Below are positions 1 to 64,000 of a stretch of DNA of 64,000 bases, in pieces. The notes beneath the pieces are model-generated. The model searched no databases. It saw only the letters and a program-made list of their open reading frames with translations, and had not been told where the DNA came from. The stretch is taken from assembly GCF_003967015.1 (NCBI RefSeq), contig NZ_AP017563.1, positions 62,001-126,000 of the forward strand. Reading direction: 5' to 3'. Position numbers and translations under genes: made by a program. The DNA is from Pseudanabaena sp. ABRG5-3 (lineage in GTDB: Bacteria; Cyanobacteriota; Cyanobacteriia; Pseudanabaenales; Pseudanabaenaceae). Numbering within the stretch: the first letter of the stretch is position 1; every line of letters begins with the position of its first letter.

Positions 1-1759
1 CAGGGGTGATACTGACGTTTTTATTAAATCTATGGGTGTAAAATGCCTCAATTAACCAAGGTGTAAGAGCATCCTTACGGGCTGCATTGTCATTACTGGT
101 CACATAGGGAGTGATGGCAGCGAGGATACCCGCATGATTCCCTTCTTGAAAGAGATCAAAGAATCCTAGACTGATTGATGCACTAAATACACTTGCCTTT
201 TGAGGAGCAGTTAAGTTAGTAGCAGCAGTGGTGGAAAATCCTCCGCCCAAACCAACTTTGGGAAATATTCTCCAATCAAATTGACTACCAAAGGTATCGG
301 AAAGAGTTGTCACATCACCAAAAGGTGCGATCGCATTAGTTGTACCAGTAGGACCACCAAAGCTGACTTCTCCAGCTCTCAAAAGACCATTTGTACCAGT
401 CCAGTACTTGCGAACATAGTTTAAAGAACCAGCAAATCTATCAGAAGGCTTGAAGGTAACTTGAACTGCGTAGGTGCTGCTGCCACCAAATAGCCCACTA
501 CCATTAGCTTGATTAGGTGTAGCAGGAGTGCCTACTCCGGGATTACTTGCTTGGACATCACTAGCAAAGTAGCCAGTATGGATCTGCCATTGATCGTTAA
601 AGCGATAAGCCGCACCGATACCAGTATTTGTAAATCCGGGGCGGAAAATGATCGGATTAAAGAGTCCATAGACTGTGGCAGCAGTGGAATTTCCGCTACG
701 TAGAGGGGTAATCAAAGGGAAATAGTCAAAGAATTGTAATCCCCTTGCTGAGAGCCAAATTGTGGCTTGATCGCCAACGGGAAACCGATAGAAGAGCTGT
801 CCGAGGGTAAAGGAGTTAGGAATGGTGGTAGAAGTGGAACCATCAAGGGCAAAGTTAGCTACGTTAGATTGTACAACTCTGCCACCACTTGTCCCTCCTA
901 GAAGGCTGGAAATGGGAGGTGGATTACTTGTGCCGATTGTGAAGCTTAATAGATCTTTGCCAGTGAAGCTGGTATTCAATCGAAGGTTTGCAGCGTAGGT
1001 AAAGAATAGATTGGTAGTTCTGCTATCTCCAGTGGAGGCAGTTCTGCTATTAGAGACTAAAGTTCCAATGAGAAACTGGGCTGAACCTGACAATTTAGTA
1101 GTAGCGGAAAATTGTTGTGCTTCCAGTTTGGCGGTTTTAGCATCCAGTGCATCGACTCTGCCTCGGAGAGTCGATAGCTCAACGGCAAATTCTTCTTGAA
1201 GTTTTTGTAAGGTTGCAAGATCTTCCTTGCTAACTTTGTCAGCTAGACCAGCGCTAATAATTTCATTGATTTTATCAAGGGCTGTATTCAAGCCTGCGGC
1301 AAATTCGTAACGGGTTAAGGCTTGTTTCCCTCGATAGGTACTGTCAGGATAGCCAGCGATAACTCCATAACGTTCTACCAAAGATTGTAGTGCAGTAAAA
1401 GCCCAATCAGTTGATCTGACATCGTTAAGCTGGGAAACAGAAGTAATCGCCGCAAGTTCTGAATTTTGAGAAGAGAGGTTAGCATTTGAATCAGAGAGCT
1501 GGGTGACGGGAACTACTACTAATTCGTTTTTTTGAGCAGATTCTGGTAGTGGAGACTGTAGCCCTACTCCTGAAACATTAATGACATCATCGAGCTTAAC
1601 GGGGGAAGTCACTGCATTGACTGTACTGGATGAACTAGTAGATACATTGTTATCTGCTACTTTCTTAATTTCATTAGCATTGACTGACGATGTACTCGCG
1701 ATCGCTGTCATTAAAAGGATGGGAAAAGATAACGCAATTTTTTGCGAAGCCTTGGACAT
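1..1759 (-). CDS. SLH-domain porin of the cyanobacterial OprB/iron-uptake porin type (3' end outside window)
   Basis: Reading from the ATG at 1759 on the minus strand gives about 586 residues, open to the window edge. Seen: an N-terminal signal peptide (MSKASQKIALSFPILLMTAI), a low-complexity Ser/Thr linker, an SLH-like segment at about residues 110-165 (DWAFTALQSLVERYGVIAGY, then YRGKQALTRYEFAAGL), a short coiled coil (about 180-215), and a long beta-rich region with alternating hydrophobic strands. This order is that of cyanobacterial outer-membrane porins in which the SLH part anchors to peptidoglycan and the barrel passes small solutes or ions. The C-terminal barrel strands are missing. 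An operator-like repeat shared with sulfur genes lies about 190 bp upstream, so it may serve uptake of sulfur compounds (inference). Substrate unknown. Confidence 0.88.
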   Translation of the reverse strand, partial: MSKASQKIALSFPILLMTAIASTSSVNANEIKKVADNNVSTSSSSTVNAVTSPVKLDDVINVSGVGLQSPLPESAQKNELVVVPVTQLSDSNANLSSQNSELAAITSVSQLNDVRSTDWAFTALQSLVERYGVIAGYPDSTYRGKQALTRYEFAAGLNTALDKINEIISAGLADKVSKEDLATLQKLQEEFAVELSTLRGRVDALDAKTAKLEAQQFSATTKLSGSAQFLIGTLVSNSRTASTGDSRTTNLFFTYAANLRLNTSFTGKDLLSFTIGTSNPPPISSLLGGTSGGRVVQSNVANFALDGSTSTTIPNSFTLGQLFYRFPVGDQATIWLSARGLQFFDYFPLITPLRSGNSTAATVYGLFNPIIFRPGFTNTGIGAAYRFNDQWQIHTGYFASDVQASNPGVGTPATPNQANGSGLFGGSSTYAVQVTFKPSDRFAGSLNYVRKYWTGTNGLLRAGEVSFGGPTGTTNAIAPFGDVTTLSDTFGSQFDWRIFPKVGLGGGFSTTAATNLTAPQKASVFSASISLGFFDLFQEGNHAGILAAITPYVTSNDNAARKDALTPWLIEAFYTHRFNKNVSITP

Positions 1760-1943
1760 TACAATGTTTCCTCACTATAGATCGAAATAACTTGGCAGTT
1801 GTCCTAAAAATTTGTTAATTGAATGAGCAATAAACTACAAATTAATTAATTAGGAACTGCAAATACTTTTACTAGATACTTTGACAAATATCATTGTATT
1901 TTTAGGTGGATTTTTGAGCATTTAAAACAGCTTTAAACCTAAA

Positions 1944-1971
1944 ATACTATAAATACATGTAATTACCGTAG
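1944..1971 (-). promoter_or_regulatory. Candidate operator (CTACGGTA motif) upstream of porin
   Basis: On the minus strand the site begins CTACGGTAATTACATG, closely matching the sites before ssuC (6036-6063) and ssuA (21970-21997). The right half is degenerate (TATAGTAT). It lies about 185-210 bp upstream of the porin start. The regulator is unknown; a LysR-type activator would fit a sulfur regulon, but this is inference. Confidence 0.5.
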
Positions 1972-2159
1972 TATGTAGAAAGTATTACATAGTTATGTGC
2001 TAAAAGCAAGTATTTTGTTAGTACTATAAGGTTACTTAGAAAGTAGTTTTTAGCAAATGTAAATAATGTTATTTAGATTACAATTAATATTTAGTTTGTT
2101 GTTTGTCTAGAGAATTTAAATTTTTAAAAAGCATATTTATAGTTGATTTGTGTAGCTTT

Positions 2160-2255
2160 TATAGCGGTTTTCAGTCTAGTAAGGTACAAGGTAAGCTATC
2201 TGAACAAGGGGCTTAAGCCCCTTGTCTGTACCTCACTAGTATAAAAATTGCTATA
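2160..2255. repeat. TATAGC-ended palindromic element
   Basis: The ends are inverted (TATAGCGGTTTT on the left; complement of the right end TATAGCAATTTTTA), inner arms GGTAC/GTACC follow, and the centre holds the 22-bp palindrome at 2204-2225. A related element in the opposite orientation lies at 2471-2538. It looks like a non-coding miniature element. The rest of 1760-2811 shows no gene. Confidence 0.55.
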
Positions 2256-2349
2256 GATGAAATAAAATATTACTAAAATTAAACTTGTTATGGCTTATTT
2301 AGCTTGTAAAATCATTAGTCTTATCTTCGTGATCCCTGATTTACAATTC

Positions 2350-2404
2350 AAAACCCAAATAAACAAAGACATTGCAAAGCAATGTCTTTGTTTATTTGGG
2401 TTTT
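2350..2404. repeat. Perfect 26-bp stem hairpin
   Basis: Arms 2350-2375 and 2379-2404 are fully complementary with an AAA loop, and the outer ends are A4/T4 runs. It could terminate transcription in either direction, but it is not next to a gene end. Confidence 0.7.
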
Positions 2405-2429
2405 ATTTTCTAAGTAAAACTTTCACTGC

Positions 2430-2538
2430 TATAGCAAACCTAAAAATCTACAAATGATTTAGGACTGCTATATAGCAATTCTCATGTTGGTGAGGTACAG
2501 ACAAGGGGCTTAAGCCCCTTGTTCGGTTAGCTTAGATA
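2430..2538. repeat. Two adjoining TATAGC-ended repeats
   Basis: 2430-2474 is a short inverted element (TATAGCAAACC ... GGACTGCTATA) whose right half, read in reverse (TATAGCAGTCCTAAATCATT), recurs at 42208. Directly after it, 2471-2538 repeats much of the 2160-2255 element in opposite orientation, including the 22-bp palindrome at 2501-2522. Confidence 0.55.
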
Positions 2539-2641
2539 AAATTATGTCTCCCTTAATAGACTACAAAACTCTATATAGATTTAATAGTCTAAAATAATTT
2601 GTAATTAAAGAAATTTGAAAATATAGCATAAATTAATATAT

Positions 2642-2684
2642 AAAACCGAGAAGATAGTTTTGTCGTAACTATCTTCTCGGTTTT
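2642..2684 (-). terminator. Hairpin downstream of the ssu-type operon
   Basis: Perfect 18-bp stem (2642-2659 with 2667-2684), 7-nt loop, U-run on the minus strand. It lies about 130 nt past the nitroreductase stop codon, so it probably ends the minus-strand operon 5935-2812. Confidence 0.55.
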
Positions 2685-2811
2685 GGTTTTGTCCTAATAT
2701 AATTGGCTACTGCCATAAATAAAGCATGAGCTTCTCGTAATAAATTGGTTTTGAACTATTGCCTTGAAATATTATCAAAATGTGACAAGTAATGAAATTT
2801 GTAAAAATGCT

Positions 2812-3642
2812 TTAGCGTATCGCAAAACCAAGATTATGTAATATTTCCGTCAAGCGATCGCGTCCACCTAGAGCCTCAGCCGTAGCGATTCTCGCTGTGG
2901 AATGGGTTGACCAATCACTATTAACGCCTGTTTGCTGCTGTTGATAGAAATTAGTCATAATCCGATCATATTCCGCGATCGCATCAGCTTGCTTTTCAGT
3001 AGAGTAGCCCTCACGATGGAGAACTGCGGATTGATCTAGACGTGGCTTGACCGCAGGAATATTGTCGGGATCAGGATAGCCAACGCTAAGCCCAAACACA
3101 GGAAATACTAGGGGTGGTAAATTCAGTTCTTTAGCTACTGCTTCAGGATTATTCCGAATTGCACCGACATAAACTGTTCCTAAACTGAGGGATTCTGCCG
3201 CAACTACTGCATTTTGAGCAGCGAGAGAAGCATCGATCGCCCCAGTGAGAAAGGTCTCTAAATAATCCAGTCCTTCAGATTTGGAGTTGCGTGCATCAGC
3301 AATATTTCGCGCCCGTGATAGATCGGCAAGCCAAACTAAAAATAGTGGGACTTGGCGGATATGGGCTTGGTTGCGGGCTAATACGGATAAACGCTCTTTG
3401 CGAGCAGCATCTTCGACAGCAACTACGCTCCACAATTGCAAATTAGAAGAACTTGCCGCAGACTGAGCCGCAGCAATTAAGGTTTCTAAAGTTCCTTTGG
3501 GTAAGGGTTTAGATAAATAAGAACGGATTGAGCGATGGGTTAATAAATTACTGATCTGATCATTCCATAGAAAGTCGTCAGAGAAAGAACTGCCATAACG
3601 ATCATGAAGTAAATCAACAGTGGAAATGGTAGCTGTAGTCAT
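2812..3642 (-). CDS. NfsA-like NADPH-dependent flavin oxidoreductase (nitroreductase family)
   Basis: 276 aa with nitroreductase-fold signatures: LLTHRSIRSYLSKPLPKGTL (FMN-contacting THRSIR stretch, residues 33-52), AAQSAASSSNLQLWSVV, and AAESLSLGTVYVGAIRNNP followed by PVFGLSVGYPD, the glycine-rich flavin-binding segment of NfsA/FRP enzymes. Members of this family are cytosolic FMN-dependent homodimers that reduce nitro compounds, quinones or free flavin with NADPH. It is the last gene of the ssu-type cluster, 14 nt after the FMN reductase, so supplying reduced flavin for a monooxygenase is a sensible role (inference). Full length for the family. Confidence 0.85.
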   Translation of the reverse strand: MTTATISTVDLLHDRYGSSFSDDFLWNDQISNLLTHRSIRSYLSKPLPKGTLETLIAAAQSAASSSNLQLWSVVAVEDAARKERLSVLARNQAHIRQVPLFLVWLADLSRARNIADARNSKSEGLDYLETFLTGAIDASLAAQNAVVAAESLSLGTVYVGAIRNNPEAVAKELNLPPLVFPVFGLSVGYPDPDNIPAVKPRLDQSAVLHREGYSTEKQADAIAEYDRIMTNFYQQQQTGVNSDWSTHSTARIATAEALGGRDRLTEILHNLGFAIR

Positions 3643-3656
3643 AGAATTTTGAACCT

Positions 3657-4247
3657 TTAATGAACAGCGTAAATCTCATCTAACAGAGGAGATGGATTAT
3701 TTTGATTAGCATTTTTACTAGGTGCGATCGCCTGAAGCAAATCCTGCAAAGCTGCCTGTAAGCGAATCGTAATTTCGAGGTTGGAATGTTCAGCATCTTG
3801 TATTTGATCATCTACCGCAAAAACACTGGGTAGGATTTGGGTTGCGCCAAGTTCAGTTAGCACAGGTTTTAGAGAATATTCTAACGCTGAAGCATGAGCA
3901 ATTGTATGACTGGTGGCAAGCGGGAGAATTACTTTGTGGGCAAAAATTCTTCTTGGTAATAGATCGAGGAATGACTTTAGTAGACCTGTATAGGCAGATT
4001 TAGCAATTGGGCTGCCGATAATTATTGCATCTGCATCTTCAACCAGTTGCTTGGGATAGAACAGAGCAGGACTAGAGTAACGCCCAAAAGCTAAGTCTTC
4101 AGCCAATAGATTGCGTACTAATAAAGTATCAATCTTGATTTTCGAGAATTTTGATTGATTTTCTAAAAGATACTTGGCATAGTCTAAAAAAGTGTGGTTG
4201 GGACAGGGATGAAGGGGACTGCCACCAATGAGTAAGATACGAGTCAT
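3657..4247 (-). CDS. ssuE: NADPH-dependent FMN reductase, SsuE-like
   Basis: 196 aa flavodoxin-like reductase: ILLIGGSPLHPCPNHTFLDY at the N-terminus (phosphate-binding loop), DADAIIIGSPIAKSAYTGLLK (central FMN site) and LATSHTIAHASALEYSLKPV (helical segment as in SsuE). SsuE reduces FMN with NAD(P)H and hands FMNH2 to an alkanesulfonate monooxygenase. The gene sits between ssuB and a second flavin reductase, which supports the assignment. No SsuD lies inside this operon; the nearest flavin monooxygenase is at 10305-11663. Confidence 0.82.
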   Translation of the reverse strand: MTRILLIGGSPLHPCPNHTFLDYAKYLLENQSKFSKIKIDTLLVRNLLAEDLAFGRYSSPALFYPKQLVEDADAIIIGSPIAKSAYTGLLKSFLDLLPRRIFAHKVILPLATSHTIAHASALEYSLKPVLTELGATQILPSVFAVDDQIQDAEHSNLEITIRLQAALQDLLQAIAPSKNANQNNPSPLLDEIYAVH

Positions 4248-4271
4248 GGATTTTGTGGAGGAGTAGGAGTA

Positions 4272-5033
4272 TTAGGCGGCTTGAGCAGCAAACTGAGAGA
4301 TACTTTCAGGATTCATTACTCTGGTACGAATCTTGTCTACAAGCGCAGCAAATTCCGCACTGCCACGAGAACGCGGACGGGGTAAGTCAATTTTTAAATC
4401 TAGTCCGATTTGACCATTTTCGATCAAAATTAGGCGATCGCATAAAGCTACAGCTTCTTCGACATCATGAGTAATCAGTAGGGCGGTAAACTTCTGTTCT
4501 AGCCAAAGATTTTCTAATAAATTCTGCATTTCGATGCGAGTGAGGGCATCCAACGCGCCAAGAGGTTCATCTAAAAGCATTAATCTCGGTTCACTCACCA
4601 AGGCACGGGCAAGGGCAACTCTTTGCTTTTGACCACCAGAAAGAATTGAAGGAAACTCCGATGCCCGATCGCTTAAGCCAACTTGAGCTAAAGCCCATCT
4701 TGCCCGAATACGAGATTCCTTCGGTAAGCCTAGAGACACGTTTTGATAAACCTTCTTCCAAGGCAATAGTCTTGGCTCTTGGAACATGACTCTGGCGATC
4801 GGATTAATCCCTTTCACGGGTTGATCGTCTACCCAAAGAGAACCTGCATTAGGAGCCGCTAGTCCTGCGATCGCTCTCAAGAGGGTGCTTTTACCGCAAC
4901 CACTACGCCCAACGATCGCGATAAATTCTCCAGCCCTAATTTCCAGATTTAATCCTTGTAAAACATGGGTTTTTCCAAAGCTTTTCCAAAGATTCTCAAT
5001 ATTCAGATCTACACCTCTAACTGTACTTGACAT
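4272..5033 (-). CDS. ssuB: Aliphatic sulfonate ABC transporter ATP-binding protein
   Basis: 253 aa ABC ATPase of the nitrate/sulfonate/taurine class. Walker [10 protein letters not shown] (about 42-50), signature [15 protein letters not shown] (about 131-145), Walker [13 protein letters not shown] (about 151-162) and the switch histidine in [13 protein letters not shown]. It energises uptake through the SsuC permease encoded 50 nt upstream. The substrate class (sulfonate rather than nitrate or taurine) is inferred from ssuE and the SsuA-like proteins in the window. Confidence 0.9.
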
Positions 5034-5083
5034 AATGACTCCATTTACAAATTTTACAAATAATTAAGTGTCTAAGTAACGAA

Positions 5084-5935
5084 CTAAGCTGCCTTCACTT
5101 TTTGATAGTTAGGATGCCAATTGAGACATACAGCTTCCAAAGTTCTCACGATAACGTCCGCGAGTTTCCCAAAAGAGGCATATAGCAAGATGCTGAATAC
5201 AACCACATCCGTTTGCATGAATTCTCTGGCGCTGGTTGCCATGTAGCCAATTCCTGAGTCGGCAGCGATCGTTTCGGCAACAATTAGTGAGAGCCACATA
5301 ATGCCGAGAGAGAAGCGCACTCCTACTAAAATCGAAGGTAAGGCTCCGGGGAGAATAATATTCCAAAATAATTCAAAGGGATTCAGCCCATAGACTTTGC
5401 CCATTTCGATTAGACCAGTATCGATGCTGCGGATACCGTGAAAGGTATTGATGTAAATGGGAAAGAGGACACCACTGGAGACTAGGAATAACTTCGCTTC
5501 TTCTCCAATTCCAAACCACAAAATTACAAGGGGAATTAACGCAAGATTGGGGATATTTCTCCACATTTGCAGAGTGGTATCAAAGATCTTTTCCGAAACG
5601 CGGAATAATCCATTCACAAGTCCAAAAATAAAGCCAATGCTGCCACCGATCGCAAAACCAGTTAAGGCGCGTGAAGCACTGATTTTAAAGTTGGTAGCTA
5701 GTTCTCCTGATTGCGCGAGTTTAATCGCTGCGCTGATAACTGTGGTCGGTGCAGGTAAAATGCGCGTGGACAGCCAGCCAAACTGTACCGCTAATTGCCA
5801 AAGGATCACAAGAAAGATCGGAAATAGCCAAGGAACTAAGCCACCAAAGCCATTTTGCACTTGAGTAATTGCTTTATTAACAAGGCTATTTTTAGAACGA
5901 TGATGAGAAGTGGAGCTTGAGGACAAATGTTGCAT
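5084..5935 (-). CDS. ssuC: Aliphatic sulfonate ABC transporter permease
   Basis: 283 aa inner-membrane permease of the BPD_transp_1 family. About six hydrophobic segments, the first at about residues 35-52 (WLFPIFLVILWQLAVQFGWL). The EAA loop that docks on the ATPase is seen near GLNPFELFWNIILPGALPSI. First gene of the minus-strand operon ssuC-ssuB-ssuE-nitroreductase; an operator-like inverted repeat lies 101-128 bp upstream. The solute-binding partners are not in this operon but 16-18 kb away (22.1 and 24.2 kb). Confidence 0.9.
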   Translation of the reverse strand: MQHLSSSSTSHHRSKNSLVNKAITQVQNGFGGLVPWLFPIFLVILWQLAVQFGWLSTRILPAPTTVISAAIKLAQSGELATNFKISASRALTGFAIGGSIGFIFGLVNGLFRVSEKIFDTTLQMWRNIPNLALIPLVILWFGIGEEAKLFLVSSGVLFPIYINTFHGIRSIDTGLIEMGKVYGLNPFELFWNIILPGALPSILVGVRFSLGIMWLSLIVAETIAADSGIGYMATSAREFMQTDVVVFSILLYASFGKLADVIVRTLEAVCLNWHPNYQKVKAA

Positions 5936-6035
5936 AGTGGTCTTTATAGTCTACTGAATCACGACCTAATCACGACCTACAAAGCTATGGGGAACCTGTA
6001 TTTTGATACGTCGCAGTTGAATGTAAATCTTTAAT

Positions 6036-6063
6036 CTACGGTAAAATCATGTAGATACCGTAG
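6036..6063 (-). promoter_or_regulatory. Candidate operator, best inverted repeat of the CTACGGTA family
   Basis: CTACGGTA at 6036-6043 and TACCGTAG at 6056-6063 form a perfect 8-bp inverted repeat with a 12-nt spacer, 101-128 bp upstream of ssuC. It is the most symmetrical copy of the family. Confidence 0.65.
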
Positions 6064-6135
6064 AATGTAAAAATCAGTATGTCACCTGCTGTAAAAAAAA
6101 TCAATCTTTTTTAAAAATTAATCAAAATCTTCCAG

Positions 6136-6157
6136 ACAAGGGGCTTAAGCCCCTTGT
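6136..6157. repeat. 22-bp dispersed palindrome
   Basis: Perfect palindrome ACAAGGGGCTT/AAGCCCCTTGT, one of five copies (others at 2204, 2501, 27862 and an imperfect one at 44374). Confidence 0.7.
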
Positions 6158-6282
6158 TCATTTTTTGCAGCAAAACCCATGTCAGACAAGATGTCTGACC
6201 TACAAAAGGTGATCTCTATGTGGTATGGGCATCTTGCCCGTTTCTTGATGAAATTTGTTAGTCAATCAGAGCAAAACGTAGT

Positions 6283-6335
6283 CCAGAGAAATTTTTGAAA
6301 GTGCAGCTACGCTGCACTTTCAAAAATTTCTCTGG
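6283..6335. repeat. Perfect 25-bp stem hairpin between divergent genes
   Basis: Arms 6283-6307 and 6311-6335 pair perfectly around a TAC loop. A smaller hairpin (CAGCGC-GAA-GCGCTG, 6344-6358) follows just before the tauE-like start. The genes on either side diverge, so this is not a simple shared terminator; a related hairpin is at 44114-44162. Confidence 0.65.
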
Positions 6336-6372
6336 GTTTTAATTCAGCGCGAAGCGCTGTAATAATCAATAA

Positions 6373-7137
6373 ATGATAGAAATTCTGACTCTTTGTGGAT
6401 TTGCATTTCTCGCGGGCTTAGTTGATGCGGTGGTCGGTGGCGGTGGACTAATTCAATTACCAGCACTGTTAATTATGTTGCCGCAAACTGCGATCGCCTC
6501 CATCTTAGGTACTAGCAAATTTGTCTCGATCGCAGGAACCACCATCGCCGTCCAACAATATGCTAAGCAACAAAAAATTGCATGGGGAACCACAATTCCC
6601 GCAATGGTAACGGCTTTTATTTTTTCTTTCTTAGGTGCAAGAGTTACAAGTTTACTTAATCCTAGTTTGATGCGTCCCATGATTTTAGGTTTATTAATTG
6701 CCGTAGCAATCTATACCTTTAATAAAAAAGATTTTGGACTATTCCAAATATCAAAACTCAGCCGATCACAGCAATGGTTATATAGTGTAGCGATCGGTTC
6801 GATCATCGGCTTTTACGATGGATTTTTTGGTCCTGGAACAGGGAGCTTTTTGATTTTTGCATTTGTTGGGATATTCGGTTACAGCTTTCTAGCAGCTTCA
6901 GCTTCGGCAAAGGTAATTAACTTTGCTACTAATCTCGCGGCAATTATTTACTTTGCGTTTACGAATAATGTCATTTATTCCTTAGGCATACCAATGGCAA
7001 TTTGTAATATTTTAGGGGCTTTTATAGGTGCAAAATTAGCAATTAAAAATGGCAGTCAATTTGTAAGAAAACTATTTTTAATTATTGTGTCATTACTAAT
7101 TCTCAAGCTAGGCTACGACATCATTAATAGTTTGTGA
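6373..7137 (+). CDS. TauE/SafE (TSUP) family sulfite/sulfonate exporter-like permease
   Basis: 254 aa, about eight transmembrane segments in two repeats, each with the family's Gly/Asp pattern: GLVDAVVGGGGLIQLPAL (residues 15-32) and IGFYDGFFGPGTGSFLIFAF (about 150-170). TSUP proteins export or take up sulfite, sulfonates and related anions in sulfonate-utilising bacteria. Divergent from ssuC; its position in the island suggests release of excess sulfite (inference). No usual Shine-Dalgarno is evident, but the N-terminus fits the family. Confidence 0.82.
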   Translation: MIEILTLCGFAFLAGLVDAVVGGGGLIQLPALLIMLPQTAIASILGTSKFVSIAGTTIAVQQYAKQQKIAWGTTIPAMVTAFIFSFLGARVTSLLNPSLMRPMILGLLIAVAIYTFNKKDFGLFQISKLSRSQQWLYSVAIGSIIGFYDGFFGPGTGSFLIFAFVGIFGYSFLAASASAKVINFATNLAAIIYFAFTNNVIYSLGIPMAICNILGAFIGAKLAIKNGSQFVRKLFLIIVSLLILKLGYDIINSL

Positions 7138-7352
7138 GATTAAGCTTAAAATTGGTTTACTCTCATCAAGTATTAATTCCATCAATTAACGTGGGAAAAC
7201 AGCTATTTATTCGGTTATTAAAACAATCAAATATTGTGATTAATACGGGGTCTATTTTGATGATTCCTATTAATTTCTTGAGATAGAATGTATTTAAGAG
7301 AACAAATGTAATAGTTCTTAACACTCACACAAAAAATATCAAGAAGATTAAT

Positions 7353-7949
7353 ATGAAATACCTCAAACGACTAGCTATTCCCTGTCTACTCATGGGACTA
7401 TCCCTGAGTGCTATTTCTGTCATAATTCCTAGAACAAATAGCGCGATCGCTCAAGATTTGACAATAGCTTCTTCGCCAACAAGATTTATTCAGTTTCCTA
7501 GTCTTATTTCCGTTGATACGAGCGATCGCGATACGAACACTCGCAATGCCATCTATTCCTTTCAAATAGCTGTTCCGCAACAAGCAGGATCATCCTTACA
7601 AAAGGTAACGATCGCTCAGAAAAATCCCATTGAGCCGATATCCTTTTCGAGTGATCGCACCACTGCCTATATTCAAGAATCATCAGGTACTCGCACCGAT
7701 GTAGAAACAAAAACAGCGATTGACCCCAATACCAGAGCCGTATCCGTTACATTTACTTCCCCAATTCCTGTAGGTAAAACTGTAGTTATTGGCTTGCGCC
7801 CAGTCAGTAATCCCAGTTTAGAAGGTGAGTATGTCTTTGGCGTAAATGCTTTTGCCGATGCTCAGCGATCGCAAGGGGCTTTTATTGGCTATGGTCGCTT
7901 GGGAATCTATAACACCTACATTAGTGATGTATTTGTACCAACTTTTTAA
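7353..7949 (+). CDS. DUF2808 secreted protein
   Basis: 198 aa with an N-terminal signal peptide (MKYLKRLAIPCLLMGLSLSA, cleavage probably after NSAIAQ). The remainder matches cyanobacterial DUF2808 proteins in layout: an IQFPSLISVDTSDRDTN-type start, FQIAVPQQAGSSLQKVTI, and a C-terminal GEYVFGVNAFADAQRSQGAF block. These are small periplasmic or cell-surface beta proteins of unknown role. It stands alone and is followed by a strong hairpin terminator. Confidence 0.78.
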   Translation: MKYLKRLAIPCLLMGLSLSAISVIIPRTNSAIAQDLTIASSPTRFIQFPSLISVDTSDRDTNTRNAIYSFQIAVPQQAGSSLQKVTIAQKNPIEPISFSSDRTTAYIQESSGTRTDVETKTAIDPNTRAVSVTFTSPIPVGKTVVIGLRPVSNPSLEGEYVFGVNAFADAQRSQGAFIGYGRLGIYNTYISDVFVPTF

Positions 7950-7972
7950 AGCGATCGCATTTAACTAGTTAT

Positions 7973-8013
7973 CCAAAAAGAGAGTCCATGCAAAGCATGG
8001 ACTCTCTTTTTGG
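7973..8013 (+). terminator. Rho-independent-type hairpin after DUF2808 gene
   Basis: Perfect 19-bp stem (7973-7991 with 7995-8013), AAA loop, T-rich 3' arm. Confidence 0.75.
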
Positions 8014-8116
8014 GTAAAAATACAATCCTTAGATAACCTAATAATTAGCATTACACAGAATTGTAATCTGGAAGACATATGTTTGCCATACACCTATGGC
8101 AGACTCATAAAATAAT

Positions 8117-8144
8117 CTACGCTAAACCAGTCAGGTAACGAGGG
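8117..8144 (+). promoter_or_regulatory. Candidate operator upstream of aldo/keto reductase
   Basis: CTACGCTAAACCAGTCAGGT, a one-base variant of CTACGGTA, about 97 bp upstream of the start. The whole 8035-8145 stretch resembles the leader at 16638-16743 before the amidohydrolase. Confidence 0.5.
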
Positions 8145-8240
8145 TTTAGATTTCAAATTCTCATGGACTCTAAATCCTTTTCATAAAAGCTTTTCCCAAT
8201 AACTAAATTTTTCTTAGTAAGCAACTTTCCATAACTGAAT

Positions 8241-9278
8241 ATGAAATACAACAAACTTGGCGATAGCGATTTACAGGTTTCGGAAATTACCCTCGGTACG
8301 ATGACTTGGGGAAATCAGAACACGATCACTGAAGCTCACGAACAATTAGATTATGCTTTTGATAATGGTGTGAACTTCCTTGATGCGGCGGAAATGTATC
8401 CCGTGCCAGTCCAAGAAAAGACCCAAGGTTTAACCGAAAGCTATATCGGTGAATGGCTAGCCAAGCGCCAACGCGATAAAGTCATCGTAGCAACCAAAAT
8501 CGCGGGACCTGGGCGCGGATTTGCATGGCTCCGCAGTGGTGTGCAGAAAATCGATCGCCAAAACATCGAGCAAGCCGTTGATGACAGCCTGAAACGTTTG
8601 CAAACCGATTACATCGACCTCTATCAAATTCACTGGCCTGATCGCTATGTGCCTCGTTTTGGAGAAACAGTTTATGACGTTACCAAAGAACATGAAACTG
8701 TTCCCATTTCTGAGCAACTTGCCGTATTTGATGACCTGATAAAGGCAGGTAAGATTCGCCATATTGGAGTCAGTAATGAGACTCCTTGGGGACTTGCCAA
8801 GTTTAGCCATGTCGCTAAAAAGAAGGGATTACCAAAGATTATTTCGATCCAGAATGCTTACAGCTTGCTGAATCGCGCCTTTGATGGGGCTTTAGCCGAG
8901 GCTTCCCATCATACGAATGTACCACTGCTTGCTTACAGCCCTCTCGCCTTCGGGTTACTGACTGGGAAATATCTCCATGACAACCCGCCAAAAGCACGTC
9001 TCAATGCCTTTGCAGGATTTGGCGATCGCTACCGCAAACCCAACGTGACCAATGCTGTAGCCGCCTATGTGGAAATTGCCAAGGCGCACAATATCAAACC
9101 TTCTGCTTTAGCTCTCGCCTTTGTCCGCAGTCGTTGGTTTGTGGCTAGCACGATTATTGGCGCGACTAGTTTAGATCAACTAAAGGAAGATCTCGATAGC
9201 ATCAATGTGAAACTTGATCCCGCCATTTTCGCCGAGATTGAAAATGTAAATTCCCTTTATCCCAACCCCGCCCAATAG
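8241..9278 (+). CDS. Aldo/keto reductase (Tas-like)
   Basis: 345 aa NADP(H)-dependent oxidoreductase with a TIM barrel. N-terminal LGDSDLQVSEITLGTMTWGN, the catalytic Asp/Tyr stretch NGVNFLDAAEMYPVP, the Lys strand KVIVATKIAGPGRG, the His strand DYIDLYQIHWPD (tetrad D, Y, K, H all present), and the C-terminal cofactor motif IIGATSLDQLKEDL. The closest familiar member is E. coli Tas. First gene of a plus-strand run with the GST and the flavin monooxygenase; the substrate is unknown. Confidence 0.88.
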   Translation: MKYNKLGDSDLQVSEITLGTMTWGNQNTITEAHEQLDYAFDNGVNFLDAAEMYPVPVQEKTQGLTESYIGEWLAKRQRDKVIVATKIAGPGRGFAWLRSGVQKIDRQNIEQAVDDSLKRLQTDYIDLYQIHWPDRYVPRFGETVYDVTKEHETVPISEQLAVFDDLIKAGKIRHIGVSNETPWGLAKFSHVAKKKGLPKIISIQNAYSLLNRAFDGALAEASHHTNVPLLAYSPLAFGLLTGKYLHDNPPKARLNAFAGFGDRYRKPNVTNAVAAYVEIAKAHNIKPSALALAFVRSRWFVASTIIGATSLDQLKEDLDSINVKLDPAIFAEIENVNSLYPNPAQ

Positions 9279-9306
9279 CATCAATAACAATGATCTTAAT
9301 GATCTC

Positions 9307-9511
9307 GTAGGGGTAGAGCATTTGCGCCAACGTTTCTGCCTCCCATCGAAATCTTAAATCGCAAATGCTCTACCCTTTCCGCTTTCATCAATAATTTCTC
9401 CCTACGGTATAAATTTATCCCTACGTTGCGAGGTTTAGTTTAGGGCAGAGCAGCCTCAAATCAAGGTGATCTGTGAATTTATAGATTGTGGTGAGAATGC
9501 TCTGCCCCTAC
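9307..9511. repeat. Two inverted-repeat elements with GGGGCAGAGCATT-type ends
   Basis: 9307-9375 begins GTAGGGGTAGAGCATTTGCG and ends with the complement (CGCAAATGCTCTACCC). 9441-9511 begins TAGGGCAGAGC and ends GCTCTGCCCCTA. Relatives lie at 18435-18505 and 18565-18635. Non-coding; apparent reading frames through them extend the GST and second AKR ORFs falsely upstream. Confidence 0.6.
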
Positions 9512-9552
9512 CGATCCATCTTCCAATCACCAATTACCAATCACCAATTTCT

Positions 9553-10221
9553 ATGTCCAAAATCCAACTCTATAGTGCCAAAGCCTGTCCCTATGCTCAT
9601 CGCACTCGTCTAGTTCTAGGCGAAAAAGGGATTGACTTTGAATATACCGAAATTGATTTGCAGAACAAACCTGAATGGTTCTCCAAAATTTCTAAGTATG
9701 GCAAAGTTCCTGCGCTCCGTCATGGAGAGAATGAAGTTTATGAATCGGCGATTATCAATGAATATATAAACGATGTATTCCCTGACCCTGCTTTGCTTCC
9801 AAAAGATGCTGGTTCCAGAGCGATCGCTAGAATCTGGATTGACTATGCCAATACTAAATTCACATCTGCTTTCGGTAAGTTATTGCGAGGCAAAACTGCT
9901 GAAGAACAGGAGCAAGGTCGCACCGAATTAAACGAAGCAATTTTATTCATTGAGAATGAAGCCTTAACTAAGCTCTTAGGTGACGGTGCTTACTGGTTCG
10001 GAGAAAATATTTCCCTCGTCGATCTCACCTTCTATCCTTGGTTTGAGCGCATTCCTACCCTAGAGCATTATCGCAATTACACGATTCCCACAGAAGCTGT
10101 GCGCGTTAAGCGTTGGTGGGATGCTGTTAGCAATCGCCCTGCGGTAAAAGCGATCGCCAATCCCGTTGATTTCTACATTGAACGCTACGCCAAGTTTATT
10201 CAACAGCCCGTTGCAGTTTAG
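9553..10221 (+). CDS. Glutathione S-transferase family protein
   Basis: 222 aa from the ATG at 9553. The open frame runs back to 9466, but that part lies in a repeat. An N-terminal thioredoxin-like domain (IQLYSAKACPYAHRTRLVLG, with a CPYAHR active-site loop) is followed by the G-site strands YGKVPALRHGENEVYESAII (Pro before the strand and the ES pair that bind glutathione), and an all-helical C-terminal domain from about residue 85. Cytosolic glutathione conjugation or reductive cleavage of thiol adducts is likely. Its place before a DszA-type monooxygenase suggests a role in handling an organosulfur compound (inference). Confidence 0.85.
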   Translation: MSKIQLYSAKACPYAHRTRLVLGEKGIDFEYTEIDLQNKPEWFSKISKYGKVPALRHGENEVYESAIINEYINDVFPDPALLPKDAGSRAIARIWIDYANTKFTSAFGKLLRGKTAEEQEQGRTELNEAILFIENEALTKLLGDGAYWFGENISLVDLTFYPWFERIPTLEHYRNYTIPTEAVRVKRWWDAVSNRPAVKAIANPVDFYIERYAKFIQQPVAV

Positions 10222-10223
10222 CC

Positions 10224-10259
10224 AAATGTAGGGGCAATTCATGAATTGCCCCTACATTT
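10224..10259. terminator. 36-bp perfect palindrome between GST and monooxygenase
   Basis: The sequence AAATGTAGGGGCAATTCA is followed by its exact complement, with no loop. It begins right after the GST stop codon and has GTAGGGGCA ends like the nearby repeats, so it may be a collapsed copy of that element acting as an attenuator. Confidence 0.5.
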
Positions 10260-10304
10260 AGTTCTTTTGCGTAAGTTTTAACAAAATCATTTTAGAGAAA
10301 AACC

Positions 10305-11663
10305 ATGAGCCAAAAACGTCAATTCCGATTAGGTGTATTTATTCAAGCTACTGGACACCATGTATCTGCATGGAGACATCCTGACACTCAGATTGATGCA
10401 GGACATAACTTTGAGCATTACAAGCAAATCACTCAAACCGCAGAACGTGGGCTTTTTGATACTGTCTTTCTCGCTGATAGTCCTGCGGTTTGGGGTGGAT
10501 CACCTGACACTCAGAGCCGTAATGGCAAGATTGCTCATTTTGAGCCTGTAACCCTCTTTTCCGCACTTTCCGCCGTGACTACACATATCGGCTTTGTTTC
10601 CACTGCTTCAACCACCTATGAGGAGCCTTATACCTTAGCCCGTAAATTTGCTTCTCTCGATCATCTCAGTAATGGGCGAGCAGCATGGAACGTCGTTACC
10701 ACAGGTAATGAAAATGCGGCAGCTAACTTTGGTTTAGAGCATCATCCCGAACATAGCCAACGCTATGAACGCGCTGAGGAATTTATCGAAGTTGTCAAAG
10801 GACTTTGGGATAGTTGGGAAGATGATGCTTTCATCGCCGATCGCGAATCTGGTGTTTATTTTGAAGTAGAGAAATTGCATACCCTCAATCATAAGGGTAA
10901 GTACTTCTCGGTCAAAGGACCTCTGAATGTCGCTCGTCCTCCCCAAGGCTATCCCGTGATCGTTCAAGCGGGAGCTTCGGAACCGGGGCGAGAACTAGCG
11001 GCAAGGACTGCTGAGGTAATTTTTACGGCAAATCAAACCCTAGCTGACGCTCAGGAATTCTATAGCGACGTTAAAGGTCGTCTTGCTAAATATGGGCGAT
11101 CGCCTGATGATTTGAAAATTATGCCAGGCGCATTTCCTGTGATTGGGCGCACGGAAACAGAAGCGCAAGAGAAGTATGAATTTCTGCAATCTCTCATTCA
11201 TCCCGATGTCGCTTGGGGCATTTTGAAGCAGTATTATCGCGGTGTGGATTTATCAGGCTATTCCCTCAATGATCTCGCGCCAGAGTTACCTTCCAACACC
11301 AATAACAATAAGAGTCGCTTGAAGTTGGTGAAGGATTTGGCTTCTAAAGGTTTGACTTTGCGAGAGTTGTATCGTTCTCTCGCCACTGCACGCGGACATC
11401 GCACGATTATCGGCACGCCTGAAAGCATTGCCGATCAATTGCAAGAATGGTTTGATAATGGCGCTGCGGATGGTTTTAACATCATGCCTCCCATTCTGCC
11501 CACTGGGCTGGATGATTTTGTGAATCTCGTGATTCCCATTCTCCAAAAGCGTGGTTTATTCCGTACTGCCTATGAAGGAAAGACTTTGCGCGAAAATCTG
11601 GGCTTACGTCGTCCTGCAAATCAGTACACAATTCAGGTTAGAGAGAGACAGTTGGTTGCTTAA
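10305..11663 (+). CDS. LLM-class flavin-dependent monooxygenase, NtaA/SnaA/DszA group
   Basis: 452 aa, the usual size of the group. Motifs: RQFRLGVFIQATGHHVSAWR at the start, AERGLFDTVFLADSPAVWGG, LDHLSNGRAAWNVVTTGNEN (FMN-binding turn), YPVIVQAGASEPGRELAART (phosphate-binding loop) and GTPESIADQLQEWFDNGAAD. Members use FMNH2 from a separate reductase to hydroxylate or cleave substrates such as nitrilotriacetate or dibenzothiophene sulfone. With ssuE nearby, desulfurisation of an organosulfur compound is plausible. It is not classic SsuD, which is shorter. Confidence 0.88.
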   Translation: MSQKRQFRLGVFIQATGHHVSAWRHPDTQIDAGHNFEHYKQITQTAERGLFDTVFLADSPAVWGGSPDTQSRNGKIAHFEPVTLFSALSAVTTHIGFVSTASTTYEEPYTLARKFASLDHLSNGRAAWNVVTTGNENAAANFGLEHHPEHSQRYERAEEFIEVVKGLWDSWEDDAFIADRESGVYFEVEKLHTLNHKGKYFSVKGPLNVARPPQGYPVIVQAGASEPGRELAARTAEVIFTANQTLADAQEFYSDVKGRLAKYGRSPDDLKIMPGAFPVIGRTETEAQEKYEFLQSLIHPDVAWGILKQYYRGVDLSGYSLNDLAPELPSNTNNNKSRLKLVKDLASKGLTLRELYRSLATARGHRTIIGTPESIADQLQEWFDNGAADGFNIMPPILPTGLDDFVNLVIPILQKRGLFRTAYEGKTLRENLGLRRPANQYTIQVRERQLVA

Positions 11664-11684
11664 ATAATTAGCTCAGCATAAGTA

Positions 11685-11734
11685 AAAATAAAAGCTTGTG
11701 CAGCCCACTCGTGGGCTGCACAAGCTTTTATTTT
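11685..11734. terminator. 24-bp stem bidirectional terminator
   Basis: 11685-11708 pairs perfectly with 11711-11734, with A4/T4 ends, between the convergent monooxygenase gene and the small ORF at 11748. Confidence 0.8.
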
Positions 11735-11747
11735 GGTTAATTGTAAG

Positions 11748-11966
11748 TTATAGACTTGTTGAAGACTTAGAGGGATTCAATTTCCATTTCAGATAATCTT
11801 CTACCGTTGGAAAATATTGCATCACTCCATCTAAGCCTTCAGGTCTGCCTTTAAGATAACCTTCTAAATATGCAGAATCATCTTTACGTGGCAAAACTCC
11901 CCCGTCGCGATCGCGTTGTCCTTCTTGATAACGAGCTTCTCTAATGTTTCCGAACATAATATTCAT
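11748..11966 (-). CDS. Small conserved-looking hypothetical protein
   Basis: 72 aa from the ATG at 11966, preceded five bases upstream by AAGGGG, a good Shine-Dalgarno that decides this start over the GTG at 11981. Charged, no membrane segment, no signal peptide: MFGNIREARYQEGQRDRDGG, then a C-terminal YFPTVEDYLKWKL helix. No function recognised. Confidence 0.6.
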   Translation of the reverse strand: MNIMFGNIREARYQEGQRDRDGGVLPRKDDSAYLEGYLKGRPEGLDGVMQYFPTVEDYLKWKLNPSKSSTSL

Positions 11967-12126
11967 CCATCCCCTTTTCACGCATTGAAAAGCTTTTTAG
12001 ATTTGTATCTATTGTATCCAGTATAACAAAAACTAACAAACAGTCTTAGTTGTGGAAACCATAACCAAAAGTGATTGTACAAGATTTAAGCATCAGCCTA
12101 AAGCATGATGACTAAACTCAGTTCCA

Positions 12127-12163
12127 CCAAATTAAGAAATGGCTTAGCCATTTCTTAATTTGG
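12127..12163 (-). terminator. Hairpin after VOC gene
   Basis: 18-bp arms (12127-12144, 12146-12163) around GGCTTAGCC, just past the stop of the minus-strand VOC gene. Confidence 0.65.
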
Positions 12164-12165
12164 TA

Positions 12166-12531
12166 TTAATGGTATGCAAGAATCTCGATCCGATTGCCAG
12201 CAGGGTCACGCAGATAAAAGCGATCGCAATTTGCTAATGGTTGGCGATCGGGAATAATCTCGACATCCAGACTTTGTAAATGCTGACGAAAAGCTTCCAA
12301 ATCTTCGACTTGAAAAGCGATATGTCGTCTACTTTGGATATTGGGAATTTCTGGTTCCGTCGCGATATGAACTTGAGTATTACCTAGTTGATACCATGCA
12401 CCCACAGCCTGTAGTGATACAGGTTTGGGGATTTCGGATAGTCCTAGCGCCCGACCATAGAAAAAGATCATCTCAGCTTCTAACTCAGGGGTGGAAGTAA
12501 CTTGGATATGGTCGATCGCCTTAAGCCACAT
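12166..12531 (-). CDS. VOC (glyoxalase/bleomycin resistance) family protein
   Basis: 121 aa single-domain vicinal-oxygen-chelate protein: IDHIQVTSTPELEAEMIFFY (first beta-alpha-beta-beta-beta unit with the metal-ligand His), RRHIAFQVEDLEAFRQHL (second His) and FYLRDPAGNRIEILAY (terminal Glu ligand). Metal sites are intact. Small VOC proteins act as lyases, isomerases or drug binders; the substrate cannot be deduced. Separate transcription unit, with a hairpin after it. Confidence 0.85.
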   Translation of the reverse strand: MWLKAIDHIQVTSTPELEAEMIFFYGRALGLSEIPKPVSLQAVGAWYQLGNTQVHIATEPEIPNIQSRRHIAFQVEDLEAFRQHLQSLDVEIIPDRQPLANCDRFYLRDPAGNRIEILAYH

Positions 12532-12565
12532 ATTTTTTCTCCTAATTGCCTAATTGCCTAATTGA

Positions 12566-12725
12566 CTCACCTTACGCAGAAGTTTATAAGACCCTCACCC
12601 CTAGCCCCTCTCCCAAAGGGGGAGAGGGGAAAAGAAAAAGTCAAAACCACCTCTTGCTCCCCTTCTCCCGCTCTGGGAGAAGGGGTTGGGGGATGAGGGC
12701 GGATTTTCTATCTGCGTAAGGTGAG
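12566..12725. mobile_element. 160-bp MITE-like element, copy 1
   Basis: Ends in perfect 15-bp inverted repeats: CTCACCTTACGCAGA at 12566-12580 and its complement at 12711-12725. Inside are the GC-rich blocks CCCTCACCCCTAGCCCCTCT and GGAGAAGGGGTTGGGGGATG. No coding capacity. Nearly identical to 38958-39117; more distant relatives at 19687-19854 and 30799-30952. Confidence 0.75.
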
Positions 12726-12733
12726 TGATCTAG

Positions 12734-12786
12734 CTCAGAAGTGTAATTGAGTGGGCGCATCGCGCCCACTCAATTACACTTCTGAG
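12734..12786 (-). terminator. 25-bp stem hairpin overlapping the end of the MFS gene
   Basis: Arms 12734-12758 and 12762-12786 pair perfectly with an ATC loop. The MFS stop codon (12774) lies inside the hairpin, so its last codons and its terminator share sequence. Confidence 0.7.
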
Positions 12787-14108
12787 GCTTGGACTTCTGA
12801 TAATTCCAAATCTGGTTCGCGATAGTCTTCTAATGCACCAAGGGTCTTGAGGCTGGGGAATAGCCAGAGAGTAGCAAATACTACGGTGATCGTGCCAATG
12901 CCGCCACCGACTACAGCGATAATCGGACCAAAGACTGCTGCTGCTAAACCTGACTCAAAGCCGCCTAGCTCATTGGATGCGCTGATAAATACACTATTGA
13001 CAGCAGCAACCCGACCGCGCAAATTTTCGGGGGTGCGAATCTGGACGAGAGTATGGCGAATGACAACGCTGATCATGTCGAGCGCTCCGCTAAAGACGAG
13101 CATCAACAATGAGAGCCAGAACCAACGGGATAGACCGAAGATAATCGTGACTATGCCAAACCCAACGACTGACCAGAGCATCGCTAATCCTGCACGACGG
13201 AAAGGTGGTAAATGAGCAATAATTACAGCCATCGTTAAGGCTCCAATGGAAGGAGCAGCTTGGAGAAAGCCGAGTTCTAGAGGTCCAACTTGGAGAATAT
13301 CCTTCGCAAAAATGGGTAAGAGGGCAGTTGCGCTGCCAAGAAGAACGGCAAACAGATCAAGGGAAATTGAAGCGAGGATCAGTTGATTATTCCAAACAAA
13401 TTTGAAGCCTGCGGATAGAGCCTTGATCGATATTGGTTCTGAAGAGTAGGTGACAGGGCGTTGGGGAATGATCGCCACAGCGATAAAACAAGATAGAGCC
13501 GCAAGTGCCGAAAATAGATATACTCCCGTAGCTTTACCGAGAATAGCGATCGCTAATCCTCCTAAAGCGGGTCCCGCCACGGCTGCGATTTGGAAACTGC
13601 TACTGTTCCAAGTGGCGGCATTGGTAAACATATGGATGGGGATTAACTGCCAGACAAAGGCATCACTGGCGGGTTTGAGGAAGGCGCGACCGATGCCGAT
13701 TAAAGCCAAAATCACATAAATCCATGCGATCGCTCCTTTGCCATAGGAGATTGCGGCAAGTCCGAGGGAGCAGATAATGAGGAGAAAAATGGCGAATAGG
13801 ATCGTCTTTTTGCGATCGTGGCGATCGGCGACATGTCCTGCTAATAGCGTTAACAGGATCATGGGTGTGACTTGCGCTAAGCCTACACCACCCAAGGCTA
13901 AGGCGGAACCAGTGCGATCATAAATTTCCCAACCAAGGGCTACGGTTTGCATTTGGAAGGAAGTAAAAATGAGAATTCTGCCGATCGCAAAGAGACGAAA
14001 ATCACGAATTCGGAGAGCCGCAAAGGGATCGGGGCGATTGCTAAGATGGTTAATTTCAGGTGAAGTTTGCGAAGATTTTTGATTAGGACTTTGCGGATGA
14101 GAACTCAT
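12774..14108 (-). CDS. MFS exporter (EntS-like)
   Basis: 444 aa from the ATG at 14108; the longer frame uses a TTG at 14153 inside marR and is less likely. About 12 hydrophobic segments. The loop-2 motif of the major facilitator superfamily is seen as GHVADRHDRKKTILFAI, and the second half carries RNLRGRVAAVNSVF-like residues (ENLRGRVAAVNSVFISASNE) typical of the EntS/siderophore-exporter subgroup. Lies 22 nt after marR, so it is probably controlled by that regulator. Substrate unknown. Confidence 0.85.
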   Translation of the reverse strand: MSSHPQSPNQKSSQTSPEINHLSNRPDPFAALRIRDFRLFAIGRILIFTSFQMQTVALGWEIYDRTGSALALGGVGLAQVTPMILLTLLAGHVADRHDRKKTILFAIFLLIICSLGLAAISYGKGAIAWIYVILALIGIGRAFLKPASDAFVWQLIPIHMFTNAATWNSSSFQIAAVAGPALGGLAIAILGKATGVYLFSALAALSCFIAVAIIPQRPVTYSSEPISIKALSAGFKFVWNNQLILASISLDLFAVLLGSATALLPIFAKDILQVGPLELGFLQAAPSIGALTMAVIIAHLPPFRRAGLAMLWSVVGFGIVTIIFGLSRWFWLSLLMLVFSGALDMISVVIRHTLVQIRTPENLRGRVAAVNSVFISASNELGGFESGLAAAVFGPIIAVVGGGIGTITVVFATLWLFPSLKTLGALEDYREPDLELSEVQASEV

Positions 14109-14130
14109 GGTAATGCGTAAAGAAAAAGCT

Positions 14131-14634
14131 TCACGGAGTAGATTTGGATTCAAAAACTTGGTAGAGAAGCGCTAAACTGTCATCAATTTTGGCGATCTGT
14201 TCCTCACTCAGAGAGTCCAGCAGATCGGCAATGTAGGCTCGGGTTAAATCTCTAGCAGCATCAAGATGGGCCTTACCGTCGGGGGTTAATTTTAGAGAAA
14301 CGCGACGACGTTCCGATGGATGGTCACAGCGATGGACAAAGTTGCGTTGGACAAGGCGTTCCGTATTCGCTGAGGCAGTGGCACAGGTTACGCCTAAATG
14401 TTCCGAAAGCTCGACTAGGGATGCACCGGGGTTACGATCTAAAAAAGCTAGAGTCCGAAATTGGGGAACCGATAGTTCAGTTGCCTTGCGATCGCGCATA
14501 TCCGCCCGAATAAATCGCATGACTAAGGGAATTGTTTCCATTACTTTAGCTGCACATTGTTTGGATAATGTGGAGTCCAGAACTGGAGCAATTGATTCTG
14601 AAGCTGATTGGCGAACTGACTTTTTCGATCCCAT
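14131..14634 (-). CDS. MarR-family transcriptional regulator
   Basis: 167 aa. Winged-helix core: LSVPQFRTLAFLDRNPGASL, LSEHLGVTCATASANTERLV (recognition helix) and the wing FVHRCDHPSERRRVSLKLTP with the conserved D-x-R-R. MarR proteins bind palindromes as dimers and are released by small ligands. The gene lies between an ABC exporter and an MFS exporter in the same direction. A perfect 15-bp inverted repeat upstream of drrA (16503-16544) is a candidate operator. Confidence 0.88.
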   Translation of the reverse strand: MGSKKSVRQSASESIAPVLDSTLSKQCAAKVMETIPLVMRFIRADMRDRKATELSVPQFRTLAFLDRNPGASLVELSEHLGVTCATASANTERLVQRNFVHRCDHPSERRRVSLKLTPDGKAHLDAARDLTRAYIADLLDSLSEEQIAKIDDSLALLYQVFESKSTP

Positions 14635-14677
14635 GGGATAGTTAACTCTTAGCTGATATTAGTTGTTACAGGGCTAT

Positions 14678-14700
14678 AGAGTATCCCGAAGGGATACTCT
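14678..14700 (-). terminator. Short hairpin between permease and marR genes
   Basis: AGAGTATCCC-GAA-GGGATACTCT, a 10-bp stem in the 82-bp gap; it may attenuate read-through from the ABC genes into marR. Confidence 0.5.
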
Positions 14701-14716
14701 TTGCCATTTTATCCCG

Positions 14717-15583
14717 TTACATTCCAATCTGACGATATAGGCGACCACCAATAAAGGTGAGGGCAATCAGGACTAATACCAAAATTACGGTGTCAAAGCC
14801 ATAGCCATAGATACTTGTGCCATTTAGGAGCATCACTCCCCGCAGGGCATCAACCTCATAGGTCAGAGGGTTAATATGGGACACAAACTGCAACCAAGGC
14901 GGCATAATCTCGATCGGATAAATGGCATTACTGGCAAAGAACAAGGGCATGGTCATTAGCTGACCCATCCCGTTAAAACCTTCGCGAGATTTGACTAAAC
15001 ACGCCACGATGATCGAAAAAATTGAGAAACAAGCCGCGCCTAGCATCACAATTAGTAAGACACCTAACATAGCGATCGCACTAAAGTTAAGCTGCACTCC
15101 CAAAACAAAGGACAGGAAATAAACCACCAACACCTGTGATAAACAGCGCACACCTGAGGCAACCCCTTTGCCTAAAACAATGGCGGCGCGAGGGGTGGGA
15201 CTAACCAAAAATTTATGGGCTAATCCTAAATCTCGCTCCCAAATTAGCGACATCCCACCACTGAAAATCGATACAAAAAGGACGCTTTGGGCTAGAATAC
15301 CCGCCGCCATGAAATCGAGGTAGGGTAAACCATTGGTAGGAATACCCCGAATTCTGGTAAATACCTGTCCGAAGATCAGCAACCACAGCACAGGCTGCAC
15401 CGCCCGTACAATCAGATCACTAGGATCATGGAGCAGTTTCCGCACTTCCAGTTCGGTAATGATCAATGTCTTATTAATAAATTCAGCGATCGCTTGCCAA
15501 GGACTGCGTTTTTTAAACCGTCTCGAACCTGTCGCCAAATTATCCCAACCGTTGAGCCGTCCGTCGATTTCTAGATGTTTCAC
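14717..15583 (-). CDS. ABC-2 type exporter permease (DrrB-like)
   Basis: 288 aa; GTG start overlapping the end of the ATPase gene by 44 nt, a sign of translational coupling. Six hydrophobic segments of the ABC-2 fold; KLLHDPSDLIVRAVQPVLWL near the N-terminus and SNAIYPIEIMPPWLQFVSHI plus NPLTYEVDALRGVML near the C-terminus are the family's hallmark segments. Partner of the DrrA-like ATPase for export of a drug, lipid or polysaccharide-like compound. Confidence 0.87.
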   Translation of the reverse strand: MKHLEIDGRLNGWDNLATGSRRFKKRSPWQAIAEFINKTLIITELEVRKLLHDPSDLIVRAVQPVLWLLIFGQVFTRIRGIPTNGLPYLDFMAAGILAQSVLFVSIFSGGMSLIWERDLGLAHKFLVSPTPRAAIVLGKGVASGVRCLSQVLVVYFLSFVLGVQLNFSAIAMLGVLLIVMLGAACFSIFSIIVACLVKSREGFNGMGQLMTMPLFFASNAIYPIEIMPPWLQFVSHINPLTYEVDALRGVMLLNGTSIYGYGFDTVILVLVLIALTFIGGRLYRQIGM

Positions 15584-16412
15584 GATAATTACCTCCTCCT
15601 GTGGTTAATTGATCTCCTGTGTAATGGATAAATACATCATCCAATGTTGCATTTTCGCGATTGAGAGAAGCTTTGAGTTCGCTAGGCACGCCTGTGACAA
15701 CCACCTTGCCTGCCTGCATAATCGCCACGCGATCGCACAAACTATCCGCTTCCTCCAGAAAATGCGTTGTCAAAATAATTGTGGTTCCATACCTTTCCCG
15801 TAGTTGCTTCACCAATGTCCAGACATAGCTACGGGCAAGGGGATCTAAGCCGACAGTTGGCTCATCGAGAAAGAGAACTTGGGGTTGATGCAGCATTGAC
15901 TGCGCTACTTCTAAACGACGAATCATACCGCCCGAATAATCGCGTACCAGCCGATTTGCCGCTTCTTCTAAACCCATAAATTCCAATACATCACGGATGC
16001 GAGTTTCGCGATATTTGCGAGGAATGTCATAGAGTTTGGAAAAAATCAATAGATTCTCATAACCCGTGAGGCTACCGTCGGCGGATAGTGACTGTGGCAC
16101 ATAGCCGATCGCCCGCCGAATCTCGGAGGGATGACGGATGAGGTCTAATCCTGCGATCGCCGCATTACCTGAACTAGGAGGTAAGAGCGTGGTCAGCATT
16201 TTAATCGTAGTACTTTTACCAGCGCCATTAGGACCTAATAAACCAAATACCTCACCCGCTTTGACCTGAATATTGACATGATCCACCGCCCGCATTTGTC
16301 CAAAATCTCGCGTCAGAGATCGAGTCTCTAGCATCAAATGATCACCGCTATAGTCAGGCTCAAGATCATCTTGAGCATTATACTGCTCGGTATTTCCCTG
16401 CAATTTAGTCAC
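15540..16412 (-). CDS. ABC exporter ATP-binding protein (DrrA-like)
   Basis: 290 aa from a GTG at 16412. Walker A GLLGPNGAGKSTTIKML, Q-loop IGYVPQSLSADG, signature DYSGGMIRRLEVAQSMLHQP, Walker B VLFLDEPTVGLDP and H-loop ILTTHFLEEAD are all intact. The C-terminal ENATLDDVFIHYTG is typical of the daunorubicin-resistance (DrrA) family. First gene of the block drrA-drrB-marR-mfs. Confidence 0.9.
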   Translation of the reverse strand: MTKLQGNTEQYNAQDDLEPDYSGDHLMLETRSLTRDFGQMRAVDHVNIQVKAGEVFGLLGPNGAGKSTTIKMLTTLLPPSSGNAAIAGLDLIRHPSEIRRAIGYVPQSLSADGSLTGYENLLIFSKLYDIPRKYRETRIRDVLEFMGLEEAANRLVRDYSGGMIRRLEVAQSMLHQPQVLFLDEPTVGLDPLARSYVWTLVKQLRERYGTTIILTTHFLEEADSLCDRVAIMQAGKVVVTGVPSELKASLNRENATLDDVFIHYTGDQLTTGGGNYRETSRNRRTAQRLG

Positions 16413-16502
16413 AGTTAGAACTGCTCCTTACTTAATCAAAGTTACGCGAATGAAAGAAAAATCAAAGAAAAACAAAACGAATAAACAATGGGAGACAAAT
16501 AG

Positions 16503-16544
16503 TTAGATACTCTAATAATTTTGACTAACTATTAGAGTATCTAA
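16503..16544. promoter_or_regulatory. Perfect 15-bp inverted repeat between divergent genes
   Basis: TTAGATACTCTAATA (16503-16517) and its exact complement (16530-16544) with a 12-nt spacer. Because drrA and the amidohydrolase diverge from here, it cannot be their terminator; an operator, perhaps for the MarR protein, is more likely (inference). Confidence 0.5.
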
Positions 16545-16715
16545 TATTTCGGTATATGGCAACCCCAGTCGGGTTATTTTTGCGGAGAGCGGTTTTTGCC
16601 AAAGGAGAAAAGCACTTATAAAGTACTTAGATAAGCTAATAATTAGTATTTCGTATATTTGTAATCTAGGCGACATTCATTTTGAACATCGCTATGTCAG
16701 ACTTTGATCATTAAT

Positions 16716-16743
16716 CTACGGTAACCCAATCGGGTAACGAGTG
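16716..16743 (+). promoter_or_regulatory. Candidate operator directly before amidohydrolase start
   Basis: CTACGGTAACCCAATCGGGT followed by AACGAG, ending a few bases before the ATG at 16749. Same family as the ssuC, ssuA and sbpA sites. Binding here could block ribosome or polymerase progress, or the true promoter lies upstream in the conserved 16638-16715 stretch. Confidence 0.55.
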
Positions 16744-16748
16744 TATCC

Positions 16749-18305
16749 ATGAGCAAATATAGCCGCTTAAGCACTTCGCCTTCCGCTGCATTGAAAGCGA
16801 AGCTTGACTATCCCGTAATCGATACCGATATTCATACTAACGACTTCACTCCCGACTTTGAAGACTATATCGCTAACTATGGCGGTTCCAAATTAGTCGA
16901 TGAACTCCGTAAAGCTGAATTTGGTCGCCTCAATCCTAAGTCTGAAGGTAAAGACTGGTATCAACAAACCCCCGAAGAGCGCCAATATCACCGCACTTTA
17001 CGTTCCCCTTGGTGGGCGAGAGTTACCAAGAATACTTTGGATCTTGCTACCTATACACTTCCTTCTTTGTTAGCCGAACGTTTAGCAGAACAAGGTTCTG
17101 ATTATTCTGTTCTATTCCCCAACAACGTCTTGGCGGCGGCTGGTGCTAGCAATGAGAATCGTCAAGCTCTACAACGGGCGATTAATCATTACCATGCTGA
17201 CCTCTATCGCAAATATAGCGATCGCCTTACGCCTGTAGCTGGTATTCTCTTGAATACTCCTGAAGAAGCGATCGAGGAGCTAGAGTTTGCAGTCAACACT
17301 TTGGGCTTGAAGGTAATCAATATCCCCGGTGGTGTCAAGCGTCCAATCAAGGCGATCGCTGATAAATATCCCGCTGACAAGTATCCTGAAATCGCTCGTT
17401 ATGCCTCCTACATTGATTTCTACGGGATCGATAGCGAGTATGACTACGATCCATTCTGGGCAAAGGTTGTCGAACTAGGCGTACCCATCGCCACTCACTA
17501 CGGTAGCCAAGGTTGGACAGGTCGCTCCTCCATCAGCAACTACATGAATAATCACATCGGACATTTTGCCGATGGTTCCGAAGCTTTTGCCAAGGCTCTG
17601 TTCTTTGGTGGTGTTACTAAGCGCTTCCCACAATTGCGTGTCGCCTTGCTCGAAGGTGGTGCTGATTGGGGCGCTCATGTTTATATTCACCTTGTCGATC
17701 GCTTCTTAAAGCGCAACCTTGAAGGTTTGAAGAACTACGATCCAACTGAAGCTAATGCTGATGAATTGTTCGATATCTTCGAGAAATATGGTCAAGAATT
17801 GACTAAGGGTAAATCCTTCACTAAGGAAGAGTTGCTGCAAACCGTGCTTGGTTCTTCGTTCCTACGCCATAGCCGTTCCCCTGTCGGTGATGAGCTAGAA
17901 GACTTCGGCAAGGCAGGCATTGAAAAGATTGAAGATATTCGCGATCAGTGGGTCGATAACTTCTACTTTGGCTCTGAGTCCGATGATCGCACGATTGCTG
18001 CTGCTTTCAATGACAAGGCAAACCCCTTGGGCGTGAAGATCAACGCGATTTACTCCTCTGATGTCGGTCACTGGGATGTTCCCGATCTTACTCAGCCTCT
18101 TGCCGAAAGCTGGAGCTTGGTAGAAGAAGGTGTGATTACGGAAGCTGATTTCAAGGCTTATGTATTCTCAAATCCTTACAAGTTCTACACTCAAGCGAAT
18201 CCTAATTTCTTCAAGGGAACCCAAATCGAAGCGAAGTTGAACAAGTATCAACCAGTCTCTGTTGCCGCGAAAGCACCAGCCCAAAAGGTTGCTGTATCTG
18301 TCTAG
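16749..18305 (+). CDS. Amidohydrolase-family TIM-barrel metallohydrolase
   Basis: 518 aa. Candidate metal ligands: the N-terminal PVIDTDIHTND (D-x-H form of the HxH motif), VPIATHYGSQGWTG (His on strand 6), LRVALLEGGADWGAHVYIHL (strand 7 region) and NAIYSSDVGHWDVPD (terminal Asp). This is the amidohydrolase_2 layout seen in ACMSD-type decarboxylases and related hydrolases, but longer than usual, with an insert around residues 330-420. Cytosolic. The substrate is not recognisable; the promoter shared with a sulfur gene set suggests it acts on a product of organosulfur breakdown. Confidence 0.82.
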   Translation: MSKYSRLSTSPSAALKAKLDYPVIDTDIHTNDFTPDFEDYIANYGGSKLVDELRKAEFGRLNPKSEGKDWYQQTPEERQYHRTLRSPWWARVTKNTLDLATYTLPSLLAERLAEQGSDYSVLFPNNVLAAAGASNENRQALQRAINHYHADLYRKYSDRLTPVAGILLNTPEEAIEELEFAVNTLGLKVINIPGGVKRPIKAIADKYPADKYPEIARYASYIDFYGIDSEYDYDPFWAKVVELGVPIATHYGSQGWTGRSSISNYMNNHIGHFADGSEAFAKALFFGGVTKRFPQLRVALLEGGADWGAHVYIHLVDRFLKRNLEGLKNYDPTEANADELFDIFEKYGQELTKGKSFTKEELLQTVLGSSFLRHSRSPVGDELEDFGKAGIEKIEDIRDQWVDNFYFGSESDDRTIAAAFNDKANPLGVKINAIYSSDVGHWDVPDLTQPLAESWSLVEEGVITEADFKAYVFSNPYKFYTQANPNFFKGTQIEAKLNKYQPVSVAAKAPAQKVAVSV

Positions 18306-18360
18306 AACTAGCGATCGCTGCTCTTTTAACGTTTGTATATCTTGAACTCCAAAATTTTGA

Positions 18361-18407
18361 TCAGTTAGAAAAAGCTTCTTAGAGGGAAGTTTTTTCTAAC
18401 TGATTTT
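18361..18407 (+). terminator. Terminator after amidohydrolase
   Basis: 18-bp stem with one mismatch (18361-18378 with 18386-18403), 7-nt loop, then TTTT. Confidence 0.7.
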
Positions 18408-18434
18408 ATGTGAATCCCAAAAATTGACGACACT

Positions 18435-18635
18435 GTAGGGGCAAAGCATTCCCGTAGTAATCTATCAATTCTTGGATCATTTTAATTTGGGAATGCTTTG
18501 CCCTTAACCTTTGACATTTATCAGAAATTTCAACCCGCAGAGATAACTGATCGGTAAAAGCGGAGAGGGCAGAGCATTTGCGATTTAAGATTGTGATGGA
18601 AAGCGCAAATTTTGGCGCAAATGCTCTACCCCTAC
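18435..18635. repeat. Two further GGGGCA(A/G)AGCATT elements
   Basis: 18435-18505 (GTAGGGGCAAAGCATTCCC with its complement at the end) and 18565-18635 (AGGGCAGAGCATTTGCG with its complement). The core of the second resembles the 9307-9375 element read in reverse. Confidence 0.6.
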
Positions 18636-18685
18636 ATCTTCCATATTTTGGACAAAATCAACATTCTTTAATCAACAAAATATTT

Positions 18686-19684
18686 ATGACAATTCCCTAT
18701 ACAAAATTTGGTAACACTGGTCTAACTGTTTCCAAACTCGTCCTCGGTACGATGACCTTTGGACTACAAACCGATGAAGAAACTTCCATCAAAATTCTTG
18801 ATACTGCTGCTGAAGCGGGAATCAACTTTCTTGATACAGCCGATGTTTATCCGCTAGGCGGTGGACTCGAAAATGCAGGACGTACCGAAGAAATTATCGG
18901 ACGTTGGCTGAAAGGAAAACGCGATCGCTTTATTTTGGCGACCAAAGCAGTCGGCAAAGTTGGCAACAATCCTTGGGATCAAGGCTCATCGCGCAAACAT
19001 TTATTTGGTGCGATCGATCATTCTTTGCGGCGCTTACAGACCGATTATGTCGATCTTTATCAACTCCATTCTGACGATACGAATACGCCCCTCGATGAGA
19101 CGATTGAAGCTTTAGATGCGATCGTCAAATCTGGTAAAGTCCGCTATATCGGCGTTTCTAATTTCCTTGCCTATCGCCTCAGCCGTGCTTTGGGCAAAGC
19201 GGACACCCGCAGATTGACTAGATTTATTTCCGTGCAACCTCGCTATAATCTCCTATTCCGTCAAATTGAAAGAGAACTATTGCCCCTCGCTCAAGAAGAA
19301 GGATTAGCCGTAATTCCTTATAATCCTCTCGCAGGGGGATTGCTGACGGGTAAACATAATCCTAATCAAGAACCAGCATCAGGAACGCGCTTTACCCTTG
19401 CTGCTGCCGCGAAGATGTATCAAGAGCGCTATTGGCGCGATCGCGAATTTAGCACTGTCCAAAAGTTGCAGGATGTGGCTAAGGAAGCAGGAATCCCGCT
19501 AACCACTCTATCCCTTGCTTGGGTATTGGCGAATCCAATCATCACCGCACCGATTATTGGCGCGAGTCGTCCTGAACAGCTTGCCGATAATTTCAAGGCG
19601 TTAGAAATCCAGTTAGATACTGACTTAAAAGCCAAGCTCGATCATATTTCTGCTGAATATCGCCTCGGTGATGCCTTGCGGTAA
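18686..19684 (+). CDS. Aldo/keto reductase, second copy
   Basis: 332 aa from the ATG at 18686; the frame open to 18578 runs through a repeat and is not used. Tetrad residues are visible: INFLDTADVYPLG (Asp, Tyr), DRFILATKAVGK (Lys) and VDLYQLHSDDT (His). Cofactor end APIIGASRPEQLADNF. Only moderately similar to the copy at 8241, so a different subfamily (YajO/PdxI-like AKRs have this layout). Followed by a repeat and then an ABC exporter. Substrate unknown. Confidence 0.87.
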   Translation: MTIPYTKFGNTGLTVSKLVLGTMTFGLQTDEETSIKILDTAAEAGINFLDTADVYPLGGGLENAGRTEEIIGRWLKGKRDRFILATKAVGKVGNNPWDQGSSRKHLFGAIDHSLRRLQTDYVDLYQLHSDDTNTPLDETIEALDAIVKSGKVRYIGVSNFLAYRLSRALGKADTRRLTRFISVQPRYNLLFRQIERELLPLAQEEGLAVIPYNPLAGGLLTGKHNPNQEPASGTRFTLAAAAKMYQERYWRDREFSTVQKLQDVAKEAGIPLTTLSLAWVLANPIITAPIIGASRPEQLADNFKALEIQLDTDLKAKLDHISAEYRLGDALR

Positions 19685-19686
19685 TT

Positions 19687-19854
19687 TGAGAATTTTGATT
19701 TACGCGGAATTTTCTCAGACCCTCACCCCTAGCCCCTCTCCCTTTTTGGGAGAGGGGAACAAGAGTATTTTCTTACGCCCCTTCTCCCGTTCTGGGAGAA
19801 GGGGTTGGGGGATGAGGGGAATTTTGATTTTGGGTAAATTTTGCAAAATTCTCA
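19687..19854. mobile_element. MITE-like element with the CCCTCACCC core
   Basis: Shares the CCCTCACCCCTAGCCCCTCT ... GGAGAAGGGGTTGGGGGATG core with the 160-bp element, but its ends are TGAGAATTTTG (19687-19697) and its complement (19844-19854), so it is a separate subfamily. It starts 2 bp after the AKR stop codon. Confidence 0.6.
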
Positions 19855-19879
19855 TGGAGTTTAATTTTTAGGAACTTAA

Positions 19880-21859
19880 ATGACCACAAAAACTCGTCCG
19901 TTACATCGCAAAAGTTTCAAACATAATTTGCGATCGCACCTCAGATCCCAAGCCTTCCAACGCGCTGCCGATGCTCCCGATCTACCAGCGACTCCTTTCC
20001 GTTTTGTCTGGTATTTTGTCAGCCAATTTCGTTGGTGGTATGTGGCGATGGTGGCTCTTGAAGCGCTCCATGCCATTTGTGGGATTATGCTCCCCTTTGC
20101 GATCGGCGAAATTATGCGAGGTGTCACTAGAGCTAGTCAGCATGGCGCAGGGATAGAAGCGATTTGGAATCCTTTTATTTTGTTCGCCTGTTTAAGCATT
20201 GGTGAAGTGATCTTTGGCAAAACCTCTGGGCTAGTGATGATCTTGCTACAGCCCGTTTTGCGGCAGCACGTAGCCCGAAATCTTTATGGCTATTTACAGC
20301 ACCATTCCCATCGCTACATTAGCAATAGTTTCGCAGGAGCCTTAGCCCATCGCATTGGCGAAACTTCCCTTGGCGTTGCCCGCACTCTATATTCGCTCAT
20401 TTTCGATTTCATGCCTGTGGGCATTGTGATGACAGTGGCGATCGCTCTACTAGCTCGCGTAAATTCAGGGCTAGCCCTATTTGTAGGAATTTGGGCTTTC
20501 TCCTTTGTTTCTGTTTCCTATTGGCTTGCCTCCCGCAGTCGTCCCTACGAGCTAGCCGCATCCTCCGCTAGGAGCGAAACGATCGGACAGATTGTCGATA
20601 CTGTGACTAATCTCAGTAGTGTGCGTTTATTTGCCCGATTGGGTTTTGAGCGCAAGTATTTACGCGATCGCCATGTAGTCGAACTCAAGGATGTGAGACG
20701 GGCAAACTGGTATTCGGAGCGTGTAAAACTGTTCCAATTTGTTGCAGGAGCCGCCCTGAAAATTGGGACGCTTTACTATGCCCTGACCCTATGGAGTCAA
20801 GGAAAGATTGAAGTTGCCGATTTTGTAATGGCAAGTAGCATTGCGCTCTTAATTATTTCTGAAGCGAAGAATTTAAGTCGTCGCTTTTTAGAATTTTTTG
20901 AGCATATTGGCAATGTCAGCAATGGAGTTTATACGATTATCCAACCCCATGAAATCATCGATCACGATCGCCCAATATCTCATTCCATTACCCAAGGCAA
21001 AATCGAATTTCGGGACGTGAACTTCAGCTATTCCGATGACAAGAAAGTTTTTGATCATCTCTCAATTACGATTGAGTCAGGGCAAAGAGTCGGACTAGTT
21101 GGCTTGTCTGGTTCGGGTAAATCCACTTTTGTAAATTTAGTATTGCGCCTTTTCGATCCGCAATCTGGACAAATTCTCATTGATGGCGAAGAGATTCGCG
21201 ACATCAGCCAAGAATCTCTCCATGCCCAGATCAGTCTCATTCCTCAAGATCCATCGCTATTTCATCGCACTCTCCTCGAAAATATTCGCTATGGGCGCTT
21301 AGAAGCAACCGATCAGGAAGTAGTCGAAGCTGCAAGAAAAGCTAATGCCCATGAATTTATCCAACAAATTCGCGAAGGATATGACTCGATGGTGGGAGAA
21401 CGTGGCGTAAAGCTATCAGGTGGTCAGCGTCAAAGAATTGCGATCGCCAGAGTCATTCTCAAAGATGCGCCAATTCTGATTCTCGATGAAGCGACTTCGA
21501 GCCTTGATTCGATTACCGAACGCGCCATACAAGACACTCTCGACAAAGAAATGAACGGTAAAACCGTAATTGTCGTAGCGCACCGTCTTTCCACAATTTC
21601 CCATCTAGATCGGATTTTAGTATTCCATCACGGAAAAATAGTTGAAGATGGTTCCCATACTGACTTGTTAGCACTAAAAGGTGCATACCATCGTCTATGG
21701 CAGATGCAAGCAGGCGGATTCTTGCCTGAAAATCTGAGCGATGAAAATTTTGCCAATAAAGCTCCAAATAACGGTGCTACAAACGGTTTTCAAATTGGTG
21801 CGATCGCATCTCCTACTAATCATCAATCTTCAGTAATTTCAGAGTTAGTTCAAGATTAG
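19880..21859 (+). CDS. ABC exporter, fused membrane and ATPase domains (MsbA/MDR type)
   Basis: 659 aa half-transporter. Residues about 40-340 hold six membrane helices (first near FVWYFVSQFRWWYVAMVALE). The ATPase follows: Walker A GLVGLSGSGKSTFVNL, signature VKLSGGQRQRIAIARVIL, Walker B PILILDEATSSLDS and H-loop VVAHRLSTIS. A C-terminal tail of about 55 residues is low in complexity. It would act as a homodimer exporting lipids, peptides or drugs. An N-terminal extension of about 40 basic residues precedes the first helix. Its role in a sulfur island is unclear. Confidence 0.88.
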   Translation: MTTKTRPLHRKSFKHNLRSHLRSQAFQRAADAPDLPATPFRFVWYFVSQFRWWYVAMVALEALHAICGIMLPFAIGEIMRGVTRASQHGAGIEAIWNPFILFACLSIGEVIFGKTSGLVMILLQPVLRQHVARNLYGYLQHHSHRYISNSFAGALAHRIGETSLGVARTLYSLIFDFMPVGIVMTVAIALLARVNSGLALFVGIWAFSFVSVSYWLASRSRPYELAASSARSETIGQIVDTVTNLSSVRLFARLGFERKYLRDRHVVELKDVRRANWYSERVKLFQFVAGAALKIGTLYYALTLWSQGKIEVADFVMASSIALLIISEAKNLSRRFLEFFEHIGNVSNGVYTIIQPHEIIDHDRPISHSITQGKIEFRDVNFSYSDDKKVFDHLSITIESGQRVGLVGLSGSGKSTFVNLVLRLFDPQSGQILIDGEEIRDISQESLHAQISLIPQDPSLFHRTLLENIRYGRLEATDQEVVEAARKANAHEFIQQIREGYDSMVGERGVKLSGGQRQRIAIARVILKDAPILILDEATSSLDSITERAIQDTLDKEMNGKTVIVVAHRLSTISHLDRILVFHHGKIVEDGSHTDLLALKGAYHRLWQMQAGGFLPENLSDENFANKAPNNGATNGFQIGAIASPTNHQSSVISELVQD

Positions 21860-21969
21860 AAATTTGATTGTATTTCCATTCTTTGCTTCCTATTTTTTGT
21901 TTCAATCCTATTTTGTATAGTAGCTAACTTGAATTTTAATTCGATCCATGTGAGGATCATTTCTATAAA

Positions 21970-21997
21970 CTACGGTATTTACGTGTATATTTAGTAA
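21970..21997 (+). promoter_or_regulatory. Candidate operator upstream of ssuA-tauD-ssuA
   Basis: CTACGGTATTTACGTGTATA, near-identical in its left 16 bases to the porin and ssuC sites; right half degenerate (TTTAGTAA). It lies 73 bp before the first possible start of the ssuA-like gene. Confidence 0.6.
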
Positions 21998-22070
21998 ATT
22001 AATTAGAGCCTTTAGTTTACAAAGGATCTACAGGTTTCCCATAATTTCCCATAACTAGATAGACAAGTCC

Positions 22071-23222
22071 ATGAAAGAACTGCCTCCATTGTTTAAGGTC
22101 TTTACTCGCCCTGATCAAGTTCAAAAAATTAAAATGCGATCGCTATTATTTTCCGCCGCCTATAGTCTCGTTTTATCCACTACTTTAATTGGTTGCGGTT
22201 CCACTCCTACAGCCTCAACTTCAACCGATTCTAAAACTGGATCAACATCGCCTAACGCAAAAACTACTGAAGCCAGCAAGCCTGCTGCTAGCGGAGAGAA
22301 AAAAGTTATTCGGATTGTACGTTCTAAACAGCTCACAGCGTTAGCAGTTTTAGAGAAACAAGGCACATTAGAAAAAGCCTTTCAACCCCTCGGCTATGAA
22401 GTAAAATGGGCGGAATTTGCCGCAGGTCCTCAACAACTCGAAGCCTTGAATGCTAATGGTCTTGATATTGCCTCTACTGCCGAATCACCTCCAATATTCT
22501 CCCAAGCCGCAGGTAGTCCATTAGTTTATATTGGTGCAACTGCTAGTAATGGTAAACCTGTAGCTCTTTTAGTTGGAAAAGATTCACCAATCAAAAGCGT
22601 TCAAGATCTTAAAGGCAAAAAAATTGCTTTCCAAAAAGCTTCCATTGGTCACTATTTAGCGGTTAAAGCCTTTGAAAAAGAAGGATTATCAACGAGTGAC
22701 TTTGAATCTGTCTTTTTACCTCCCGCCGATGCCAGTGCTGCTTTTAGTCAAGGCAAAGTTGATGGTTGGTTTATTTGGGATCCATTTATCACCCGCACTG
22801 AACTAAGTGGAGTTGGACGAGTATTGATTGACGGAGAAAAGCTCCGTGATACTCGTAACTTCTATACTACAACTCGTAAGTATTACGAAGGTAATAAAGA
22901 AGCAATTAAACTTTTCTTTGAAGAATTGGAAAAGGCTGATGCTTTTGTCAAAGCTAATCCTAAAGAAGTGGCAGCACTTTTAACAGATGTCACTAAAGTC
23001 GAAGCTCCCATTCTCGAAAAAATGCACGCTAAGTATGAGTATGGTCTACGTCCGATTACAGAGGATATTATTAAAGAACAGGAAAGAGTTGCAGAATTTT
23101 GGTTTAAATATAAGCTAATTCCTAATAAACCCGATGTCCGTGCTGGGTTTCTAAAACCTGAAGAATACGATTACATCACACCTAAGAATGTACTTGCTCT
23201 AGCCAAAGAAACTAAGTCTTAA
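22071..23222 (+). CDS. ssuA: Aliphatic sulfonate-binding lipoprotein, SsuA-like
   Basis: 383 aa from the first ATG. A start at 22134 (MRSLLFSAAYSLVLSTTLIG followed by Cys) would give a textbook lipoprotein signal, so the true start is uncertain. After the lipobox comes a Ser/Thr-rich linker, then the SsuA/TauA binding fold: LTALAVLEKQGTLEKAFQPL, VKWAEFAAGPQQLEALNANG, KDSPIKSVQDLKGKKIAFQK and VDGWFIWDPF. It should deliver a sulfonate to SsuBC, which is encoded 16 kb away. About 37% of positions look shared with the copy at 24244 by eye. Confidence 0.88.
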   Translation: MKELPPLFKVFTRPDQVQKIKMRSLLFSAAYSLVLSTTLIGCGSTPTASTSTDSKTGSTSPNAKTTEASKPAASGEKKVIRIVRSKQLTALAVLEKQGTLEKAFQPLGYEVKWAEFAAGPQQLEALNANGLDIASTAESPPIFSQAAGSPLVYIGATASNGKPVALLVGKDSPIKSVQDLKGKKIAFQKASIGHYLAVKAFEKEGLSTSDFESVFLPPADASAAFSQGKVDGWFIWDPFITRTELSGVGRVLIDGEKLRDTRNFYTTTRKYYEGNKEAIKLFFEELEKADAFVKANPKEVAALLTDVTKVEAPILEKMHAKYEYGLRPITEDIIKEQERVAEFWFKYKLIPNKPDVRAGFLKPEEYDYITPKNVLALAKETKS

Positions 23223-23270
23223 TTATCTATTAACTATCACCAATCTTCCATTATCAATTACTAAAAATAC

Positions 23271-24152
23271 ATGACTGTCACAATTTCTAACCCTTCTACC
23301 ACTAATCAAGATTTCAAAATCACTCCCTTAGATGCACCTTTAGGCGCAGTGGTTACGGGCTTAGATGCTAGCAAACCCGTCGATCCCGCCACGATTTTGC
23401 GACTGAAACAAGCCCATCGTAACTACCACATTCTCATTTTCAAAAACCAGAAACTAACCGATGAGCAATTAAAGAACTTTGCTTATTACTTCGGCGATTT
23501 GTTTGTTCCCCTTGATGAGACTCCTGTACTCGCTTCTAAAGTGGGTTTTACACCTGTAGTCATCCCTGTGGCAAATATTGAAGGCGGTTTTACAGGGACG
23601 GGTGAACTCAGTTTCCATTCCGATCATCAATGGACTCCCTATCCTTCTAGTGGTTCATTTCTCTATGCTGAAGAAGTGACCACTAAGGGTGGTGAGACGG
23701 CTTGGCTCAATCTCAACCTTGCCTACGAAGCTTTGGATGATGTAACTAAAGAACGCATTAAAGATTTACAATTGATCACTTACAATCCCTTTGTGCGGAC
23801 TCCTGACTCACCCCGACGCTTATACCGTACTGACACTACTACACCACTAGTCGCGCCTGTATTTCCTCATCCTCTAGTCCGCACTCATCCTGAAAGTGGA
23901 TTGAAAATTCTTAGCCTTGGCTATGAGACAGAAGTATCCTTAGTAGGAGTCGATCCAGAGGAAGGTTCGGCGCTAATTTCCCAATTGCGTCAGCATCTCA
24001 ATCAACCCAAGTTCTATTACGAGCATAAATGGTCTGTCGGCGACATTGTGTATTGGGATAACCAGTCAACTTTGCATCGTCGTAACGCTTTCGACCCTAG
24101 TGAGCGCCGTGTTTTAAAGCGTATCAGCCTTGGTGGTAGCCGTCCATTTTAA
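23271..24152 (+). CDS. TauD/TfdA-family 2-oxoglutarate-dependent dioxygenase
   Basis: 293 aa, family length. Iron ligands: H-x-D in ELSFHSDHQW (His116, Asp118) and the distal His in YWDNQSTLHRRNAF (about His269); the 2-oxoglutarate-binding Arg is in DPSERRVLKR. N-terminal ITPLDAPLGAVVTGLDASKP is the usual first strand pair. Such enzymes hydroxylate the carbon next to a sulfonate or sulfate ester and release sulfite or sulfate. It lies 48 nt after one ssuA-like gene and before another, so taurine or alkyl sulfate/sulfonate use is likely; the exact substrate is not certain. Confidence 0.88.
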   Translation: MTVTISNPSTTNQDFKITPLDAPLGAVVTGLDASKPVDPATILRLKQAHRNYHILIFKNQKLTDEQLKNFAYYFGDLFVPLDETPVLASKVGFTPVVIPVANIEGGFTGTGELSFHSDHQWTPYPSSGSFLYAEEVTTKGGETAWLNLNLAYEALDDVTKERIKDLQLITYNPFVRTPDSPRRLYRTDTTTPLVAPVFPHPLVRTHPESGLKILSLGYETEVSLVGVDPEEGSALISQLRQHLNQPKFYYEHKWSVGDIVYWDNQSTLHRRNAFDPSERRVLKRISLGGSRPF

Positions 24153-24243
24153 ATTCTAAATATAGTCATCAAGGCAGATGTGATTACTGAAGGCTAAGTC
24201 GCAATTATTCCCTCTAAGATCTTAACGGAAATTTAGTTATTAC

Positions 24244-25341
24244 ATGGTTACGTTATTTCATCAAGTTAAACAGCAGAAAGTCTCTATTTTTCAAAGATTT
24301 GCTCTATTTGTAACTCCTAGTTTACTAGCGGTCTCAACCGTTTTAAGCAGTTGTGCTACTTCTACAAATCAATCTATAACAGCCTCCACTACATCACCAT
24401 CTAAGAATGAAACAAAAACTGCTGCGATCAAAATCAAAGTATTAAGGTTGGGATATCAAACGGCTGGTGATATCGTCAAGGTCAAAGGAGTCCTTGAAAA
24501 GCGGCTTGAGCCATTAGGTGTGAAGGTAGAGTGGTCACAGTTTGCCGCAGGTCCTCAACTGATGGAAGCTCTTAATGTGGGCAAAATTGATTTAGGCTCC
24601 GTGGGTGAGACACCACCAATTTTTGCTCAAGCCGCAGGTTCCTCTCTGGTGTACGTTTCAGGTCGTAGACCTAGCGAAGGTAAGGGAAGTGCGATTATTG
24701 TTCAGAAAGATTCACCCATCAAAAGTGTTGCCGACCTCAAGGGACAAAAAGTTGTTTTTCAGAAGGGTTCCGCTTCCCATTATCTATTAATCAAGGCCTT
24801 GGATGAAGTAGGTCTGAAGTATAGCGATATTCAGGCTGTCACCTTGCCTCCTGTGGATGCGAGAGAAGCATTTATTCAAGGTCGCATTGATGCTTGGGTG
24901 ACGTGGGATCCCTATTTGGCTTTTGTGCAGTCAAAAGCTGAAGCTCGTGTGCTTAGGGATGCTAATAAGATCGCAACTCAAGGTGGATTTTATATTGCGT
25001 CGCGGACTTTTGCCACGGAAAATCCTGAAGTATTGCGGATTATTTTGGAGGAAATTGACAAAAATGGTGACTGGGCAGAATCAAATCGTCCTGAAGTTGT
25101 GAAGTTAGTTGCTCCAATTCTAAAAATCGATCCTCAAATTTATGAAGTTGTCTCTGGACGGGCAAGTTACCGCTTGCGGGCAATTACTCCTCAAGTACTC
25201 GAGGAGCAGCAAAGGATTGCAGATTTGTTTACTCAAGAGAAGGTGATTCCCAAGAAAATTGATATCAAGGATGCTGCTTTGACTCCTGAACAATATGAGG
25301 CGATTACACCCGATACCCTTAAGACAGCAGTTAAGAATTGA
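24244..25341 (+). CDS. Second SsuA-like sulfonate-binding lipoprotein
   Basis: 365 aa. Lipoprotein signal with Cys after LLAVSTVLSS (about residue 37), then the same binding fold as the protein at 22071: KRLEPLGVKVEWSQFAAGPQ, KDSPIKSVADLKGQKVVFQK and IDAWVTWDPY. Two binding proteins around one dioxygenase suggest two substrates or affinities for one SsuBC. Same strand and spacing suggest an operon from the operator at 21970. Confidence 0.88.
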   Translation: MVTLFHQVKQQKVSIFQRFALFVTPSLLAVSTVLSSCATSTNQSITASTTSPSKNETKTAAIKIKVLRLGYQTAGDIVKVKGVLEKRLEPLGVKVEWSQFAAGPQLMEALNVGKIDLGSVGETPPIFAQAAGSSLVYVSGRRPSEGKGSAIIVQKDSPIKSVADLKGQKVVFQKGSASHYLLIKALDEVGLKYSDIQAVTLPPVDAREAFIQGRIDAWVTWDPYLAFVQSKAEARVLRDANKIATQGGFYIASRTFATENPEVLRIILEEIDKNGDWAESNRPEVVKLVAPILKIDPQIYEVVSGRASYRLRAITPQVLEEQQRIADLFTQEKVIPKKIDIKDAALTPEQYEAITPDTLKTAVKN

Positions 25342-25463
25342 CAACAGACAGCTTTGGTCTTTCGTTACGAGTTGTGGCTCGGACTTTCCTTGGCGATCGC
25401 AAAGTATTATTGAAATCTTTGCTATTCAAAACTCTCCTAGGTAGTCAAGCATAAGTAAACTTA

Positions 25464-25516
25464 AAACCCATATTTCTGTACTTCCTGCTACGCTGGCATT
25501 ACAGAAATATGGGTTT
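25464..25516 (+). terminator. Hairpin after the ssuA-tauD-ssuA operon
   Basis: 17-bp perfect stem (25464-25480 with 25500-25516), 19-nt loop, T-rich arm. Confidence 0.55.
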
Positions 25517-25526
25517 CGTTTATAAC

Positions 25527-25631
25527 TATAGCTATCGCCAAGTGTACTAGGACATAAAACCCAAGAATTGATTGGCAGCGCGGAGCGCCGCCAATCAATT
25601 CTTGGGTTTTGGACAAGTGACTGTAGCTATA
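25527..25631. repeat. TATAGC-ended element with long central hairpin
   Basis: Ends TATAGCTATCG and complement of CTGTAGCTATA. The centre (25556-25581 with 25585-25610) is a 26-bp stem with one mismatch and a GGA loop flanked by GCGC. Confidence 0.6.
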
Positions 25632-25701
25632 TAAAATGACTAAATAACTAAATAAGGAGTAATGACTATGAATAGTTTCTGGCAACTGTCTATATCAGAG
25701 A

Positions 25702-25977
25702 TTATAGAGATGTATTTTCCTCACTGTTATCTTCCCAAATTTCAATATCTAAATCGTTCAAGTAGGCGATCGCAGTTTGGATTTGGGCATAAGCCCCTTT
25801 GAGGCTGAGATGAAACCAGCCACTGCCAGCATTGATACCTAGGGTCGCAGACACAATGTTTACGGTCACACCATGCTGTGAAATCAAATTTGAAATTACA
25901 GGTTCACCATGTAAATCTTCGGGAATACGAACCTTGATATCTTTAGTTATAGAACGAGTATCGACAGTCATGCTCAA
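25702..25977 (-). CDS. NIL-domain protein of the sulfate operon
   Basis: 91 aa ferredoxin-like fold of the NIL family (as at the end of MetN): a basic strand, VKIRIPE-like KVRIPEDLHGEPVISNLISQ, and GWFHLSLKGAYAQIQTAIAY. In several cyanobacteria such a gene follows sbpA-cysT-cysW. It may sense an amino acid or sulfur metabolite and modulate the permease (inference). Last gene of the operon, 110 nt after cysW. Confidence 0.8.
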   Translation of the reverse strand: MSMTVDTRSITKDIKVRIPEDLHGEPVISNLISQHGVTVNIVSATLGINAGSGWFHLSLKGAYAQIQTAIAYLNDLDIEIWEDNSEENTSL

Positions 25978-26087
25978 AATTCCTTTTTGTTCATATTCTT
26001 TAAATGTTAAAGAAGGGCAATGTCAAATTTTTATCCATAATTTTGAAGGCTTTTACGAAGCAAAAATCTTCAAAATTATGGATTCTA

Positions 26088-26981
26088 TTACTCACGAGAA
26101 TTAGAATTGTGAGTTCTACGTTCGAGAATTTCCTTAAGAATCAAAGTAACAACAGCCAAGAGAGCAAGGAGAACAGCAGCCGAATAAGCCACCTCCGTTT
26201 CATATTGTTTGTAAGACTCCTCAACAAAGAGAGGCAAACTCTGAGTCTTAGCGGCAATATTACCAGAGACCACAGATACCGCACCAAACTCACCCATAGC
26301 ACGAGCATTAGTCAAAACCAAACCATAGAGAAGCCCCCAACGAATATTAGGTAGAACAACCTTCCAGAAAATCTGCCAATCACTTGCGCCAAGAGTGCGA
26401 GCCGCCTCCTCTTGATCCGTCCCCATTTCATCAAGAACAGGAATTACTTCACGAGCAATAAAAGGCATACTGACAAAAATCGTGGCAAGTAACATACCAG
26501 GAAAAGCAAATACTACTTTAATATCATTAGCCTCTAACCAAGAGCCAAACCAACCAAGTCGGCCGTACAGCAAAACAATCATCAAACCCGCAACCACAGG
26601 AGAGATCGAGAAAGGAAGATCGATGATACTAAGTAAAAGAGCCTTGCCCGGAAACTTATTACGAGCGATCGCCCAAGCAGCACTTAAGCCAAAAATAGTA
26701 TTTAGAGGCAAAGCAATAACAGCCAGAGAAACAGTTAGCTTGATCGCATTTTGGAAATCAGGACGTTTCATCGCTTCAAGAATCGGACTAAAGCCTTTGC
26801 TAAAAGCAGTGACAAATACATTAGCCGCAGGTAGAAGCAGCACCAGTCCAAGATAAAGAAAAGCGATCGCAATTAAGATTGCAGGAGCAAAGCTTTTCTT
26901 CTGAGGGATTTTAGTTGGTTGCGATGAATTTTGAGAGTGATCGCTCTCAAAATTATTTACAGAATTATCCAAATTAGCCAT
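26088..26981 (-). CDS. cysW: Sulfate ABC transporter permease CysW
   Basis: 297 aa inner-membrane permease, about six hydrophobic segments, with the EAA loop EEAARTLGASDWQIFWKVVL contacting the ATPase. The ending NARAMGEFGAVSVVSGNI is typical of CysW. Its first codons overlap the end of cysT by 8 nt. Both permeases need a CysA ATPase, and none is encoded in this window. Confidence 0.92.
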   Translation of the reverse strand: MANLDNSVNNFESDHSQNSSQPTKIPQKKSFAPAILIAIAFLYLGLVLLLPAANVFVTAFSKGFSPILEAMKRPDFQNAIKLTVSLAVIALPLNTIFGLSAAWAIARNKFPGKALLLSIIDLPFSISPVVAGLMIVLLYGRLGWFGSWLEANDIKVVFAFPGMLLATIFVSMPFIAREVIPVLDEMGTDQEEAARTLGASDWQIFWKVVLPNIRWGLLYGLVLTNARAMGEFGAVSVVSGNIAAKTQSLPLFVEESYKQYETEVAYSAAVLLALLAVVTLILKEILERRTHNSNSRE

Positions 26982-27834
26982 ATCGTTTACTCCAAGCCTG
27001 TAAGAGATTAATAGCGAGGAGACTCACAAAGGATATAGCTAACATCACTACCCCAATTACCGTTGCTCCTACATAGTCATACTGTTCCAAACGTTGAAAG
27101 ATCAAAATAGGGGTGATTAGATCCCTAAACGGAGTATTAGATGCAATAATCACCGTTGAGCCATATTCACCAACAGCACGTGAAAACCCAAGAGCTACCC
27201 CTGTCAAGATTGCAGGTGTTAGCGGAGGCAGAATTACTTGGATAAAAGTCTGGATTTTTGATGCGCCAAGAGACCAAGCCGCTTCTTCGATTTCTTTTTC
27301 TAGCTCAGTGAGAACAGGTTGAACAGTTCTGACGATGAAGGGTAGAGAGATAAACATCATGGCGATCCAAACGCCGATACGAGTAAAGGCAATCTTGATG
27401 CCCATCGGCGCAAATAGTGACCCAATCCAGCCTTTCTCGCTATAGACTGTGGCTAGGGTTAGTCCTGCCACAGCAGTGGGTAGAGCAAAGGGTAAATCGA
27501 CAACCGCTTCGAGAAATCGTTTACCGAAGAATTCATACCTTACGAGCACCCATGCGATTAAGGTTCCAAATACTCCGTTGATGGCGGCGGCGGCGAAGGC
27601 AGTGACGAAAGTAATTTCGTAACTAGATAGGGCGATCGGGCTGGTGGCGGTTTTCCAGAAGCTCTCGAAGGGTTCGCTGGATGCTTTGGTGAGCATGGCG
27701 GCGATTGGTAGTATCAGTAGCAAGGCTAGATAGACGATGGTGATGATCCATGTCCAAGGGATTTTCGATAGAATTTTTAGTATAGGGTTGGATTTCCGTC
27801 TCTGAGGCGGCGATGGAGGAGTTATCGTTACCAT
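26974..27834 (-). CDS. cysT: Sulfate ABC transporter permease CysT
   Basis: 286 aa. First membrane helix WTWIITIVYLALLLILPIAA; the EAA loop is EEAAWSLGASKIQTFIQVIL; GFSRAVGEYGSTVIIASNTP matches the CysT C-terminal region. Forms the heteromeric sulfate/thiosulfate channel with CysW. Located 67 nt after sbpA, with a 22-bp palindrome copy (27862-27883) in the gap. Confidence 0.92.
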   Translation of the reverse strand: MVTITPPSPPQRRKSNPILKILSKIPWTWIITIVYLALLLILPIAAMLTKASSEPFESFWKTATSPIALSSYEITFVTAFAAAAINGVFGTLIAWVLVRYEFFGKRFLEAVVDLPFALPTAVAGLTLATVYSEKGWIGSLFAPMGIKIAFTRIGVWIAMMFISLPFIVRTVQPVLTELEKEIEEAAWSLGASKIQTFIQVILPPLTPAILTGVALGFSRAVGEYGSTVIIASNTPFRDLITPILIFQRLEQYDYVGATVIGVVMLAISFVSLLAINLLQAWSKRYG

Positions 27835-27861
27835 AGGTCAAAGTTTTAGTTGCTTAGCAGA

Positions 27862-27883
27862 CAAGGGGCTTAAGCCCCTTGTT
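27862..27883. repeat. 22-bp dispersed palindrome between sbpA and cysT
   Basis: Exact copy of the ACAAGGGGCTT/AAGCCCCTTGT palindrome, here inside an operon where it may form an mRNA hairpin and set relative expression. Confidence 0.65.
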
Positions 27884-27901
27884 GATTGATTGATCTAGTT
27901 T

Positions 27902-29083
27902 CTAGCGCTTAATTTGAGATTGGATTCTGTCAAAAGCTCCACCATCTGCAAAGAATTTTTTGTCGATTTCTGCCCAATCACCAAAATCTTTGACAGTTGC
28001 TAATTCCTTGACGGCGGGGAATTGAGCAACAAACTGTTTTTCTTTTGCAACAGTTTCATTCACGGGACGGAATCCTAACTTAGCAAATTCAGTCTGGGCT
28101 TCAGTACTATACAGGAATTTGACAAAAGCTTCAGCAACTTCTTTGGTTCCGTGCTTTGCAGTATTCTTATCCACTACTGCAATGGGATTATCAATCGAAA
28201 TATTCACTTCAGGAACTGTGTAAGTTACCTTCTGCCCCTTTTGTGAAGCTAGAATAATTTCGTTTTCATAGTTGATCAAAGCATCCCCTTGCCCTTGTTT
28301 GAAGAAGGCATCAGTCGCTTCACGAGCATCTTTGGTCAAAATTGGGACATTCTTAAATACTTTAACTAGTGCTTCTTCCGCTTTTGCATCACTGCCGCCT
28401 TTCTTAGCAGCAGCATTCCACAGGGCGAGGAAGTTCCACTTAGCAACGCCAGAGGTCTTGGGATCGGCAGTAATTAAAGTAATGCCATCCTTTTCTAGAT
28501 CTGACCAATCCTTAATCCCTTTAGGGTTACCTTCACGGGTTACAAGGGTTGCAACTGACTTGGAAACGATTGAATCACCAGGAAATTCTTTTTCCCATCC
28601 AGTATCGATCAAACCAGCTTTCTCAAGTTTCTTGGTATCACCAGAAAGGGCAAGATGGACGATATCGGCTTCTAGTCCATCGATGACAGCACGGGTTTGA
28701 GAGCCTGAACCACCATAGCTTTGCTTAAAGGTGACTTTTTGATTTTGTTCCTTTTGCCACTTTTCTACAAATTTAGGGATAATTGCTTCGTGAGCTTGTT
28801 TGGTAACAGCGAAGGAGACAAGAGTTAATTCAACATCCTTTTTAGGCGCACCTGCTGGGGATGTCTGAGCAGCGGGACTACCTGCACTGGTTGTTGTAGT
28901 TGCAGTAGGTTTAGTTTCACTGCTAGTGCAAGCTGCCATCGTGACGCTAATCAATGCGCCCACTAAGAAGAAAGAGACAAATTTGCGTCCTAATTTATAG
29001 CTGAATAAATTTCTAAATATACGGGCGATTTCCCTCAATACCGCCTTGGAAGTATTTAAAGGATGTTGTTGCCTTGAACTCAT
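27902..29083 (-). CDS. sbpA: Sulfate-binding protein
   Basis: 393 aa from the ATG at 29083, which has GGAGA about 10 nt upstream. A longer frame to 29164 would run through the operator sites and is rejected. A lipoprotein-type signal lies at about residues 35-55 (FFLVGALISVTMAACTSS). The mature part shows sulfate-binding signatures: VKQAHEAI-like VTKQAHEAIIPKFVEKW, FKQSYGGSGSQTRAVIDGLE (oxyanion-binding loop), ITADPKTSGVAKWNFLALWN and ALINYENEII. Delivers sulfate or thiosulfate to CysTW. First gene of sbpA-cysT-cysW-NIL. Confidence 0.92.
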   Translation of the reverse strand: MSSRQQHPLNTSKAVLREIARIFRNLFSYKLGRKFVSFFLVGALISVTMAACTSSETKPTATTTTSAGSPAAQTSPAGAPKKDVELTLVSFAVTKQAHEAIIPKFVEKWQKEQNQKVTFKQSYGGSGSQTRAVIDGLEADIVHLALSGDTKKLEKAGLIDTGWEKEFPGDSIVSKSVATLVTREGNPKGIKDWSDLEKDGITLITADPKTSGVAKWNFLALWNAAAKKGGSDAKAEEALVKVFKNVPILTKDAREATDAFFKQGQGDALINYENEIILASQKGQKVTYTVPEVNISIDNPIAVVDKNTAKHGTKEVAEAFVKFLYSTEAQTEFAKLGFRPVNETVAKEKQFVAQFPAVKELATVKDFGDWAEIDKKFFADGGAFDRIQSQIKR

Positions 29084-29108
29084 GAGCTTGAATCTCCAAA
29101 AAATTAAT

Positions 29109-29136
29109 CTACGATATCTTGGTGGGATTACCGTAC
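29109..29136 (-). promoter_or_regulatory. sbpA-proximal operator-like inverted repeat
   Basis: On the minus strand, GTACGGTAATCCC ... GATATCGTAG: 28 bp with one-to-two mismatches to CTACGGTA-N12-TACCGTAG, 26-53 bp upstream of the sbpA start. Confidence 0.6.
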
Positions 29137-29177
29137 TTAAATACCATACAATACTTTTCTGCAAGATACAAATAAAA

Positions 29178-29205
29178 TCTACGGTTTACCCACTAGGTAT
29201 TTGTA
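29178..29205 (-). promoter_or_regulatory. sbpA-distal operator-like inverted repeat
   Basis: CTACGGTTTACCCACTAGGT then ATTTGTAG, 95-122 bp upstream of sbpA. Two tandem sites make this the promoter richest in the motif. Confidence 0.6.
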
Positions 29206-29221
29206 GATTAAAGGCATTGGT

Positions 29222-29364
29222 TTTCAGTTTATTTGAAACGAGCTTTGAGAGAGGGTTTACTACGCAAACTCTCTCTCAAAGCCCAAAAGTAAAAGCTTTG
29301 CATAGCAAAGCTTTTACTTTTGGGCTTTTAAAATTTGCCAACTTAAGCCGAACTGACGTTATTT
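29222..29364. mobile_element. Double-hairpin MITE-like element, copy A (inverted)
   Basis: Two adjacent hairpins: GCTTTGAGAGAGGGTTT with its near-complement, and AAAGTAAAAGCTTTGC with its complement. The same pair, in opposite orientation, is at 41142-41296. The end near 29343-29364 matches that element's terminal repeat; the other end is degenerate. Confidence 0.6.
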
Positions 29365-29659
29365 AGAGAAAGTACTGCCATTTGGATCATCAAGAGTCGG
29401 CGCGATCGCAGATAAAACGAAATATTCCTCAACTTGCTGGCTATAATCCTTAATATTTTTAAGTTTTGTAACTAAATGCACAGGGTTCGGAAAAACGACT
29501 GACAGGTACGTAAAGAGAATTCATTTTGGCAATTAAGTTTTGGGAATCTCAGATCGTTATCCAGACTCAGCAAGTGAGTCAAACACTGAGTCCGTAAATG
29601 AGCCTTTTGAATTCAACTTTTTTGGCAATCTGTTTAGATATCAGTTGAGGAAGATATAT

Positions 29660-29863
29660 ATGAGGCAAAAGTACTTCTCACAAAGTGGATTTATATTGCT
29701 TATTGCGATCGCTACAATTTTTATTCAGCCCTTAGGAGCGATCGCCATAAATTTGATGCCTGATCAAATTAATTTACTCAAATCCTTACGAAGCTCTGTC
29801 ATAGAAGCTTCTATTTATCAACACGAACACCCCAATCTCCCTAAACCCAAGGGCAGTCGATGA
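29660..29863 (+). CDS. Small secreted protein, function unknown
   Basis: 67 aa from the ATG at 29660, preceded by GAGGAAG, a good ribosome site; the TTG-started longer frame (29540) is less likely. Signal-like N-terminus (SGFILLIAIATIFIQPLGAI), then a short amphipathic region and a Pro-rich tail. No family recognised. Convergent with the next gene. Confidence 0.5.
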   Translation: MRQKYFSQSGFILLIAIATIFIQPLGAIAINLMPDQINLLKSLRSSVIEASIYQHEHPNLPKPKGSR

Positions 29864-29872
29864 GATTTCGCT

Positions 29873-30310
29873 TTAATAAACGGAGATTACTTTACGTCCA
29901 ATGTTTTTCAAAAGATATTGAGATTGACTTGCTGAATGACCAGTAACAATTGCGGCAACTAAAAAGCTACCAAGTTTTACTTGATTTTCAAATTTCAAGG
30001 CATCGTGAACATCAATTCCCAATCCTGTTAGAACTTCTATTAGATTATCGTCTGTAGCAACATATTCCCAGTTTATTGAGTTGTCGTGTTCTTGATAACT
30101 CTGAGTAATAACGACAATTTGAGAGGACTGAATACCTTGACGTTGCAGTTCTAATATGGCATTTTTAGCTTCTGGTCTAGAAGCAAATGTATCTACCACA
30201 GTCAGTATAGTTCCTGATTGGAAGGATTGATTACTATTTTCTGTGTATATCTTCAGTTCGATCGCATAATTATTTGGCGATCTTGATCTGGCTTTGGTTT
30301 GGAGCATCAT
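29873..30310 (-). CDS. YflT/general-stress-17M-like domain protein
   Basis: 145 aa. Core ILTVVDTFASRPEAKNAILE followed by LQRQGIQSSQIVVITQSYQE is the alpha/beta start of the general stress protein 17M-like domain, in which a strand and helix precede a GI-type turn. The C-terminal part (LGSFLVAAIVTGHSASQSQY) resembles the second half of the same fold. No enzymatic residues evident. A frameshifted relative lies upstream at 30371-30704, so this is a tandem duplication. Confidence 0.55.
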   Translation of the reverse strand: MMLQTKARSRSPNNYAIELKIYTENSNQSFQSGTILTVVDTFASRPEAKNAILELQRQGIQSSQIVVITQSYQEHDNSINWEYVATDDNLIEVLTGLGIDVHDALKFENQVKLGSFLVAAIVTGHSASQSQYLLKNIGRKVISVY

Positions 30311-30370
30311 CGTCAGGCTGGCAAATATGATTTAAGTGATAATGGCAGCACAAAATACTGCCATCCTTAT

Positions 30371-30704
30371 TTAATTCTCTTGCAGAGAATGTCCAGATTT
30401 TTCTAGAACATGTTGGACTTGACTAGCTTCGCGATCGCTACCAACTTCGATGATCAAGAACTTGCCATTGTTGATCGCTTCGACTCTGCTCTATTTCTAA
30501 TACGGCTGTTTTTGCTGCTTCCTCTGAATCAAAAATATCAACAACAGTTACTCTATTGGTTAGTTCCGATAGATCTGTACCATCTTCTTGATACATTTCT
30601 GGCTCGATCGCATAGTTATTGAGCAAGCCTTCACTATCGACGGTGTGACCGTGGGACTTGTTGATTTCATCAGGTACAGTTGGATACTCAGTTGATATAG
30701 TCAT
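30371..30704 (-). pseudogene. Frameshifted paralogue of the 29873 gene
   Basis: The first frame encodes 88 aa (stop at 30438) and shares NNYAIEPEMY and RVTVVDIFDSEEAAKTAVLE with the neighbour. Dropping one base after the codons for EIEQS shifts into a frame reading EAINNGKFLIIEVGSDREAS and VQHVLEKSGHSLQEN to a TAA at 30371. That continuation fits the domain (a strand after the turn, then a helix), so a single extra base has broken the gene, or the base is a sequencing error. Confidence 0.6.
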
Positions 30705-30798
30705 TTACGCTCTCCTAAAGGTTTCTGTAACTACCTTGTCAGAGTAATGATTGACTTAGTAAGTGAGATCAGTAACTTGATTGATCTTGTTGCAAAGT

Positions 30799-30952
30799 TT
30801 AATAACTGATGTTACGTGGAACCCTCATCCCCCAACCCCTTCTCCCGCAGGAGAAGGGGAGCAAAACCCATATTATTTTCTTGTTCCCCTCTCTTGCGGG
30901 AGAGGGGCTAGGGGTGAGGGCTTGACAGATGTCCATGTAACATTAGTTAATA
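30799..30952. mobile_element. MITE-like element, reverse-oriented CCCTCACCC core
   Basis: Ends TTAATAACTGATGTTACGTG and, complemented, TTAACTAATGTTACATGG. The core carries CCCTCATCCCCCAACCCCTT and GAGGGGCTAGGGGTGAGGG, i.e. the common core in reverse. Confidence 0.6.
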
Positions 30953-30988
30953 AATAGAATGATTACCCTTTGGGTAATCATTCTATTT
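30952..30988 (-). terminator. Terminator after NACHT gene
   Basis: 17-bp perfect stem (30952-30968 with 30972-30988), TTT loop, overlapping the stop codon. Confidence 0.65.
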
Positions 30989-33302
30989 ATTCCCATTCGC
31001 GCTTTTCGAGTTCTTGTTGGGGTAACAATAAAGTTGCTTCTATTTCTTCGCGAATACTGGTAGTAACTTCGCAATTGCTATTGAGACAATCAAGTAGTAG
31101 TTGATTAGCATCGTAATAATGTTGCAAAGCCTGTTCTTGAGGAATACTAAATTCCCATTTGTTACCGATGTTGCGATGGGTCGCGATCGCCTCCTGTAGC
31201 TTTTTTACCCAAGTTGCATAATTGTTGTGACACCAGTCTTCAAAGCTTGCCTTGGTGTGATTATTATTGGGGAGTTGATCGCTCAGTTGCTGTAGCGATT
31301 TATGAAAGCCAATATCAACGACAATCCCTAAAATATTGCTCAGAGCATCACCGCAGGCATGGACATAGGCAAAGTCTTTGCTTTTTTTGAGGACAGATTC
31401 GCGTAATAGATCATCAAGAGCCGCATCTAAAAACTCACCCTGATCTAAAGTGCAGGCTAGCGCAAGGTCGGGGGCAAGTTTAGGCACACGGGTTAGCGCT
31501 AGATAAAAGGCTCGCCCCGTCGCAGATTTGGTTTCTAAGGGATTAGATTGAGATTTTTTGCTAGCCCAAGCTAAAAAATCTTGCAGATGCGGGTCTTCAG
31601 AAACAAGAGCATCAATTTGTTGCTTCATTAACTCCACTAAACCATCGGCACTGCGGAGCATACTCGCTGTTAGCAAAAAGATTTCTCGCCATTGGGGATC
31701 GGTAATATGGTCTACTAGTCCCTGTAGAGACTGTCCTAGGGATTGGAGATTGTGATTGGCGACGATCTTACGAGCTGTGAAATATTCCTGTAATGCGAGA
31801 TACGAGAATGAGAAGATCCCTCGCGCCCTCTCTGCTAATAGTCCATGCTGGGACTCGATCGCTCTCAATACACCTTCACTTGCCTGTTGGATTTCCTCTG
31901 GATCAGTGCTTGCCTCGGGAAGACTTTCTAGATAGTCGCCGATATATTGCTCAACTGCACCTTGCTCAAAGAAATACTGACCTTGCTCAAAGGTGGCGGA
32001 GGCAATTTGACTCAATAACTTGAGTTTTTGTGGCAACAAAAATCCACGATAGATTTGATCTCGTTCAATTCCCTCTGCTTCATCCCATTTACCGAGGAGC
32101 AAATCCATACCTTGTTTATAAAATTCGGCTTGCTTAATGGGAAATTTGCCTTGACGATGAAATATGGAACAGGCAAGATGCAGAAATAGTGGTGTGGTAA
32201 TCATGCGTCGAAATCGCCAATTTTCAGGCAATTCCAACTTATCCATAAATTGGAGTGAAGTGGCGACTCCATCATTAGGCTCTTTGCTAAAAGCAACAAA
32301 CCATTTTTGTGAAAAATCAGTGATTTGCTTTTGGGTAAAGGGGGCAATTTCTACGTCCGTAAAGCCTTGCAGAGCTAGCTTTTGGGAAGCAGTGCGACAG
32401 GTAGCAACAAATTGATTCTTGTGATACTTCTCAGAAAATCGCCGAATTTCATTGAGGATCATACTCTCTTCTTCATGGGAAACTTCATCCATTCCATCGA
32501 TCAAAAGTAGAACTCTTCCCGCTTGCAGCAGTTTTTTGATCACGGATAGTTGTGAAATGTCTGAAGTGAGAAATTCCTGATGGATAAATTCTAAGAAATC
32601 AATTTGATGTTGTTCTCTACGGCTTTCCGCAAAATCTCGAAGTTTAATAAAGATAGGAATTTGACTTTCAACAAACTGCTCGCGATTACATTCAATGGCA
32701 AGATGCTTGAGAAATGTCGATTTGCCAGAACCCGGTTTTCCCAAGACTCTGAGCTTGTTATACTTAGCGACAGCCTGCATTCCCGGAATTTGACTTTCGA
32801 CAATTTTGCCCAGTCCATAGCGATCTATATCTTCGGGAGCAAGACTATTGATCGCCGAGATTTCGAGCCATTGCTGACTGGCAATCTGTTCTAAGATGTT
32901 GACATCAATGTAAATCTGTTCAATTTTAATGGGGCGATTAACATCTAATAACTGCAAGATGCCACATTGGTGATTGATTTTATCGCGCCGTTGCGATCGC
33001 ACTATTTGGACAAGAGCATCTATTCCGAGTTCGGTGAAATCAGTACTTCCATCAATATTAAGAGCAATGTATTCGAGGGGAGGATCAAGGGCAATCTCTC
33101 GCCAATCCAAATCTAACCTTGTACAAAGTTCAAAGAATGTATAACGCTCGATCGCCTGTCCAGCAAAAAAACGCCAAATCGGTTGTCTGGTCTTGATTCC
33201 GACTTCATTAGCTAAATATTCCTGTGTCCAACCTTTAAGAGCAAATTGTTGCTTAGCCTTTTTTACCCCAACTGGTGATGCTCGTAGTGATCGCTTTGCC
33301 AT
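30987..33302 (-). CDS. HTH-NACHT STAND NTPase
   Basis: 771 aa. Residues about 10-60 form a helix-turn-helix-like start (GWTQEYLANEVGIKTRQPIW). NACHT domain: Walker A LGKPGSGKSTFLKHL (about 187-201), Walker B LLLIDGMDEVSHEE (about 265-278), then FVATCR (sensor). The middle is helical and carries FSYLALQEYFTARKIV, the usual segment after NACHT. The C-terminus ends in LLLDCLNSNCEVTTSIREEI followed by EATLLLP, a Cys-containing ending seen in many cyanobacterial NACHT proteins. STAND NTPases oligomerise on sensing a trigger; bacterial NACHT proteins include anti-phage NLR-like factors. A role here is inference. Confidence 0.85.
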   Translation of the reverse strand: MAKRSLRASPVGVKKAKQQFALKGWTQEYLANEVGIKTRQPIWRFFAGQAIERYTFFELCTRLDLDWREIALDPPLEYIALNIDGSTDFTELGIDALVQIVRSQRRDKINHQCGILQLLDVNRPIKIEQIYIDVNILEQIASQQWLEISAINSLAPEDIDRYGLGKIVESQIPGMQAVAKYNKLRVLGKPGSGKSTFLKHLAIECNREQFVESQIPIFIKLRDFAESRREQHQIDFLEFIHQEFLTSDISQLSVIKKLLQAGRVLLLIDGMDEVSHEEESMILNEIRRFSEKYHKNQFVATCRTASQKLALQGFTDVEIAPFTQKQITDFSQKWFVAFSKEPNDGVATSLQFMDKLELPENWRFRRMITTPLFLHLACSIFHRQGKFPIKQAEFYKQGMDLLLGKWDEAEGIERDQIYRGFLLPQKLKLLSQIASATFEQGQYFFEQGAVEQYIGDYLESLPEASTDPEEIQQASEGVLRAIESQHGLLAERARGIFSFSYLALQEYFTARKIVANHNLQSLGQSLQGLVDHITDPQWREIFLLTASMLRSADGLVELMKQQIDALVSEDPHLQDFLAWASKKSQSNPLETKSATGRAFYLALTRVPKLAPDLALACTLDQGEFLDAALDDLLRESVLKKSKDFAYVHACGDALSNILGIVVDIGFHKSLQQLSDQLPNNNHTKASFEDWCHNNYATWVKKLQEAIATHRNIGNKWEFSIPQEQALQHYYDANQLLLDCLNSNCEVTTSIREEIEATLLLPQQELEKREWE

Positions 33303-33544
33303 AGGGAAAATAACTCAATGTATATTTATGCATATTTTAGTTAATCAAGCAAAGACGAAAATATGAAGATTTCGTGTTTATATTTGTAACTAAATTAATC
33401 AAAATGTTATAGCGAGATCATAAATAAATCTTTTATCATAATAATTTATTTATTCTTTATTGCAAAAAAATGATAAAAAATAGAGCGAAGTATTGACTTA
33501 TCTCTAATATATTTGCGGAAATTTAGCCTGCTCTCAAATTATTT

Positions 33545-33584
33545 GAGATTTCCATATTCTGTTACCGTTGGATATGGAAATCTC
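33545..33584 (-). terminator. Hairpin after hemerythrin-domain gene
   Basis: GAGATTTCCATAT (33545-33557) pairs with 33572-33584 around a 14-nt loop. Nothing else is evident in the 33303-33631 gap apart from AT-rich sequence. Confidence 0.5.
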
Positions 33585-33631
33585 CCATCACTGTAGCTAT
33601 TCAGGCGATCGCTATTATGGACAGCTACTTA

Positions 33632-34663
33632 TTAGATCTTGAGATGAGCTAATCGGTTGTCTTGGATTTTACTTTTGACAGCCTCAAACTCAATGGCTAA
33701 GCGTTTTTCCTGTTCAGTACTGAGTGTGGTCTGAATTCTAAAAAACATCTTATTTTCCTCTTCATTCACATGCTCACGAACATTAGTCATCAAACTTCCC
33801 ATCGCAGTTTTAAATTCATCAATATGCTGAGGATTTAACTCCTTAACATAGTTGAGCAATTCTTTCATCTTGGCTTGTTCATCATAGAGCTGTTGCATCT
33901 CATCGTGATATGGTCGTGCCACAGGATGTAAAACCTCCTCTACTGCCATAGTATGTGCCATCAAATCTTTGTACAATTGACCAAAATATTCCTCTAGTTT
34001 TTGAGGATTATTACTGTTTTGAATTTGATTGAAAAGAGCATTTACCTTTGCATGGTCAATACGAATCAAATCGCGAATGCTCATCTCATCATCAGATCGG
34101 ATACTTCCCGCCATACCACTTACTACAGCGATCGCATCTTGTACCATTGCCCATAGACTTTGATCTGCGGCTTGTCCAGTCAGTTCCACAGTACTCAATA
34201 TCTCCATGATCCCCTTAAGTTGCTCTTGGTGAGTGCGATTATCAAAGTTGACTGTATTTAAAGGCGCAATGGCGATCGCAACATCTGCTCCAACTATTTG
34301 TGCTGCCTTATGAATCAAAACTCCTGCAATCGCTTGACTATGTTTGATGAGTTCATACTCAGCAACCTTCTCAAATAAACTGATCGCGGAACTCGCCATG
34401 ATTTTTCTAGCATGTTCGATCATCTTGACTACTGAGAACCTTGGTTCAGCCTTGATGCCATACTGAATGATGACTGTATCAATAGTCCCCAAATTCTTTT
34501 GATCATCTCGCAATAAAACTTCTAAACGATTAGAAATATCACGATCAGGACAAGCGGTAATTAAAGCTTTATCGTTATCAATTAGTAGATACTGAATCGC
34601 TCTCATATCCGCTAATTTGACTGCGATCGCTGTCCGTTTCACATCTTCTAGTTTTACTGACAT
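33632..34663 (-). CDS. Hemerythrin-domain protein with unknown N-terminal domain
   Basis: 343 aa. The C-terminal half (about 190-320) shows the HHE four-helix pattern: IRIDHAKVNALFNQIQ, LMAHTMAVEEVLHPVAR and NVREHVNEEENKMFFRI supply His and Glu ligands for a di-iron centre. The first about 190 residues are helical with no recognised family. Hemerythrin-like proteins bind oxygen or NO, or act in iron and redox sensing. It neighbours stress-type genes, so oxidative stress is a reasonable context. Confidence 0.78.
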   Translation of the reverse strand: MSVKLEDVKRTAIAVKLADMRAIQYLLIDNDKALITACPDRDISNRLEVLLRDDQKNLGTIDTVIIQYGIKAEPRFSVVKMIEHARKIMASSAISLFEKVAEYELIKHSQAIAGVLIHKAAQIVGADVAIAIAPLNTVNFDNRTHQEQLKGIMEILSTVELTGQAADQSLWAMVQDAIAVVSGMAGSIRSDDEMSIRDLIRIDHAKVNALFNQIQNSNNPQKLEEYFGQLYKDLMAHTMAVEEVLHPVARPYHDEMQQLYDEQAKMKELLNYVKELNPQHIDEFKTAMGSLMTNVREHVNEEENKMFFRIQTTLSTEQEKRLAIEFEAVKSKIQDNRLAHLKI

Positions 34664-34712
34664 TTAAATACTACTTTTTTCGGTGTAATGTTTATGCAAT
34701 TCAATAAAGAAT

Positions 34713-34753
34713 AAATTTTTTGTAACGAGGCTTTGCCTCGTTACAAAAAATTT
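34713..34753 (-). terminator. Terminator after glycine-zipper gene
   Basis: 19-bp perfect stem (34713-34731 with 34735-34753), TTT loop, overlapping the stop codon of the 34752 gene. Confidence 0.7.
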
Positions 34754-35306
34754 ATAAAGGACCTTGCTGAAATGATAATGCAGCTCTATCCCACGCATCC
34801 TTTACTGCATGTTTAGCTTTTTCCCAAGGGAGACTTCCAGTTTGATCCTTCTCATAGTCGCGCTGTAAATTTGCTTCGATCTCACTATAAGTGCGCCCAG
34901 AATGTCCATAGCGATCGTACCCTTCGTAACCAGCTCGATAAGCAGTTTGGTAGTCTGCATAGGTTGTCCCCTTCTCAAAATAAGGACTCGAACTGTAGTT
35001 TTCTCGCCAATAGATATCTTCTAAAGTAGGATTAATTTGCTCAGCAACATCTTTTCCAGCTAAGCCACCAACTACGGAACCAATTACGGCTCCAACTACG
35101 GCTCCAATTGGTCCACCAACTACACCACCCACAACTGTCGCTACAGTTCCAGTACCTGCTGCTCCCACCCCTGCTCCTAGAGGATGTGAGCCTAATTCCC
35201 CAGAGATGGGATCACGGTTAGGATTATTTTGATTATGATCATTACTATTAGTCACTATATTGCTAGTGTCATTATCAGTTGAGTCACTTCGGTTATTTAA
35301 ACTCAT
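34752..35306 (-). CDS. Glycine-zipper stress-type protein
   Basis: 184 aa. Asn/Ser/Asp-rich first 35 residues, then a glycine-zipper segment (about 45-85: GVGAAGTGTVATVVGGVVGG and GAVVGAVIGSVVGGLAG) that could insert in a membrane, then a Tyr-rich acidic region (DYQTAYRAGYEGYDRYGHSG) and a C-terminal WEKAKHAVKDAWDRA helix. This layout is common near CsbD and YflT-like genes in bacteria; function unknown. Confidence 0.7.
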   Translation of the reverse strand: MSLNNRSDSTDNDTSNIVTNSNDHNQNNPNRDPISGELGSHPLGAGVGAAGTGTVATVVGGVVGGPIGAVVGAVIGSVVGGLAGKDVAEQINPTLEDIYWRENYSSSPYFEKGTTYADYQTAYRAGYEGYDRYGHSGRTYSEIEANLQRDYEKDQTGSLPWEKAKHAVKDAWDRAALSFQQGPL

Positions 35307-35717
35307 AATGTTCTATTTCTACTTACTTAGATTGGATTTCCCATATACTAAGTCAGTTTTTTAGATATTTACACTAATCATTCTCATTTCTTGTAATGAT
35401 TTAAATCATTTTAAAACATTTTATACAACTCAATCAACTATGCCCCCATTGATATACATTATTTCTAACAACAAGATGCAAAACTAAAATTATTGCAAAT
35501 ATAAACTAGGTATAAATATTTAAACATAATCATTTGCAGATTGATTTAGTTGATTACTTAGTTATTAATTTAAGTTTCTAGCAATCAAGTAATTAATTTA
35601 ACACCAAAATAAAAATTGTGATCATAGTGTCAACAGGCTGAAAGTAGCTGTGTATGTGTTTCCGCCTTCAATGAAAACACATACCTGATCAGTATCTTTT
35701 GTAAAACTTTGTTATTT

Positions 35718-35775
35718 AGTAAATCAAATTAATCAAATCACTCAAGAAATTAAACAGTTTAATGTCATGGTAGTG
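35718..35775 (+). promoter_or_regulatory. Conserved upstream element A of small stress-type genes
   Basis: AATCAAATTAATCAAATCAC then TCAAGAAATTAAACAGTTTA and TGTCATGGTAGTGACATT. The same order of blocks occurs at 40842-40915 and 41340-41415 before two further small genes, which suggests a shared regulator or sigma factor. The remainder of 35307-35827 has no gene that I can see. Confidence 0.45.
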
Positions 35776-35827
35776 ACATTGAGAAATTCTAACCTTCTCG
35801 ATATCACTATAAATTTTGAGAAAACAT

Positions 35828-35992
35828 ATGTCTAGACATGTATGGGAAAAAACTAATCCTATCTTAGAATTTGGAATTGGTGTAGCTATTGCTTCCTTTT
35901 TAGCTATATCCCTACAGCAATTTGGAGTGATTGACTTAATTTATGATGTTGGATTTACTAGAGTTATAACTATTAATAAAACGAATAAATAA
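35828..35992 (+). CDS. Small membrane protein (54 aa)
   Basis: Start ATG at 35828. One hydrophobic helix (EFGIGVAIASFLAISLQQFG, residues about 14-33) between short polar ends; starts MSRHVWEKTNPIL. No family recognised. Preceded by the conserved element at 35718-35775. Confidence 0.5.
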   Translation: MSRHVWEKTNPILEFGIGVAIASFLAISLQQFGVIDLIYDVGFTRVITINKTNK

Positions 35993-36069
35993 TAAATAAT
36001 AGCAATTTCCGCAAAATATCATGAGATGGTATAGGGTGTTTTATATAAATTCTGCTACAGAAAAAGTTA

Positions 36070-36342
36070 ATGACAAATATAATTTTTGATCAAATATTTC
36101 GGGATAGTGAAGGCACAATTGTTTTAGCACAGATGCCAAACTTACCTCTCATCACTTGGCTAGTTGCTAGTATATTACAGCTAATTTTTACGACGGGTAA
36201 AATTAATATCGGGCTAGAAGTTCTATCCTTTGGAGCCATATTCACTTGGGCTTGGGAAGAATTATTTCAAGGTGTTAATTATTTTCGGAGAGTGTTGGGT
36301 CTTTTTGTAATGATTATTTTAATTCTGGCAAAAGTACAGTAA
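36070..36342 (+). CDS. Small integral membrane protein (90 aa)
   Basis: Two to three hydrophobic segments (LPLITWLVASILQLIFTTG; LEVLSFGAIFTWAWEELFQG; VLGLFVMIILILAKV) with a Glu-Glu pair between the second and third. Codon use is as its neighbours. No family recognised; follows the 54-aa membrane protein by 77 nt. Confidence 0.6.
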   Translation: MTNIIFDQIFRDSEGTIVLAQMPNLPLITWLVASILQLIFTTGKINIGLEVLSFGAIFTWAWEELFQGVNYFRRVLGLFVMIILILAKVQ

Positions 36343-36500
36343 CTTTTCTGTAAAGATTTATTGAATTAATGTATACAATCTATAGATCTTATACATTAAT
36401 TCAACATGGTTTCAAACAATAGAATGTTATGCTGATATTGTAAACGCTATGTAGTGAAGATTCTGACAGTCTCCATCTCATTTCATATAGCATTTTACTA

Positions 36501-37511
36501 ATGGGTATATACTCATTTGTAAAACAAAAAACAAGCACAGTAAAGGTTTTAAGTTTTCATTTTGTCGTAGGCAAAATGAAAAGCGCTATAAGCGTGGAGA
36601 AGAATATGCACACCAAAATCATGACAAATGTAGGTGATTTGGATAAGTCAGTAAGCAATGAAGAAATTTCTCTTAAACTTGTCCTTGAGCAAAGTGAAGA
36701 TATCAAAGAAAAAGTCAAAGAAGCGGCTGAACAAATTGGTTCGGTAAATGCCGTTCTCAAGCAAGAAGAAAAAGGCAGTTGTCCATACCCGACTATTGAA
36801 GAAGCGATCGCTCAGAATGAAGCGGCTGAGCAAAAAGTAACTAAAGCTGTAGGAGATTTACATCAGGTTAATACTGAACTCGCTAAGCAGATTGCTGAAA
36901 GAATTGATATTGAATTAGAACTGAAACAGACCAAAAGTGATCTATTTGATATACGTGCCGATTTATCAAAATCCCAAGTCAAAGAGAAAGATGCAATATA
37001 TATTGCACTGCATGACTCATTAACGGGGCTTCCCAATCGTTTACTACTAGAGCAACGTCTTGATCATGGATTAACCCAAGCTAGAAGATATGGTTGGAAA
37101 CTGGCGATCCTATTTATTGACCTAGATAAATTTAAGAACATTAATGATTCCTATGGTCATGATATTGGTGATAGGTTATTGGTCACTGTCGCAAAACGTT
37201 TACAAGACTCTGTACGCGGCGAAGATATGGTCAGTCGATGGGGTGGTGATGAATTTATCTGTCTTCTATTGAATATTAAGCATGAAGCCGATGTAATTAG
37301 CCTTGCAAACAAGATGGTTGAGCAGATTTCTGAGGAATGTAATTTTGACGGAATGATGGTTTCCATAAGCGCTACGATTGGAATCGCTCTATGTCCTAGG
37401 GATGGAGAAACGGCTGAAATCCTCTTTAAACAAGTTGATCGGGCTATGTATAGATCTAAAGGAACACACCAGCGAGTGATGCTGTTTAGTGAAGATATTT
37501 TGGATGTTTGA
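36501..37511 (+). CDS. GGDEF diguanylate cyclase
   Basis: 336 aa. First about 150 residues are polar and strongly coiled-coil (EQSEDIKEKVKEAAEQIGSV; ELAKQIAERIDIELELKQTK). The catalytic domain starts at about 170: HDSLTGLPNRLLLEQRLDHG, LFIDLDKFKNINDSYGHDIG (metal Asp), then RGEDMVSRWGGDEF with an intact GGDEF active site and an RxxD inhibitory site. It should make cyclic di-GMP from two GTP; the coiled coil probably drives dimerisation. No sensor or membrane domain; no response regulator nearby. Confidence 0.9.
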   Translation: MGIYSFVKQKTSTVKVLSFHFVVGKMKSAISVEKNMHTKIMTNVGDLDKSVSNEEISLKLVLEQSEDIKEKVKEAAEQIGSVNAVLKQEEKGSCPYPTIEEAIAQNEAAEQKVTKAVGDLHQVNTELAKQIAERIDIELELKQTKSDLFDIRADLSKSQVKEKDAIYIALHDSLTGLPNRLLLEQRLDHGLTQARRYGWKLAILFIDLDKFKNINDSYGHDIGDRLLVTVAKRLQDSVRGEDMVSRWGGDEFICLLLNIKHEADVISLANKMVEQISEECNFDGMMVSISATIGIALCPRDGETAEILFKQVDRAMYRSKGTHQRVMLFSEDILDV

Positions 37512-37533
37512 TGGTTTGTAGCGCTTTACTTTG

Positions 37534-37584
37534 CAGATAACTTTTCAAAAAGATTGCTTCGCAATCTTTTTGAAAAGTTATCTG
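37534..37584. terminator. 24-bp stem bidirectional terminator
   Basis: 37534-37557 pairs perfectly with 37561-37584 (TTC loop) between the convergent GGDEF and MFS genes. Confidence 0.8.
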
Positions 37585-37588
37585 GATT

Positions 37589-38905
37589 TTAATAATTCTC
37601 ATGGACAAATATTAGAGGGATAATTGCAACTAAACGAAAAATTGCAGAAAGGAAAAACACTCCAAAGATTCCTTCGTAATGGGCATATTGGGCTAAAGTA
37701 GCACCTACGGTTGTACCTAATGCACTGCTGACACCTGCGATCGCAGAGACGATCGCAAAAAAAGTTGCGTGATGTTCTACAGGCGCAATTCCAATCTGAA
37801 TATTATTACTGCCTAGATCGATCGCCGCCCAAGTCCCGCCTAAAAAAAGATGAAAGATGATTAGATATAGCCACAATTGTTCTTGCACTTGCGATATCCC
37901 CGTCAGCAACCAGAATAAAGGCGTAATCGCGATCGCTATACCTACGAAGATTAATAAAGGACGATTGCCAAAACGATCGCTTAATCTTCCCCATACCAAT
38001 AACATCAGCATATTTGCACCACTGGATAGACTACTAAATAGAGTTACCCAAGTGATATCGACACCGAGATTCTCTAACATATAGAGATTAAAAAAGGGAG
38101 TACTGAGATTAACGGCAAAGCCCCAAAGTGCCACATAGACTAGAAAAAAGATGAGGTTATGATCTCGAAATGGAGCGATGAGATGATCAAATAGATTTAT
38201 TTGGTGCTGTTCTTTTTCTGGTTCAGCTTGATATTTAGTTTGGTATTTCTGAGGATTAACATCGATCATCAAGTGTTGACAGGTCAAACTCGCTACCCCT
38301 GCTAAGATGCTCACACTCAGCACCAGACCATATCCAGTAATACTTCCGCCTTGCCAATTAGTGATGATAAAACTAGCGATCGGTAAACAGAGTAAGCCTG
38401 TGACATTACTAACGATGCTACGCACACTATAGTATCGTCCCCGTAACTTTACGGGAACTAATGCGGCGAGCCAACTCATCCAAGAAGCACTACCCATCGC
38501 CGCTAAGATATTGGAAGTAATGACTAAAGTTAATGTTAAATAGACTAGCTCCCTAGATAAGTCAGTATTTACACCTTTTAGAATAATGCCGACAAGGAGA
38601 ACGAGCCAAATCAGTCTCGCTGGTAAAAATGTCCAGATTCCATAGTCATGACGACTATGAGAGCGATTAGATAATAACGCTCCTAAAGGTTGCAAGAGAT
38701 TCGCTAACATAGGTAGAGAAGCTACCATCCCAATCTCAAAGGGACTCGCGCCTAAATCGATCAAAAAGCTACTAAGTAGAACACCTCCTGTGATATTACT
38801 AAAAACCGTTGATAAACTACCATCAATACTGGATGCACGGAGGCTAGTACGAACAGATACTTTTAGTTCTCTTTCTTCTTCTTCAGCATAGGTTTCGATG
38901 ATCAA
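37589..38905 (-). CDS. MFS transporter
   Basis: 438 aa, about 12 hydrophobic segments. MFS loop 2-3 like stretch QPLGALLSNRSHSRHDYG and the mid-protein motif WGRLSDRFGNRPLLIFVGIA. A cytoplasmic acidic start (YAEEEERELK). The TTG at 38905 is the only in-frame start near the first helix. Substrate unknown; not in an operon with other transport genes. Confidence 0.8.
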   Translation of the reverse strand: MIIETYAEEEERELKVSVRTSLRASSIDGSLSTVFSNITGGVLLSSFLIDLGASPFEIGMVASLPMLANLLQPLGALLSNRSHSRHDYGIWTFLPARLIWLVLLVGIILKGVNTDLSRELVYLTLTLVITSNILAAMGSASWMSWLAALVPVKLRGRYYSVRSIVSNVTGLLCLPIASFIITNWQGGSITGYGLVLSVSILAGVASLTCQHLMIDVNPQKYQTKYQAEPEKEQHQINLFDHLIAPFRDHNLIFFLVYVALWGFAVNLSTPFFNLYMLENLGVDITWVTLFSSLSSGANMLMLLVWGRLSDRFGNRPLLIFVGIAIAITPLFWLLTGISQVQEQLWLYLIIFHLFLGGTWAAIDLGSNNIQIGIAPVEHHATFFAIVSAIAGVSSALGTTVGATLAQYAHYEGIFGVFFLSAIFRLVAIIPLIFVHENY

Positions 38906-38957
38906 AATAAACCTAGACGATATTGAACCAGACTATTGGGATTTTCTATATTTATCA

Positions 38958-39117
38958 CTCACCTTACGCAGAAGGTTATAAGACCCTCACCCCTAGCCCC
39001 TCTCCCAAAGAGGGAGAGGGGAAAAGAAAAATTCAAAACCACCTCTTGCTCCCCTTCTCCCGTTCTGGGAGAAGGGGTTGGGGGATGAGGGTGGATTTTC
39101 TATCTGCGTAAGGTGAG
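38958..39117. mobile_element. 160-bp MITE-like element, copy 2, with target duplication
   Basis: Ends in the 15-bp inverted repeats CTCACCTTACGCAGA (38958-38972) and complement (39103-39117). Flanked by a 7-bp direct repeat TTTATCA (38951-38957 and 39118-39124), as left by transposition. Nearly identical to 12566-12725. Confidence 0.82.
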
Positions 39118-39136
39118 TTTATCATTTGTCATTGGC

Positions 39137-39277
39137 ATGACCAGTCAAGTTTACGATGTACAGATCACTTCGCGATCGCTAAGGCGATTGTCTTTGTTTC
39201 ATAGTATTCTTTCTTTTTTCTTTAACACTGCTATTGTAGCAATGAGTATTAACATTATCGCTGGCTTAATTCAGTAA
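39137..39277 (+). CDS. Possible small membrane protein (46 aa)
   Basis: Start ATG at 39137; polar start MTSQVYDVQITSRSLRRLSL, then one hydrophobic helix (FFFNTAIVAMSINIIAGLI). No clear ribosome site and no recognised family, so it could be fortuitous. Confidence 0.35.
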   Translation: MTSQVYDVQITSRSLRRLSLFHSILSFFFNTAIVAMSINIIAGLIQ

Positions 39278-39472
39278 CCTATTAGCTCTTATTGTAATGA
39301 TTTGTAAGCTTCTAAGACAAATTATACAATTTATACAATCAACAAACATGATTTCAAACAATAGGGTGTGAAGCTCAACAATGGAGGAAGCTACTGCTTA
39401 AATTGCAAGCTGATTGAAATAAAATATCTCACTTTGCTTGCGTTTATTATTTAATAATTGAAGAGTTTACAA

Positions 39473-39889
39473 ATGAATGACAATCAGCGTGATGAAAATA
39501 ATCTCGAACGTCGTCAAGACTTACTACAGGATGAGGAAACCTTTCGCCTCCGACAAGAAGAGAAGCGTTTAGGAACTGCTCAGAGAAGTAATACCTATAT
39601 CTGGATAGTAAATAGTATTTATTGGTTAGGAGGATTGCTGGAAATCTTGCTAGGACTAAGGTTTGTGCTTCGCCTATTTGGAGCTAATCCTCAAAATGAA
39701 TTTGCACAATTGATTAATAATTTATCAGCTCCTTTTATAGCACCATTTTCCACCTTATTCATTAGTCCCACTTCAGATAGAGGTGCAAATATTTTTGATG
39801 TGAATATTGTGATTGCGATTATTGCCTATGCACTCTTAAGTTATCTTCTTGTGTCTTTAGTAAGATTCATTTTCTACAATAGAGTATAA
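39473..39889 (+). CDS. YggT-family membrane protein
   Basis: 138 aa from the ATG at 39473; the TTG at 39458 is an alternative. Charged N-terminus (QDEETFRLRQEEKRLGTAQR), two membrane segments (YIWIVNSIYWLGGLLEILLG; FDVNIVIAIIAYALLSYLLV) and the YggT signature LRFVLRLFGANPQNEFAQLI plus LSAPFIAPFSTLF between them. YggT proteins are linked to osmotic tolerance and, in phototrophs, to complex assembly. Confidence 0.8.
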   Translation: MNDNQRDENNLERRQDLLQDEETFRLRQEEKRLGTAQRSNTYIWIVNSIYWLGGLLEILLGLRFVLRLFGANPQNEFAQLINNLSAPFIAPFSTLFISPTSDRGANIFDVNIVIAIIAYALLSYLLVSLVRFIFYNRV

Positions 39890-39900
39890 GTGCGAATCTT

Positions 39901-39953
39901 AAACCCAGAAGATGGATGGCGGCGCAGAGCGCCGCTATCCATCTTCTGGGTTT
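39901..39953 (+). terminator. 25-bp stem hairpin after yggT-like gene
   Basis: Arms 39901-39925 and 39929-39953, AGA loop between GCGC/GCGC, with one mismatch. It covers the false GTG-started extension of the next ORF. Confidence 0.65.
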
Positions 39954-39964
39954 GTGAGAGCAAA

Positions 39965-40726
39965 ATGTTATATAGGGAGACTAAATTGTTAGACCACTCA
40001 TTTGGTTTCTATGGTATTGCCTTATTTGGCATTATTCTCGTTAGATATTTTCTGGTAGCGGGGGGAATGTACCTATTCTTTTATGCACGCCAATCATTGT
40101 TAGAGCCTGATCTACGACATCCTCCCGATAGGAAATTAATTCAAAGCGATATTAAACTTTCGGTGCTTTCGGCAGCAGTATTTGCGATCGCCTCAGCCTT
40201 AATTTTATCAAGCTATAGTTTGGGAATTACGCGCCTATACAGCGATCCACAACAGTATGGATTTTGGTATTTAGGTATAAGCTACGTCTTAGTTTTGATT
40301 CTTCAGGATACCTATTTTTACTTTACCCATCGTCTATTTCATCACCCATCACTTTTTCATTGGGTACATCAAGGACACCATCGATCGCACCATCCCACAC
40401 CTTGGACTTCCTTTGCCTTTGATCCATTGGAAGCGATCGTGAGTTCGCTCTTTCTGATTAGCATAGTTTTGATCCTGCCATTGCACTTCGTCACTTTGAT
40501 AGCAGTACTAACGACAATGACAATTTGGGCTGTATTAAACCATTTAGGAATAGATCGACTTCCTCTCTCTTTTCCCCATCATTGGCTAGGAAAGTGGTTT
40601 ATTGGTCCTGATCATCATTCTATTCATCATCTTAAGTACAATCGGCACTATGGGCTTTATTTCACATTTTGGGATAAGTTACTCAGTACTGAAGATCCAA
40701 ATTTCATGAAGAAATTGAATGAGTAA
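39965..40726 (+). CDS. Fatty acid hydroxylase / sterol desaturase family protein
   Basis: 253 aa from the ATG at 39965. Four to five membrane helices and three His clusters that bind a di-iron centre: HRLFHH, HQGHHRSHH and HHSIHHLKYNRHYG. The order and spacing match the superfamily (about 250-300 aa). Catalyses hydroxylation or desaturation of a lipid or carotenoid-like substrate with oxygen; the substrate is not deducible. Membrane protein, single gene between two hairpins. Confidence 0.88.
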   Translation: MLYRETKLLDHSFGFYGIALFGIILVRYFLVAGGMYLFFYARQSLLEPDLRHPPDRKLIQSDIKLSVLSAAVFAIASALILSSYSLGITRLYSDPQQYGFWYLGISYVLVLILQDTYFYFTHRLFHHPSLFHWVHQGHHRSHHPTPWTSFAFDPLEAIVSSLFLISIVLILPLHFVTLIAVLTTMTIWAVLNHLGIDRLPLSFPHHWLGKWFIGPDHHSIHHLKYNRHYGLYFTFWDKLLSTEDPNFMKKLNE

Positions 40727-40741
40727 GTAGCTGGACAGGTA

Positions 40742-40790
40742 TCTAAAGCAAATAAAGGCGGCGCAAAGCGCCGCCTTTATTTGCTTTAGA
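40742..40790 (+). terminator. 23-bp stem terminator
   Basis: 40742-40764 pairs perfectly with 40768-40790, AAA loop, 15 nt after the hydroxylase-family gene. Confidence 0.75.
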
Positions 40791-40841
40791 CATCACTTGA
40801 AATTGCAGCAAATCAATCATTTTTTAATTACGATTTGTATT

Positions 40842-40915
40842 GTATTCAATCAATTTAATCAAACCATTCAGGAAATCAAATACCTGTTTGAAAGAGTAAT
40901 TATATTGACTAAAAA
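40842..40915 (+). promoter_or_regulatory. Conserved upstream element B
   Basis: Begins TTCAATCAATTTAATCAAAC, then CATTCAGGAAATCAAATACC and GAGTAATTATA. Nearly the same as 41340-41415 and related to 35718-35775. Confidence 0.5.
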
Positions 40916-40973
40916 AGTTGAATCTACAACTTTTTTAGTCAATATTTCTCAATTTTACTTAGGAGCATAGATT

Positions 40974-41147
40974 GTGAGTTTAGAAAACAGTGCCAAGATA
41001 ACTGCTAAAGATACAAAAAGTCAGGTTCAAGAACAAGTCAAACATCCAACTAGTGACCCTAGAATGCCAGTTCGTAATGATTCTGATGATAATATTACAG
41101 ATAGAATTCGTAAATCTATCGATGCTTGGCACTGGTCTAATAATTAA
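40974..41147 (+). CDS. Small acidic protein (57 aa), CsbD-like N-terminus
   Basis: GTG start with AGGAG 9 nt upstream. N-terminus MSLENSAKITAKDTKSQVQE resembles the CsbD protein at 41483 (MSLENRAKATAKNVEGKIQE), but the rest diverges (PTSDPRMPVRNDSDDNITDR, ending WHWSNN). Probably a diverged CsbD paralogue. Its last bases overlap the left end of a MITE-like element, so the C-terminus may have been reshaped by the insertion (inference). Confidence 0.6.
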   Translation: MSLENSAKITAKDTKSQVQEQVKHPTSDPRMPVRNDSDDNITDRIRKSIDAWHWSNN

Positions 41148-41296
41148 CGTCAGTTTGGGTTAAGCTGGTAAATTTTAAAAGCCCAAAAGTAAAAGCCTTG
41201 CTGTGCAAGGCTTTTACTTTTGGGCTTTGAGAGAGGGTTTGCGTAGCAAACCCTCTCTCAAAGCCCGTTTCAAATTATCCCGAACTCGCGTTAATT
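41142..41296. mobile_element. 155-bp double-hairpin MITE-like element, copy B
   Basis: Ends in 22-bp inverted repeats with four mismatches (41142-41163 starts AATTAACGTCAG; 41275-41296, complemented, starts AATTAACGCGAG). Inside are two perfect-type hairpins (41183-41228 and 41225-41266). An inverted copy lies at 29222-29364. Confidence 0.7.
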
Positions 41297-41339
41297 AGCG
41301 AGATTTAGCAGCACTATCGACGGAAATACTTATTGGTTT

Positions 41340-41415
41340 AATTACGATTTGTATTGTATTCAATCAATTTAATCAAGTCATTCAAGAAATCAAATATTTG
41401 CTTGTCATAGTAATT
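41340..41415 (+). promoter_or_regulatory. Conserved upstream element C
   Basis: TTCAATCAATTTAATCAAGT, then CATTCAAGAAATCAAATATT and CATAGTAATTATA, about 70 nt before the CsbD start. About 85% identical to element B. Confidence 0.55.
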
Positions 41416-41482
41416 ATAGAAGTCCAGAGTTATAGACTCGACTCTAGTACACAGTTCTCAAGTTTAATTAGGAGCATACATC

Positions 41483-41665
41483 ATGAGTTTGGAAAATAGA
41501 GCTAAGGCAACAGCAAAAAATGTCGAAGGTAAAATCCAAGAATCAGTAGGCGACCTCACTGGAAATACTAAAGATCAAGTAGAAGGCAAGGCAAAACAAG
41601 CTGAGGCGAAAGTACGTCACGCTGCTGAAGATGTTAAAGATGAAGTCAAAAAGGCTATTGAATAG
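41483..41665 (+). CDS. CsbD-family stress protein
   Basis: 60 aa, the whole CsbD domain: MSLENRAKATAKNVEGKIQE, SVGDLTGNTKDQVEGKAKQA and a basic-acidic amphipathic C-terminus. Short helical protein induced by general stress in many bacteria. Ribosome site AGGAG upstream; conserved element C precedes it. Confidence 0.88.
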   Translation: MSLENRAKATAKNVEGKIQESVGDLTGNTKDQVEGKAKQAEAKVRHAAEDVKDEVKKAIE

Positions 41666-41676
41666 TACTTGGGCAG

Positions 41677-41708
41677 CCAAGGAGATAATTTATAAATTAT
41701 CTCCTTGG
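41677..41708 (+). terminator. 32-bp palindrome after csbD-like gene
   Basis: CCAAGGAGATAATTTA followed by its exact complement, 11 nt past the stop codon. Confidence 0.65.
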
Positions 41709-41763
41709 AAAAGACTCTAGAATCTATCAAATTTACTTTTTACACTAATTTAGGATTAAAAAT

Positions 41764-42159
41764 ATGGGTTTACTTAAACAAATTCGCAGTCTTCTGATCA
41801 ACATTGGTTTAGCTGTATTTCTTTCAGCTTTTATGGTTGTAGGAACTGGATCTGGGTTGGCTGCGATCGCATTTACTCCAATCATCAGCCAAACACAATA
41901 TATCGCAACTACAAGTCAAGATAATACCGCCAAAAATATTGAGGGTAAAGCGCAAGAAGCTCTTGGTAAACTGACTGGTAATCTGCAAACAGAATCTGCT
42001 GGGAAAGAAAAGCAATTTAAAGCTAAAACCTTAGAAGGGATGAATAATAGTTTTGTCAATCCCAACTATAAACCTAGTGGTGAAAGCGATCCAACAGAAA
42101 ATCTTGCCCGTGAAACAACAGAAGATGTAGAGAACCAGATTGGTGATACTTTCAAGTAA
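41764..42159 (+). CDS. Exported CsbD-related protein
   Basis: 131 aa. A hydrophobic N-terminal signal or anchor (LLINIGLAVFLSAFMVVGTG), then a CsbD-like repeat (DNTAKNIEGKAQEALGKLTG) and a polar C-terminus ending EDVENQIGDTF. Likely a periplasmic or membrane-anchored relative of the CsbD protein 99 nt upstream; function unknown. Confidence 0.7.
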   Translation: MGLLKQIRSLLINIGLAVFLSAFMVVGTGSGLAAIAFTPIISQTQYIATTSQDNTAKNIEGKAQEALGKLTGNLQTESAGKEKQFKAKTLEGMNNSFVNPNYKPSGESDPTENLARETTEDVENQIGDTFK

Positions 42160-42164
42160 AAAAA

Positions 42165-42209
42165 TATCACAATTTCTAATCTGTCTTGGACAGTTTAGAA
42201 ATTGTGATA
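42165..42209 (+). terminator. Hairpin after the exported CsbD-related gene
   Basis: 14-bp stem (42165-42178 with 42196-42209) shortly after the stop codon. Confidence 0.5.
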
Positions 42210-42298
42210 TAGCAGTCCTCAATCATTTGTAGACTTTGGGTTTTGTGGAAGCGCACCCCTTCGGGGCGCGCTTCCACAAAACATTTAGGATTGCTATA
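42208..42298. repeat. TATAGC-ended element with central hairpin
   Basis: TATAGCAGTCC at 42208 and complement of GGATTGCTATA at the right end, containing GTTTTGTGGAAGCGC with its complement. Its end repeat is also found at 2430-2474. Confidence 0.6.
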
Positions 42299-42393
42299 GT
42301 AATTTAGAAGTTAAGATGGATAGCAATTTATTTAGTCTATCTTAACTCTAAAACTCTGCTATCTTCATCACTACCAATAAAGGGAGATAATTG

Positions 42394-42744
42394 ATGGGTA
42401 AAGTTGGATTATGGATTGACTATAGAAAAACAATCATTGTTTCTGTGATGGAGAAATGGGAAGAGATTAAAAAAGTAGTTTTAGTATCTGAGCAGTATCT
42501 TCAATATTCTATTGATTCAAATCTTAAGGTTGGCTATAGTCCACTGCAAATACCAGTAAATTATATTCCTCCGAGAATCTTTCAGGAACGAATTAACATT
42601 TATTATGATGAAGTCATTGCAAGTATTTGTGATGCAAATTCTATTCTTATATTTGGATCAAATACAGCAAAATATGAACTGAAATATCGTCTTGAAATGA
42701 ATAAACTAGGCGATCGGGCACTGGTCATTGAATTAGTGGTATGA
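42394..42744 (+). CDS. Hypothetical protein, possibly baeRF-like, whose 3' end is formed by an IS end
   Basis: 116 aa from the ATG at 42394 (AGGGAG ribosome site). MGKVGLWIDYRKTIIVSVME resembles the start of bacterial release-factor-like (WIDHR) proteins, and ILIFGSNTAKYELKYRLE resembles their GPGxAKxE helix. The match is from memory and only suggestive. The final residues ALVIELVV are encoded within the terminal repeat of the neighbouring IS element (from 42717), so the native C-terminus is probably lost. Confidence 0.5.
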   Translation: MGKVGLWIDYRKTIIVSVMEKWEEIKKVVLVSEQYLQYSIDSNLKVGYSPLQIPVNYIPPRIFQERINIYYDEVIASICDANSILIFGSNTAKYELKYRLEMNKLGDRALVIELVV

Positions 42745-43783
42745 GAAAATAGAGGCAGAGTCAAGGAGAAAGCTATGGAATGCCCCCACTGCCAGAGCCA
42801 AAAGGTCATCAAAAATGGCAAACATCACCACCAAGATGGCAAAGCTATCCAGAACTATTTGTGTAAAGGATGCGGCAAGAGATTTAGTGAAAGGACAGGA
42901 ACACCAATGTCAAGGCTGAGAACACCAGCAAGTGTCGTATCCTTAGCCCTGAAGATGAGGAGTGAAGGGATGGGAATCAGAGCCAGTGGGAGAGTACTAG
43001 AAAAATCCCATGTCAGCATCATGAGATGGGAGCAAAAATTGGCAACCCAGTCACAGCAATGGAGTCCATCTGCCCCAGCAGGAGGGGATATAACAGTCGA
43101 AGGAGATGAGGTTTACACTCGCGTAGGCGAGAACCTTCCCCCCCTCAAAGTCAAAAGGATGGACAGTGACATTCATCGAACGTAGGAGTCGCTATTGGAT
43201 TGTTGCCAAGGCAGGACTCAAAACCACTGAGTTATTTGCTAAAGCCACCAAAACAGCATGGCAATGGGCAAAGGCAAGTCAATACATCCGATGGTTTACC
43301 GATGGAGAAAGACGCTATGCCCAACAACTATGGCAAATGGCAAGTGTGCGCCTCAAATCCACTGAAGTAAGTCGTGAGTATGGACATCGGAAGGTATGGC
43401 GACATGGATTAGAAGTTGCTATCAAAATTAAAAGTTCACAGGGCTATCGTCGTGTCGAATGGCTCAAACCAGAGCATCCCTATACGGCTATTAGCGATAA
43501 GAGTGACGTTCATGCCAATCACAATGAAGCAAACAATAGTGCTTTGAGAAGGAGGTGTAGCGCTTATCGCCGTAGACAAAACCTTTATGCGAAGAATACC
43601 GAAGGATTACAACGAGCAGTCACTGTGCAAAGATTAGTTCACAACTGGGTGAGACCTCATGTGGGCTTAGGGAAAAATAAGACTCCAGTTATGGCGATCG
43701 GGCTTTTTCATCGACCGCTTTCCATGCTAGAGTTGCTCTCACTACGGGGTTTTCACTCCCTCACGATTTAACTGACCAGTGCC
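42717..43783 (+). mobile_element. IS1-family insertion sequence
   Basis: About 1067 bp bounded by the inverted repeat GGCACTGGTCA (42717-42727) and its complement (43773-43783). No clean target duplication was found. It sits between two converging genes, and both of their frames end inside the element. Confidence 0.75.
42775..43771 (+). pseudogene. IS1-family transposase, frame broken at a run of seven C
   Basis: The first frame (42775-43185, 136 aa) starts with a zinc-finger-like part (MECPHCQSQK ... CKGCGKRFSE) and an HTH, then GDITVEGDEVYTRVGENLPP, which carries the first catalytic Asp. The second (43166-43771, 201 aa) holds FTDGERRYAQQLWQ (second Asp) and HANHNEANNSALRRRCSAYR (Glu region). 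The frame changes at the C run 43138-43144: reading one base further gives SKSKGWTVTFIERRSRYW, the normal join. This is a +1 shift, unlike the -1 programmed shift of IS1, so it is probably a mutation in a homopolymer. Confidence 0.75.
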
Positions 43784-44019
43784 TGCAATCGCAAGCAAGT
43801 ATTTAGAAAATGTCTGACAATCTCAAATCTTCCTTCGAGTAATAGATAAATCATTACAGGCACATTATCCCGAATGAAAACCTCGTTGTAGTTTAAGTCT
43901 TGACTATTTTTATTTTTGGGAATTGAAGCGATCGCACCAACAAATTCACCATCAACCTTGACTAATGCTTGTTCATATAAAATAGATTTGGCTAGTTGCA
44001 CTAATAATTCTTCTTTCAT
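43768..44019 (-). CDS. Hypothetical protein truncated by the IS1-type element
   Basis: 83 aa. MKEELLVQLAKSILYEQALV and GEFVGAIASIPKNKNSQDLN, with a C-terminal helix GRFEIVRHFLNTCLRLQ. The last residues (ALVS) are encoded in the right terminal repeat of the IS, so the original 3' end is missing. No family recognised. Confidence 0.5.
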   Translation of the reverse strand: MKEELLVQLAKSILYEQALVKVDGEFVGAIASIPKNKNSQDLNYNEVFIRDNVPVMIYLLLEGRFEIVRHFLNTCLRLQALVS

Positions 44020-44113
44020 TAACCACCTGAACTTATCGATGAATTTGATTGAGAGATACTCAATTTTCTATGGAACTTTTAGCATTACAGCGCTTTGTGC
44101 TGACTTGCAACCC

Positions 44114-44162
44114 AGAGAAATTGTTGAAAGCAAAGATTCGCCGCACTTTCAACAATTTCTCT
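44114..44162. repeat. Hairpin related to that at 6283
   Basis: AGAGAAATTGTTGAAAG (44114-44130) pairs with 44146-44162; the stem resembles AGAGAAATTTTTGAAAG at 6286. Confidence 0.5.
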
Positions 44163-44328
44163 TACAACTTTAAGCCTTAACAAACTGTATAGAGTTGATT
44201 TGCTTCGGGATCGCGTTTATAGACAGGTTGATAGTTTCTTTGATATTTACCAATTCTCGATGAACGTGAAAGAGTGCAAGTCTTCTATTCCTAATAACAT
44301 TAGAGTAATTTTGTAGTTACGCATGATC

Positions 44329-44428
44329 GGGAGCATCTCACTTTGGCGTAGTCCCAATTTTCCTAAGCCTAGAACAAGGGGCTTAAGCTCCTTGTCTTTG
44401 CCAAATGTTCCAAAGTGAGATGCTCCCC
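44329..44428. mobile_element. 100-bp palindromic MITE-like element with 8-bp target duplication
   Basis: Ends GGGAGCATCTCACTTTGG and its complement. Flanked by the perfect direct repeat GCATGATC (44321-44328 and 44429-44436). Contains an imperfect copy of the 22-bp palindrome (44374-44395). The rest of 44020-44806 is AT-rich with no convincing gene. Confidence 0.78.
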
Positions 44429-44691
44429 GCATGATCCACATTAGAGATATACAAAAAATTAATTCCTTATTTTGTTGTGTATCCCTTGCAATCAGGTAAT
44501 TGTAAAAATAGATTTAGTGCATCTATTTTTACAATTGAAATATTAATCTAGTTTTGGTTCTAGCTAGTAGAAGGTGAAAATATATTGTAGCAAGAATTGC
44601 TCCAATTCTATTTTAGATTTTAGGTAAAGTCTAAAATCTAAAGCAACTTCATCGCACTAGACACACAAAGTTGCTTTTAGGGTTATTAAAA

Positions 44692-44805
44692 ATGAACTGG
44701 CTCAATGCAATACTATGGAAGGGATTTGGGTTGGCTTATGCAATTTCCTGCGTCCCTTTCGAGGTATTCACAAAAAGTATTTGTAGGCGTAGGCGATCAC
44801 GCTAA
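44692..44805 (+). CDS. Doubtful short ORF (37 aa)
   Basis: ATG at 44692, MNWLNAILWKGFGLAYAISC and a basic tail CRRRRSR. No clear ribosome site; one hydrophobic stretch. Could be chance. Confidence 0.2.
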   Translation: MNWLNAILWKGFGLAYAISCVPFEVFTKSICRRRRSR

Positions 44806-44806
44806 T

Positions 44807-45703
44807 CTATGCAATAAGTATTGTCCGCATTTGCTTTTTGATTAAGAACTTTCTAATTAAACCACCTGCGATCGCCATCGGAATCGTCAGCAGCAAAGCC
44901 ATAGTATGTAATGTATTTGGAATGTATGCTGGATTTGTATAGGTCATCAAGCATCCTAAACTGACAGATATTATTCCTGTGAGGGCAGCATTGAGAATTT
45001 TGTCATGTTTAGTACAGTGAGCCGTAAGAAAACCTCCAGCAATCGAAAAAATTATGCCAAAAAACCTATATACAATTAAAAAATTATTACTCGTAAGTTC
45101 TGTCTGGATTTGGGAAGAGCTTTTCCCTTGCATAGCAAGCATGATGCTAAAAAACATAGTCAGTACAAAAGAAGTAAGTTCCGTGCCAATAACATCCATA
45201 AGAAATCCATAAATGGCAGCTCGAAAGTTTAAACGACTCCAAAACCTACTTCCCAAATTGGTTTTATGATCAGTAATGTCATCGCTTTGAGGTGTTCTCT
45301 CTCTCTTAGCCAACTGTTCAAGCAAAGGTTCCTTTAGATTTTTGTGAAGGGAGTCTATTAAATTATTACCAACGCTTAACTCTGGCTGAGCTATTTGATC
45401 TGACTCATTGTTTAGATAAATTTTATAGCTCCAGCAGGGGATTTCTTCACCCACTTGTTTGCCATAAATTTCTACCGTATGGATATGGGCGATCGCTAAT
45501 TTATGAATCCCCATCCAAATCATTGATACAAATGTTGATTGTTGAGGTATTTCCGATGACTCCAATAAAACTTGTAGACAACTCCCTTTCGTTATCACGG
45601 AAGCAGTGACACCTCGGCGCTGAAATGAGCGATTCATTAAAATAGCAATTGCTTGCGGATCACCAACTTTAGCTTGTTGCTTTAAATGGGAAAATGTTGA
45701 CAT
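44807..45703 (-). CDS. Cyanobacterial membrane protein with conserved N-terminal domain
   Basis: 298 aa. The cytosolic first about 100 residues (KVGDPQAIAILMNRSFQRRG; GSCLQVLLESSEIPQQ; VEIYGKQVGEEIPCWSYKIY) look like a domain common to several cyanobacterial proteins; then a linker and four hydrophobic helices (FRAAIYGFLMDVIGTELTSF; LTSNNFLIVYRFFGIIFSIA; ILNAALTGIISVSLGCLMTY; LHTMALLLTIPMAIAGGLI). Starts 1 nt after the stop of the PrsW-TPR gene, so same operon. Function unknown. Confidence 0.7.
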   Translation of the reverse strand: MSTFSHLKQQAKVGDPQAIAILMNRSFQRRGVTASVITKGSCLQVLLESSEIPQQSTFVSMIWMGIHKLAIAHIHTVEIYGKQVGEEIPCWSYKIYLNNESDQIAQPELSVGNNLIDSLHKNLKEPLLEQLAKRERTPQSDDITDHKTNLGSRFWSRLNFRAAIYGFLMDVIGTELTSFVLTMFFSIMLAMQGKSSSQIQTELTSNNFLIVYRFFGIIFSIAGGFLTAHCTKHDKILNAALTGIISVSLGCLMTYTNPAYIPNTLHTMALLLTIPMAIAGGLIRKFLIKKQMRTILIA

Positions 45704-45704
45704 T

Positions 45705-47414
45705 TTAGAGAACTCCTTTACCTTCGAGTTTGTTCAGAATTTTTTGTTTGGATTTTTTAACTTCATTCCAATCAGGATAAAGCTCTAAAGCATTGTTATA
45801 TGCTGTGAGGGCTTCGCGATCGCGTCCAAGTTCTGCTAAAACTAAGCCTTGACTATACATAGAACGGGCATATTGAGGATCAATTTGTACTGCCTTTTCG
45901 TAAGAAGAGATCGCTTCAGCATAGCGTTTTAACTGATACATCACATCACCGCGATGATGCCAAACATACGCATAATTAGCAAACTGGATCGCTGTATCCA
46001 CAGCTTTTAAAGCCTCCTGATTTCGACCAAGATAACCTAGAGCCATGCTACGAATATACCAAGCAAATCCATGCTGGGAATCAATTTCAATAGCGTGATC
46101 TGCTGAAGATAAAGCTTCTGAAAATCTACCTAAACGTCCTAAAACATCGCCACGATTTGCATAGACATCGGCAAGACGTTTATTGCCTTTACTTCCCAAG
46201 TCTCCTTTAGCCCGAATGGCAAGATCGTAATTTTCTAAGGCTAGGGTGTAATCTTTTAGATAAAGGTATGCTTGGGCGCGATTGTAATATGCTAATGCAT
46301 ACTCAGAATCAATTTGGATCGCTTTACTATATCTTTCAATCGCTTGATCAATATTATTGAGTCCGTAAAAAGCAAGTCCCTGATAAAGATAAGCTTTAGC
46401 GTTTCGGGGATTCTTGCTAAGAATACGATCGCAGTCATAAATTACCCCAGTGTAATCCCCATTTCGATATTTGAATTGGACTTGAGAAATTGCATATTCG
46501 TCATTGCTACCACCCGTTCGAGAACCTGCGCTATCATAACGTCCAGTAACTTGACTTATACTTTGGGGAATCCAATAACTAGAAGCGATCGCTGCACTAA
46601 CTACTGTCAGCCATAAAACGGGAGAATGCCAGTGCCAATGCCACCATAATTTTGAAGTTTGCTTCGATGGTTCCGTTGCAGTGGGGTTAGTGCGGAGATG
46701 TTTAAAATATCGAATTGAGAAGAAAATACTGATCACTAGACAAATCAACACAAATAAGCCACTCAGCCATGTGTGGATAAATAGCAAAGAGTTATAAGTG
46801 CCATGTAAAAGAATTGCGGCTAGAAGAGCTTTGACAACTACCCATTGGCGATTTTTTTTTGTATTTTTTGTTTCCGCGAGGATACTGCCCATAATTAATC
46901 CTGCGATCGCGTGCATTGGCAAGCTCATAAACGCTCTCGCTTGGGCAATAAGAATACCCATTTTGCCATAGAGCGTAAATACATACATAATGTTCTCTAT
47001 GCTAGCAAAACCTAGTCCTAGACAGACTGTCAGCATCACGATATTAATTTTAGAGCGAAAAGATTTACTCTTTCTAAAGACTGCCCATAAAATCCATAGC
47101 TTGAGGCTTTCTTCAATTAATGCCGATAGAATAAATCCTCCTAATAAAATTTCAGGCATTAAGAGAGAGGGAGTCACGAAGGGATTATTTATTTGGCTGA
47201 AATAATCTGAGGTCTTATGCCCATAAAAGAAATGTGCTCCTATTGCTTCAATAAAACCCGCAGGAATCATACAAGCAACTCCCATCAAAAAAGCTTTCAG
47301 CTTATCTTGATAGGATTCACCATGACTGCGATCGCATTCATAGAAGTAACAAAGAATGGCGATCGCTGGTGATACGGAGATAAAGAAGCCCCAAAATAGT
47401 GTCATGAAATTCAC
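45705..47414 (-). CDS. PrsW-like intramembrane protease fused to TPR repeats
   Basis: 569 aa. Residues 1-235 contain about eight hydrophobic helices with PrsW catalytic motifs: ALIEESLKLW (Glu101-Glu102...Lys105), GFASIENIMYV (Glu140), SLPMHAIAGLIMGS (His168) and LLHGTYNSLLF (His204). After a membrane helix (WLTVVSAAIASSYWIPQSIS) come about seven tetratricopeptide repeats (AYLYQGLAFYGLNNIDQAIE; ALAYYNRAQAYLYLKDYTLA; ARSMYSQGLVLAELGRDREA). PrsW proteases cleave anti-sigma factors at the membrane; the TPR part should bind partner proteins. The fusion suggests a protease with a built-in docking domain (inference). Confidence 0.8.
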   Translation of the reverse strand: MNFMTLFWGFFISVSPAIAILCYFYECDRSHGESYQDKLKAFLMGVACMIPAGFIEAIGAHFFYGHKTSDYFSQINNPFVTPSLLMPEILLGGFILSALIEESLKLWILWAVFRKSKSFRSKINIVMLTVCLGLGFASIENIMYVFTLYGKMGILIAQARAFMSLPMHAIAGLIMGSILAETKNTKKNRQWVVVKALLAAILLHGTYNSLLFIHTWLSGLFVLICLVISIFFSIRYFKHLRTNPTATEPSKQTSKLWWHWHWHSPVLWLTVVSAAIASSYWIPQSISQVTGRYDSAGSRTGGSNDEYAISQVQFKYRNGDYTGVIYDCDRILSKNPRNAKAYLYQGLAFYGLNNIDQAIERYSKAIQIDSEYALAYYNRAQAYLYLKDYTLALENYDLAIRAKGDLGSKGNKRLADVYANRGDVLGRLGRFSEALSSADHAIEIDSQHGFAWYIRSMALGYLGRNQEALKAVDTAIQFANYAYVWHHRGDVMYQLKRYAEAISSYEKAVQIDPQYARSMYSQGLVLAELGRDREALTAYNNALELYPDWNEVKKSKQKILNKLEGKGVL

Positions 47415-47574
47415 CTAGAATGCGGATTTTGGGAGAGCGCTAGAAGTCATTAGGTAAACAATGTGGGTTTGTAGGATAGATAACTCTGAGCAATCAAAAG
47501 CTATGCAGTCAAAAATATTTAGCTTTAGTCCTGTTGTACTGCATAGCTCGTTAAGACTCAAATTTAAGCATCAT

Positions 47575-47633
47575 GCTAATTTAAGATAATAAATGTCTCA
47601 AGATTTTGCTCATTTAAGAGAACTCAAATCATG
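47575..47633 (+). repeat. Duplicated toxin-antitoxin leader, copy 1
   Basis: GCTAATTTAAGATAATAAAT, then GTCTCAAGATTTTGCTC and a short AGAGAACTCAAATCATG. The same string with few changes is at 48420-48480, downstream of the toxin gene. Apart from it, 47415-47735 shows no gene. Confidence 0.55.
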
Positions 47634-47735
47634 GTTCGGAGATTTAAGCTTGATGGTATAATCTGCAAATTGCGGCGATCGCTGTGGCAAATAATCTAAT
47701 TTTGTTCTCCTGAGATTATCTATCATAATAAAACT

Positions 47736-48002
47736 ATGAAAGCCTACGAATTTTCCACTACGATTACGCCTGATGGGAAACTTGAATTGCCCAAGCATCT
47801 AAAAAATTTATCGAAGCAACCACAGGTTAGAGTTATTGTTTTGATTGACGAGTTGCTAGATATTAGTTTGGATGAGCAGAGTGATGTCTTCGATCCAAGT
47901 CCATCACAAATCGCGGCTAGTCTTCATAGAGCATTACATGAGGTAAAGACTGGTCAAACGAAACCAATCTCTCAACTTTGGGATAGTTTGGATGGAAACT
48001 GA
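47736..48002 (+). CDS. Antitoxin of a RelE/ParE-type pair
   Basis: 88 aa. N-terminal AbrB-like strand pair (YEFSTTITPDGKLELPKHLK) that would bind operator DNA, then an acidic flexible C-terminus ending ASLHRALHEVKTGQTKPISQ and LWDSLDGN, which would mask the toxin. Overlaps the toxin gene by 11 nt, as usual for type II modules. Its C-terminal pattern (TGQT..SQLWDS) recurs in the orphan antitoxin at 53950. Confidence 0.72.
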   Translation: MKAYEFSTTITPDGKLELPKHLKNLSKQPQVRVIVLIDELLDISLDEQSDVFDPSPSQIAASLHRALHEVKTGQTKPISQLWDSLDGN

Positions 48003-48363
48003 TCAGCCTATTGTTCAAGTCGAGACTTCTAACAACTTTGAGAGACAGTTTCGGATTCTGTTTAAGCGATATCGTAAAATTCGCTCAGATGTACAACCTG
48101 TGATCGAGCAGTTACAATCTGGCGAGGTGTTAGGCGATCGCCTATCAGGTTTGAATATTATGGTTTTCAAAGTACGGGTGAAGAATAGTGATATTCAAAA
48201 GGGAAAAAGTGCTGGTTATCGACTCATTTATCAACTTGAAGCACCTACTAGGATTATTTTGTTAGCCATCTATGCTAAATCTGATCAATCTAGTATCTCA
48301 ACTATGGAAATTGAAGAAATTGTTGAGGCTTTTAAACGACAACAAGAGCAACCAGAAATTTAG
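47992..48363 (+). CDS. RelE/ParE-superfamily toxin
   Basis: 123 aa: NNFERQFRILFKRYRKIRSD (first helix pair), RLSGLNIMVFKVRVKNSDIQ, and KGKSAGYRLIYQLEAPTRII then LLAIYAKSDQSSI, the C-terminal strand and helix arrangement of this fold (R/K-rich, YRLIY). Would act as an mRNA interferase or gyrase poison; which one is not clear. Confidence 0.72.
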   Translation: METDQPIVQVETSNNFERQFRILFKRYRKIRSDVQPVIEQLQSGEVLGDRLSGLNIMVFKVRVKNSDIQKGKSAGYRLIYQLEAPTRIILLAIYAKSDQSSISTMEIEEIVEAFKRQQEQPEI

Positions 48364-48419
48364 TAATCTTGTTTTGAGAGGCGATCGCCTAACTAATCAT
48401 CTCAAAACTGAATCGTCGT

Positions 48420-48480
48420 GCTAATTTACAGTAATAGATGTCTCAAGATTTTGCTCGATGCTAAGAGAATTCAACTCATG
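48420..48480 (+). repeat. Duplicated toxin-antitoxin leader, copy 2
   Basis: GCTAATTTACAGTAATAGAT, then GTCTCAAGATTTTGCTC and AGAGAATTCAACTCATG, about 85% like 47575-47633. Confidence 0.55.
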
Positions 48481-48507
48481 ACGATTTTAGAAAGGGATGT
48501 GAGTAGG

Positions 48508-48734
48508 ATGTAGCAGTTGCCAATTGAGAAGCAGCAAGAAGCATTAAATTTTATTGAGTTTCTAGCTTTTAAGATGGGCGATCGCCAAGTTAAAAAAGTT
48601 GATGAAATTCTATTAGTGGATCAAGAGCCTTTTGTGTCTTGCTATGACCTCACAAAAAATGGATTGGGATTGCTGATCATTTGCCTGACGATCTGTCTGT
48701 GAATCAAAAATATATGGAGGGTTACAGAGCTTGA
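48508..48734 (+). pseudogene. Decayed antitoxin gene (DUF2281-like)
   Basis: ATG at 48508 is followed at once by TAG. Beyond it the frame reads QLPIEKQQEALNFIEFLAFK, the N-terminal helix of small DUF2281-type antitoxins, then PFVSCYDLTKNGLG; a frameshift leads to IADHLPDDLSVNQKYMEGYR and a TGA at 48732. Two lesions in about 75 codons. Confidence 0.6.
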
Positions 48735-48996
48735 TTGAGCAGCGTGTAATTTTGGATACGAGTGTGTTAGTTGCTTTGCTGAATAAAGGCGATCTCAATT
48801 TTAGGCTGTCAGGCAATGGGCGCAAGTTAATCCACCTGCGCTGACTTGTGATGTGGTAATCTCTGAAACTTGTTTTTTGCTGAAGAGGAGATATTTGATT
48901 GAAGCTGTTTTTGAGATGATCGAGGTGGGGGTGATCGCGATCGCATTCAATCTACAATAGGAGGCGAGTAATGTGCAGGTGTTGATGAATCGTTAA
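48731..48996 (+). pseudogene. Decayed PIN-domain (VapC-like) toxin gene
   Basis: The first frame reads IEQRVILDTSVLVALLNKGD (PIN-domain start with the catalytic Asp). It is then shifted, and continues WAQVNPPALTCDVVISETCF and LLKRRYLIEAVFEMIEVGVI, typical PIN text with the Glu. A TAG at 48958 and a TAA at 48994 end it. The C-terminal acidic residues of the fold are missing, so no active toxin is expected. Confidence 0.6.
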
Positions 48997-49828
48997 GAGG
49001 CTGGGCTAATTTCGTCTGCTGGTGCTTGTTTGGTGAGGATATCTGAACAAAGTGGAGTAGAGACTTTAGTAGCGATAAAATTTTTGTGAGCTTTTGCTTT
49101 AGGAGTATAAGTTGTCTCTTTCCCGTTTATTTTGACAACCACAGTACCTCCACAGCAGCTTTTTGTAGATTTCCCTTTTGCTGGGAGATCATGCAAATGA
49201 TCGGGTAAATCCATTGAAGTAGCCTGTGAGCAGTTTCTAGATAACTGTGTACACAAAATGTGAACATTGGGAACTGTTGCAATTACCGTGTCTACTATTT
49301 CTTTAAATGGATGACCATAATGTCCTCTTCCATTTGAAAATATTACTAGCTTTGGTTTTACTAAGTTACATAAACTTTCGGTAAACTTACTTCCATTATT
49401 CTTTTTACTTGGGTTACCTCCATGATGCGGAAAAATGAGGATGTCAGCTTCCAAATTAGTATTTTCTTGCAGAAGATTATGTAATCCAACCTCATCTAGA
49501 TCACCAGCCGCTATAGCCACTCTATGTTCATTATGAGAAAATGCTACTACAGCAGACATAGAATTAGAATTTAATCGATTTCCAGAATTATCTACAGCAC
49601 CTGCACCGCCTTTTAAGGCTAATACAGAATTTGGAGCTAAAACTGTAATTTCTACATCGCCAGTTTGAAGCAAGTCTGTCGTTGAAGTTGTTAATTGAGC
49701 GAAAATCTTTAATCCGTATCTTTCTTTAGCATCACTCAACGAACTTAGAAGATCTTCCCATGCTTTGGTTTTTCTATTAAATTCTGAATTTATATGAACA
49801 TTTTGAACTATTACCTGTTTACTACGTA

Positions 49829-50735
49829 ACCTAAGTTGCTACCCATAAATTAACGCTAAGAGCAAGGACAAAGAGCATAACTTTAAGCTCAAAACCTTTT
49901 GCAGTAACAGCATGAATAGATTTAGGTAAAAGCTGGGATATCAAACTACCCGTAGTTTCGATTACTTTGCGCTTATGGTGCTGAAGAAACTGAACATAGC
50001 CAGGTACAGGTCGCTGTGAATTGCTTTTTCGCATTGCTGAGAGCTTGATATTCTCAGCTTCAAGCAACAAATCCTCAATTTCATAATCGTTGTAAGCCTT
50101 GTCTGCATAGACTACACTGCCTTCAGGTAAAGCAAATGGAAATACCCTCAACCCCTTAACATCGGCAAAGGAACCATTAGTTAGAAAAAACTCTACAGGT
50201 TCCCCCGATTCTGTGACCATCAAATGGATTTTAATACCGTAAAAATATCGCTTCTTGCTGGCTTGATAGCCCCGATACTCCTCATTACCGTCATAGATTT
50301 TTGACCTTGGTATGCGGATATTGTCACAGACGGGAATCGGAAAGCTATCAATGCTGTAAACCGATTCAGTGTTCAGTTGTTTCCATGCTTGTCCCAGACA
50401 CTCAAACAACATCAATAGCATCGGTTCAACCCTGTGAAGTCTACGATTGAACCGACTCCGACTCACCATTTTGGGGATATATTGTGGCTCTGAGAGTTCT
50501 TTTCTGGCTTTCTCAAAATTTCCACCAAAATACAGAACTGCAACTATGGCTGTGGTCATTACTTCGGCATCACTTATCTGTTGCTGTATGTCACCTTGAT
50601 GGTTCATTGCTCGGAGAATGTCGTCACACAGGCAATAAATCGCTACAATTTCATCATTCATTTTTCTTGCTGCTACTCGGCTTTTGTCCTTTGTAGCAGC
50701 TTTTTTTTCTTCTTACCTTAGGTAGCAACTTGGGT
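49829..50735 (-). mobile_element. IS982-family insertion sequence
   Basis: 907 bp with 15-bp terminal inverted repeats differing at one base (ACCTAAGTTGCTACC and ACCCAAGTTGCTACC). Flanked by a 6-bp duplication TACGTA (49823-49828 and 50736-50741). Carries one transposase gene whose stop codon lies in the terminal repeat. Confidence 0.85.
49831..50661 (-). CDS. IS982-family transposase
   Basis: 276 aa, apparently intact. Helical N-terminus (DIQQQISDAEVMTTAIVAVL), then the DDE core: VYSIDSFPIPVCDNIRI (first Asp), PEGSVVYADKAYNDYEIEDL (second Asp) and KVIETTGSLISQLLPKSIHA (Glu). RYFYGIKIHLMVTESGEPVE is typical of the family. Length matches IS982 transposases. Confidence 0.85.
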   Translation of the reverse strand: MNDEIVAIYCLCDDILRAMNHQGDIQQQISDAEVMTTAIVAVLYFGGNFEKARKELSEPQYIPKMVSRSRFNRRLHRVEPMLLMLFECLGQAWKQLNTESVYSIDSFPIPVCDNIRIPRSKIYDGNEEYRGYQASKKRYFYGIKIHLMVTESGEPVEFFLTNGSFADVKGLRVFPFALPEGSVVYADKAYNDYEIEDLLLEAENIKLSAMRKSNSQRPVPGYVQFLQHHKRKVIETTGSLISQLLPKSIHAVTAKGFELKVMLFVLALSVNLWVAT

Positions 50736-50929
50736 TACGTAATAAAGTAGAAATGCCACCAATGTGATCTTCATCAGCATGAGAAATTAGTAGATGAGAA
50801 ATCTCTTGTATTTTAAGTTCTTCAATAGTCTCAATTAATGTCGTTCCTGAAGGGCAGTCAATTACAATTGTCCCTTCAGTATTTCTTAGTAGTGTACAAT
50901 TCCCTTGCCCTACATCTAAAATCAACAAA

Positions 50930-51676
50930 TCAGGTGGTAAGGTCATTTATATCAATACCTCTTGGATCAGGAGCTATTTCAAAGTTTTTTAAATAGATTT
51001 GATCGTATGTTTCAGCACCAATGTTGACATCAGCAAACAGACGATCACCTATTCTTAGATGTTCATGCAAGTATTCTGGGATAATCGATTTAGGGAAACG
51101 AACAACTGTGTCATAGTGCCAACTTGGAATAACTGCATCAACAACAGATTCTCCATCTTCATTACTCATTGACTCAATTCTAACTAATGTATTATAAGGC
51201 TTCCTTGATGGAGACAGTCCTATATTTAATTCTGAATAACAACACTCAATCCCTTTAATTATTTCACTAGGATTTATATTACCTCTCTCTATAAGCACTG
51301 GAATTTTGTCTCTGTATTTTCTAATAGAGACATTTAAATCAATAGAAAAATTTTGAGTTACAAGGATAGCAGGTATCTTTCTATCATAAAGGGCTGCCAC
51401 TAACTGCGCCCCATAAAAATTAGCAAAAGAATCAAGAAATAAGCGATGATCGCAAAGTACTGCATAAACTTGTTGAGAGGCGATATAGTCAGCAAATTTA
51501 TTGACATCTGACGAATATTTATCATTTTTATAAATTAGTATTGGTTCAAACCCGTCAGTGTTTTCAACCTGCCAAGATATAGTGTCGCGAGCATCTTCAT
51601 CATCGTCCACGATCGCTATTTTTCTGGTGCTACTGAGCAGAGTTTGTATTGGGCTCGGAAGTTCTATGGTTTGCAT
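50930..51676 (-). CDS. Response regulator-like protein with unknown C-terminal domain
   Basis: 248 aa. Receiver domain about 18-140: acidic pocket KIAIVDDDEDARDTISW (Asp24-26), phosphoacceptor VYAVLCDHRLF (Asp76) and strand PAILVTQN in the Thr/Lys region, where the usual Lys is not obvious. The C-terminal part (about 150-248) is beta-rich (VVDAVIPSWHYDTVVRFPKS; EHLRIGDRLFADVNIGAETY) and is not a known DNA-binding domain. Encoded 14 nt after the kinase and overlapping the MBL gene, so it may relay the signal to the hydrolase by protein contact rather than by transcription. Confidence 0.75.
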   Translation of the reverse strand: MQTIELPSPIQTLLSSTRKIAIVDDDEDARDTISWQVENTDGFEPILIYKNDKYSSDVNKFADYIASQQVYAVLCDHRLFLDSFANFYGAQLVAALYDRKIPAILVTQNFSIDLNVSIRKYRDKIPVLIERGNINPSEIIKGIECCYSELNIGLSPSRKPYNTLVRIESMSNEDGESVVDAVIPSWHYDTVVRFPKSIIPEYLHEHLRIGDRLFADVNIGAETYDQIYLKNFEIAPDPRGIDINDLTT

Positions 51677-51690
51677 ACTTAACTTACAGT

Positions 51691-53769
51691 CTATATATGT
51701 TTAAGTTTTAACTGAACGATAAATTCAGCACCACCTAGTTGACCGTTGGGAATAACAGTTATTCTACCACCTAAGTCTTCTACTGAGTCCTTCACAATAG
51801 TTAGGCCTAAACCTGTCCCTCCTGGGGTTGTACTTCTCCCTGGTAGCCATATTTCATCTAAGTCAAGCCCCTTAATGCCTGAAGCACTATCCATTACTGT
51901 AAGCAAAGCAAACCCATCAGATATTTCGGTTTTAAGTATTACCTTACGTTCTCTTAGATTTGCTCCCTGTATACTAAAAGCATTGACAGTATTAGTTAAT
52001 AGGTTAGTCACAATAGATTCTAAAAGAGCAATACTTCCCTTTATATAAATTTTTTCAGGATATGAATCAAATTCAATTTCAATTCTAGCATTCTCGAAAA
52101 ATGTTTTAAAGAGTTCAATGAGGTTAGTGATGATTAAATTGACATCTACATTAATTGATTTGCGTTTGTCTTTTCCTAAAAGATAAATTGGATATTTAGC
52201 AAAATTCTCTAACGAACCAGCAATTTGATACATTTTAATAAGCTGTTTACTAAACAACTTTTCGTATTGATCTTTTGCAATATCCTTAATCCTTTGATCA
52301 ATAACTTCAATTAATTGCCTAATCAGAGTAATCTTTTTAGAAGACTCATGGGCAAAAACTGCTGCTGTTGTTCCAGCCGTTGCCAGACTTCGATACAGTT
52401 GCAAATCAGCACGCAATATGTTTTCTTTCTGATCGTTAGCTTTTTCGTATTCCTCAACAACTTTAATAACCATGCTTTGGACTGCTGTGGGCATATTTGC
52501 AGCCGCTATAACTTGACGTACTTCTTCTTTAATTGCTATGGTATGTCGCTTTGCTTCTTGTTTAGACTGAGATCGCTTACTTTCAATTATTTTTAATCGC
52601 TCATCAGCTACCCAATCTAAAGTTTTAATTGCAAAATTTCTTAAATCTAGGTAAGCATCATTTTCCATAAATCCTAATCTATCTGTCTTTTGAACTAGCT
52701 GATTATCGGGATCTTCTGTAATTACCCTACCAATAACTGTACTAGTTGATGGTCGTGCTTCTGGATTTTTAGTACGTTGATAATTTATTTTCAACCAGTC
52801 ATCATCCCTATCTCCATAAGGAGCAACTCTCAAACCACGATAATACATATGTACTCCACCTACTGCATTAAGCCAATCTCTAATTTCCACAAGATTGCCT
52901 TTCCGCCCTTTTGTATTAAAGCTTTGCGGATTTAGCTCAAATATCCACATCTCGAATTCTGCTGGTACTGCTTTACTGCTTGTGTCAAAACTATTTTCTT
53001 CTTTATCTTCTTGATAAACATCTATGCTGTCTACCGAGTTAATCAATTCCCTTTTCCAATCCCAAAGCGAAACTTGAGCTTTACCATCTACATTTAAAGA
53101 TGCTTTAACATGGTACTCAGCGTCATCAAAAAATGCTTCATTAACCTGTTTTTCTAAATCATCAAATCCAGACGCAATTAATTTCGGACGAAAAGATATG
53201 GCGGTACTAAAAGGATCTGCTAATAGCAATAACTCTCTAGCAAGTCTTTTCGTTTCTTTCCTGCCAAATTTTGCCTTTAGATTATTAATAATAATTTCTG
53301 TTCCATGCTCTTTTATAGTTTCGCTCCTATCAACTTCTAAAGTCACATCTTCTACGAAATCAACTCGATCAAAATCTTCCCAATTAATTTCCAACGAATA
53401 CTCTACATTAGGCTGATCTTTGGGTCTAGTAAATATCTTCACTTGTGTACCTTGTCTAAGCGCAGCAAGCCTTCCTAGCCCTTTATCACCTACAGGCATT
53501 CTCTTTAAACGAGTAAGACTGCGAGATGCTTTTTTTGACTTACCAAGCACCAACCAACTATCTCTAAGTGCTTGTATATCCATTCCATCGCCGTTGTCAG
53601 AGATAGTGACTGAGCCACCAGATGCTTCAGTATTGTTGAGAATTACTTCACATATTGTCGCATCAGCATCATAGGAGTTCTTAACTAGTTCTAAAATACC
53701 TTGATCAGGATTTGGTACTAGCTCCTCTCCTAATCGACTTAAAATGCTTGGCGAAAATTTAAAGTGCAT
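51691..53769 (-). CDS. Histidine kinase with two HATPase domains (Hsp90/MORC-like plus kinase-type)
   Basis: 692 aa. Residues 1-180 are a GHKL ATPase of the Hsp90/MORC type: ILELVKNSYDADATICEVIL (N box), ISDNGDGMD (G1), MPVGDKGLGRLAALRQG (G2). Residues about 230-360 form an unknown middle domain, about 385-460 a coiled coil. A histidine box follows, SLATAGTTAAVFAHESSKKI (candidate phosphoacceptor His474). A second HATPase is at about 570-685: LLTNTVNAFS (N box), LTVMDSASGIKG (G1), TTPGGTGLGLTIVKDS (G2). No membrane segment or known sensor domain, so it may sense a cytosolic cue. The pairing of two HATPases in one chain is unusual. Confidence 0.85.
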   Translation of the reverse strand: MHFKFSPSILSRLGEELVPNPDQGILELVKNSYDADATICEVILNNTEASGGSVTISDNGDGMDIQALRDSWLVLGKSKKASRSLTRLKRMPVGDKGLGRLAALRQGTQVKIFTRPKDQPNVEYSLEINWEDFDRVDFVEDVTLEVDRSETIKEHGTEIIINNLKAKFGRKETKRLARELLLLADPFSTAISFRPKLIASGFDDLEKQVNEAFFDDAEYHVKASLNVDGKAQVSLWDWKRELINSVDSIDVYQEDKEENSFDTSSKAVPAEFEMWIFELNPQSFNTKGRKGNLVEIRDWLNAVGGVHMYYRGLRVAPYGDRDDDWLKINYQRTKNPEARPSTSTVIGRVITEDPDNQLVQKTDRLGFMENDAYLDLRNFAIKTLDWVADERLKIIESKRSQSKQEAKRHTIAIKEEVRQVIAAANMPTAVQSMVIKVVEEYEKANDQKENILRADLQLYRSLATAGTTAAVFAHESSKKITLIRQLIEVIDQRIKDIAKDQYEKLFSKQLIKMYQIAGSLENFAKYPIYLLGKDKRKSINVDVNLIITNLIELFKTFFENARIEIEFDSYPEKIYIKGSIALLESIVTNLLTNTVNAFSIQGANLRERKVILKTEISDGFALLTVMDSASGIKGLDLDEIWLPGRSTTPGGTGLGLTIVKDSVEDLGGRITVIPNGQLGGAEFIVQLKLKHI

Positions 53770-53949
53770 ATCACAAAAAATATCTTTGTGAATATTATAC
53801 TTAATAATAAAGTCAAAATATTACAAAAAAAGTCTGATTTAATATCAATATTTCAGATCCAGTTAATTGAAGCAATCGGATTTTAATTGTGGCTAAATAC
53901 ATATTTTTATCATAGGCTAGAATGAGAACAAGACTGGAGAAATAGAGCT

Positions 53950-54210
53950 ATGCCGATCGCCAAAATTGAAGACCTTATTCGTTATGTTATTGATGCAGAA
54001 GGCAAAACAACCGATGTGCTTGTCCCCTTAGAAATTTGGCAACAAATAATCTATTCCTTAAACACTGACAACATTAGTGGATTAGCGTTAACTGACAAAC
54101 AAGAACCCAAGGAGCAAATATTAGCCGACTTACAAGAATCCGTTAGACTAGCCACCGCAGGACAAACATTTTCAGTATCACAACTTTGGGAAGACGCTAT
54201 TTCTAAATAA
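53950..54210 (+). CDS. Orphan antitoxin-like protein
   Basis: 86 aa. Starts IAKIEDLIRYVIDAEGKTTD followed by VLVPLEIWQQIIYSL, and ends LQESVRLATAGQTFSVSQLW, like the acidic C-terminus of the antitoxin at 47736. No toxin gene follows before the next operon (54320), so it is a solitary antitoxin or a regulator. Confidence 0.6.
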   Translation: MPIAKIEDLIRYVIDAEGKTTDVLVPLEIWQQIIYSLNTDNISGLALTDKQEPKEQILADLQESVRLATAGQTFSVSQLWEDAISK

Positions 54211-54319
54211 GCCATAGTGTAACAAAAGATTTAGTAATAGATTTAGTAATATAAATTCAAGTGCATAGGTCAAGTTGGATGAGAAATAGTAAGAAGCAGG
54301 GAAAGTTAAAAACAATGTT

Positions 54320-55714
54320 ATGAAAGCAAGCCATTATTGGCAATTTGTAAAGTTAAAGGCGACAGGGCTATGTATCCGTGAAACTAGCATTGAGGCTAGA
54401 GAATTTTTGTTGGCACAATTTCCAGCCATAGATGATAGTGATGCTGATTTAACGGACTTGCAAGTGCAGAAACAGTTGTGGCGATCGCGCCAAAGTAGCG
54501 ATCGCAACGAGACCCTAAATGCTGAACTCTGCTTGCGGTGCTTTATTTCCAATCAAATCGAACAAACCTGTTATCAAATTGCAAATCAGTTTGGAACTGA
54601 GCATGGATTTAAATATAACGATCTCTTAGTTTTTGTGTTGAATGATGTAATTGCAAGTCAACGCGATCGCCAACAAAATCAAAGTACATTTATCTCCGTT
54701 GCTCGTGAAATTCTCGATAGCTTTGATCCTGAACTGAGTAATCTCGCAACTTGGACAAACCGAAAAGTTAAGCAAAATCGTGAATTAAATGCTTTCTTAT
54801 TGGAGCATGGCGTTTATCTAGTCAGCGATTGGGCGATTCTCAATGATACGAGTCCCAAACAGTTAGAGCGTATTTACACAGAGTTCTATCAAACTGCTCA
54901 ATATTCGATTCAACAAGCAAAAATTTTATTGGAAGCCTACCATGCAGTCTATCGGTTAGATCGGTTGCAGTCTCGGTTAAATGGAAGTAAAGGACAATGC
55001 CCTCCCCCAACTGCCGACCAATTACAGAGGATGAGTGAATATCTGGGGAATCATCATGAATATTTAGCACCAGCCAAAATTTTAAATAAATTGCAGGAGA
55101 TGGCAAGCAATCTCCGCCAATATCGGATTCAGGCTAGGGGTGGTAAACCAGCGCAAGTTTCTCTAGATCAGCCGAATTTAACCATTAAACCTGAACGTTT
55201 ATTTGCTCTTGCTAATGAAGAGAATGATGCGTTTGCTTTCTTAAACGCCTATCGTCAACAGTTTGAGCAAAGCCTAGAGCAAGCGATCGCTAAAGTTATT
55301 GACATCCGCTCTAGCAAAATCCAACAGCGATCGCCTGAAAATAATCACAATTTTCTAACGGGATTAAGTCTATTCCATTGTCATGGACAAACGATGTCAG
55401 AAATTGCTACTGCGGTTGGTTTAGAGGCGCAATATCAGGTGACGCGCTTGCTAAAATTAAAGGAGTTGCGTGCGGATATTCGTCGTGAAATTTTAGGGAG
55501 TTTACGGGAGCAGGTAATGGAATTAGTTAAGTTCTATACCGATCCTACCAAGTTAGATCAATTAGATCAAAAATTAGAAGTTATTTTGGAAGAACTAGTG
55601 ACCGAAGAAATGGAACTTGCCGAAGCTGAAAGTATTAAGAGTAAGGGGATTCCTCTTCGCAGTCGCTTTGCCATTAAGCTTTGTCAGTATTTACAGCAAG
55701 TCCATCAATGTTAA
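54320..55714 (+). CDS. Cyanobacterial sigma-like/HTH protein of the DUF1822-CHAT operon
   Basis: 464 aa, cytosolic, mostly helical. C-terminal region about 350-400 carries a sigma-region-4-like HTH: LSLFHCHGQTMSEIATAVGL followed by EAQYQVTRLLKLKELRADIR. The N-terminal 120 residues have a region-2-like feel (LCLRCFISNQIEQTCYQIAN; GFKYNDLLVFVLNDV). It is widely found in cyanobacteria upstream of DUF1822 and CHAT-CHASE2 genes as here. Whether it is a working sigma factor cannot be told from sequence. Confidence 0.7.
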   Translation: MKASHYWQFVKLKATGLCIRETSIEAREFLLAQFPAIDDSDADLTDLQVQKQLWRSRQSSDRNETLNAELCLRCFISNQIEQTCYQIANQFGTEHGFKYNDLLVFVLNDVIASQRDRQQNQSTFISVAREILDSFDPELSNLATWTNRKVKQNRELNAFLLEHGVYLVSDWAILNDTSPKQLERIYTEFYQTAQYSIQQAKILLEAYHAVYRLDRLQSRLNGSKGQCPPPTADQLQRMSEYLGNHHEYLAPAKILNKLQEMASNLRQYRIQARGGKPAQVSLDQPNLTIKPERLFALANEENDAFAFLNAYRQQFEQSLEQAIAKVIDIRSSKIQQRSPENNHNFLTGLSLFHCHGQTMSEIATAVGLEAQYQVTRLLKLKELRADIRREILGSLREQVMELVKFYTDPTKLDQLDQKLEVILEELVTEEMELAEAESIKSKGIPLRSRFAIKLCQYLQQVHQC

Positions 55715-55748
55715 AGCCCCTTTGCATAACTACCAACACACTAGCACT

Positions 55749-55832
55749 ATGAATAGACAACGAATTAGCAGAAATAATCAAAATAATGATGACACTCAAT
55801 TTACTCAATACAGGGGGAAAGCGAATGCTTAG
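55749..55832 (+). CDS. 27-aa ORF coupled to DUF1822 gene
   Basis: MNRQRISRNNQNNDDTQFTQ then YRGKANA. Its stop overlaps the ATG of the next gene (ATGCTTAG), and the DUF1822 ribosome site AGGGGGAAA lies inside it. It may be a leader peptide for translational coupling, or chance. Confidence 0.35.
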   Translation: MNRQRISRNNQNNDDTQFTQYRGKANA

Positions 55833-56991
55833 TGAATTTGAAACGATACCTATTGAAGCGATCGCTTTATCCCCTGAAATTATGCAGCAAGCGATCGCTC
55901 TATCCCAAAATGCTACTAACCAATGGCAGACATATCTAGATGCGATCGCCTATTTGACGATATGTGAATGGTTACATGAGCGATCGCCAAATCTTGATTT
56001 TGCTATCGATTCTGAAGACATCACTAATCACCAAGCAAATCTTCATTATCTAGAAGTGAATGGCTTTACGCTTTATGTTTTAGGAACAACACCAATATCG
56101 GGGGATATGGTGGAAATACCTGCTGATATTTTGCAACCACAAAACCCAATAAGTGAGAATAATCATAACTTGAGCAATACTTTTATTGTTATTGTTGAAA
56201 TCTATGAAGAGATTGAACAGGCTTTAATTTTAGGATTTAGTCGCCATTTGCAATTAGTCAAACATCTTGCCGATCGCATGGTTGATCTAAAGCGCGATCG
56301 CCTCGATGATACTTATCAATTACCGCTATCCCTATTTACTAATGAACCTGAACGATTGCTGTTGTATCTCCAAAATTTAGAACCAATCAAGACTTTGCCA
56401 ATAGCAACCATTACGGAACTGCCCCCTGTTAACATCACGGAGCTAATCCTGAATACGGGACTATGGTTGCAAGAGCAACTGGACGAAATCGCCCAAAACT
56501 TGGCTTGGCATCTGTTACCAACTAATTACGAACCCCGTTATGTGCCAGTAATGCGTTCTTCGGGCTTACGTTCTCCTACACAGGAATTAGAACAAATCTT
56601 TAGTGAAGTAGAACAGTTGAACGTTAAGGTTCCTTCTTCGGCTAGGGCTGCTTATCAAGATTTTCAACTAGGCGATCGCCATTTACGCCTTTATGCAACC
56701 GTATGGGCTGATGGTAATTACTCCACAAATCTTGAAGCAAATCCTGAATGGTCATTGCTGCTTGTCCTTGGTTGCCAAGCGATCGGCGAAATTCCCTATG
56801 GAGTAAGAATGCAGGTTCGCGATCAACAGAAGGTGTTAATCGATCGGCAGTTAGACAGAAAGAGTCAAGATCTCTATCTCTATGCCTGTGTCACTGGCGA
56901 TCGCACTGAAACATTTTCCGTATCGATTTCTTTGCCCAGTGGTGTTATGTTAACCTTACCAGCCTTTGCATTTCATCCAAATCCGCTTTAA
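55825..56991 (+). CDS. DUF1822-family protein
   Basis: 388 aa from the ATG at 55825, chosen because a strong AGGGGGAAA ribosome site lies just upstream; an ATG at 55786 is also in frame. Features: a helical start (EAIALSPEIMQQAIALSQNA), YLTICEWLHERSPNLDFAID, a beta-rich middle and C-terminus (WSLLLVLGCQAIGEIPYGVR; QVRDQQKVLIDRQLDRKSQD; LYLYACVTGDRTETFSVSIS). Family common in cyanobacteria, function unknown. Ends directly where the CHAT-CHASE2 gene begins, so they should be made together. Confidence 0.8.
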   Translation: MLSEFETIPIEAIALSPEIMQQAIALSQNATNQWQTYLDAIAYLTICEWLHERSPNLDFAIDSEDITNHQANLHYLEVNGFTLYVLGTTPISGDMVEIPADILQPQNPISENNHNLSNTFIVIVEIYEEIEQALILGFSRHLQLVKHLADRMVDLKRDRLDDTYQLPLSLFTNEPERLLLYLQNLEPIKTLPIATITELPPVNITELILNTGLWLQEQLDEIAQNLAWHLLPTNYEPRYVPVMRSSGLRSPTQELEQIFSEVEQLNVKVPSSARAAYQDFQLGDRHLRLYATVWADGNYSTNLEANPEWSLLLVLGCQAIGEIPYGVRMQVRDQQKVLIDRQLDRKSQDLYLYACVTGDRTETFSVSISLPSGVMLTLPAFAFHPNPL

Positions 56992-59445
56992 ATGCCGACT
57001 TATTATCTAGAAGTTGAGAAGATCGAAAGCCAATGCCGATTTCTGCTGAAATGGGGAAAAAGTCAGCGCTTACCTGTAGTAGCGATCGCCTATCCAGAAA
57101 GTCTGGCTAACAGCTATCGTGAATGGCAGACTACCTATCTCAACTACTATTGTCATGTAACCATCGGCAACTCTTTGCGGGGAAGAGTGCAGGGGAGTGG
57201 TAGTTTTTCGCTTTCTAACGTTGATTGGTATGAGAAGCTGCGCGAAGCCGAGGAAAAATTAATTCGGGAGTTAAACTTTTGGTTGCGGAGTCCAGAGCTT
57301 TATGAACTATGGGAAGAAGTGAAGCGTTCATCCCGTCTAGTATCTACTCAATCTCAATCATCAAATTTAGACGCAACACATATTGATTTACTGATTACTT
57401 GTTCCGAAGATTTGCTGTGCTTGCCTTGGGAAGCATGGAAACTACAGGATGAATTTGCGCCACTAGATACGGTACGCATTGCTAGAGCCGTTTATGCCAG
57501 CACCGAAATTTTGCCGCCTCAATCGCGTCGCCGTCCTAGGGTGCTAGCGATTTTTGGTGATGAGACAGGTTTAGATTTTCAAAACGATCGTGAAGCAATG
57601 CAGATTCTCGCTGCATTAGCCGAAATCCAGACTATTTGTTGGGATGCTGCACCATCCGATCGCGTCAATCCCAAGCAAAAAATCTGTAATGCGATCGCCG
57701 ATCCACAGGGTTGGGATATTCTCTTTTTTGCGGGACATAGTGACCAAACTAATTTAACGGGAGGGAAGCTATTAGTTGCCCCCCATAGTTCGCTGACCAT
57801 GAGCGATTTAGATCCCTATCTATTGCAAGCCAAAGAACGCGGATTACAAATTGCAATTTTCAACTCCTGTAATGGCACTGCGATCGCTACATGGCTAGTC
57901 TCTAAAGTGGGAATACCCCAAGCGATCGCCATGCGCGAACCAATCCATAATCAGGCGGCTCAAAGCTTTTTAGTCCAGTTTCTCCAAAATCTCGCGCAAC
58001 ATAAAGATGCTCACACAGCGATGTTTGAAGCCTGTCGCTATTTACAAGAAGAACGCTTAACCTTTCCTTCCGTTTACCTCATTCCTTCCCTATTTCGCCA
58101 TCCTGATGCGCCTTTATTTAAAATCCCTCCTAAAGGGATCAAGGGCTTGATCAGGCGAGTTTTGCCAACACCATTACAGGCGATCGCCCTTAGTACTTTG
58201 CTAGCGGCTAGCCTCATGCCATCCTTACAGGAATGGATGCTAGATCGGCGCGTCTGGCTACAGGCAATCTATCGCCAACAAACCCAGCGCGTTCCTCAGA
58301 AATCTCCTCCCGTCCTTTTAGTGCAAATCGATGAGGCATCTTTACAAAAAGCCGCGATCGCTGATCCGCATCCCATGGATCGGCATTATCTAGCCCAATT
58401 AGTCGATCGCCTAGCTAGTCAAAACGCTCAGATTGTCGGTATTGACTATTTGCTCGATCGCTCCCATCGCAATCGCAAGGATGGCAAAGATGATGGACAA
58501 AGCGATCGCACTAGCGATCGCATTTTAGGACAGGCGATCCAAAATGCTGTAGATGCACAAAAAAACAGCAAAAATGGAACTTGGTTTGTTTTGGCTTCTG
58601 TCTATAGCGAAGGTAATTGGCTAGAGACTTTGCCCGAAATTGCTAGCAAAAATGGCAGCATCGATGGTCATATTCATATGTCGGTGCAGTATTTACCCCT
58701 AGTGCAAGCTGATGTTCCTAAATTGCCCTTTTCCTACCTATTGGCAGGTATCCATCGAGTGAGAGCATTGCAAAGATCGCCTTTAAATCAAACCGATAAT
58801 CTATTCACGCAAATATCTGACATCCTCAATTCGCAGGGCAAGACTTTCCGCAGTTTGCTCGATCCTAAAGCACAAATGCTGCCAATCACAGATTTTGCTC
58901 AAGATAAATTTAGTCAAGCATGGTTCCATCCGATTGTCGATTTTTCGATTCCACCCGATCGCATTTATCAAACAATTCCTGCATGGCAATTGTTACAGGA
59001 ACCGCCCAAAGTCTCCGACTCACAAATCATTCTCATTTCCGCTAACTATTCAGAGGCGGGAGTATTTAAGCAGGGTGAGGACTCCTTCTCACAACCATCA
59101 GCAATTCATTATTGGCTCCAGCAATCGTCATCAACTAAACAGAGGGAAAGCTATACAGGCGGAGAGGTACAAGCCTATGCAATCCATCATTTTCTCCGCG
59201 ATCGCTATGTAATTCCTGTTCCCTATGCTTGGATGATGATTGTATTTCTGGCAGGTGGGGCAATTCTCGTCAGCTTTTGGCAACCGCGATCACATCGACA
59301 GGTTTATCTTGTGCTGACTATAACCCTCAGCCTATATACCTTAGTCAGTATCGAGGTTTATATTTCGGGAGGCTTGCTTTTACCGATTGTCTTTCCTGCG
59401 ATTGTTGCGATCATTTATTGTCTACCTAGGTTGACAAAAGCCTAG
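56992..59445 (+). CDS. CHAT-CHASE2 membrane protein
   Basis: 817 aa. Residues about 130-375 are a CHAT domain (caspase-like): LLITCSEDLLCLPWEAWKLQ, ILFFAGHSDQTNLTGGKLLV (His249) and IAIFNSCNGTAIATWLVSKV (Cys293) give the His-Cys dyad. A membrane helix (about 396-415) precedes an extracytoplasmic CHASE2 sensor (about 435-730: VLLVQIDEASLQKAAIADPH; IVGIDYLLDRS; VDFSIPPDRIY). Three membrane helices close the chain (WMMIVFLAGGAILVSFW; VYLVLTITLSLYTLVSIEVY; GGLLLPIVFPAIVAIIYCL). So an outside signal could control a cytosolic caspase-like protease. Third gene of the sigma-like/DUF1822 operon; the stop is followed by a convergent antitoxin gene. Confidence 0.88.
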   Translation: MPTYYLEVEKIESQCRFLLKWGKSQRLPVVAIAYPESLANSYREWQTTYLNYYCHVTIGNSLRGRVQGSGSFSLSNVDWYEKLREAEEKLIRELNFWLRSPELYELWEEVKRSSRLVSTQSQSSNLDATHIDLLITCSEDLLCLPWEAWKLQDEFAPLDTVRIARAVYASTEILPPQSRRRPRVLAIFGDETGLDFQNDREAMQILAALAEIQTICWDAAPSDRVNPKQKICNAIADPQGWDILFFAGHSDQTNLTGGKLLVAPHSSLTMSDLDPYLLQAKERGLQIAIFNSCNGTAIATWLVSKVGIPQAIAMREPIHNQAAQSFLVQFLQNLAQHKDAHTAMFEACRYLQEERLTFPSVYLIPSLFRHPDAPLFKIPPKGIKGLIRRVLPTPLQAIALSTLLAASLMPSLQEWMLDRRVWLQAIYRQQTQRVPQKSPPVLLVQIDEASLQKAAIADPHPMDRHYLAQLVDRLASQNAQIVGIDYLLDRSHRNRKDGKDDGQSDRTSDRILGQAIQNAVDAQKNSKNGTWFVLASVYSEGNWLETLPEIASKNGSIDGHIHMSVQYLPLVQADVPKLPFSYLLAGIHRVRALQRSPLNQTDNLFTQISDILNSQGKTFRSLLDPKAQMLPITDFAQDKFSQAWFHPIVDFSIPPDRIYQTIPAWQLLQEPPKVSDSQIILISANYSEAGVFKQGEDSFSQPSAIHYWLQQSSSTKQRESYTGGEVQAYAIHHFLRDRYVIPVPYAWMMIVFLAGGAILVSFWQPRSHRQVYLVLTITLSLYTLVSIEVYISGGLLLPIVFPAIVAIIYCLPRLTKA

Positions 59446-59489
59446 AAACCTGACGAGAGATTTATATTTCTATAGTTAATGGTTTCATT

Positions 59490-59762
59490 TTACAAATCCT
59501 TCCATGCTTCATTTTCTTCTTCGCTAAGCCAGTCTTTTGATAATGAAGATTCGAGTAATGGAGGTTGATCTCTCGTTTCCATAAAGTCATCTGAGAAGAG
59601 ATCGCGGCTATTCCAAAGGGTTTGCCAAGGGTTATTTTTGGAAATTAGCATGATCGCGTTGCCAACTTTTTTGATATAGACTTCTTCGCCGACTAGTTGA
59701 AAGCCGTCTGGTAGTATGGCTAGTTGTTCGTTGCCTTGCATTCTGAGTTTGGCTGTGTTCAT
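59490..59762 (-). CDS. VapB/VagC-type antitoxin without partner
   Basis: 90 aa: AbrB-like DNA-binding start (MNTAKLRMQGNEQLAILPDG; EEVYIKKVGNAIMLISKNNP) and the family's WQTLWNSRDLFSDDFMETRD segment, then an acidic tail. Its gene neighbour should be a PIN toxin, but downstream is the opposite-strand CHAT-CHASE2 gene. It starts 13 nt after the NACHT-associated gene. Confidence 0.75.
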   Translation of the reverse strand: MNTAKLRMQGNEQLAILPDGFQLVGEEVYIKKVGNAIMLISKNNPWQTLWNSRDLFSDDFMETRDQPPLLESSLSKDWLSEEENEAWKDL

Positions 59763-59774
59763 GGGTTTGTCCTC

Positions 59775-61145
59775 CTAGTTGTATTCTAAGTCAATTCTTC
59801 TAAGCCAATCTTTTACTTCCTTTGTGAGTTGTTGGGTGCTTTTTTCTCCTGTGAATGGACATATGTGGATTGAATCTGTTAGGTTTTGGCAGAGTTGATT
59901 AATCGCCTCATTAGCACTTTTGCCATAAAGGGCGATCGCTAATTTCTTGACTTCAAGAATGCGCTTGAGGTTAATTAGTTCTCGTTTCAGGTTAGAGACT
60001 CGATTGATTTCTGGAATCTTACGCCCTAACGAGTCAAATATTTTGATGGCGATTTCTTCAGCGATTATATTAAGATCGCTTTCTTGTTCGAGATGGCGGA
60101 TATCGACAACTAAACAGCGTATTTCGGGATGCTCAGTATTGCGATCGAGTTCTTTTTGAATATCCTCACAACTAACAAATTGTGTCTCCAAATTATATAT
60201 AACATCATTTGAAGAATGCCATACCTGATAGAATCTTTCATAGCTAAGATTTTTAGCACAATTACAGAGAAGTAGATAACAATAACTATAATCAAATTCT
60301 TGATTTTCATACTCAATAGTACTATTTAAGCTTTTCAGAGCTATCTCAAAAAGCTCTTCATGCGTTGTATCTTCATAATCAATTTCTATGCTAGTTGTCG
60401 GATCGATGTCTACAATTTTATCTTTTTTCAAAATTTGCAAAATTGTATTGAATGAGTCTGAATGAGAATAATTCTTACTCCCATCATGATTTTTAACATA
60501 AATTGGAAGATTTGCAACATGACTAATTATTTGTTCACGAGGTTTGTAAATCAATTTAATTTCTATTTCCTTAGTATCAGATTCTAAGCATAACTCAGGA
60601 TTAAATTCTTCTAAAATTTTTGAATGTTCTAATTCTATTTTTAGGTTCTTGGATGTTTTAGATTTTATTGAATTTGATAGAGATATATTAGACTTAAAAC
60701 TACTAATGTATCTGGAAAAATAAAAATTCATCCACTTAAATGATTCAAGAGTGATTATTAATTTGTCTGGATTTTTAATAAATAAGTTTTCAAGAAGATA
60801 AATAGATTTGTTGCAATTTGAACTATATATGAGTTTGCTCAGTATAGGATCTTCTATATTGCCAAAGACAGAATATCTAGAATCTAGATCTAATTTAAAA
60901 ATAAATTCAGTAAATAACTTAATTAGGTCTGAATCTTTTGTAAAAATATTTCCACAAATATTTATTAGCTGTAGTGGCATTACTATATTTTGATTGAAAG
61001 GTGATTTGATTGCTAGCTTCAATAAATATTTAAAAGAGATTGTACACGCATCCTCAGTATTTATATGAAGCAAGAAATCACAGATATCTATAATAATTTC
61101 TTCTGAGTCAATATTAGTCAATAATTTTGCAACTTTATCAATCAC
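59775..61145 (-). CDS. C-terminal part of split HTH-NACHT protein
   Basis: 456 aa from a GTG at 61145, in the same reading frame as the NACHT gene upstream and separated from it by only a TAA and nine sense codons (KLSSISSKI). Helical repeats (LTNIDSEEIIIDICDFLLHI; YLLENLFIKNPDKLIITLES), then an alpha-beta domain near the end: EIRCLVVDIRHLEQESDLNI, LGRKIPEINRVSNLKRELIN, VKKLAIALYGKSANEAINQL. Very AT-rich compared with the rest of the window. It may be translated from the GTG as a separate subunit, or the whole is a broken gene. Confidence 0.7.
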   Translation of the reverse strand: MIDKVAKLLTNIDSEEIIIDICDFLLHINTEDACTISFKYLLKLAIKSPFNQNIVMPLQLINICGNIFTKDSDLIKLFTEFIFKLDLDSRYSVFGNIEDPILSKLIYSSNCNKSIYLLENLFIKNPDKLIITLESFKWMNFYFSRYISSFKSNISLSNSIKSKTSKNLKIELEHSKILEEFNPELCLESDTKEIEIKLIYKPREQIISHVANLPIYVKNHDGSKNYSHSDSFNTILQILKKDKIVDIDPTTSIEIDYEDTTHEELFEIALKSLNSTIEYENQEFDYSYCYLLLCNCAKNLSYERFYQVWHSSNDVIYNLETQFVSCEDIQKELDRNTEHPEIRCLVVDIRHLEQESDLNIIAEEIAIKIFDSLGRKIPEINRVSNLKRELINLKRILEVKKLAIALYGKSANEAINQLCQNLTDSIHICPFTGEKSTQQLTKEVKDWLRRIDLEYN

Positions 61146-61172
61146 TATTTTTGATGAAATACTACTAAGCTT

Positions 61173-62999
61173 TTACAACGCTAATTCCGAAATGGAGTAC
61201 CATTCACGTTTTTTGGAATATTGATTGAAAGTCCCAAAAGCCCATTCAATTATTTGATCTAAAATATTGTCAAACAGAACTATATTGTTAGACTCAAACG
61301 CAATATCTAATGCTATAAAATGTCCCAAATTATTGTAATCATTTGATTTGGCACAACCATCATCAAATACTATTAACTTTTCTATCAAAAGGCTGGATTG
61401 ATTATTTGTATTGGGATTTCTAGATATACCAGACCAAAGTAAAACTACTGGATTCCACACTGGTTCAAAAATTCGATAACATTTTTCTTTGACTGGTTTA
61501 TCGATATGATCGCGAGGTAAAAAGAAATCCCAAGCATCGATCGCTAAAGCAGCAAAATATTCTTTAAATGAATCATGAAGGAAATCATAAACTTGCTCAT
61601 ATTCATCTATTGGCTTTAGCCATCCAAGTTCGAGAGCCTTGTCAAGCCTATCACCTAGCTTTTCCTTTACTTCAGCATTCGTTAATTGACTTTGAGTATC
61701 TATTGCTTTTATTGCCAATTCCCCTAAAGACTTAACTAAATCTGCATCAAATCGATCTACTGTAATCTTCCGCGTGTACTGTCTTTTAATAAATTGATCG
61801 AATAATTCTGCTTTATTTGTAGCAAAAGCAAAGTTTGATTCGGATTCCTCATAAATAGAACAAAGCAATGATAGGTGAAGGGGATATTTAATTAGCTCGT
61901 TAATACGATGTCTATTAGCTTTTTGAAGTTCTGTCTTGAGAAGGTTCGCAGAGTCTGAATCATCACCAAACCAAGCATCTATAAAATTACTGGGCTGATC
62001 GGAATTATAGCCAACACATTCATAAATACCATAGCCAAAACTTGCAAAATCTGCTTTGTCTGAGTCCCAACGATTTTTACGACAAGTTAAAGCTATTTTA
62101 GGTTTGCTTAGCCAAACATCAAACTGACCGATAACGATATGCGCTTTATCAGGAATATCCTCAAGACCATCTAACAACAACCAAACACAGCCATCTTTGA
62201 GCTTGTTATCAAATTCTTGTTCCCATTCATTTTTGGCAATATTAGAACCTTTAAGCCATTCATCTATAATATATTCCCTGAGATATTCTAGCTTATCTCT
62301 TACTTCTTTTAAAGAAATCCAAATTACAAGATTGTTAGGCTGTTTGAGCAATTCATAGCCGATTTGCAATAAAAGAGTAGTTTTTCCCGATCCCGCTTCA
62401 CCAATAATTGCTAATCTTTGCCCGTATTTCTTAGAACTTCCCTCTAGTAAACCATCACGAATAATTACATCAAGAAAATCCTGTTGACGTTCATATCTTT
62501 GAGTACTCTTATACTCTTCAGTTTGTTGCTTACTTGTATTTTTAGATTGCGAACTTTCCTTTTTTACCTTTTCCAAAAAATCCAAAGGTACAAACGTTCG
62601 ATCAATATTGCCAAAATCTAAACGATTATCCCCTATAACTAGATCGACATTCCGCTTTTTCCAATGATCTAACCTGTCACAACAAACTTTATGCCAATTA
62701 AAGATTTTGTTGTCAACATCTTTCAAACTTTGTAAAGCAGAAAATTCGTTAGGCTGAAACCCTAACACTTGGGTCAATGCTCTAAATGAACTTTCGCCCA
62801 TTGGCGTTTTTCTATTAAGGAAACGTTTAGCAACCGATAGAGAAACGTTTGCCTGCTTCGCTAAATATTCCTGAGTCCAAATTTCCTTCTCTCTTTCATT
62901 AGATAACTCTAATTTTTTTGATTGAGAGATTCTTTGCTGAACCTTGTCTAGCTCTTCTACAGTCAATATAAATTTGTGTTTTTTATCTGATGTAGGCAT
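61173..62999 (-). CDS. HTH-NACHT STAND NTPase, N-terminal part
   Basis: 608 aa. HTH-like start (about 40-85: EIWTQEYLAKQANVSLSVAK), the segment WHKVCCDRLDHWKKRN and VPLDFLEKVKK common to cyanobacterial NACHT proteins, then the NACHT domain: Walker A IIGEAGSGKTTLLLQI (about 198-213), Walker B VWLLLDGLEDIPDK (about 272-285) and IALTCRKNRWD (sensor). After it, YDFLHDSFKEYFAALAID. Helical C-terminus, ending at a TAA that may be a point mutation. Companion or split piece at 59775. STAND NTPases act in defence or cell-death signalling; role here inferred. Confidence 0.85.
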   Translation of the reverse strand: MPTSDKKHKFILTVEELDKVQQRISQSKKLELSNEREKEIWTQEYLAKQANVSLSVAKRFLNRKTPMGESSFRALTQVLGFQPNEFSALQSLKDVDNKIFNWHKVCCDRLDHWKKRNVDLVIGDNRLDFGNIDRTFVPLDFLEKVKKESSQSKNTSKQQTEEYKSTQRYERQQDFLDVIIRDGLLEGSSKKYGQRLAIIGEAGSGKTTLLLQIGYELLKQPNNLVIWISLKEVRDKLEYLREYIIDEWLKGSNIAKNEWEQEFDNKLKDGCVWLLLDGLEDIPDKAHIVIGQFDVWLSKPKIALTCRKNRWDSDKADFASFGYGIYECVGYNSDQPSNFIDAWFGDDSDSANLLKTELQKANRHRINELIKYPLHLSLLCSIYEESESNFAFATNKAELFDQFIKRQYTRKITVDRFDADLVKSLGELAIKAIDTQSQLTNAEVKEKLGDRLDKALELGWLKPIDEYEQVYDFLHDSFKEYFAALAIDAWDFFLPRDHIDKPVKEKCYRIFEPVWNPVVLLWSGISRNPNTNNQSSLLIEKLIVFDDGCAKSNDYNNLGHFIALDIAFESNNIVLFDNILDQIIEWAFGTFNQYSKKREWYSISELAL

Positions 63000-63152
63000 A
63001 ACGCAAAATCTTTTTTACTGTTTTTCGTAATTTAGCAAGGCTAAAGATGTTTTGACTAGTTCAGATTAGTTCATTTTAACTTGACCTAATTTGCTCTGGT
63101 GACAACCTGATTGTACATGATATTCCTATGGCATAGCGTTAGGATTCAGTCT

Positions 63153-63302
63153 ATGCAAGCATTTCAAATTAGCTGCCTGCCAAATTTCGAGCCAATCCCC
63201 ATCGAACAATGCAAAACCAAGCGATCTCGCCATCGCCTACCTCGCCCAAAATCCATTAAAACAACCAACTACCAACAACTAGAAATCACTTGGAAAAACT
63301 AG
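63153..63302 (+). CDS. Possible 49-aa basic protein
   Basis: ATG at 63153: MQAFQISCLPNFEPIPIEQC followed by KTKRSRHRLPRPKSIKTTNY and QQLEITWKN. Lies 11 nt before the PLD-like gene in the same direction with similar codon style, so it may be part of its operon, but no family is recognised. Confidence 0.35.
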   Translation: MQAFQISCLPNFEPIPIEQCKTKRSRHRLPRPKSIKTTNYQQLEITWKN

Positions 63303-63313
63303 GGAAAACCACC

Positions 63314-64000
63314 ATGTACCAAAACTACAGCATTAACGAGCTATACCAACTCCTCAAACAAATCGAAACCACTATCGACAAATACAACCTAGACCCCAAA
63401 CCATTTATGGAAAAATTGGGCTTTCAGCAACCAGTCCCCGAAACCGAAATTGTCTTTGAGAAAACTGGCGGACGGTTCCATCTCTTCAAAGCTCTCGAAG
63501 AAGCCAAAGAACGAATCGTGATCAAATGTCCTTGGGCAAGCGATCGCGCCATCGACAACGACCTCATGCTAAGGCTCAACTATGCCCTCGACCAAGGCGT
63601 ACAAATCGATCTCGGCTGGGGCTACCAATATGACCTCGGCACAATCATCAAAAAAGACCGTCACTGCAATTTCACCTTCACCACCGAAGGACAATATCGC
63701 TATAGTGCCATGTCTAAACTCTTCCAACTCCAAAAAAGATATAGCGATCGCCTCCGCCTCAAGCTCACAGGCGGACATAGCAAATACTTTGTCTGCGATC
63801 GCCAGTTCGCCTATGTCGGCAGTCACAACATCCTCAGTGCCACCATTCCCAATCTTAAAATTGCCTATCCTGACCTCCAAGGCGATGAAACAGGCACAAT
63901 TCACCGAAATCCAGAAATCATTCAAAAACTGATTACCCGCTACGACCAAGCGATCGATCTCACAGCTTCCCTAACGCCTCAAAACATGAGATTGCGTGCC
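63314..64000 (+). CDS. PLD-like nuclease/phosphodiesterase-family protein (3' end outside window)
   Basis: 229 residues visible, from an ATG with AGGGAAA upstream. RFHLFKALEEAKERIVIKCP then YALDQGVQIDLGWGYQYDLG match the first strands of a PLD fold; GGHSKYFVCDRQFAYVGSHN holds an HxK(x)4D motif of the PLD superfamily, with the following GSHNIL turn. The N-terminal about 55 residues are helical. Divergent from the NACHT gene, 315 bp away. Could be a nuclease effector or a phospholipase-like enzyme; one HKD motif is visible so far. Confidence 0.72.
   Translation, partial: MYQNYSINELYQLLKQIETTIDKYNLDPKPFMEKLGFQQPVPETEIVFEKTGGRFHLFKALEEAKERIVIKCPWASDRAIDNDLMLRLNYALDQGVQIDLGWGYQYDLGTIIKKDRHCNFTFTTEGQYRYSAMSKLFQLQKRYSDRLRLKLTGGHSKYFVCDRQFAYVGSHNILSATIPNLKIAYPDLQGDETGTIHRNPEIIQKLITRYDQAIDLTASLTPQNMRLRA

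Follow-up and report, generated by a model that had tools for sequence, protein, structure and literature searches.

A probable nonsense allele of an NLR-related NACHT defence receptor gene in Pseudanabaena, with a 3' tail that recurs behind unrelated genes

In the part of its published description drawn on here, bNACHT25 has a central NACHT NTPase, an N-terminal module and a C-terminal sensor region, with a PD-(D/E)XK nuclease as its effector and NCH1 at its C-terminus (PMC12169576). The gene examined here, from a 64,000-nucleotide stretch of Pseudanabaena sp. ABRG5-3 DNA (the window), has the same central NTPase flanked by an N-terminal module and a C-terminal sensor region. The three are not encoded on one chain, however, as an in-frame TAA (61175-61173) interrupts them. 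The intact protein would run from an HTH-like N-terminus through the NACHT NTPase and a fast-evolving alpha-helical sensor to two C-terminal domains, NCC-H and NCAB1. By analogy with the bNACHT proteins, the sensor would recognise infection, the NACHT module would switch and oligomerise, and the N-terminus would act; the gene probably encodes an anti-phage immune receptor.

The window lies on a contig of 134,662 bp in a genome of eight contigs, the biggest seen being 4,796,642 bp; these are the lengths published for plasmid ABRG53c and for the main genome of this strain (PMC5805894). By the list of open reading frames and their translation, the minus strand between 59775 and 62999 is a single reading frame of 1074 codons whose sole internal stop is the TAA. 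The N-terminal part (61173..62999, minus strand) consists of 608 codons plus the TAA, starts with ATG, and holds the HTH-like N-terminus, the NACHT/STAND NTPase and the beginning of the sensor. The TAA itself (61173..61175) is followed by nine sense codons (61146..61172) and then by the C-terminal part (59775..61145), a GTG-initiated frame of 456 aa that holds the variable helical sensor, NCC-H and NCAB1. Same-frame translation thus agrees with the preliminary description, which had proposed this order of frames and a read-through product of about 1074 aa.

After the TAA the frame stays open for 465 codons, counting the nine and those from GTG 61145 onward, in a stretch of 70% A+T whose composition predicts stops at 8.2% of codons. 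At that composition a run of 464 codons free of stops would arise with a probability of about 5e-18, and the remaining five frames of the stretch contain 22-65 stops each, with a longest run of 76 codons, so the downstream open frame is not due to chance. A frame of this length, with an in-frame GTG shortly after the stop, is also what would be expected of a functional two-chain receptor, in which an HTH-NACHT chain works with a separate sensor/NCC-H/NCAB1 chain made from GTG 61145 by re-initiation 27 nt past the stop. By eye, no Shine-Dalgarno-like stretch is visible before this GTG, and none before ATG 62999 either. Between 59400 and 63400, promoter-like sites show no excess (13, versus a shuffle mean of 15.2), and terminator-like sites are somewhat commoner than in shuffled sequence (5, versus a mean of 2.1, sd 1.6).

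The 608-aa part has the NACHT-type P-loop NTPase of bacterial NACHT/STAND proteins, matching Pfam nSTAND_NTPase5 at 42.3 bits (cut-off 34) and Pfam NACHT at 31.6 bits (cut-off 26.7), with a P-loop, GEAGSGKTT, read from the sequence at about residue 200. Of the earlier name 'HTH-NACHT protein', the NACHT half is over its cut-off and the HTH half below it, the HTH-like N-terminus (residues ~35-89) scoring 18.8 bits for HTH_31 against a Pfam cut-off of 27. The post-stop frame matches NCC-H (33.6 bits, cut-off 27) and, borderline at its cut-off of 27, NCAB1 (27.0 bits); both are NACHT C-terminal domains by Pfam description, and with both the gene belongs to an NCC-H/NCAB1-type NACHT subfamily (Pfam names).

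To place the interruption among its relatives, we compared the two parts across genomes. The C-terminal part was matched in 26 of 145 genomes and the N-terminal part in 22 of the 26 genomes of the genus, many of them in the NTPase alone (ABRG5-3 is included in both counts). Twelve loci with strong matches were fetched for comparison, the ABRG5-3 plasmid locus not being counted, and ten of them hold full-length single frames of 985-1361 aa that match both halves. Among these is a paralogue from the ABRG5-3 chromosome, an uninterrupted frame of 1353 aa. The C-terminal module is 47-79% identical to those of the ten intact relatives. The nearest, in genome G003 (contig C18, 1168 aa), is 70% identical in the NACHT region and 69% in the C-terminal module and differs from the plasmid allele in sensor and N-terminus; the chromosomal paralogue is 34% identical in the NACHT region (by BLAST) and 47% in the module. 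NCC-H scores above its cut-off in nine of the ten relatives, on one chain with NACHT in each, L073 being the one without an NCC-H match. NCAB1 was found in four at E <= 0.001, with none above the Pfam cut-off in one scan and three in another. The N-termini vary, with an HTH domain above cut-off in three and a Swt1-like HEPN domain in one.

In a local alignment of the ten full-length relatives, the decayed locus L020 and locus L076, which starts at a contig end yet is continuous across the junction region, an amino acid occupies the stop column in 12 of 12 rows. A first, global alignment placed that column in a gappy region; the column-level statement relies on the local alignment and on a profile test. 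In that test a profile made from 11 relatives (L020 excluded) scored 113.5 bits with 60 post-stop residues and 106.3 bits without them, and none of 300 shuffles of those residues reached 113.5 (maximum 111.2); the gain is modest because the region evolves fast. The preliminary description had looked to alignment with full-length homologues, and to whether most of them stop at this point and carry a separate second gene, to settle the matter: all ten full-length relatives are continuous with a sense residue at the stop column, and none is split at the junction or has a second gene in its place. This argues against the two-chain receptor. Two separate genes by design were rejected as well, no full-length relative (0/10) being split here.

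A close allele of the sensor (C-terminal part, residues 1-291) was not found in 388 genomes of the class, where the search returned, besides the query itself, two weak matches, both with internal stops. Because the stop lies at the start of this hypervariable sensor, for which the search gave no close allele, the ancestral sequence at the stop is not seen directly. A contig search with the C-terminal part confirmed no relative, a search that is insensitive, since a DNA pattern later found some there, and a plasmid collection gave no DNA match.

A structure model of the read-through product, built from six sequences (mean pLDDT 52), puts the stop, as residue 609, at the start of the sensor and within a predicted helix, 599-613. 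Block pLDDT values are 66 and 72, in a model of low-to-moderate confidence, and residues 590-600, just ahead of the helix, fall under 50. A cut inside a predicted helix rather than between domains also speaks against two functional chains, with the modest confidence that the model allows. A junction lying between domains was rejected because local alignment and model alike put it inside a helix. A sequence search for solved structures gave none for either half; in a Foldseek search with the read-through model, which is of low confidence, the best solved matches were NLRP9, NLRP7, NLRP2 and NLRC4, at TM-scores of about 0.2.

The TAA might instead be a sequencing or assembly error, given that the genome was read to an average depth of 24.0 by a combination of 454 and Illumina sequencing (PMC5805894). 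No second sequence of the stretch was met, in collections of which some may omit this genome's records. Errors of 454 sequencing are typically errors in homopolymer length and hence shift the frame. Here, in contrast, the frame and the helix pattern run on unshifted through the stop, and Illumina reads were also used. A substitution error is unlikely, and we regard an error of either kind as very improbable.

The extension of frame and homology past the stop would equally be seen if programmed stop-codon read-through or a suppressor tRNA yielded the full 1074-aa chain. Against this, TAA is an ordinary stop here, being the commonest in the window, where 20 of the 35 stop-to-stop frames with 250 codons or more (this frame included) terminate in it. 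The RNA fold around the stop is not unusual (z 0.11 for 131 nt), no Rfam family matches the locus, and the stop is conserved in none of the ten full-length relatives. A tRNA scan of the 64,000-nt window gave none. We rejected recoding, as no stimulatory structure was found and the stop is not conserved; a full-length product made through the TAA is scarcely credible.

The state of the downstream part bears on how old the lesion is. No second lesion occurs in the 465 post-stop codons, and of the 40 C-terminal-module columns that do not vary among the other ten, only 2 have been lost; leaving the others out in turn, the same count gives 0-3 for intact relatives and 13 for the paralogue. This retention of conserved residues over an open frame speaks for two chains, and it counts against simple loss, as a second chain still in use would look alike. 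Lineage-specific codon changes point slightly the other way. The ratio of amino-acid to silent changes is 15:5 in the ABRG5-3 allele, as compared with 13:12 and 5:11 in two intact alleles (15:5 versus the pooled 18:23, Fisher p = 0.03, on few changes), and pairwise dN/dS in the module is 0.38 and 0.47 between ABRG5-3 and those two alleles but 0.23 between the two themselves. The downstream part is thus clean, with amino-acid changes that weakly hint at relaxed constraint, and a recent loss fits this combination better than long decay or strong maintenance. That amino-acid changes are slightly over-represented in the C-terminal module also tells against the two-chain receptor, which we consider improbable.

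Since the relatives are single-frame and the profile continues through the junction, we infer that one long NACHT (NLR-like) chain gained a nonsense codon. Of the four explanations put forward in the preliminary description (nonsense mutation, sequencing error, read-through and a stable two-subunit form), the first is the best supported, by the continuous relatives and by homology through the stop. We give a probability of about 0.85 to the reading that the locus carries a genuine nonsense allele of a bacterial NACHT defence receptor, NLR-related and made as a single chain; the mutation is most likely ordinary, fairly recent and inactivating. The main product would be the 608-aa chain, with the NTPase and without the sensor and C-terminal module, and it is probably inactive. 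That the downstream frame is still clean may reflect how recent the loss is, or some C-terminal chain may be made by weak re-initiation.

Broken relatives are not rare. In a scan for NCAB1 across 291 genomes of the class, with at most 13 candidates scored per genome, 23 of the 43 matches listed lie in open frames of at least 800 codons, and the other 20 lie in shorter frames, among them the ABRG5-3 allele and numerous partial tails. Of six such short-frame or broken places that were fetched, three are described here. G239 has a NACHT-like frame of 728 aa followed by a second frame whose listed start is 380 nt past the end of the first, for which a two-gene form and a frame change are both conceivable; G045 has transposase-like frames inside (by eye); and G039, on a 4.6-kb contig, is probably cut by the contig end. 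In Nostoc C057 a transposase gene lies within the locus. The remnant L077 (2350-4290, minus strand) has an HTH-like start (judged from its sequence), a PD-(D/E)XK nuclease gene and then 145 aa of NACHT C-terminus, and the middle of the receptor gene seems to have been replaced. The nuclease gene is the PADLOC candidate PDC-S26. In other cyanobacteria NCAB1 tails occur several times in a row, at L112 (from 5129) and L113 (6280-10449), the latter with genes between the tails that look PIN-domain-like in sequence.

Directly downstream of the interrupted gene lies a gene for a VapB-like antitoxin (59490..59762, minus strand; 70.8 bits for NCBIfam VapBLeptosp, under its cut-off of 100). There are two conserved right borders, and the start of this gene contributes to one of them. 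Next to it, in the opposite direction, ends a gene for a CHAT-CHASE2 protein (56992-59445, plus strand), and no VapC-like frame lies between the two. At locus L019 a PIN-domain gene is found near the equivalent place of the VapB-like gene. On the other side a PLD-like gene of family F6 (63314..64000, plus strand, cut by the window end) is divergent from the NACHT gene. Across 20 Pseudanabaena tail loci (L150-L169) a recurrent arrangement is seen, with one large gene, often a defence gene, between recurring small-gene families. On the left, F6 flanks the large gene, be it NACHT or another, in 8 of the 20 loci compared, and two other left-hand families, F1 and F3, have no Pfam hit; the right side is a run of small genes that includes several of toxin-antitoxin type (PemK-like, YoeB-like, PIN, VapB-like). 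The ABRG5-3 chromosome (G000) and genome G002 have both flanks in common and different genes between.

The final ~165 bp of the NACHT gene recur behind unrelated genes in other Pseudanabaena genomes. They consist of a 38-nt DNA motif in the coding 3' end (59902..59939, minus strand) and ~125 bp after it. The motif begins at the HIP1 palindrome GCGATCGC, which is also the left border in the orphan tails. With up to 3 mismatches, the motif occurs 21 times in 17 of the 26 genomes of the genus and not at all in 12 other genomes of the family, and a reversed-pattern control gave 0. The 21 copies comprise 11 ends of full-length NACHT genes (the interrupted ABRG5-3 gene included), the remnant L077 and 9 orphans. 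The search with the C-terminal part gave 14 tail loci without a full-length gene (a weak match, G014:C35, was left out), of which 11 show the motif start (L019, L021-L024, L027-L029, L035-L037), while L020, L025 and L026 fail the filter. In 10 of these 11, all except L037, the motif follows 4-69 nt after the end of a frame on the same strand that has 150 codons or more. The ten count as five gene families, not as ten separate observations: an Eco57I-type restriction enzyme (L035, L021), RloB (L023), a Ppl-like gene (L022, L028, L029), DUF2290 (L024, L036) and an unmatched protein of 532 aa (L019, L027). The assignments of L028 and L029 come from their sequences and those of L021, L027 and L036 from clusters, the scanned piece of L021 being without a hit.

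Within the motif, the 11 coding copies are conserved at synonymous positions as well. Synonymous differences number 10 in 606 comparisons over its 12 codons, as against 59 in 276 just downstream and 175 in 534 just upstream, where codons were paired by how far they lie from the motif, with no re-alignment, so that small indels may inflate the last figure. A hairpin in the motif is a weak idea (z -1.79 in the ABRG5-3 copy, -4.90 in L072). HIP1 is an over-represented cyanobacterial palindrome whose role is debated. The window holds 94 HIP1 palindromes, a frequency at which an argument built on the palindrome by itself loses force. A search for a left-hand counterpart of the 3' tail gave none, and no matching left-hand border was seen. 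The motif may be a recombination handle, some other DNA-level signal, or the result of common descent with gene conversion.

That one tail stands behind five different, unrelated families of genes suggests a slot in which defence genes are exchanged. In such a slot NACHT receptors, the Eco57I-type enzyme, RloB, Ppl-like and DUF2290 genes would replace one another in front of the row of small genes. A tentative extension, which we hold to be possible though doubtful, is that the interrupted receptor is the spent occupant of a genus-specific defence slot, its 3' end serving as a DNA handle for whole-gene replacement and the damage being tolerated because the slot is reloaded.

On the nonsense-allele reading, the locus documents the loss of an NLR-like defence gene through one stop at the start of a fast-evolving sensor, in a strain that has kept a continuous chromosomal relative, and the two frames should be annotated as one gene. 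The 3' tail is possibly more interesting than the interrupted gene and is the part worth following. If it is truly an exchange handle, it would offer a concrete route, open to test, for the exchange of unrelated defence genes at a single site, and it might link that exchange to HIP1.

The papers listed by literature searches on NCAB1, and on NACHT with NCAB or NCC-H, were off the subject, and a search on a cyanobacterial NACHT hotspot, judged by titles and the opening of abstracts, was without result; no broader statement about the literature is meant. The G003 gene (C18) and the chromosomal paralogue resemble the plasmid allele in having a related NACHT region and C-terminal module; they differ in their continuous frames, in another N-terminus and in a sensor that cannot be aligned in detail. 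In Picosynechococcus PCC 7117, likewise, the annotation of a cyanobacterial plasmid NACHT gene gives two CDSs; its sister strain PCC 7002 has a single one of 927 codons in the same neighbourhood. The 8-nt overlap between the two CDSs of PCC 7117, unlike the in-frame stop of ABRG5-3, suggests a change of frame. Compared with bNACHT25, finally, the family of the ABRG5-3 gene has HTH N-termini in some members, a HEPN domain in one and NCC-H/NCAB1 C-termini, and the ABRG5-3 allele is interrupted.
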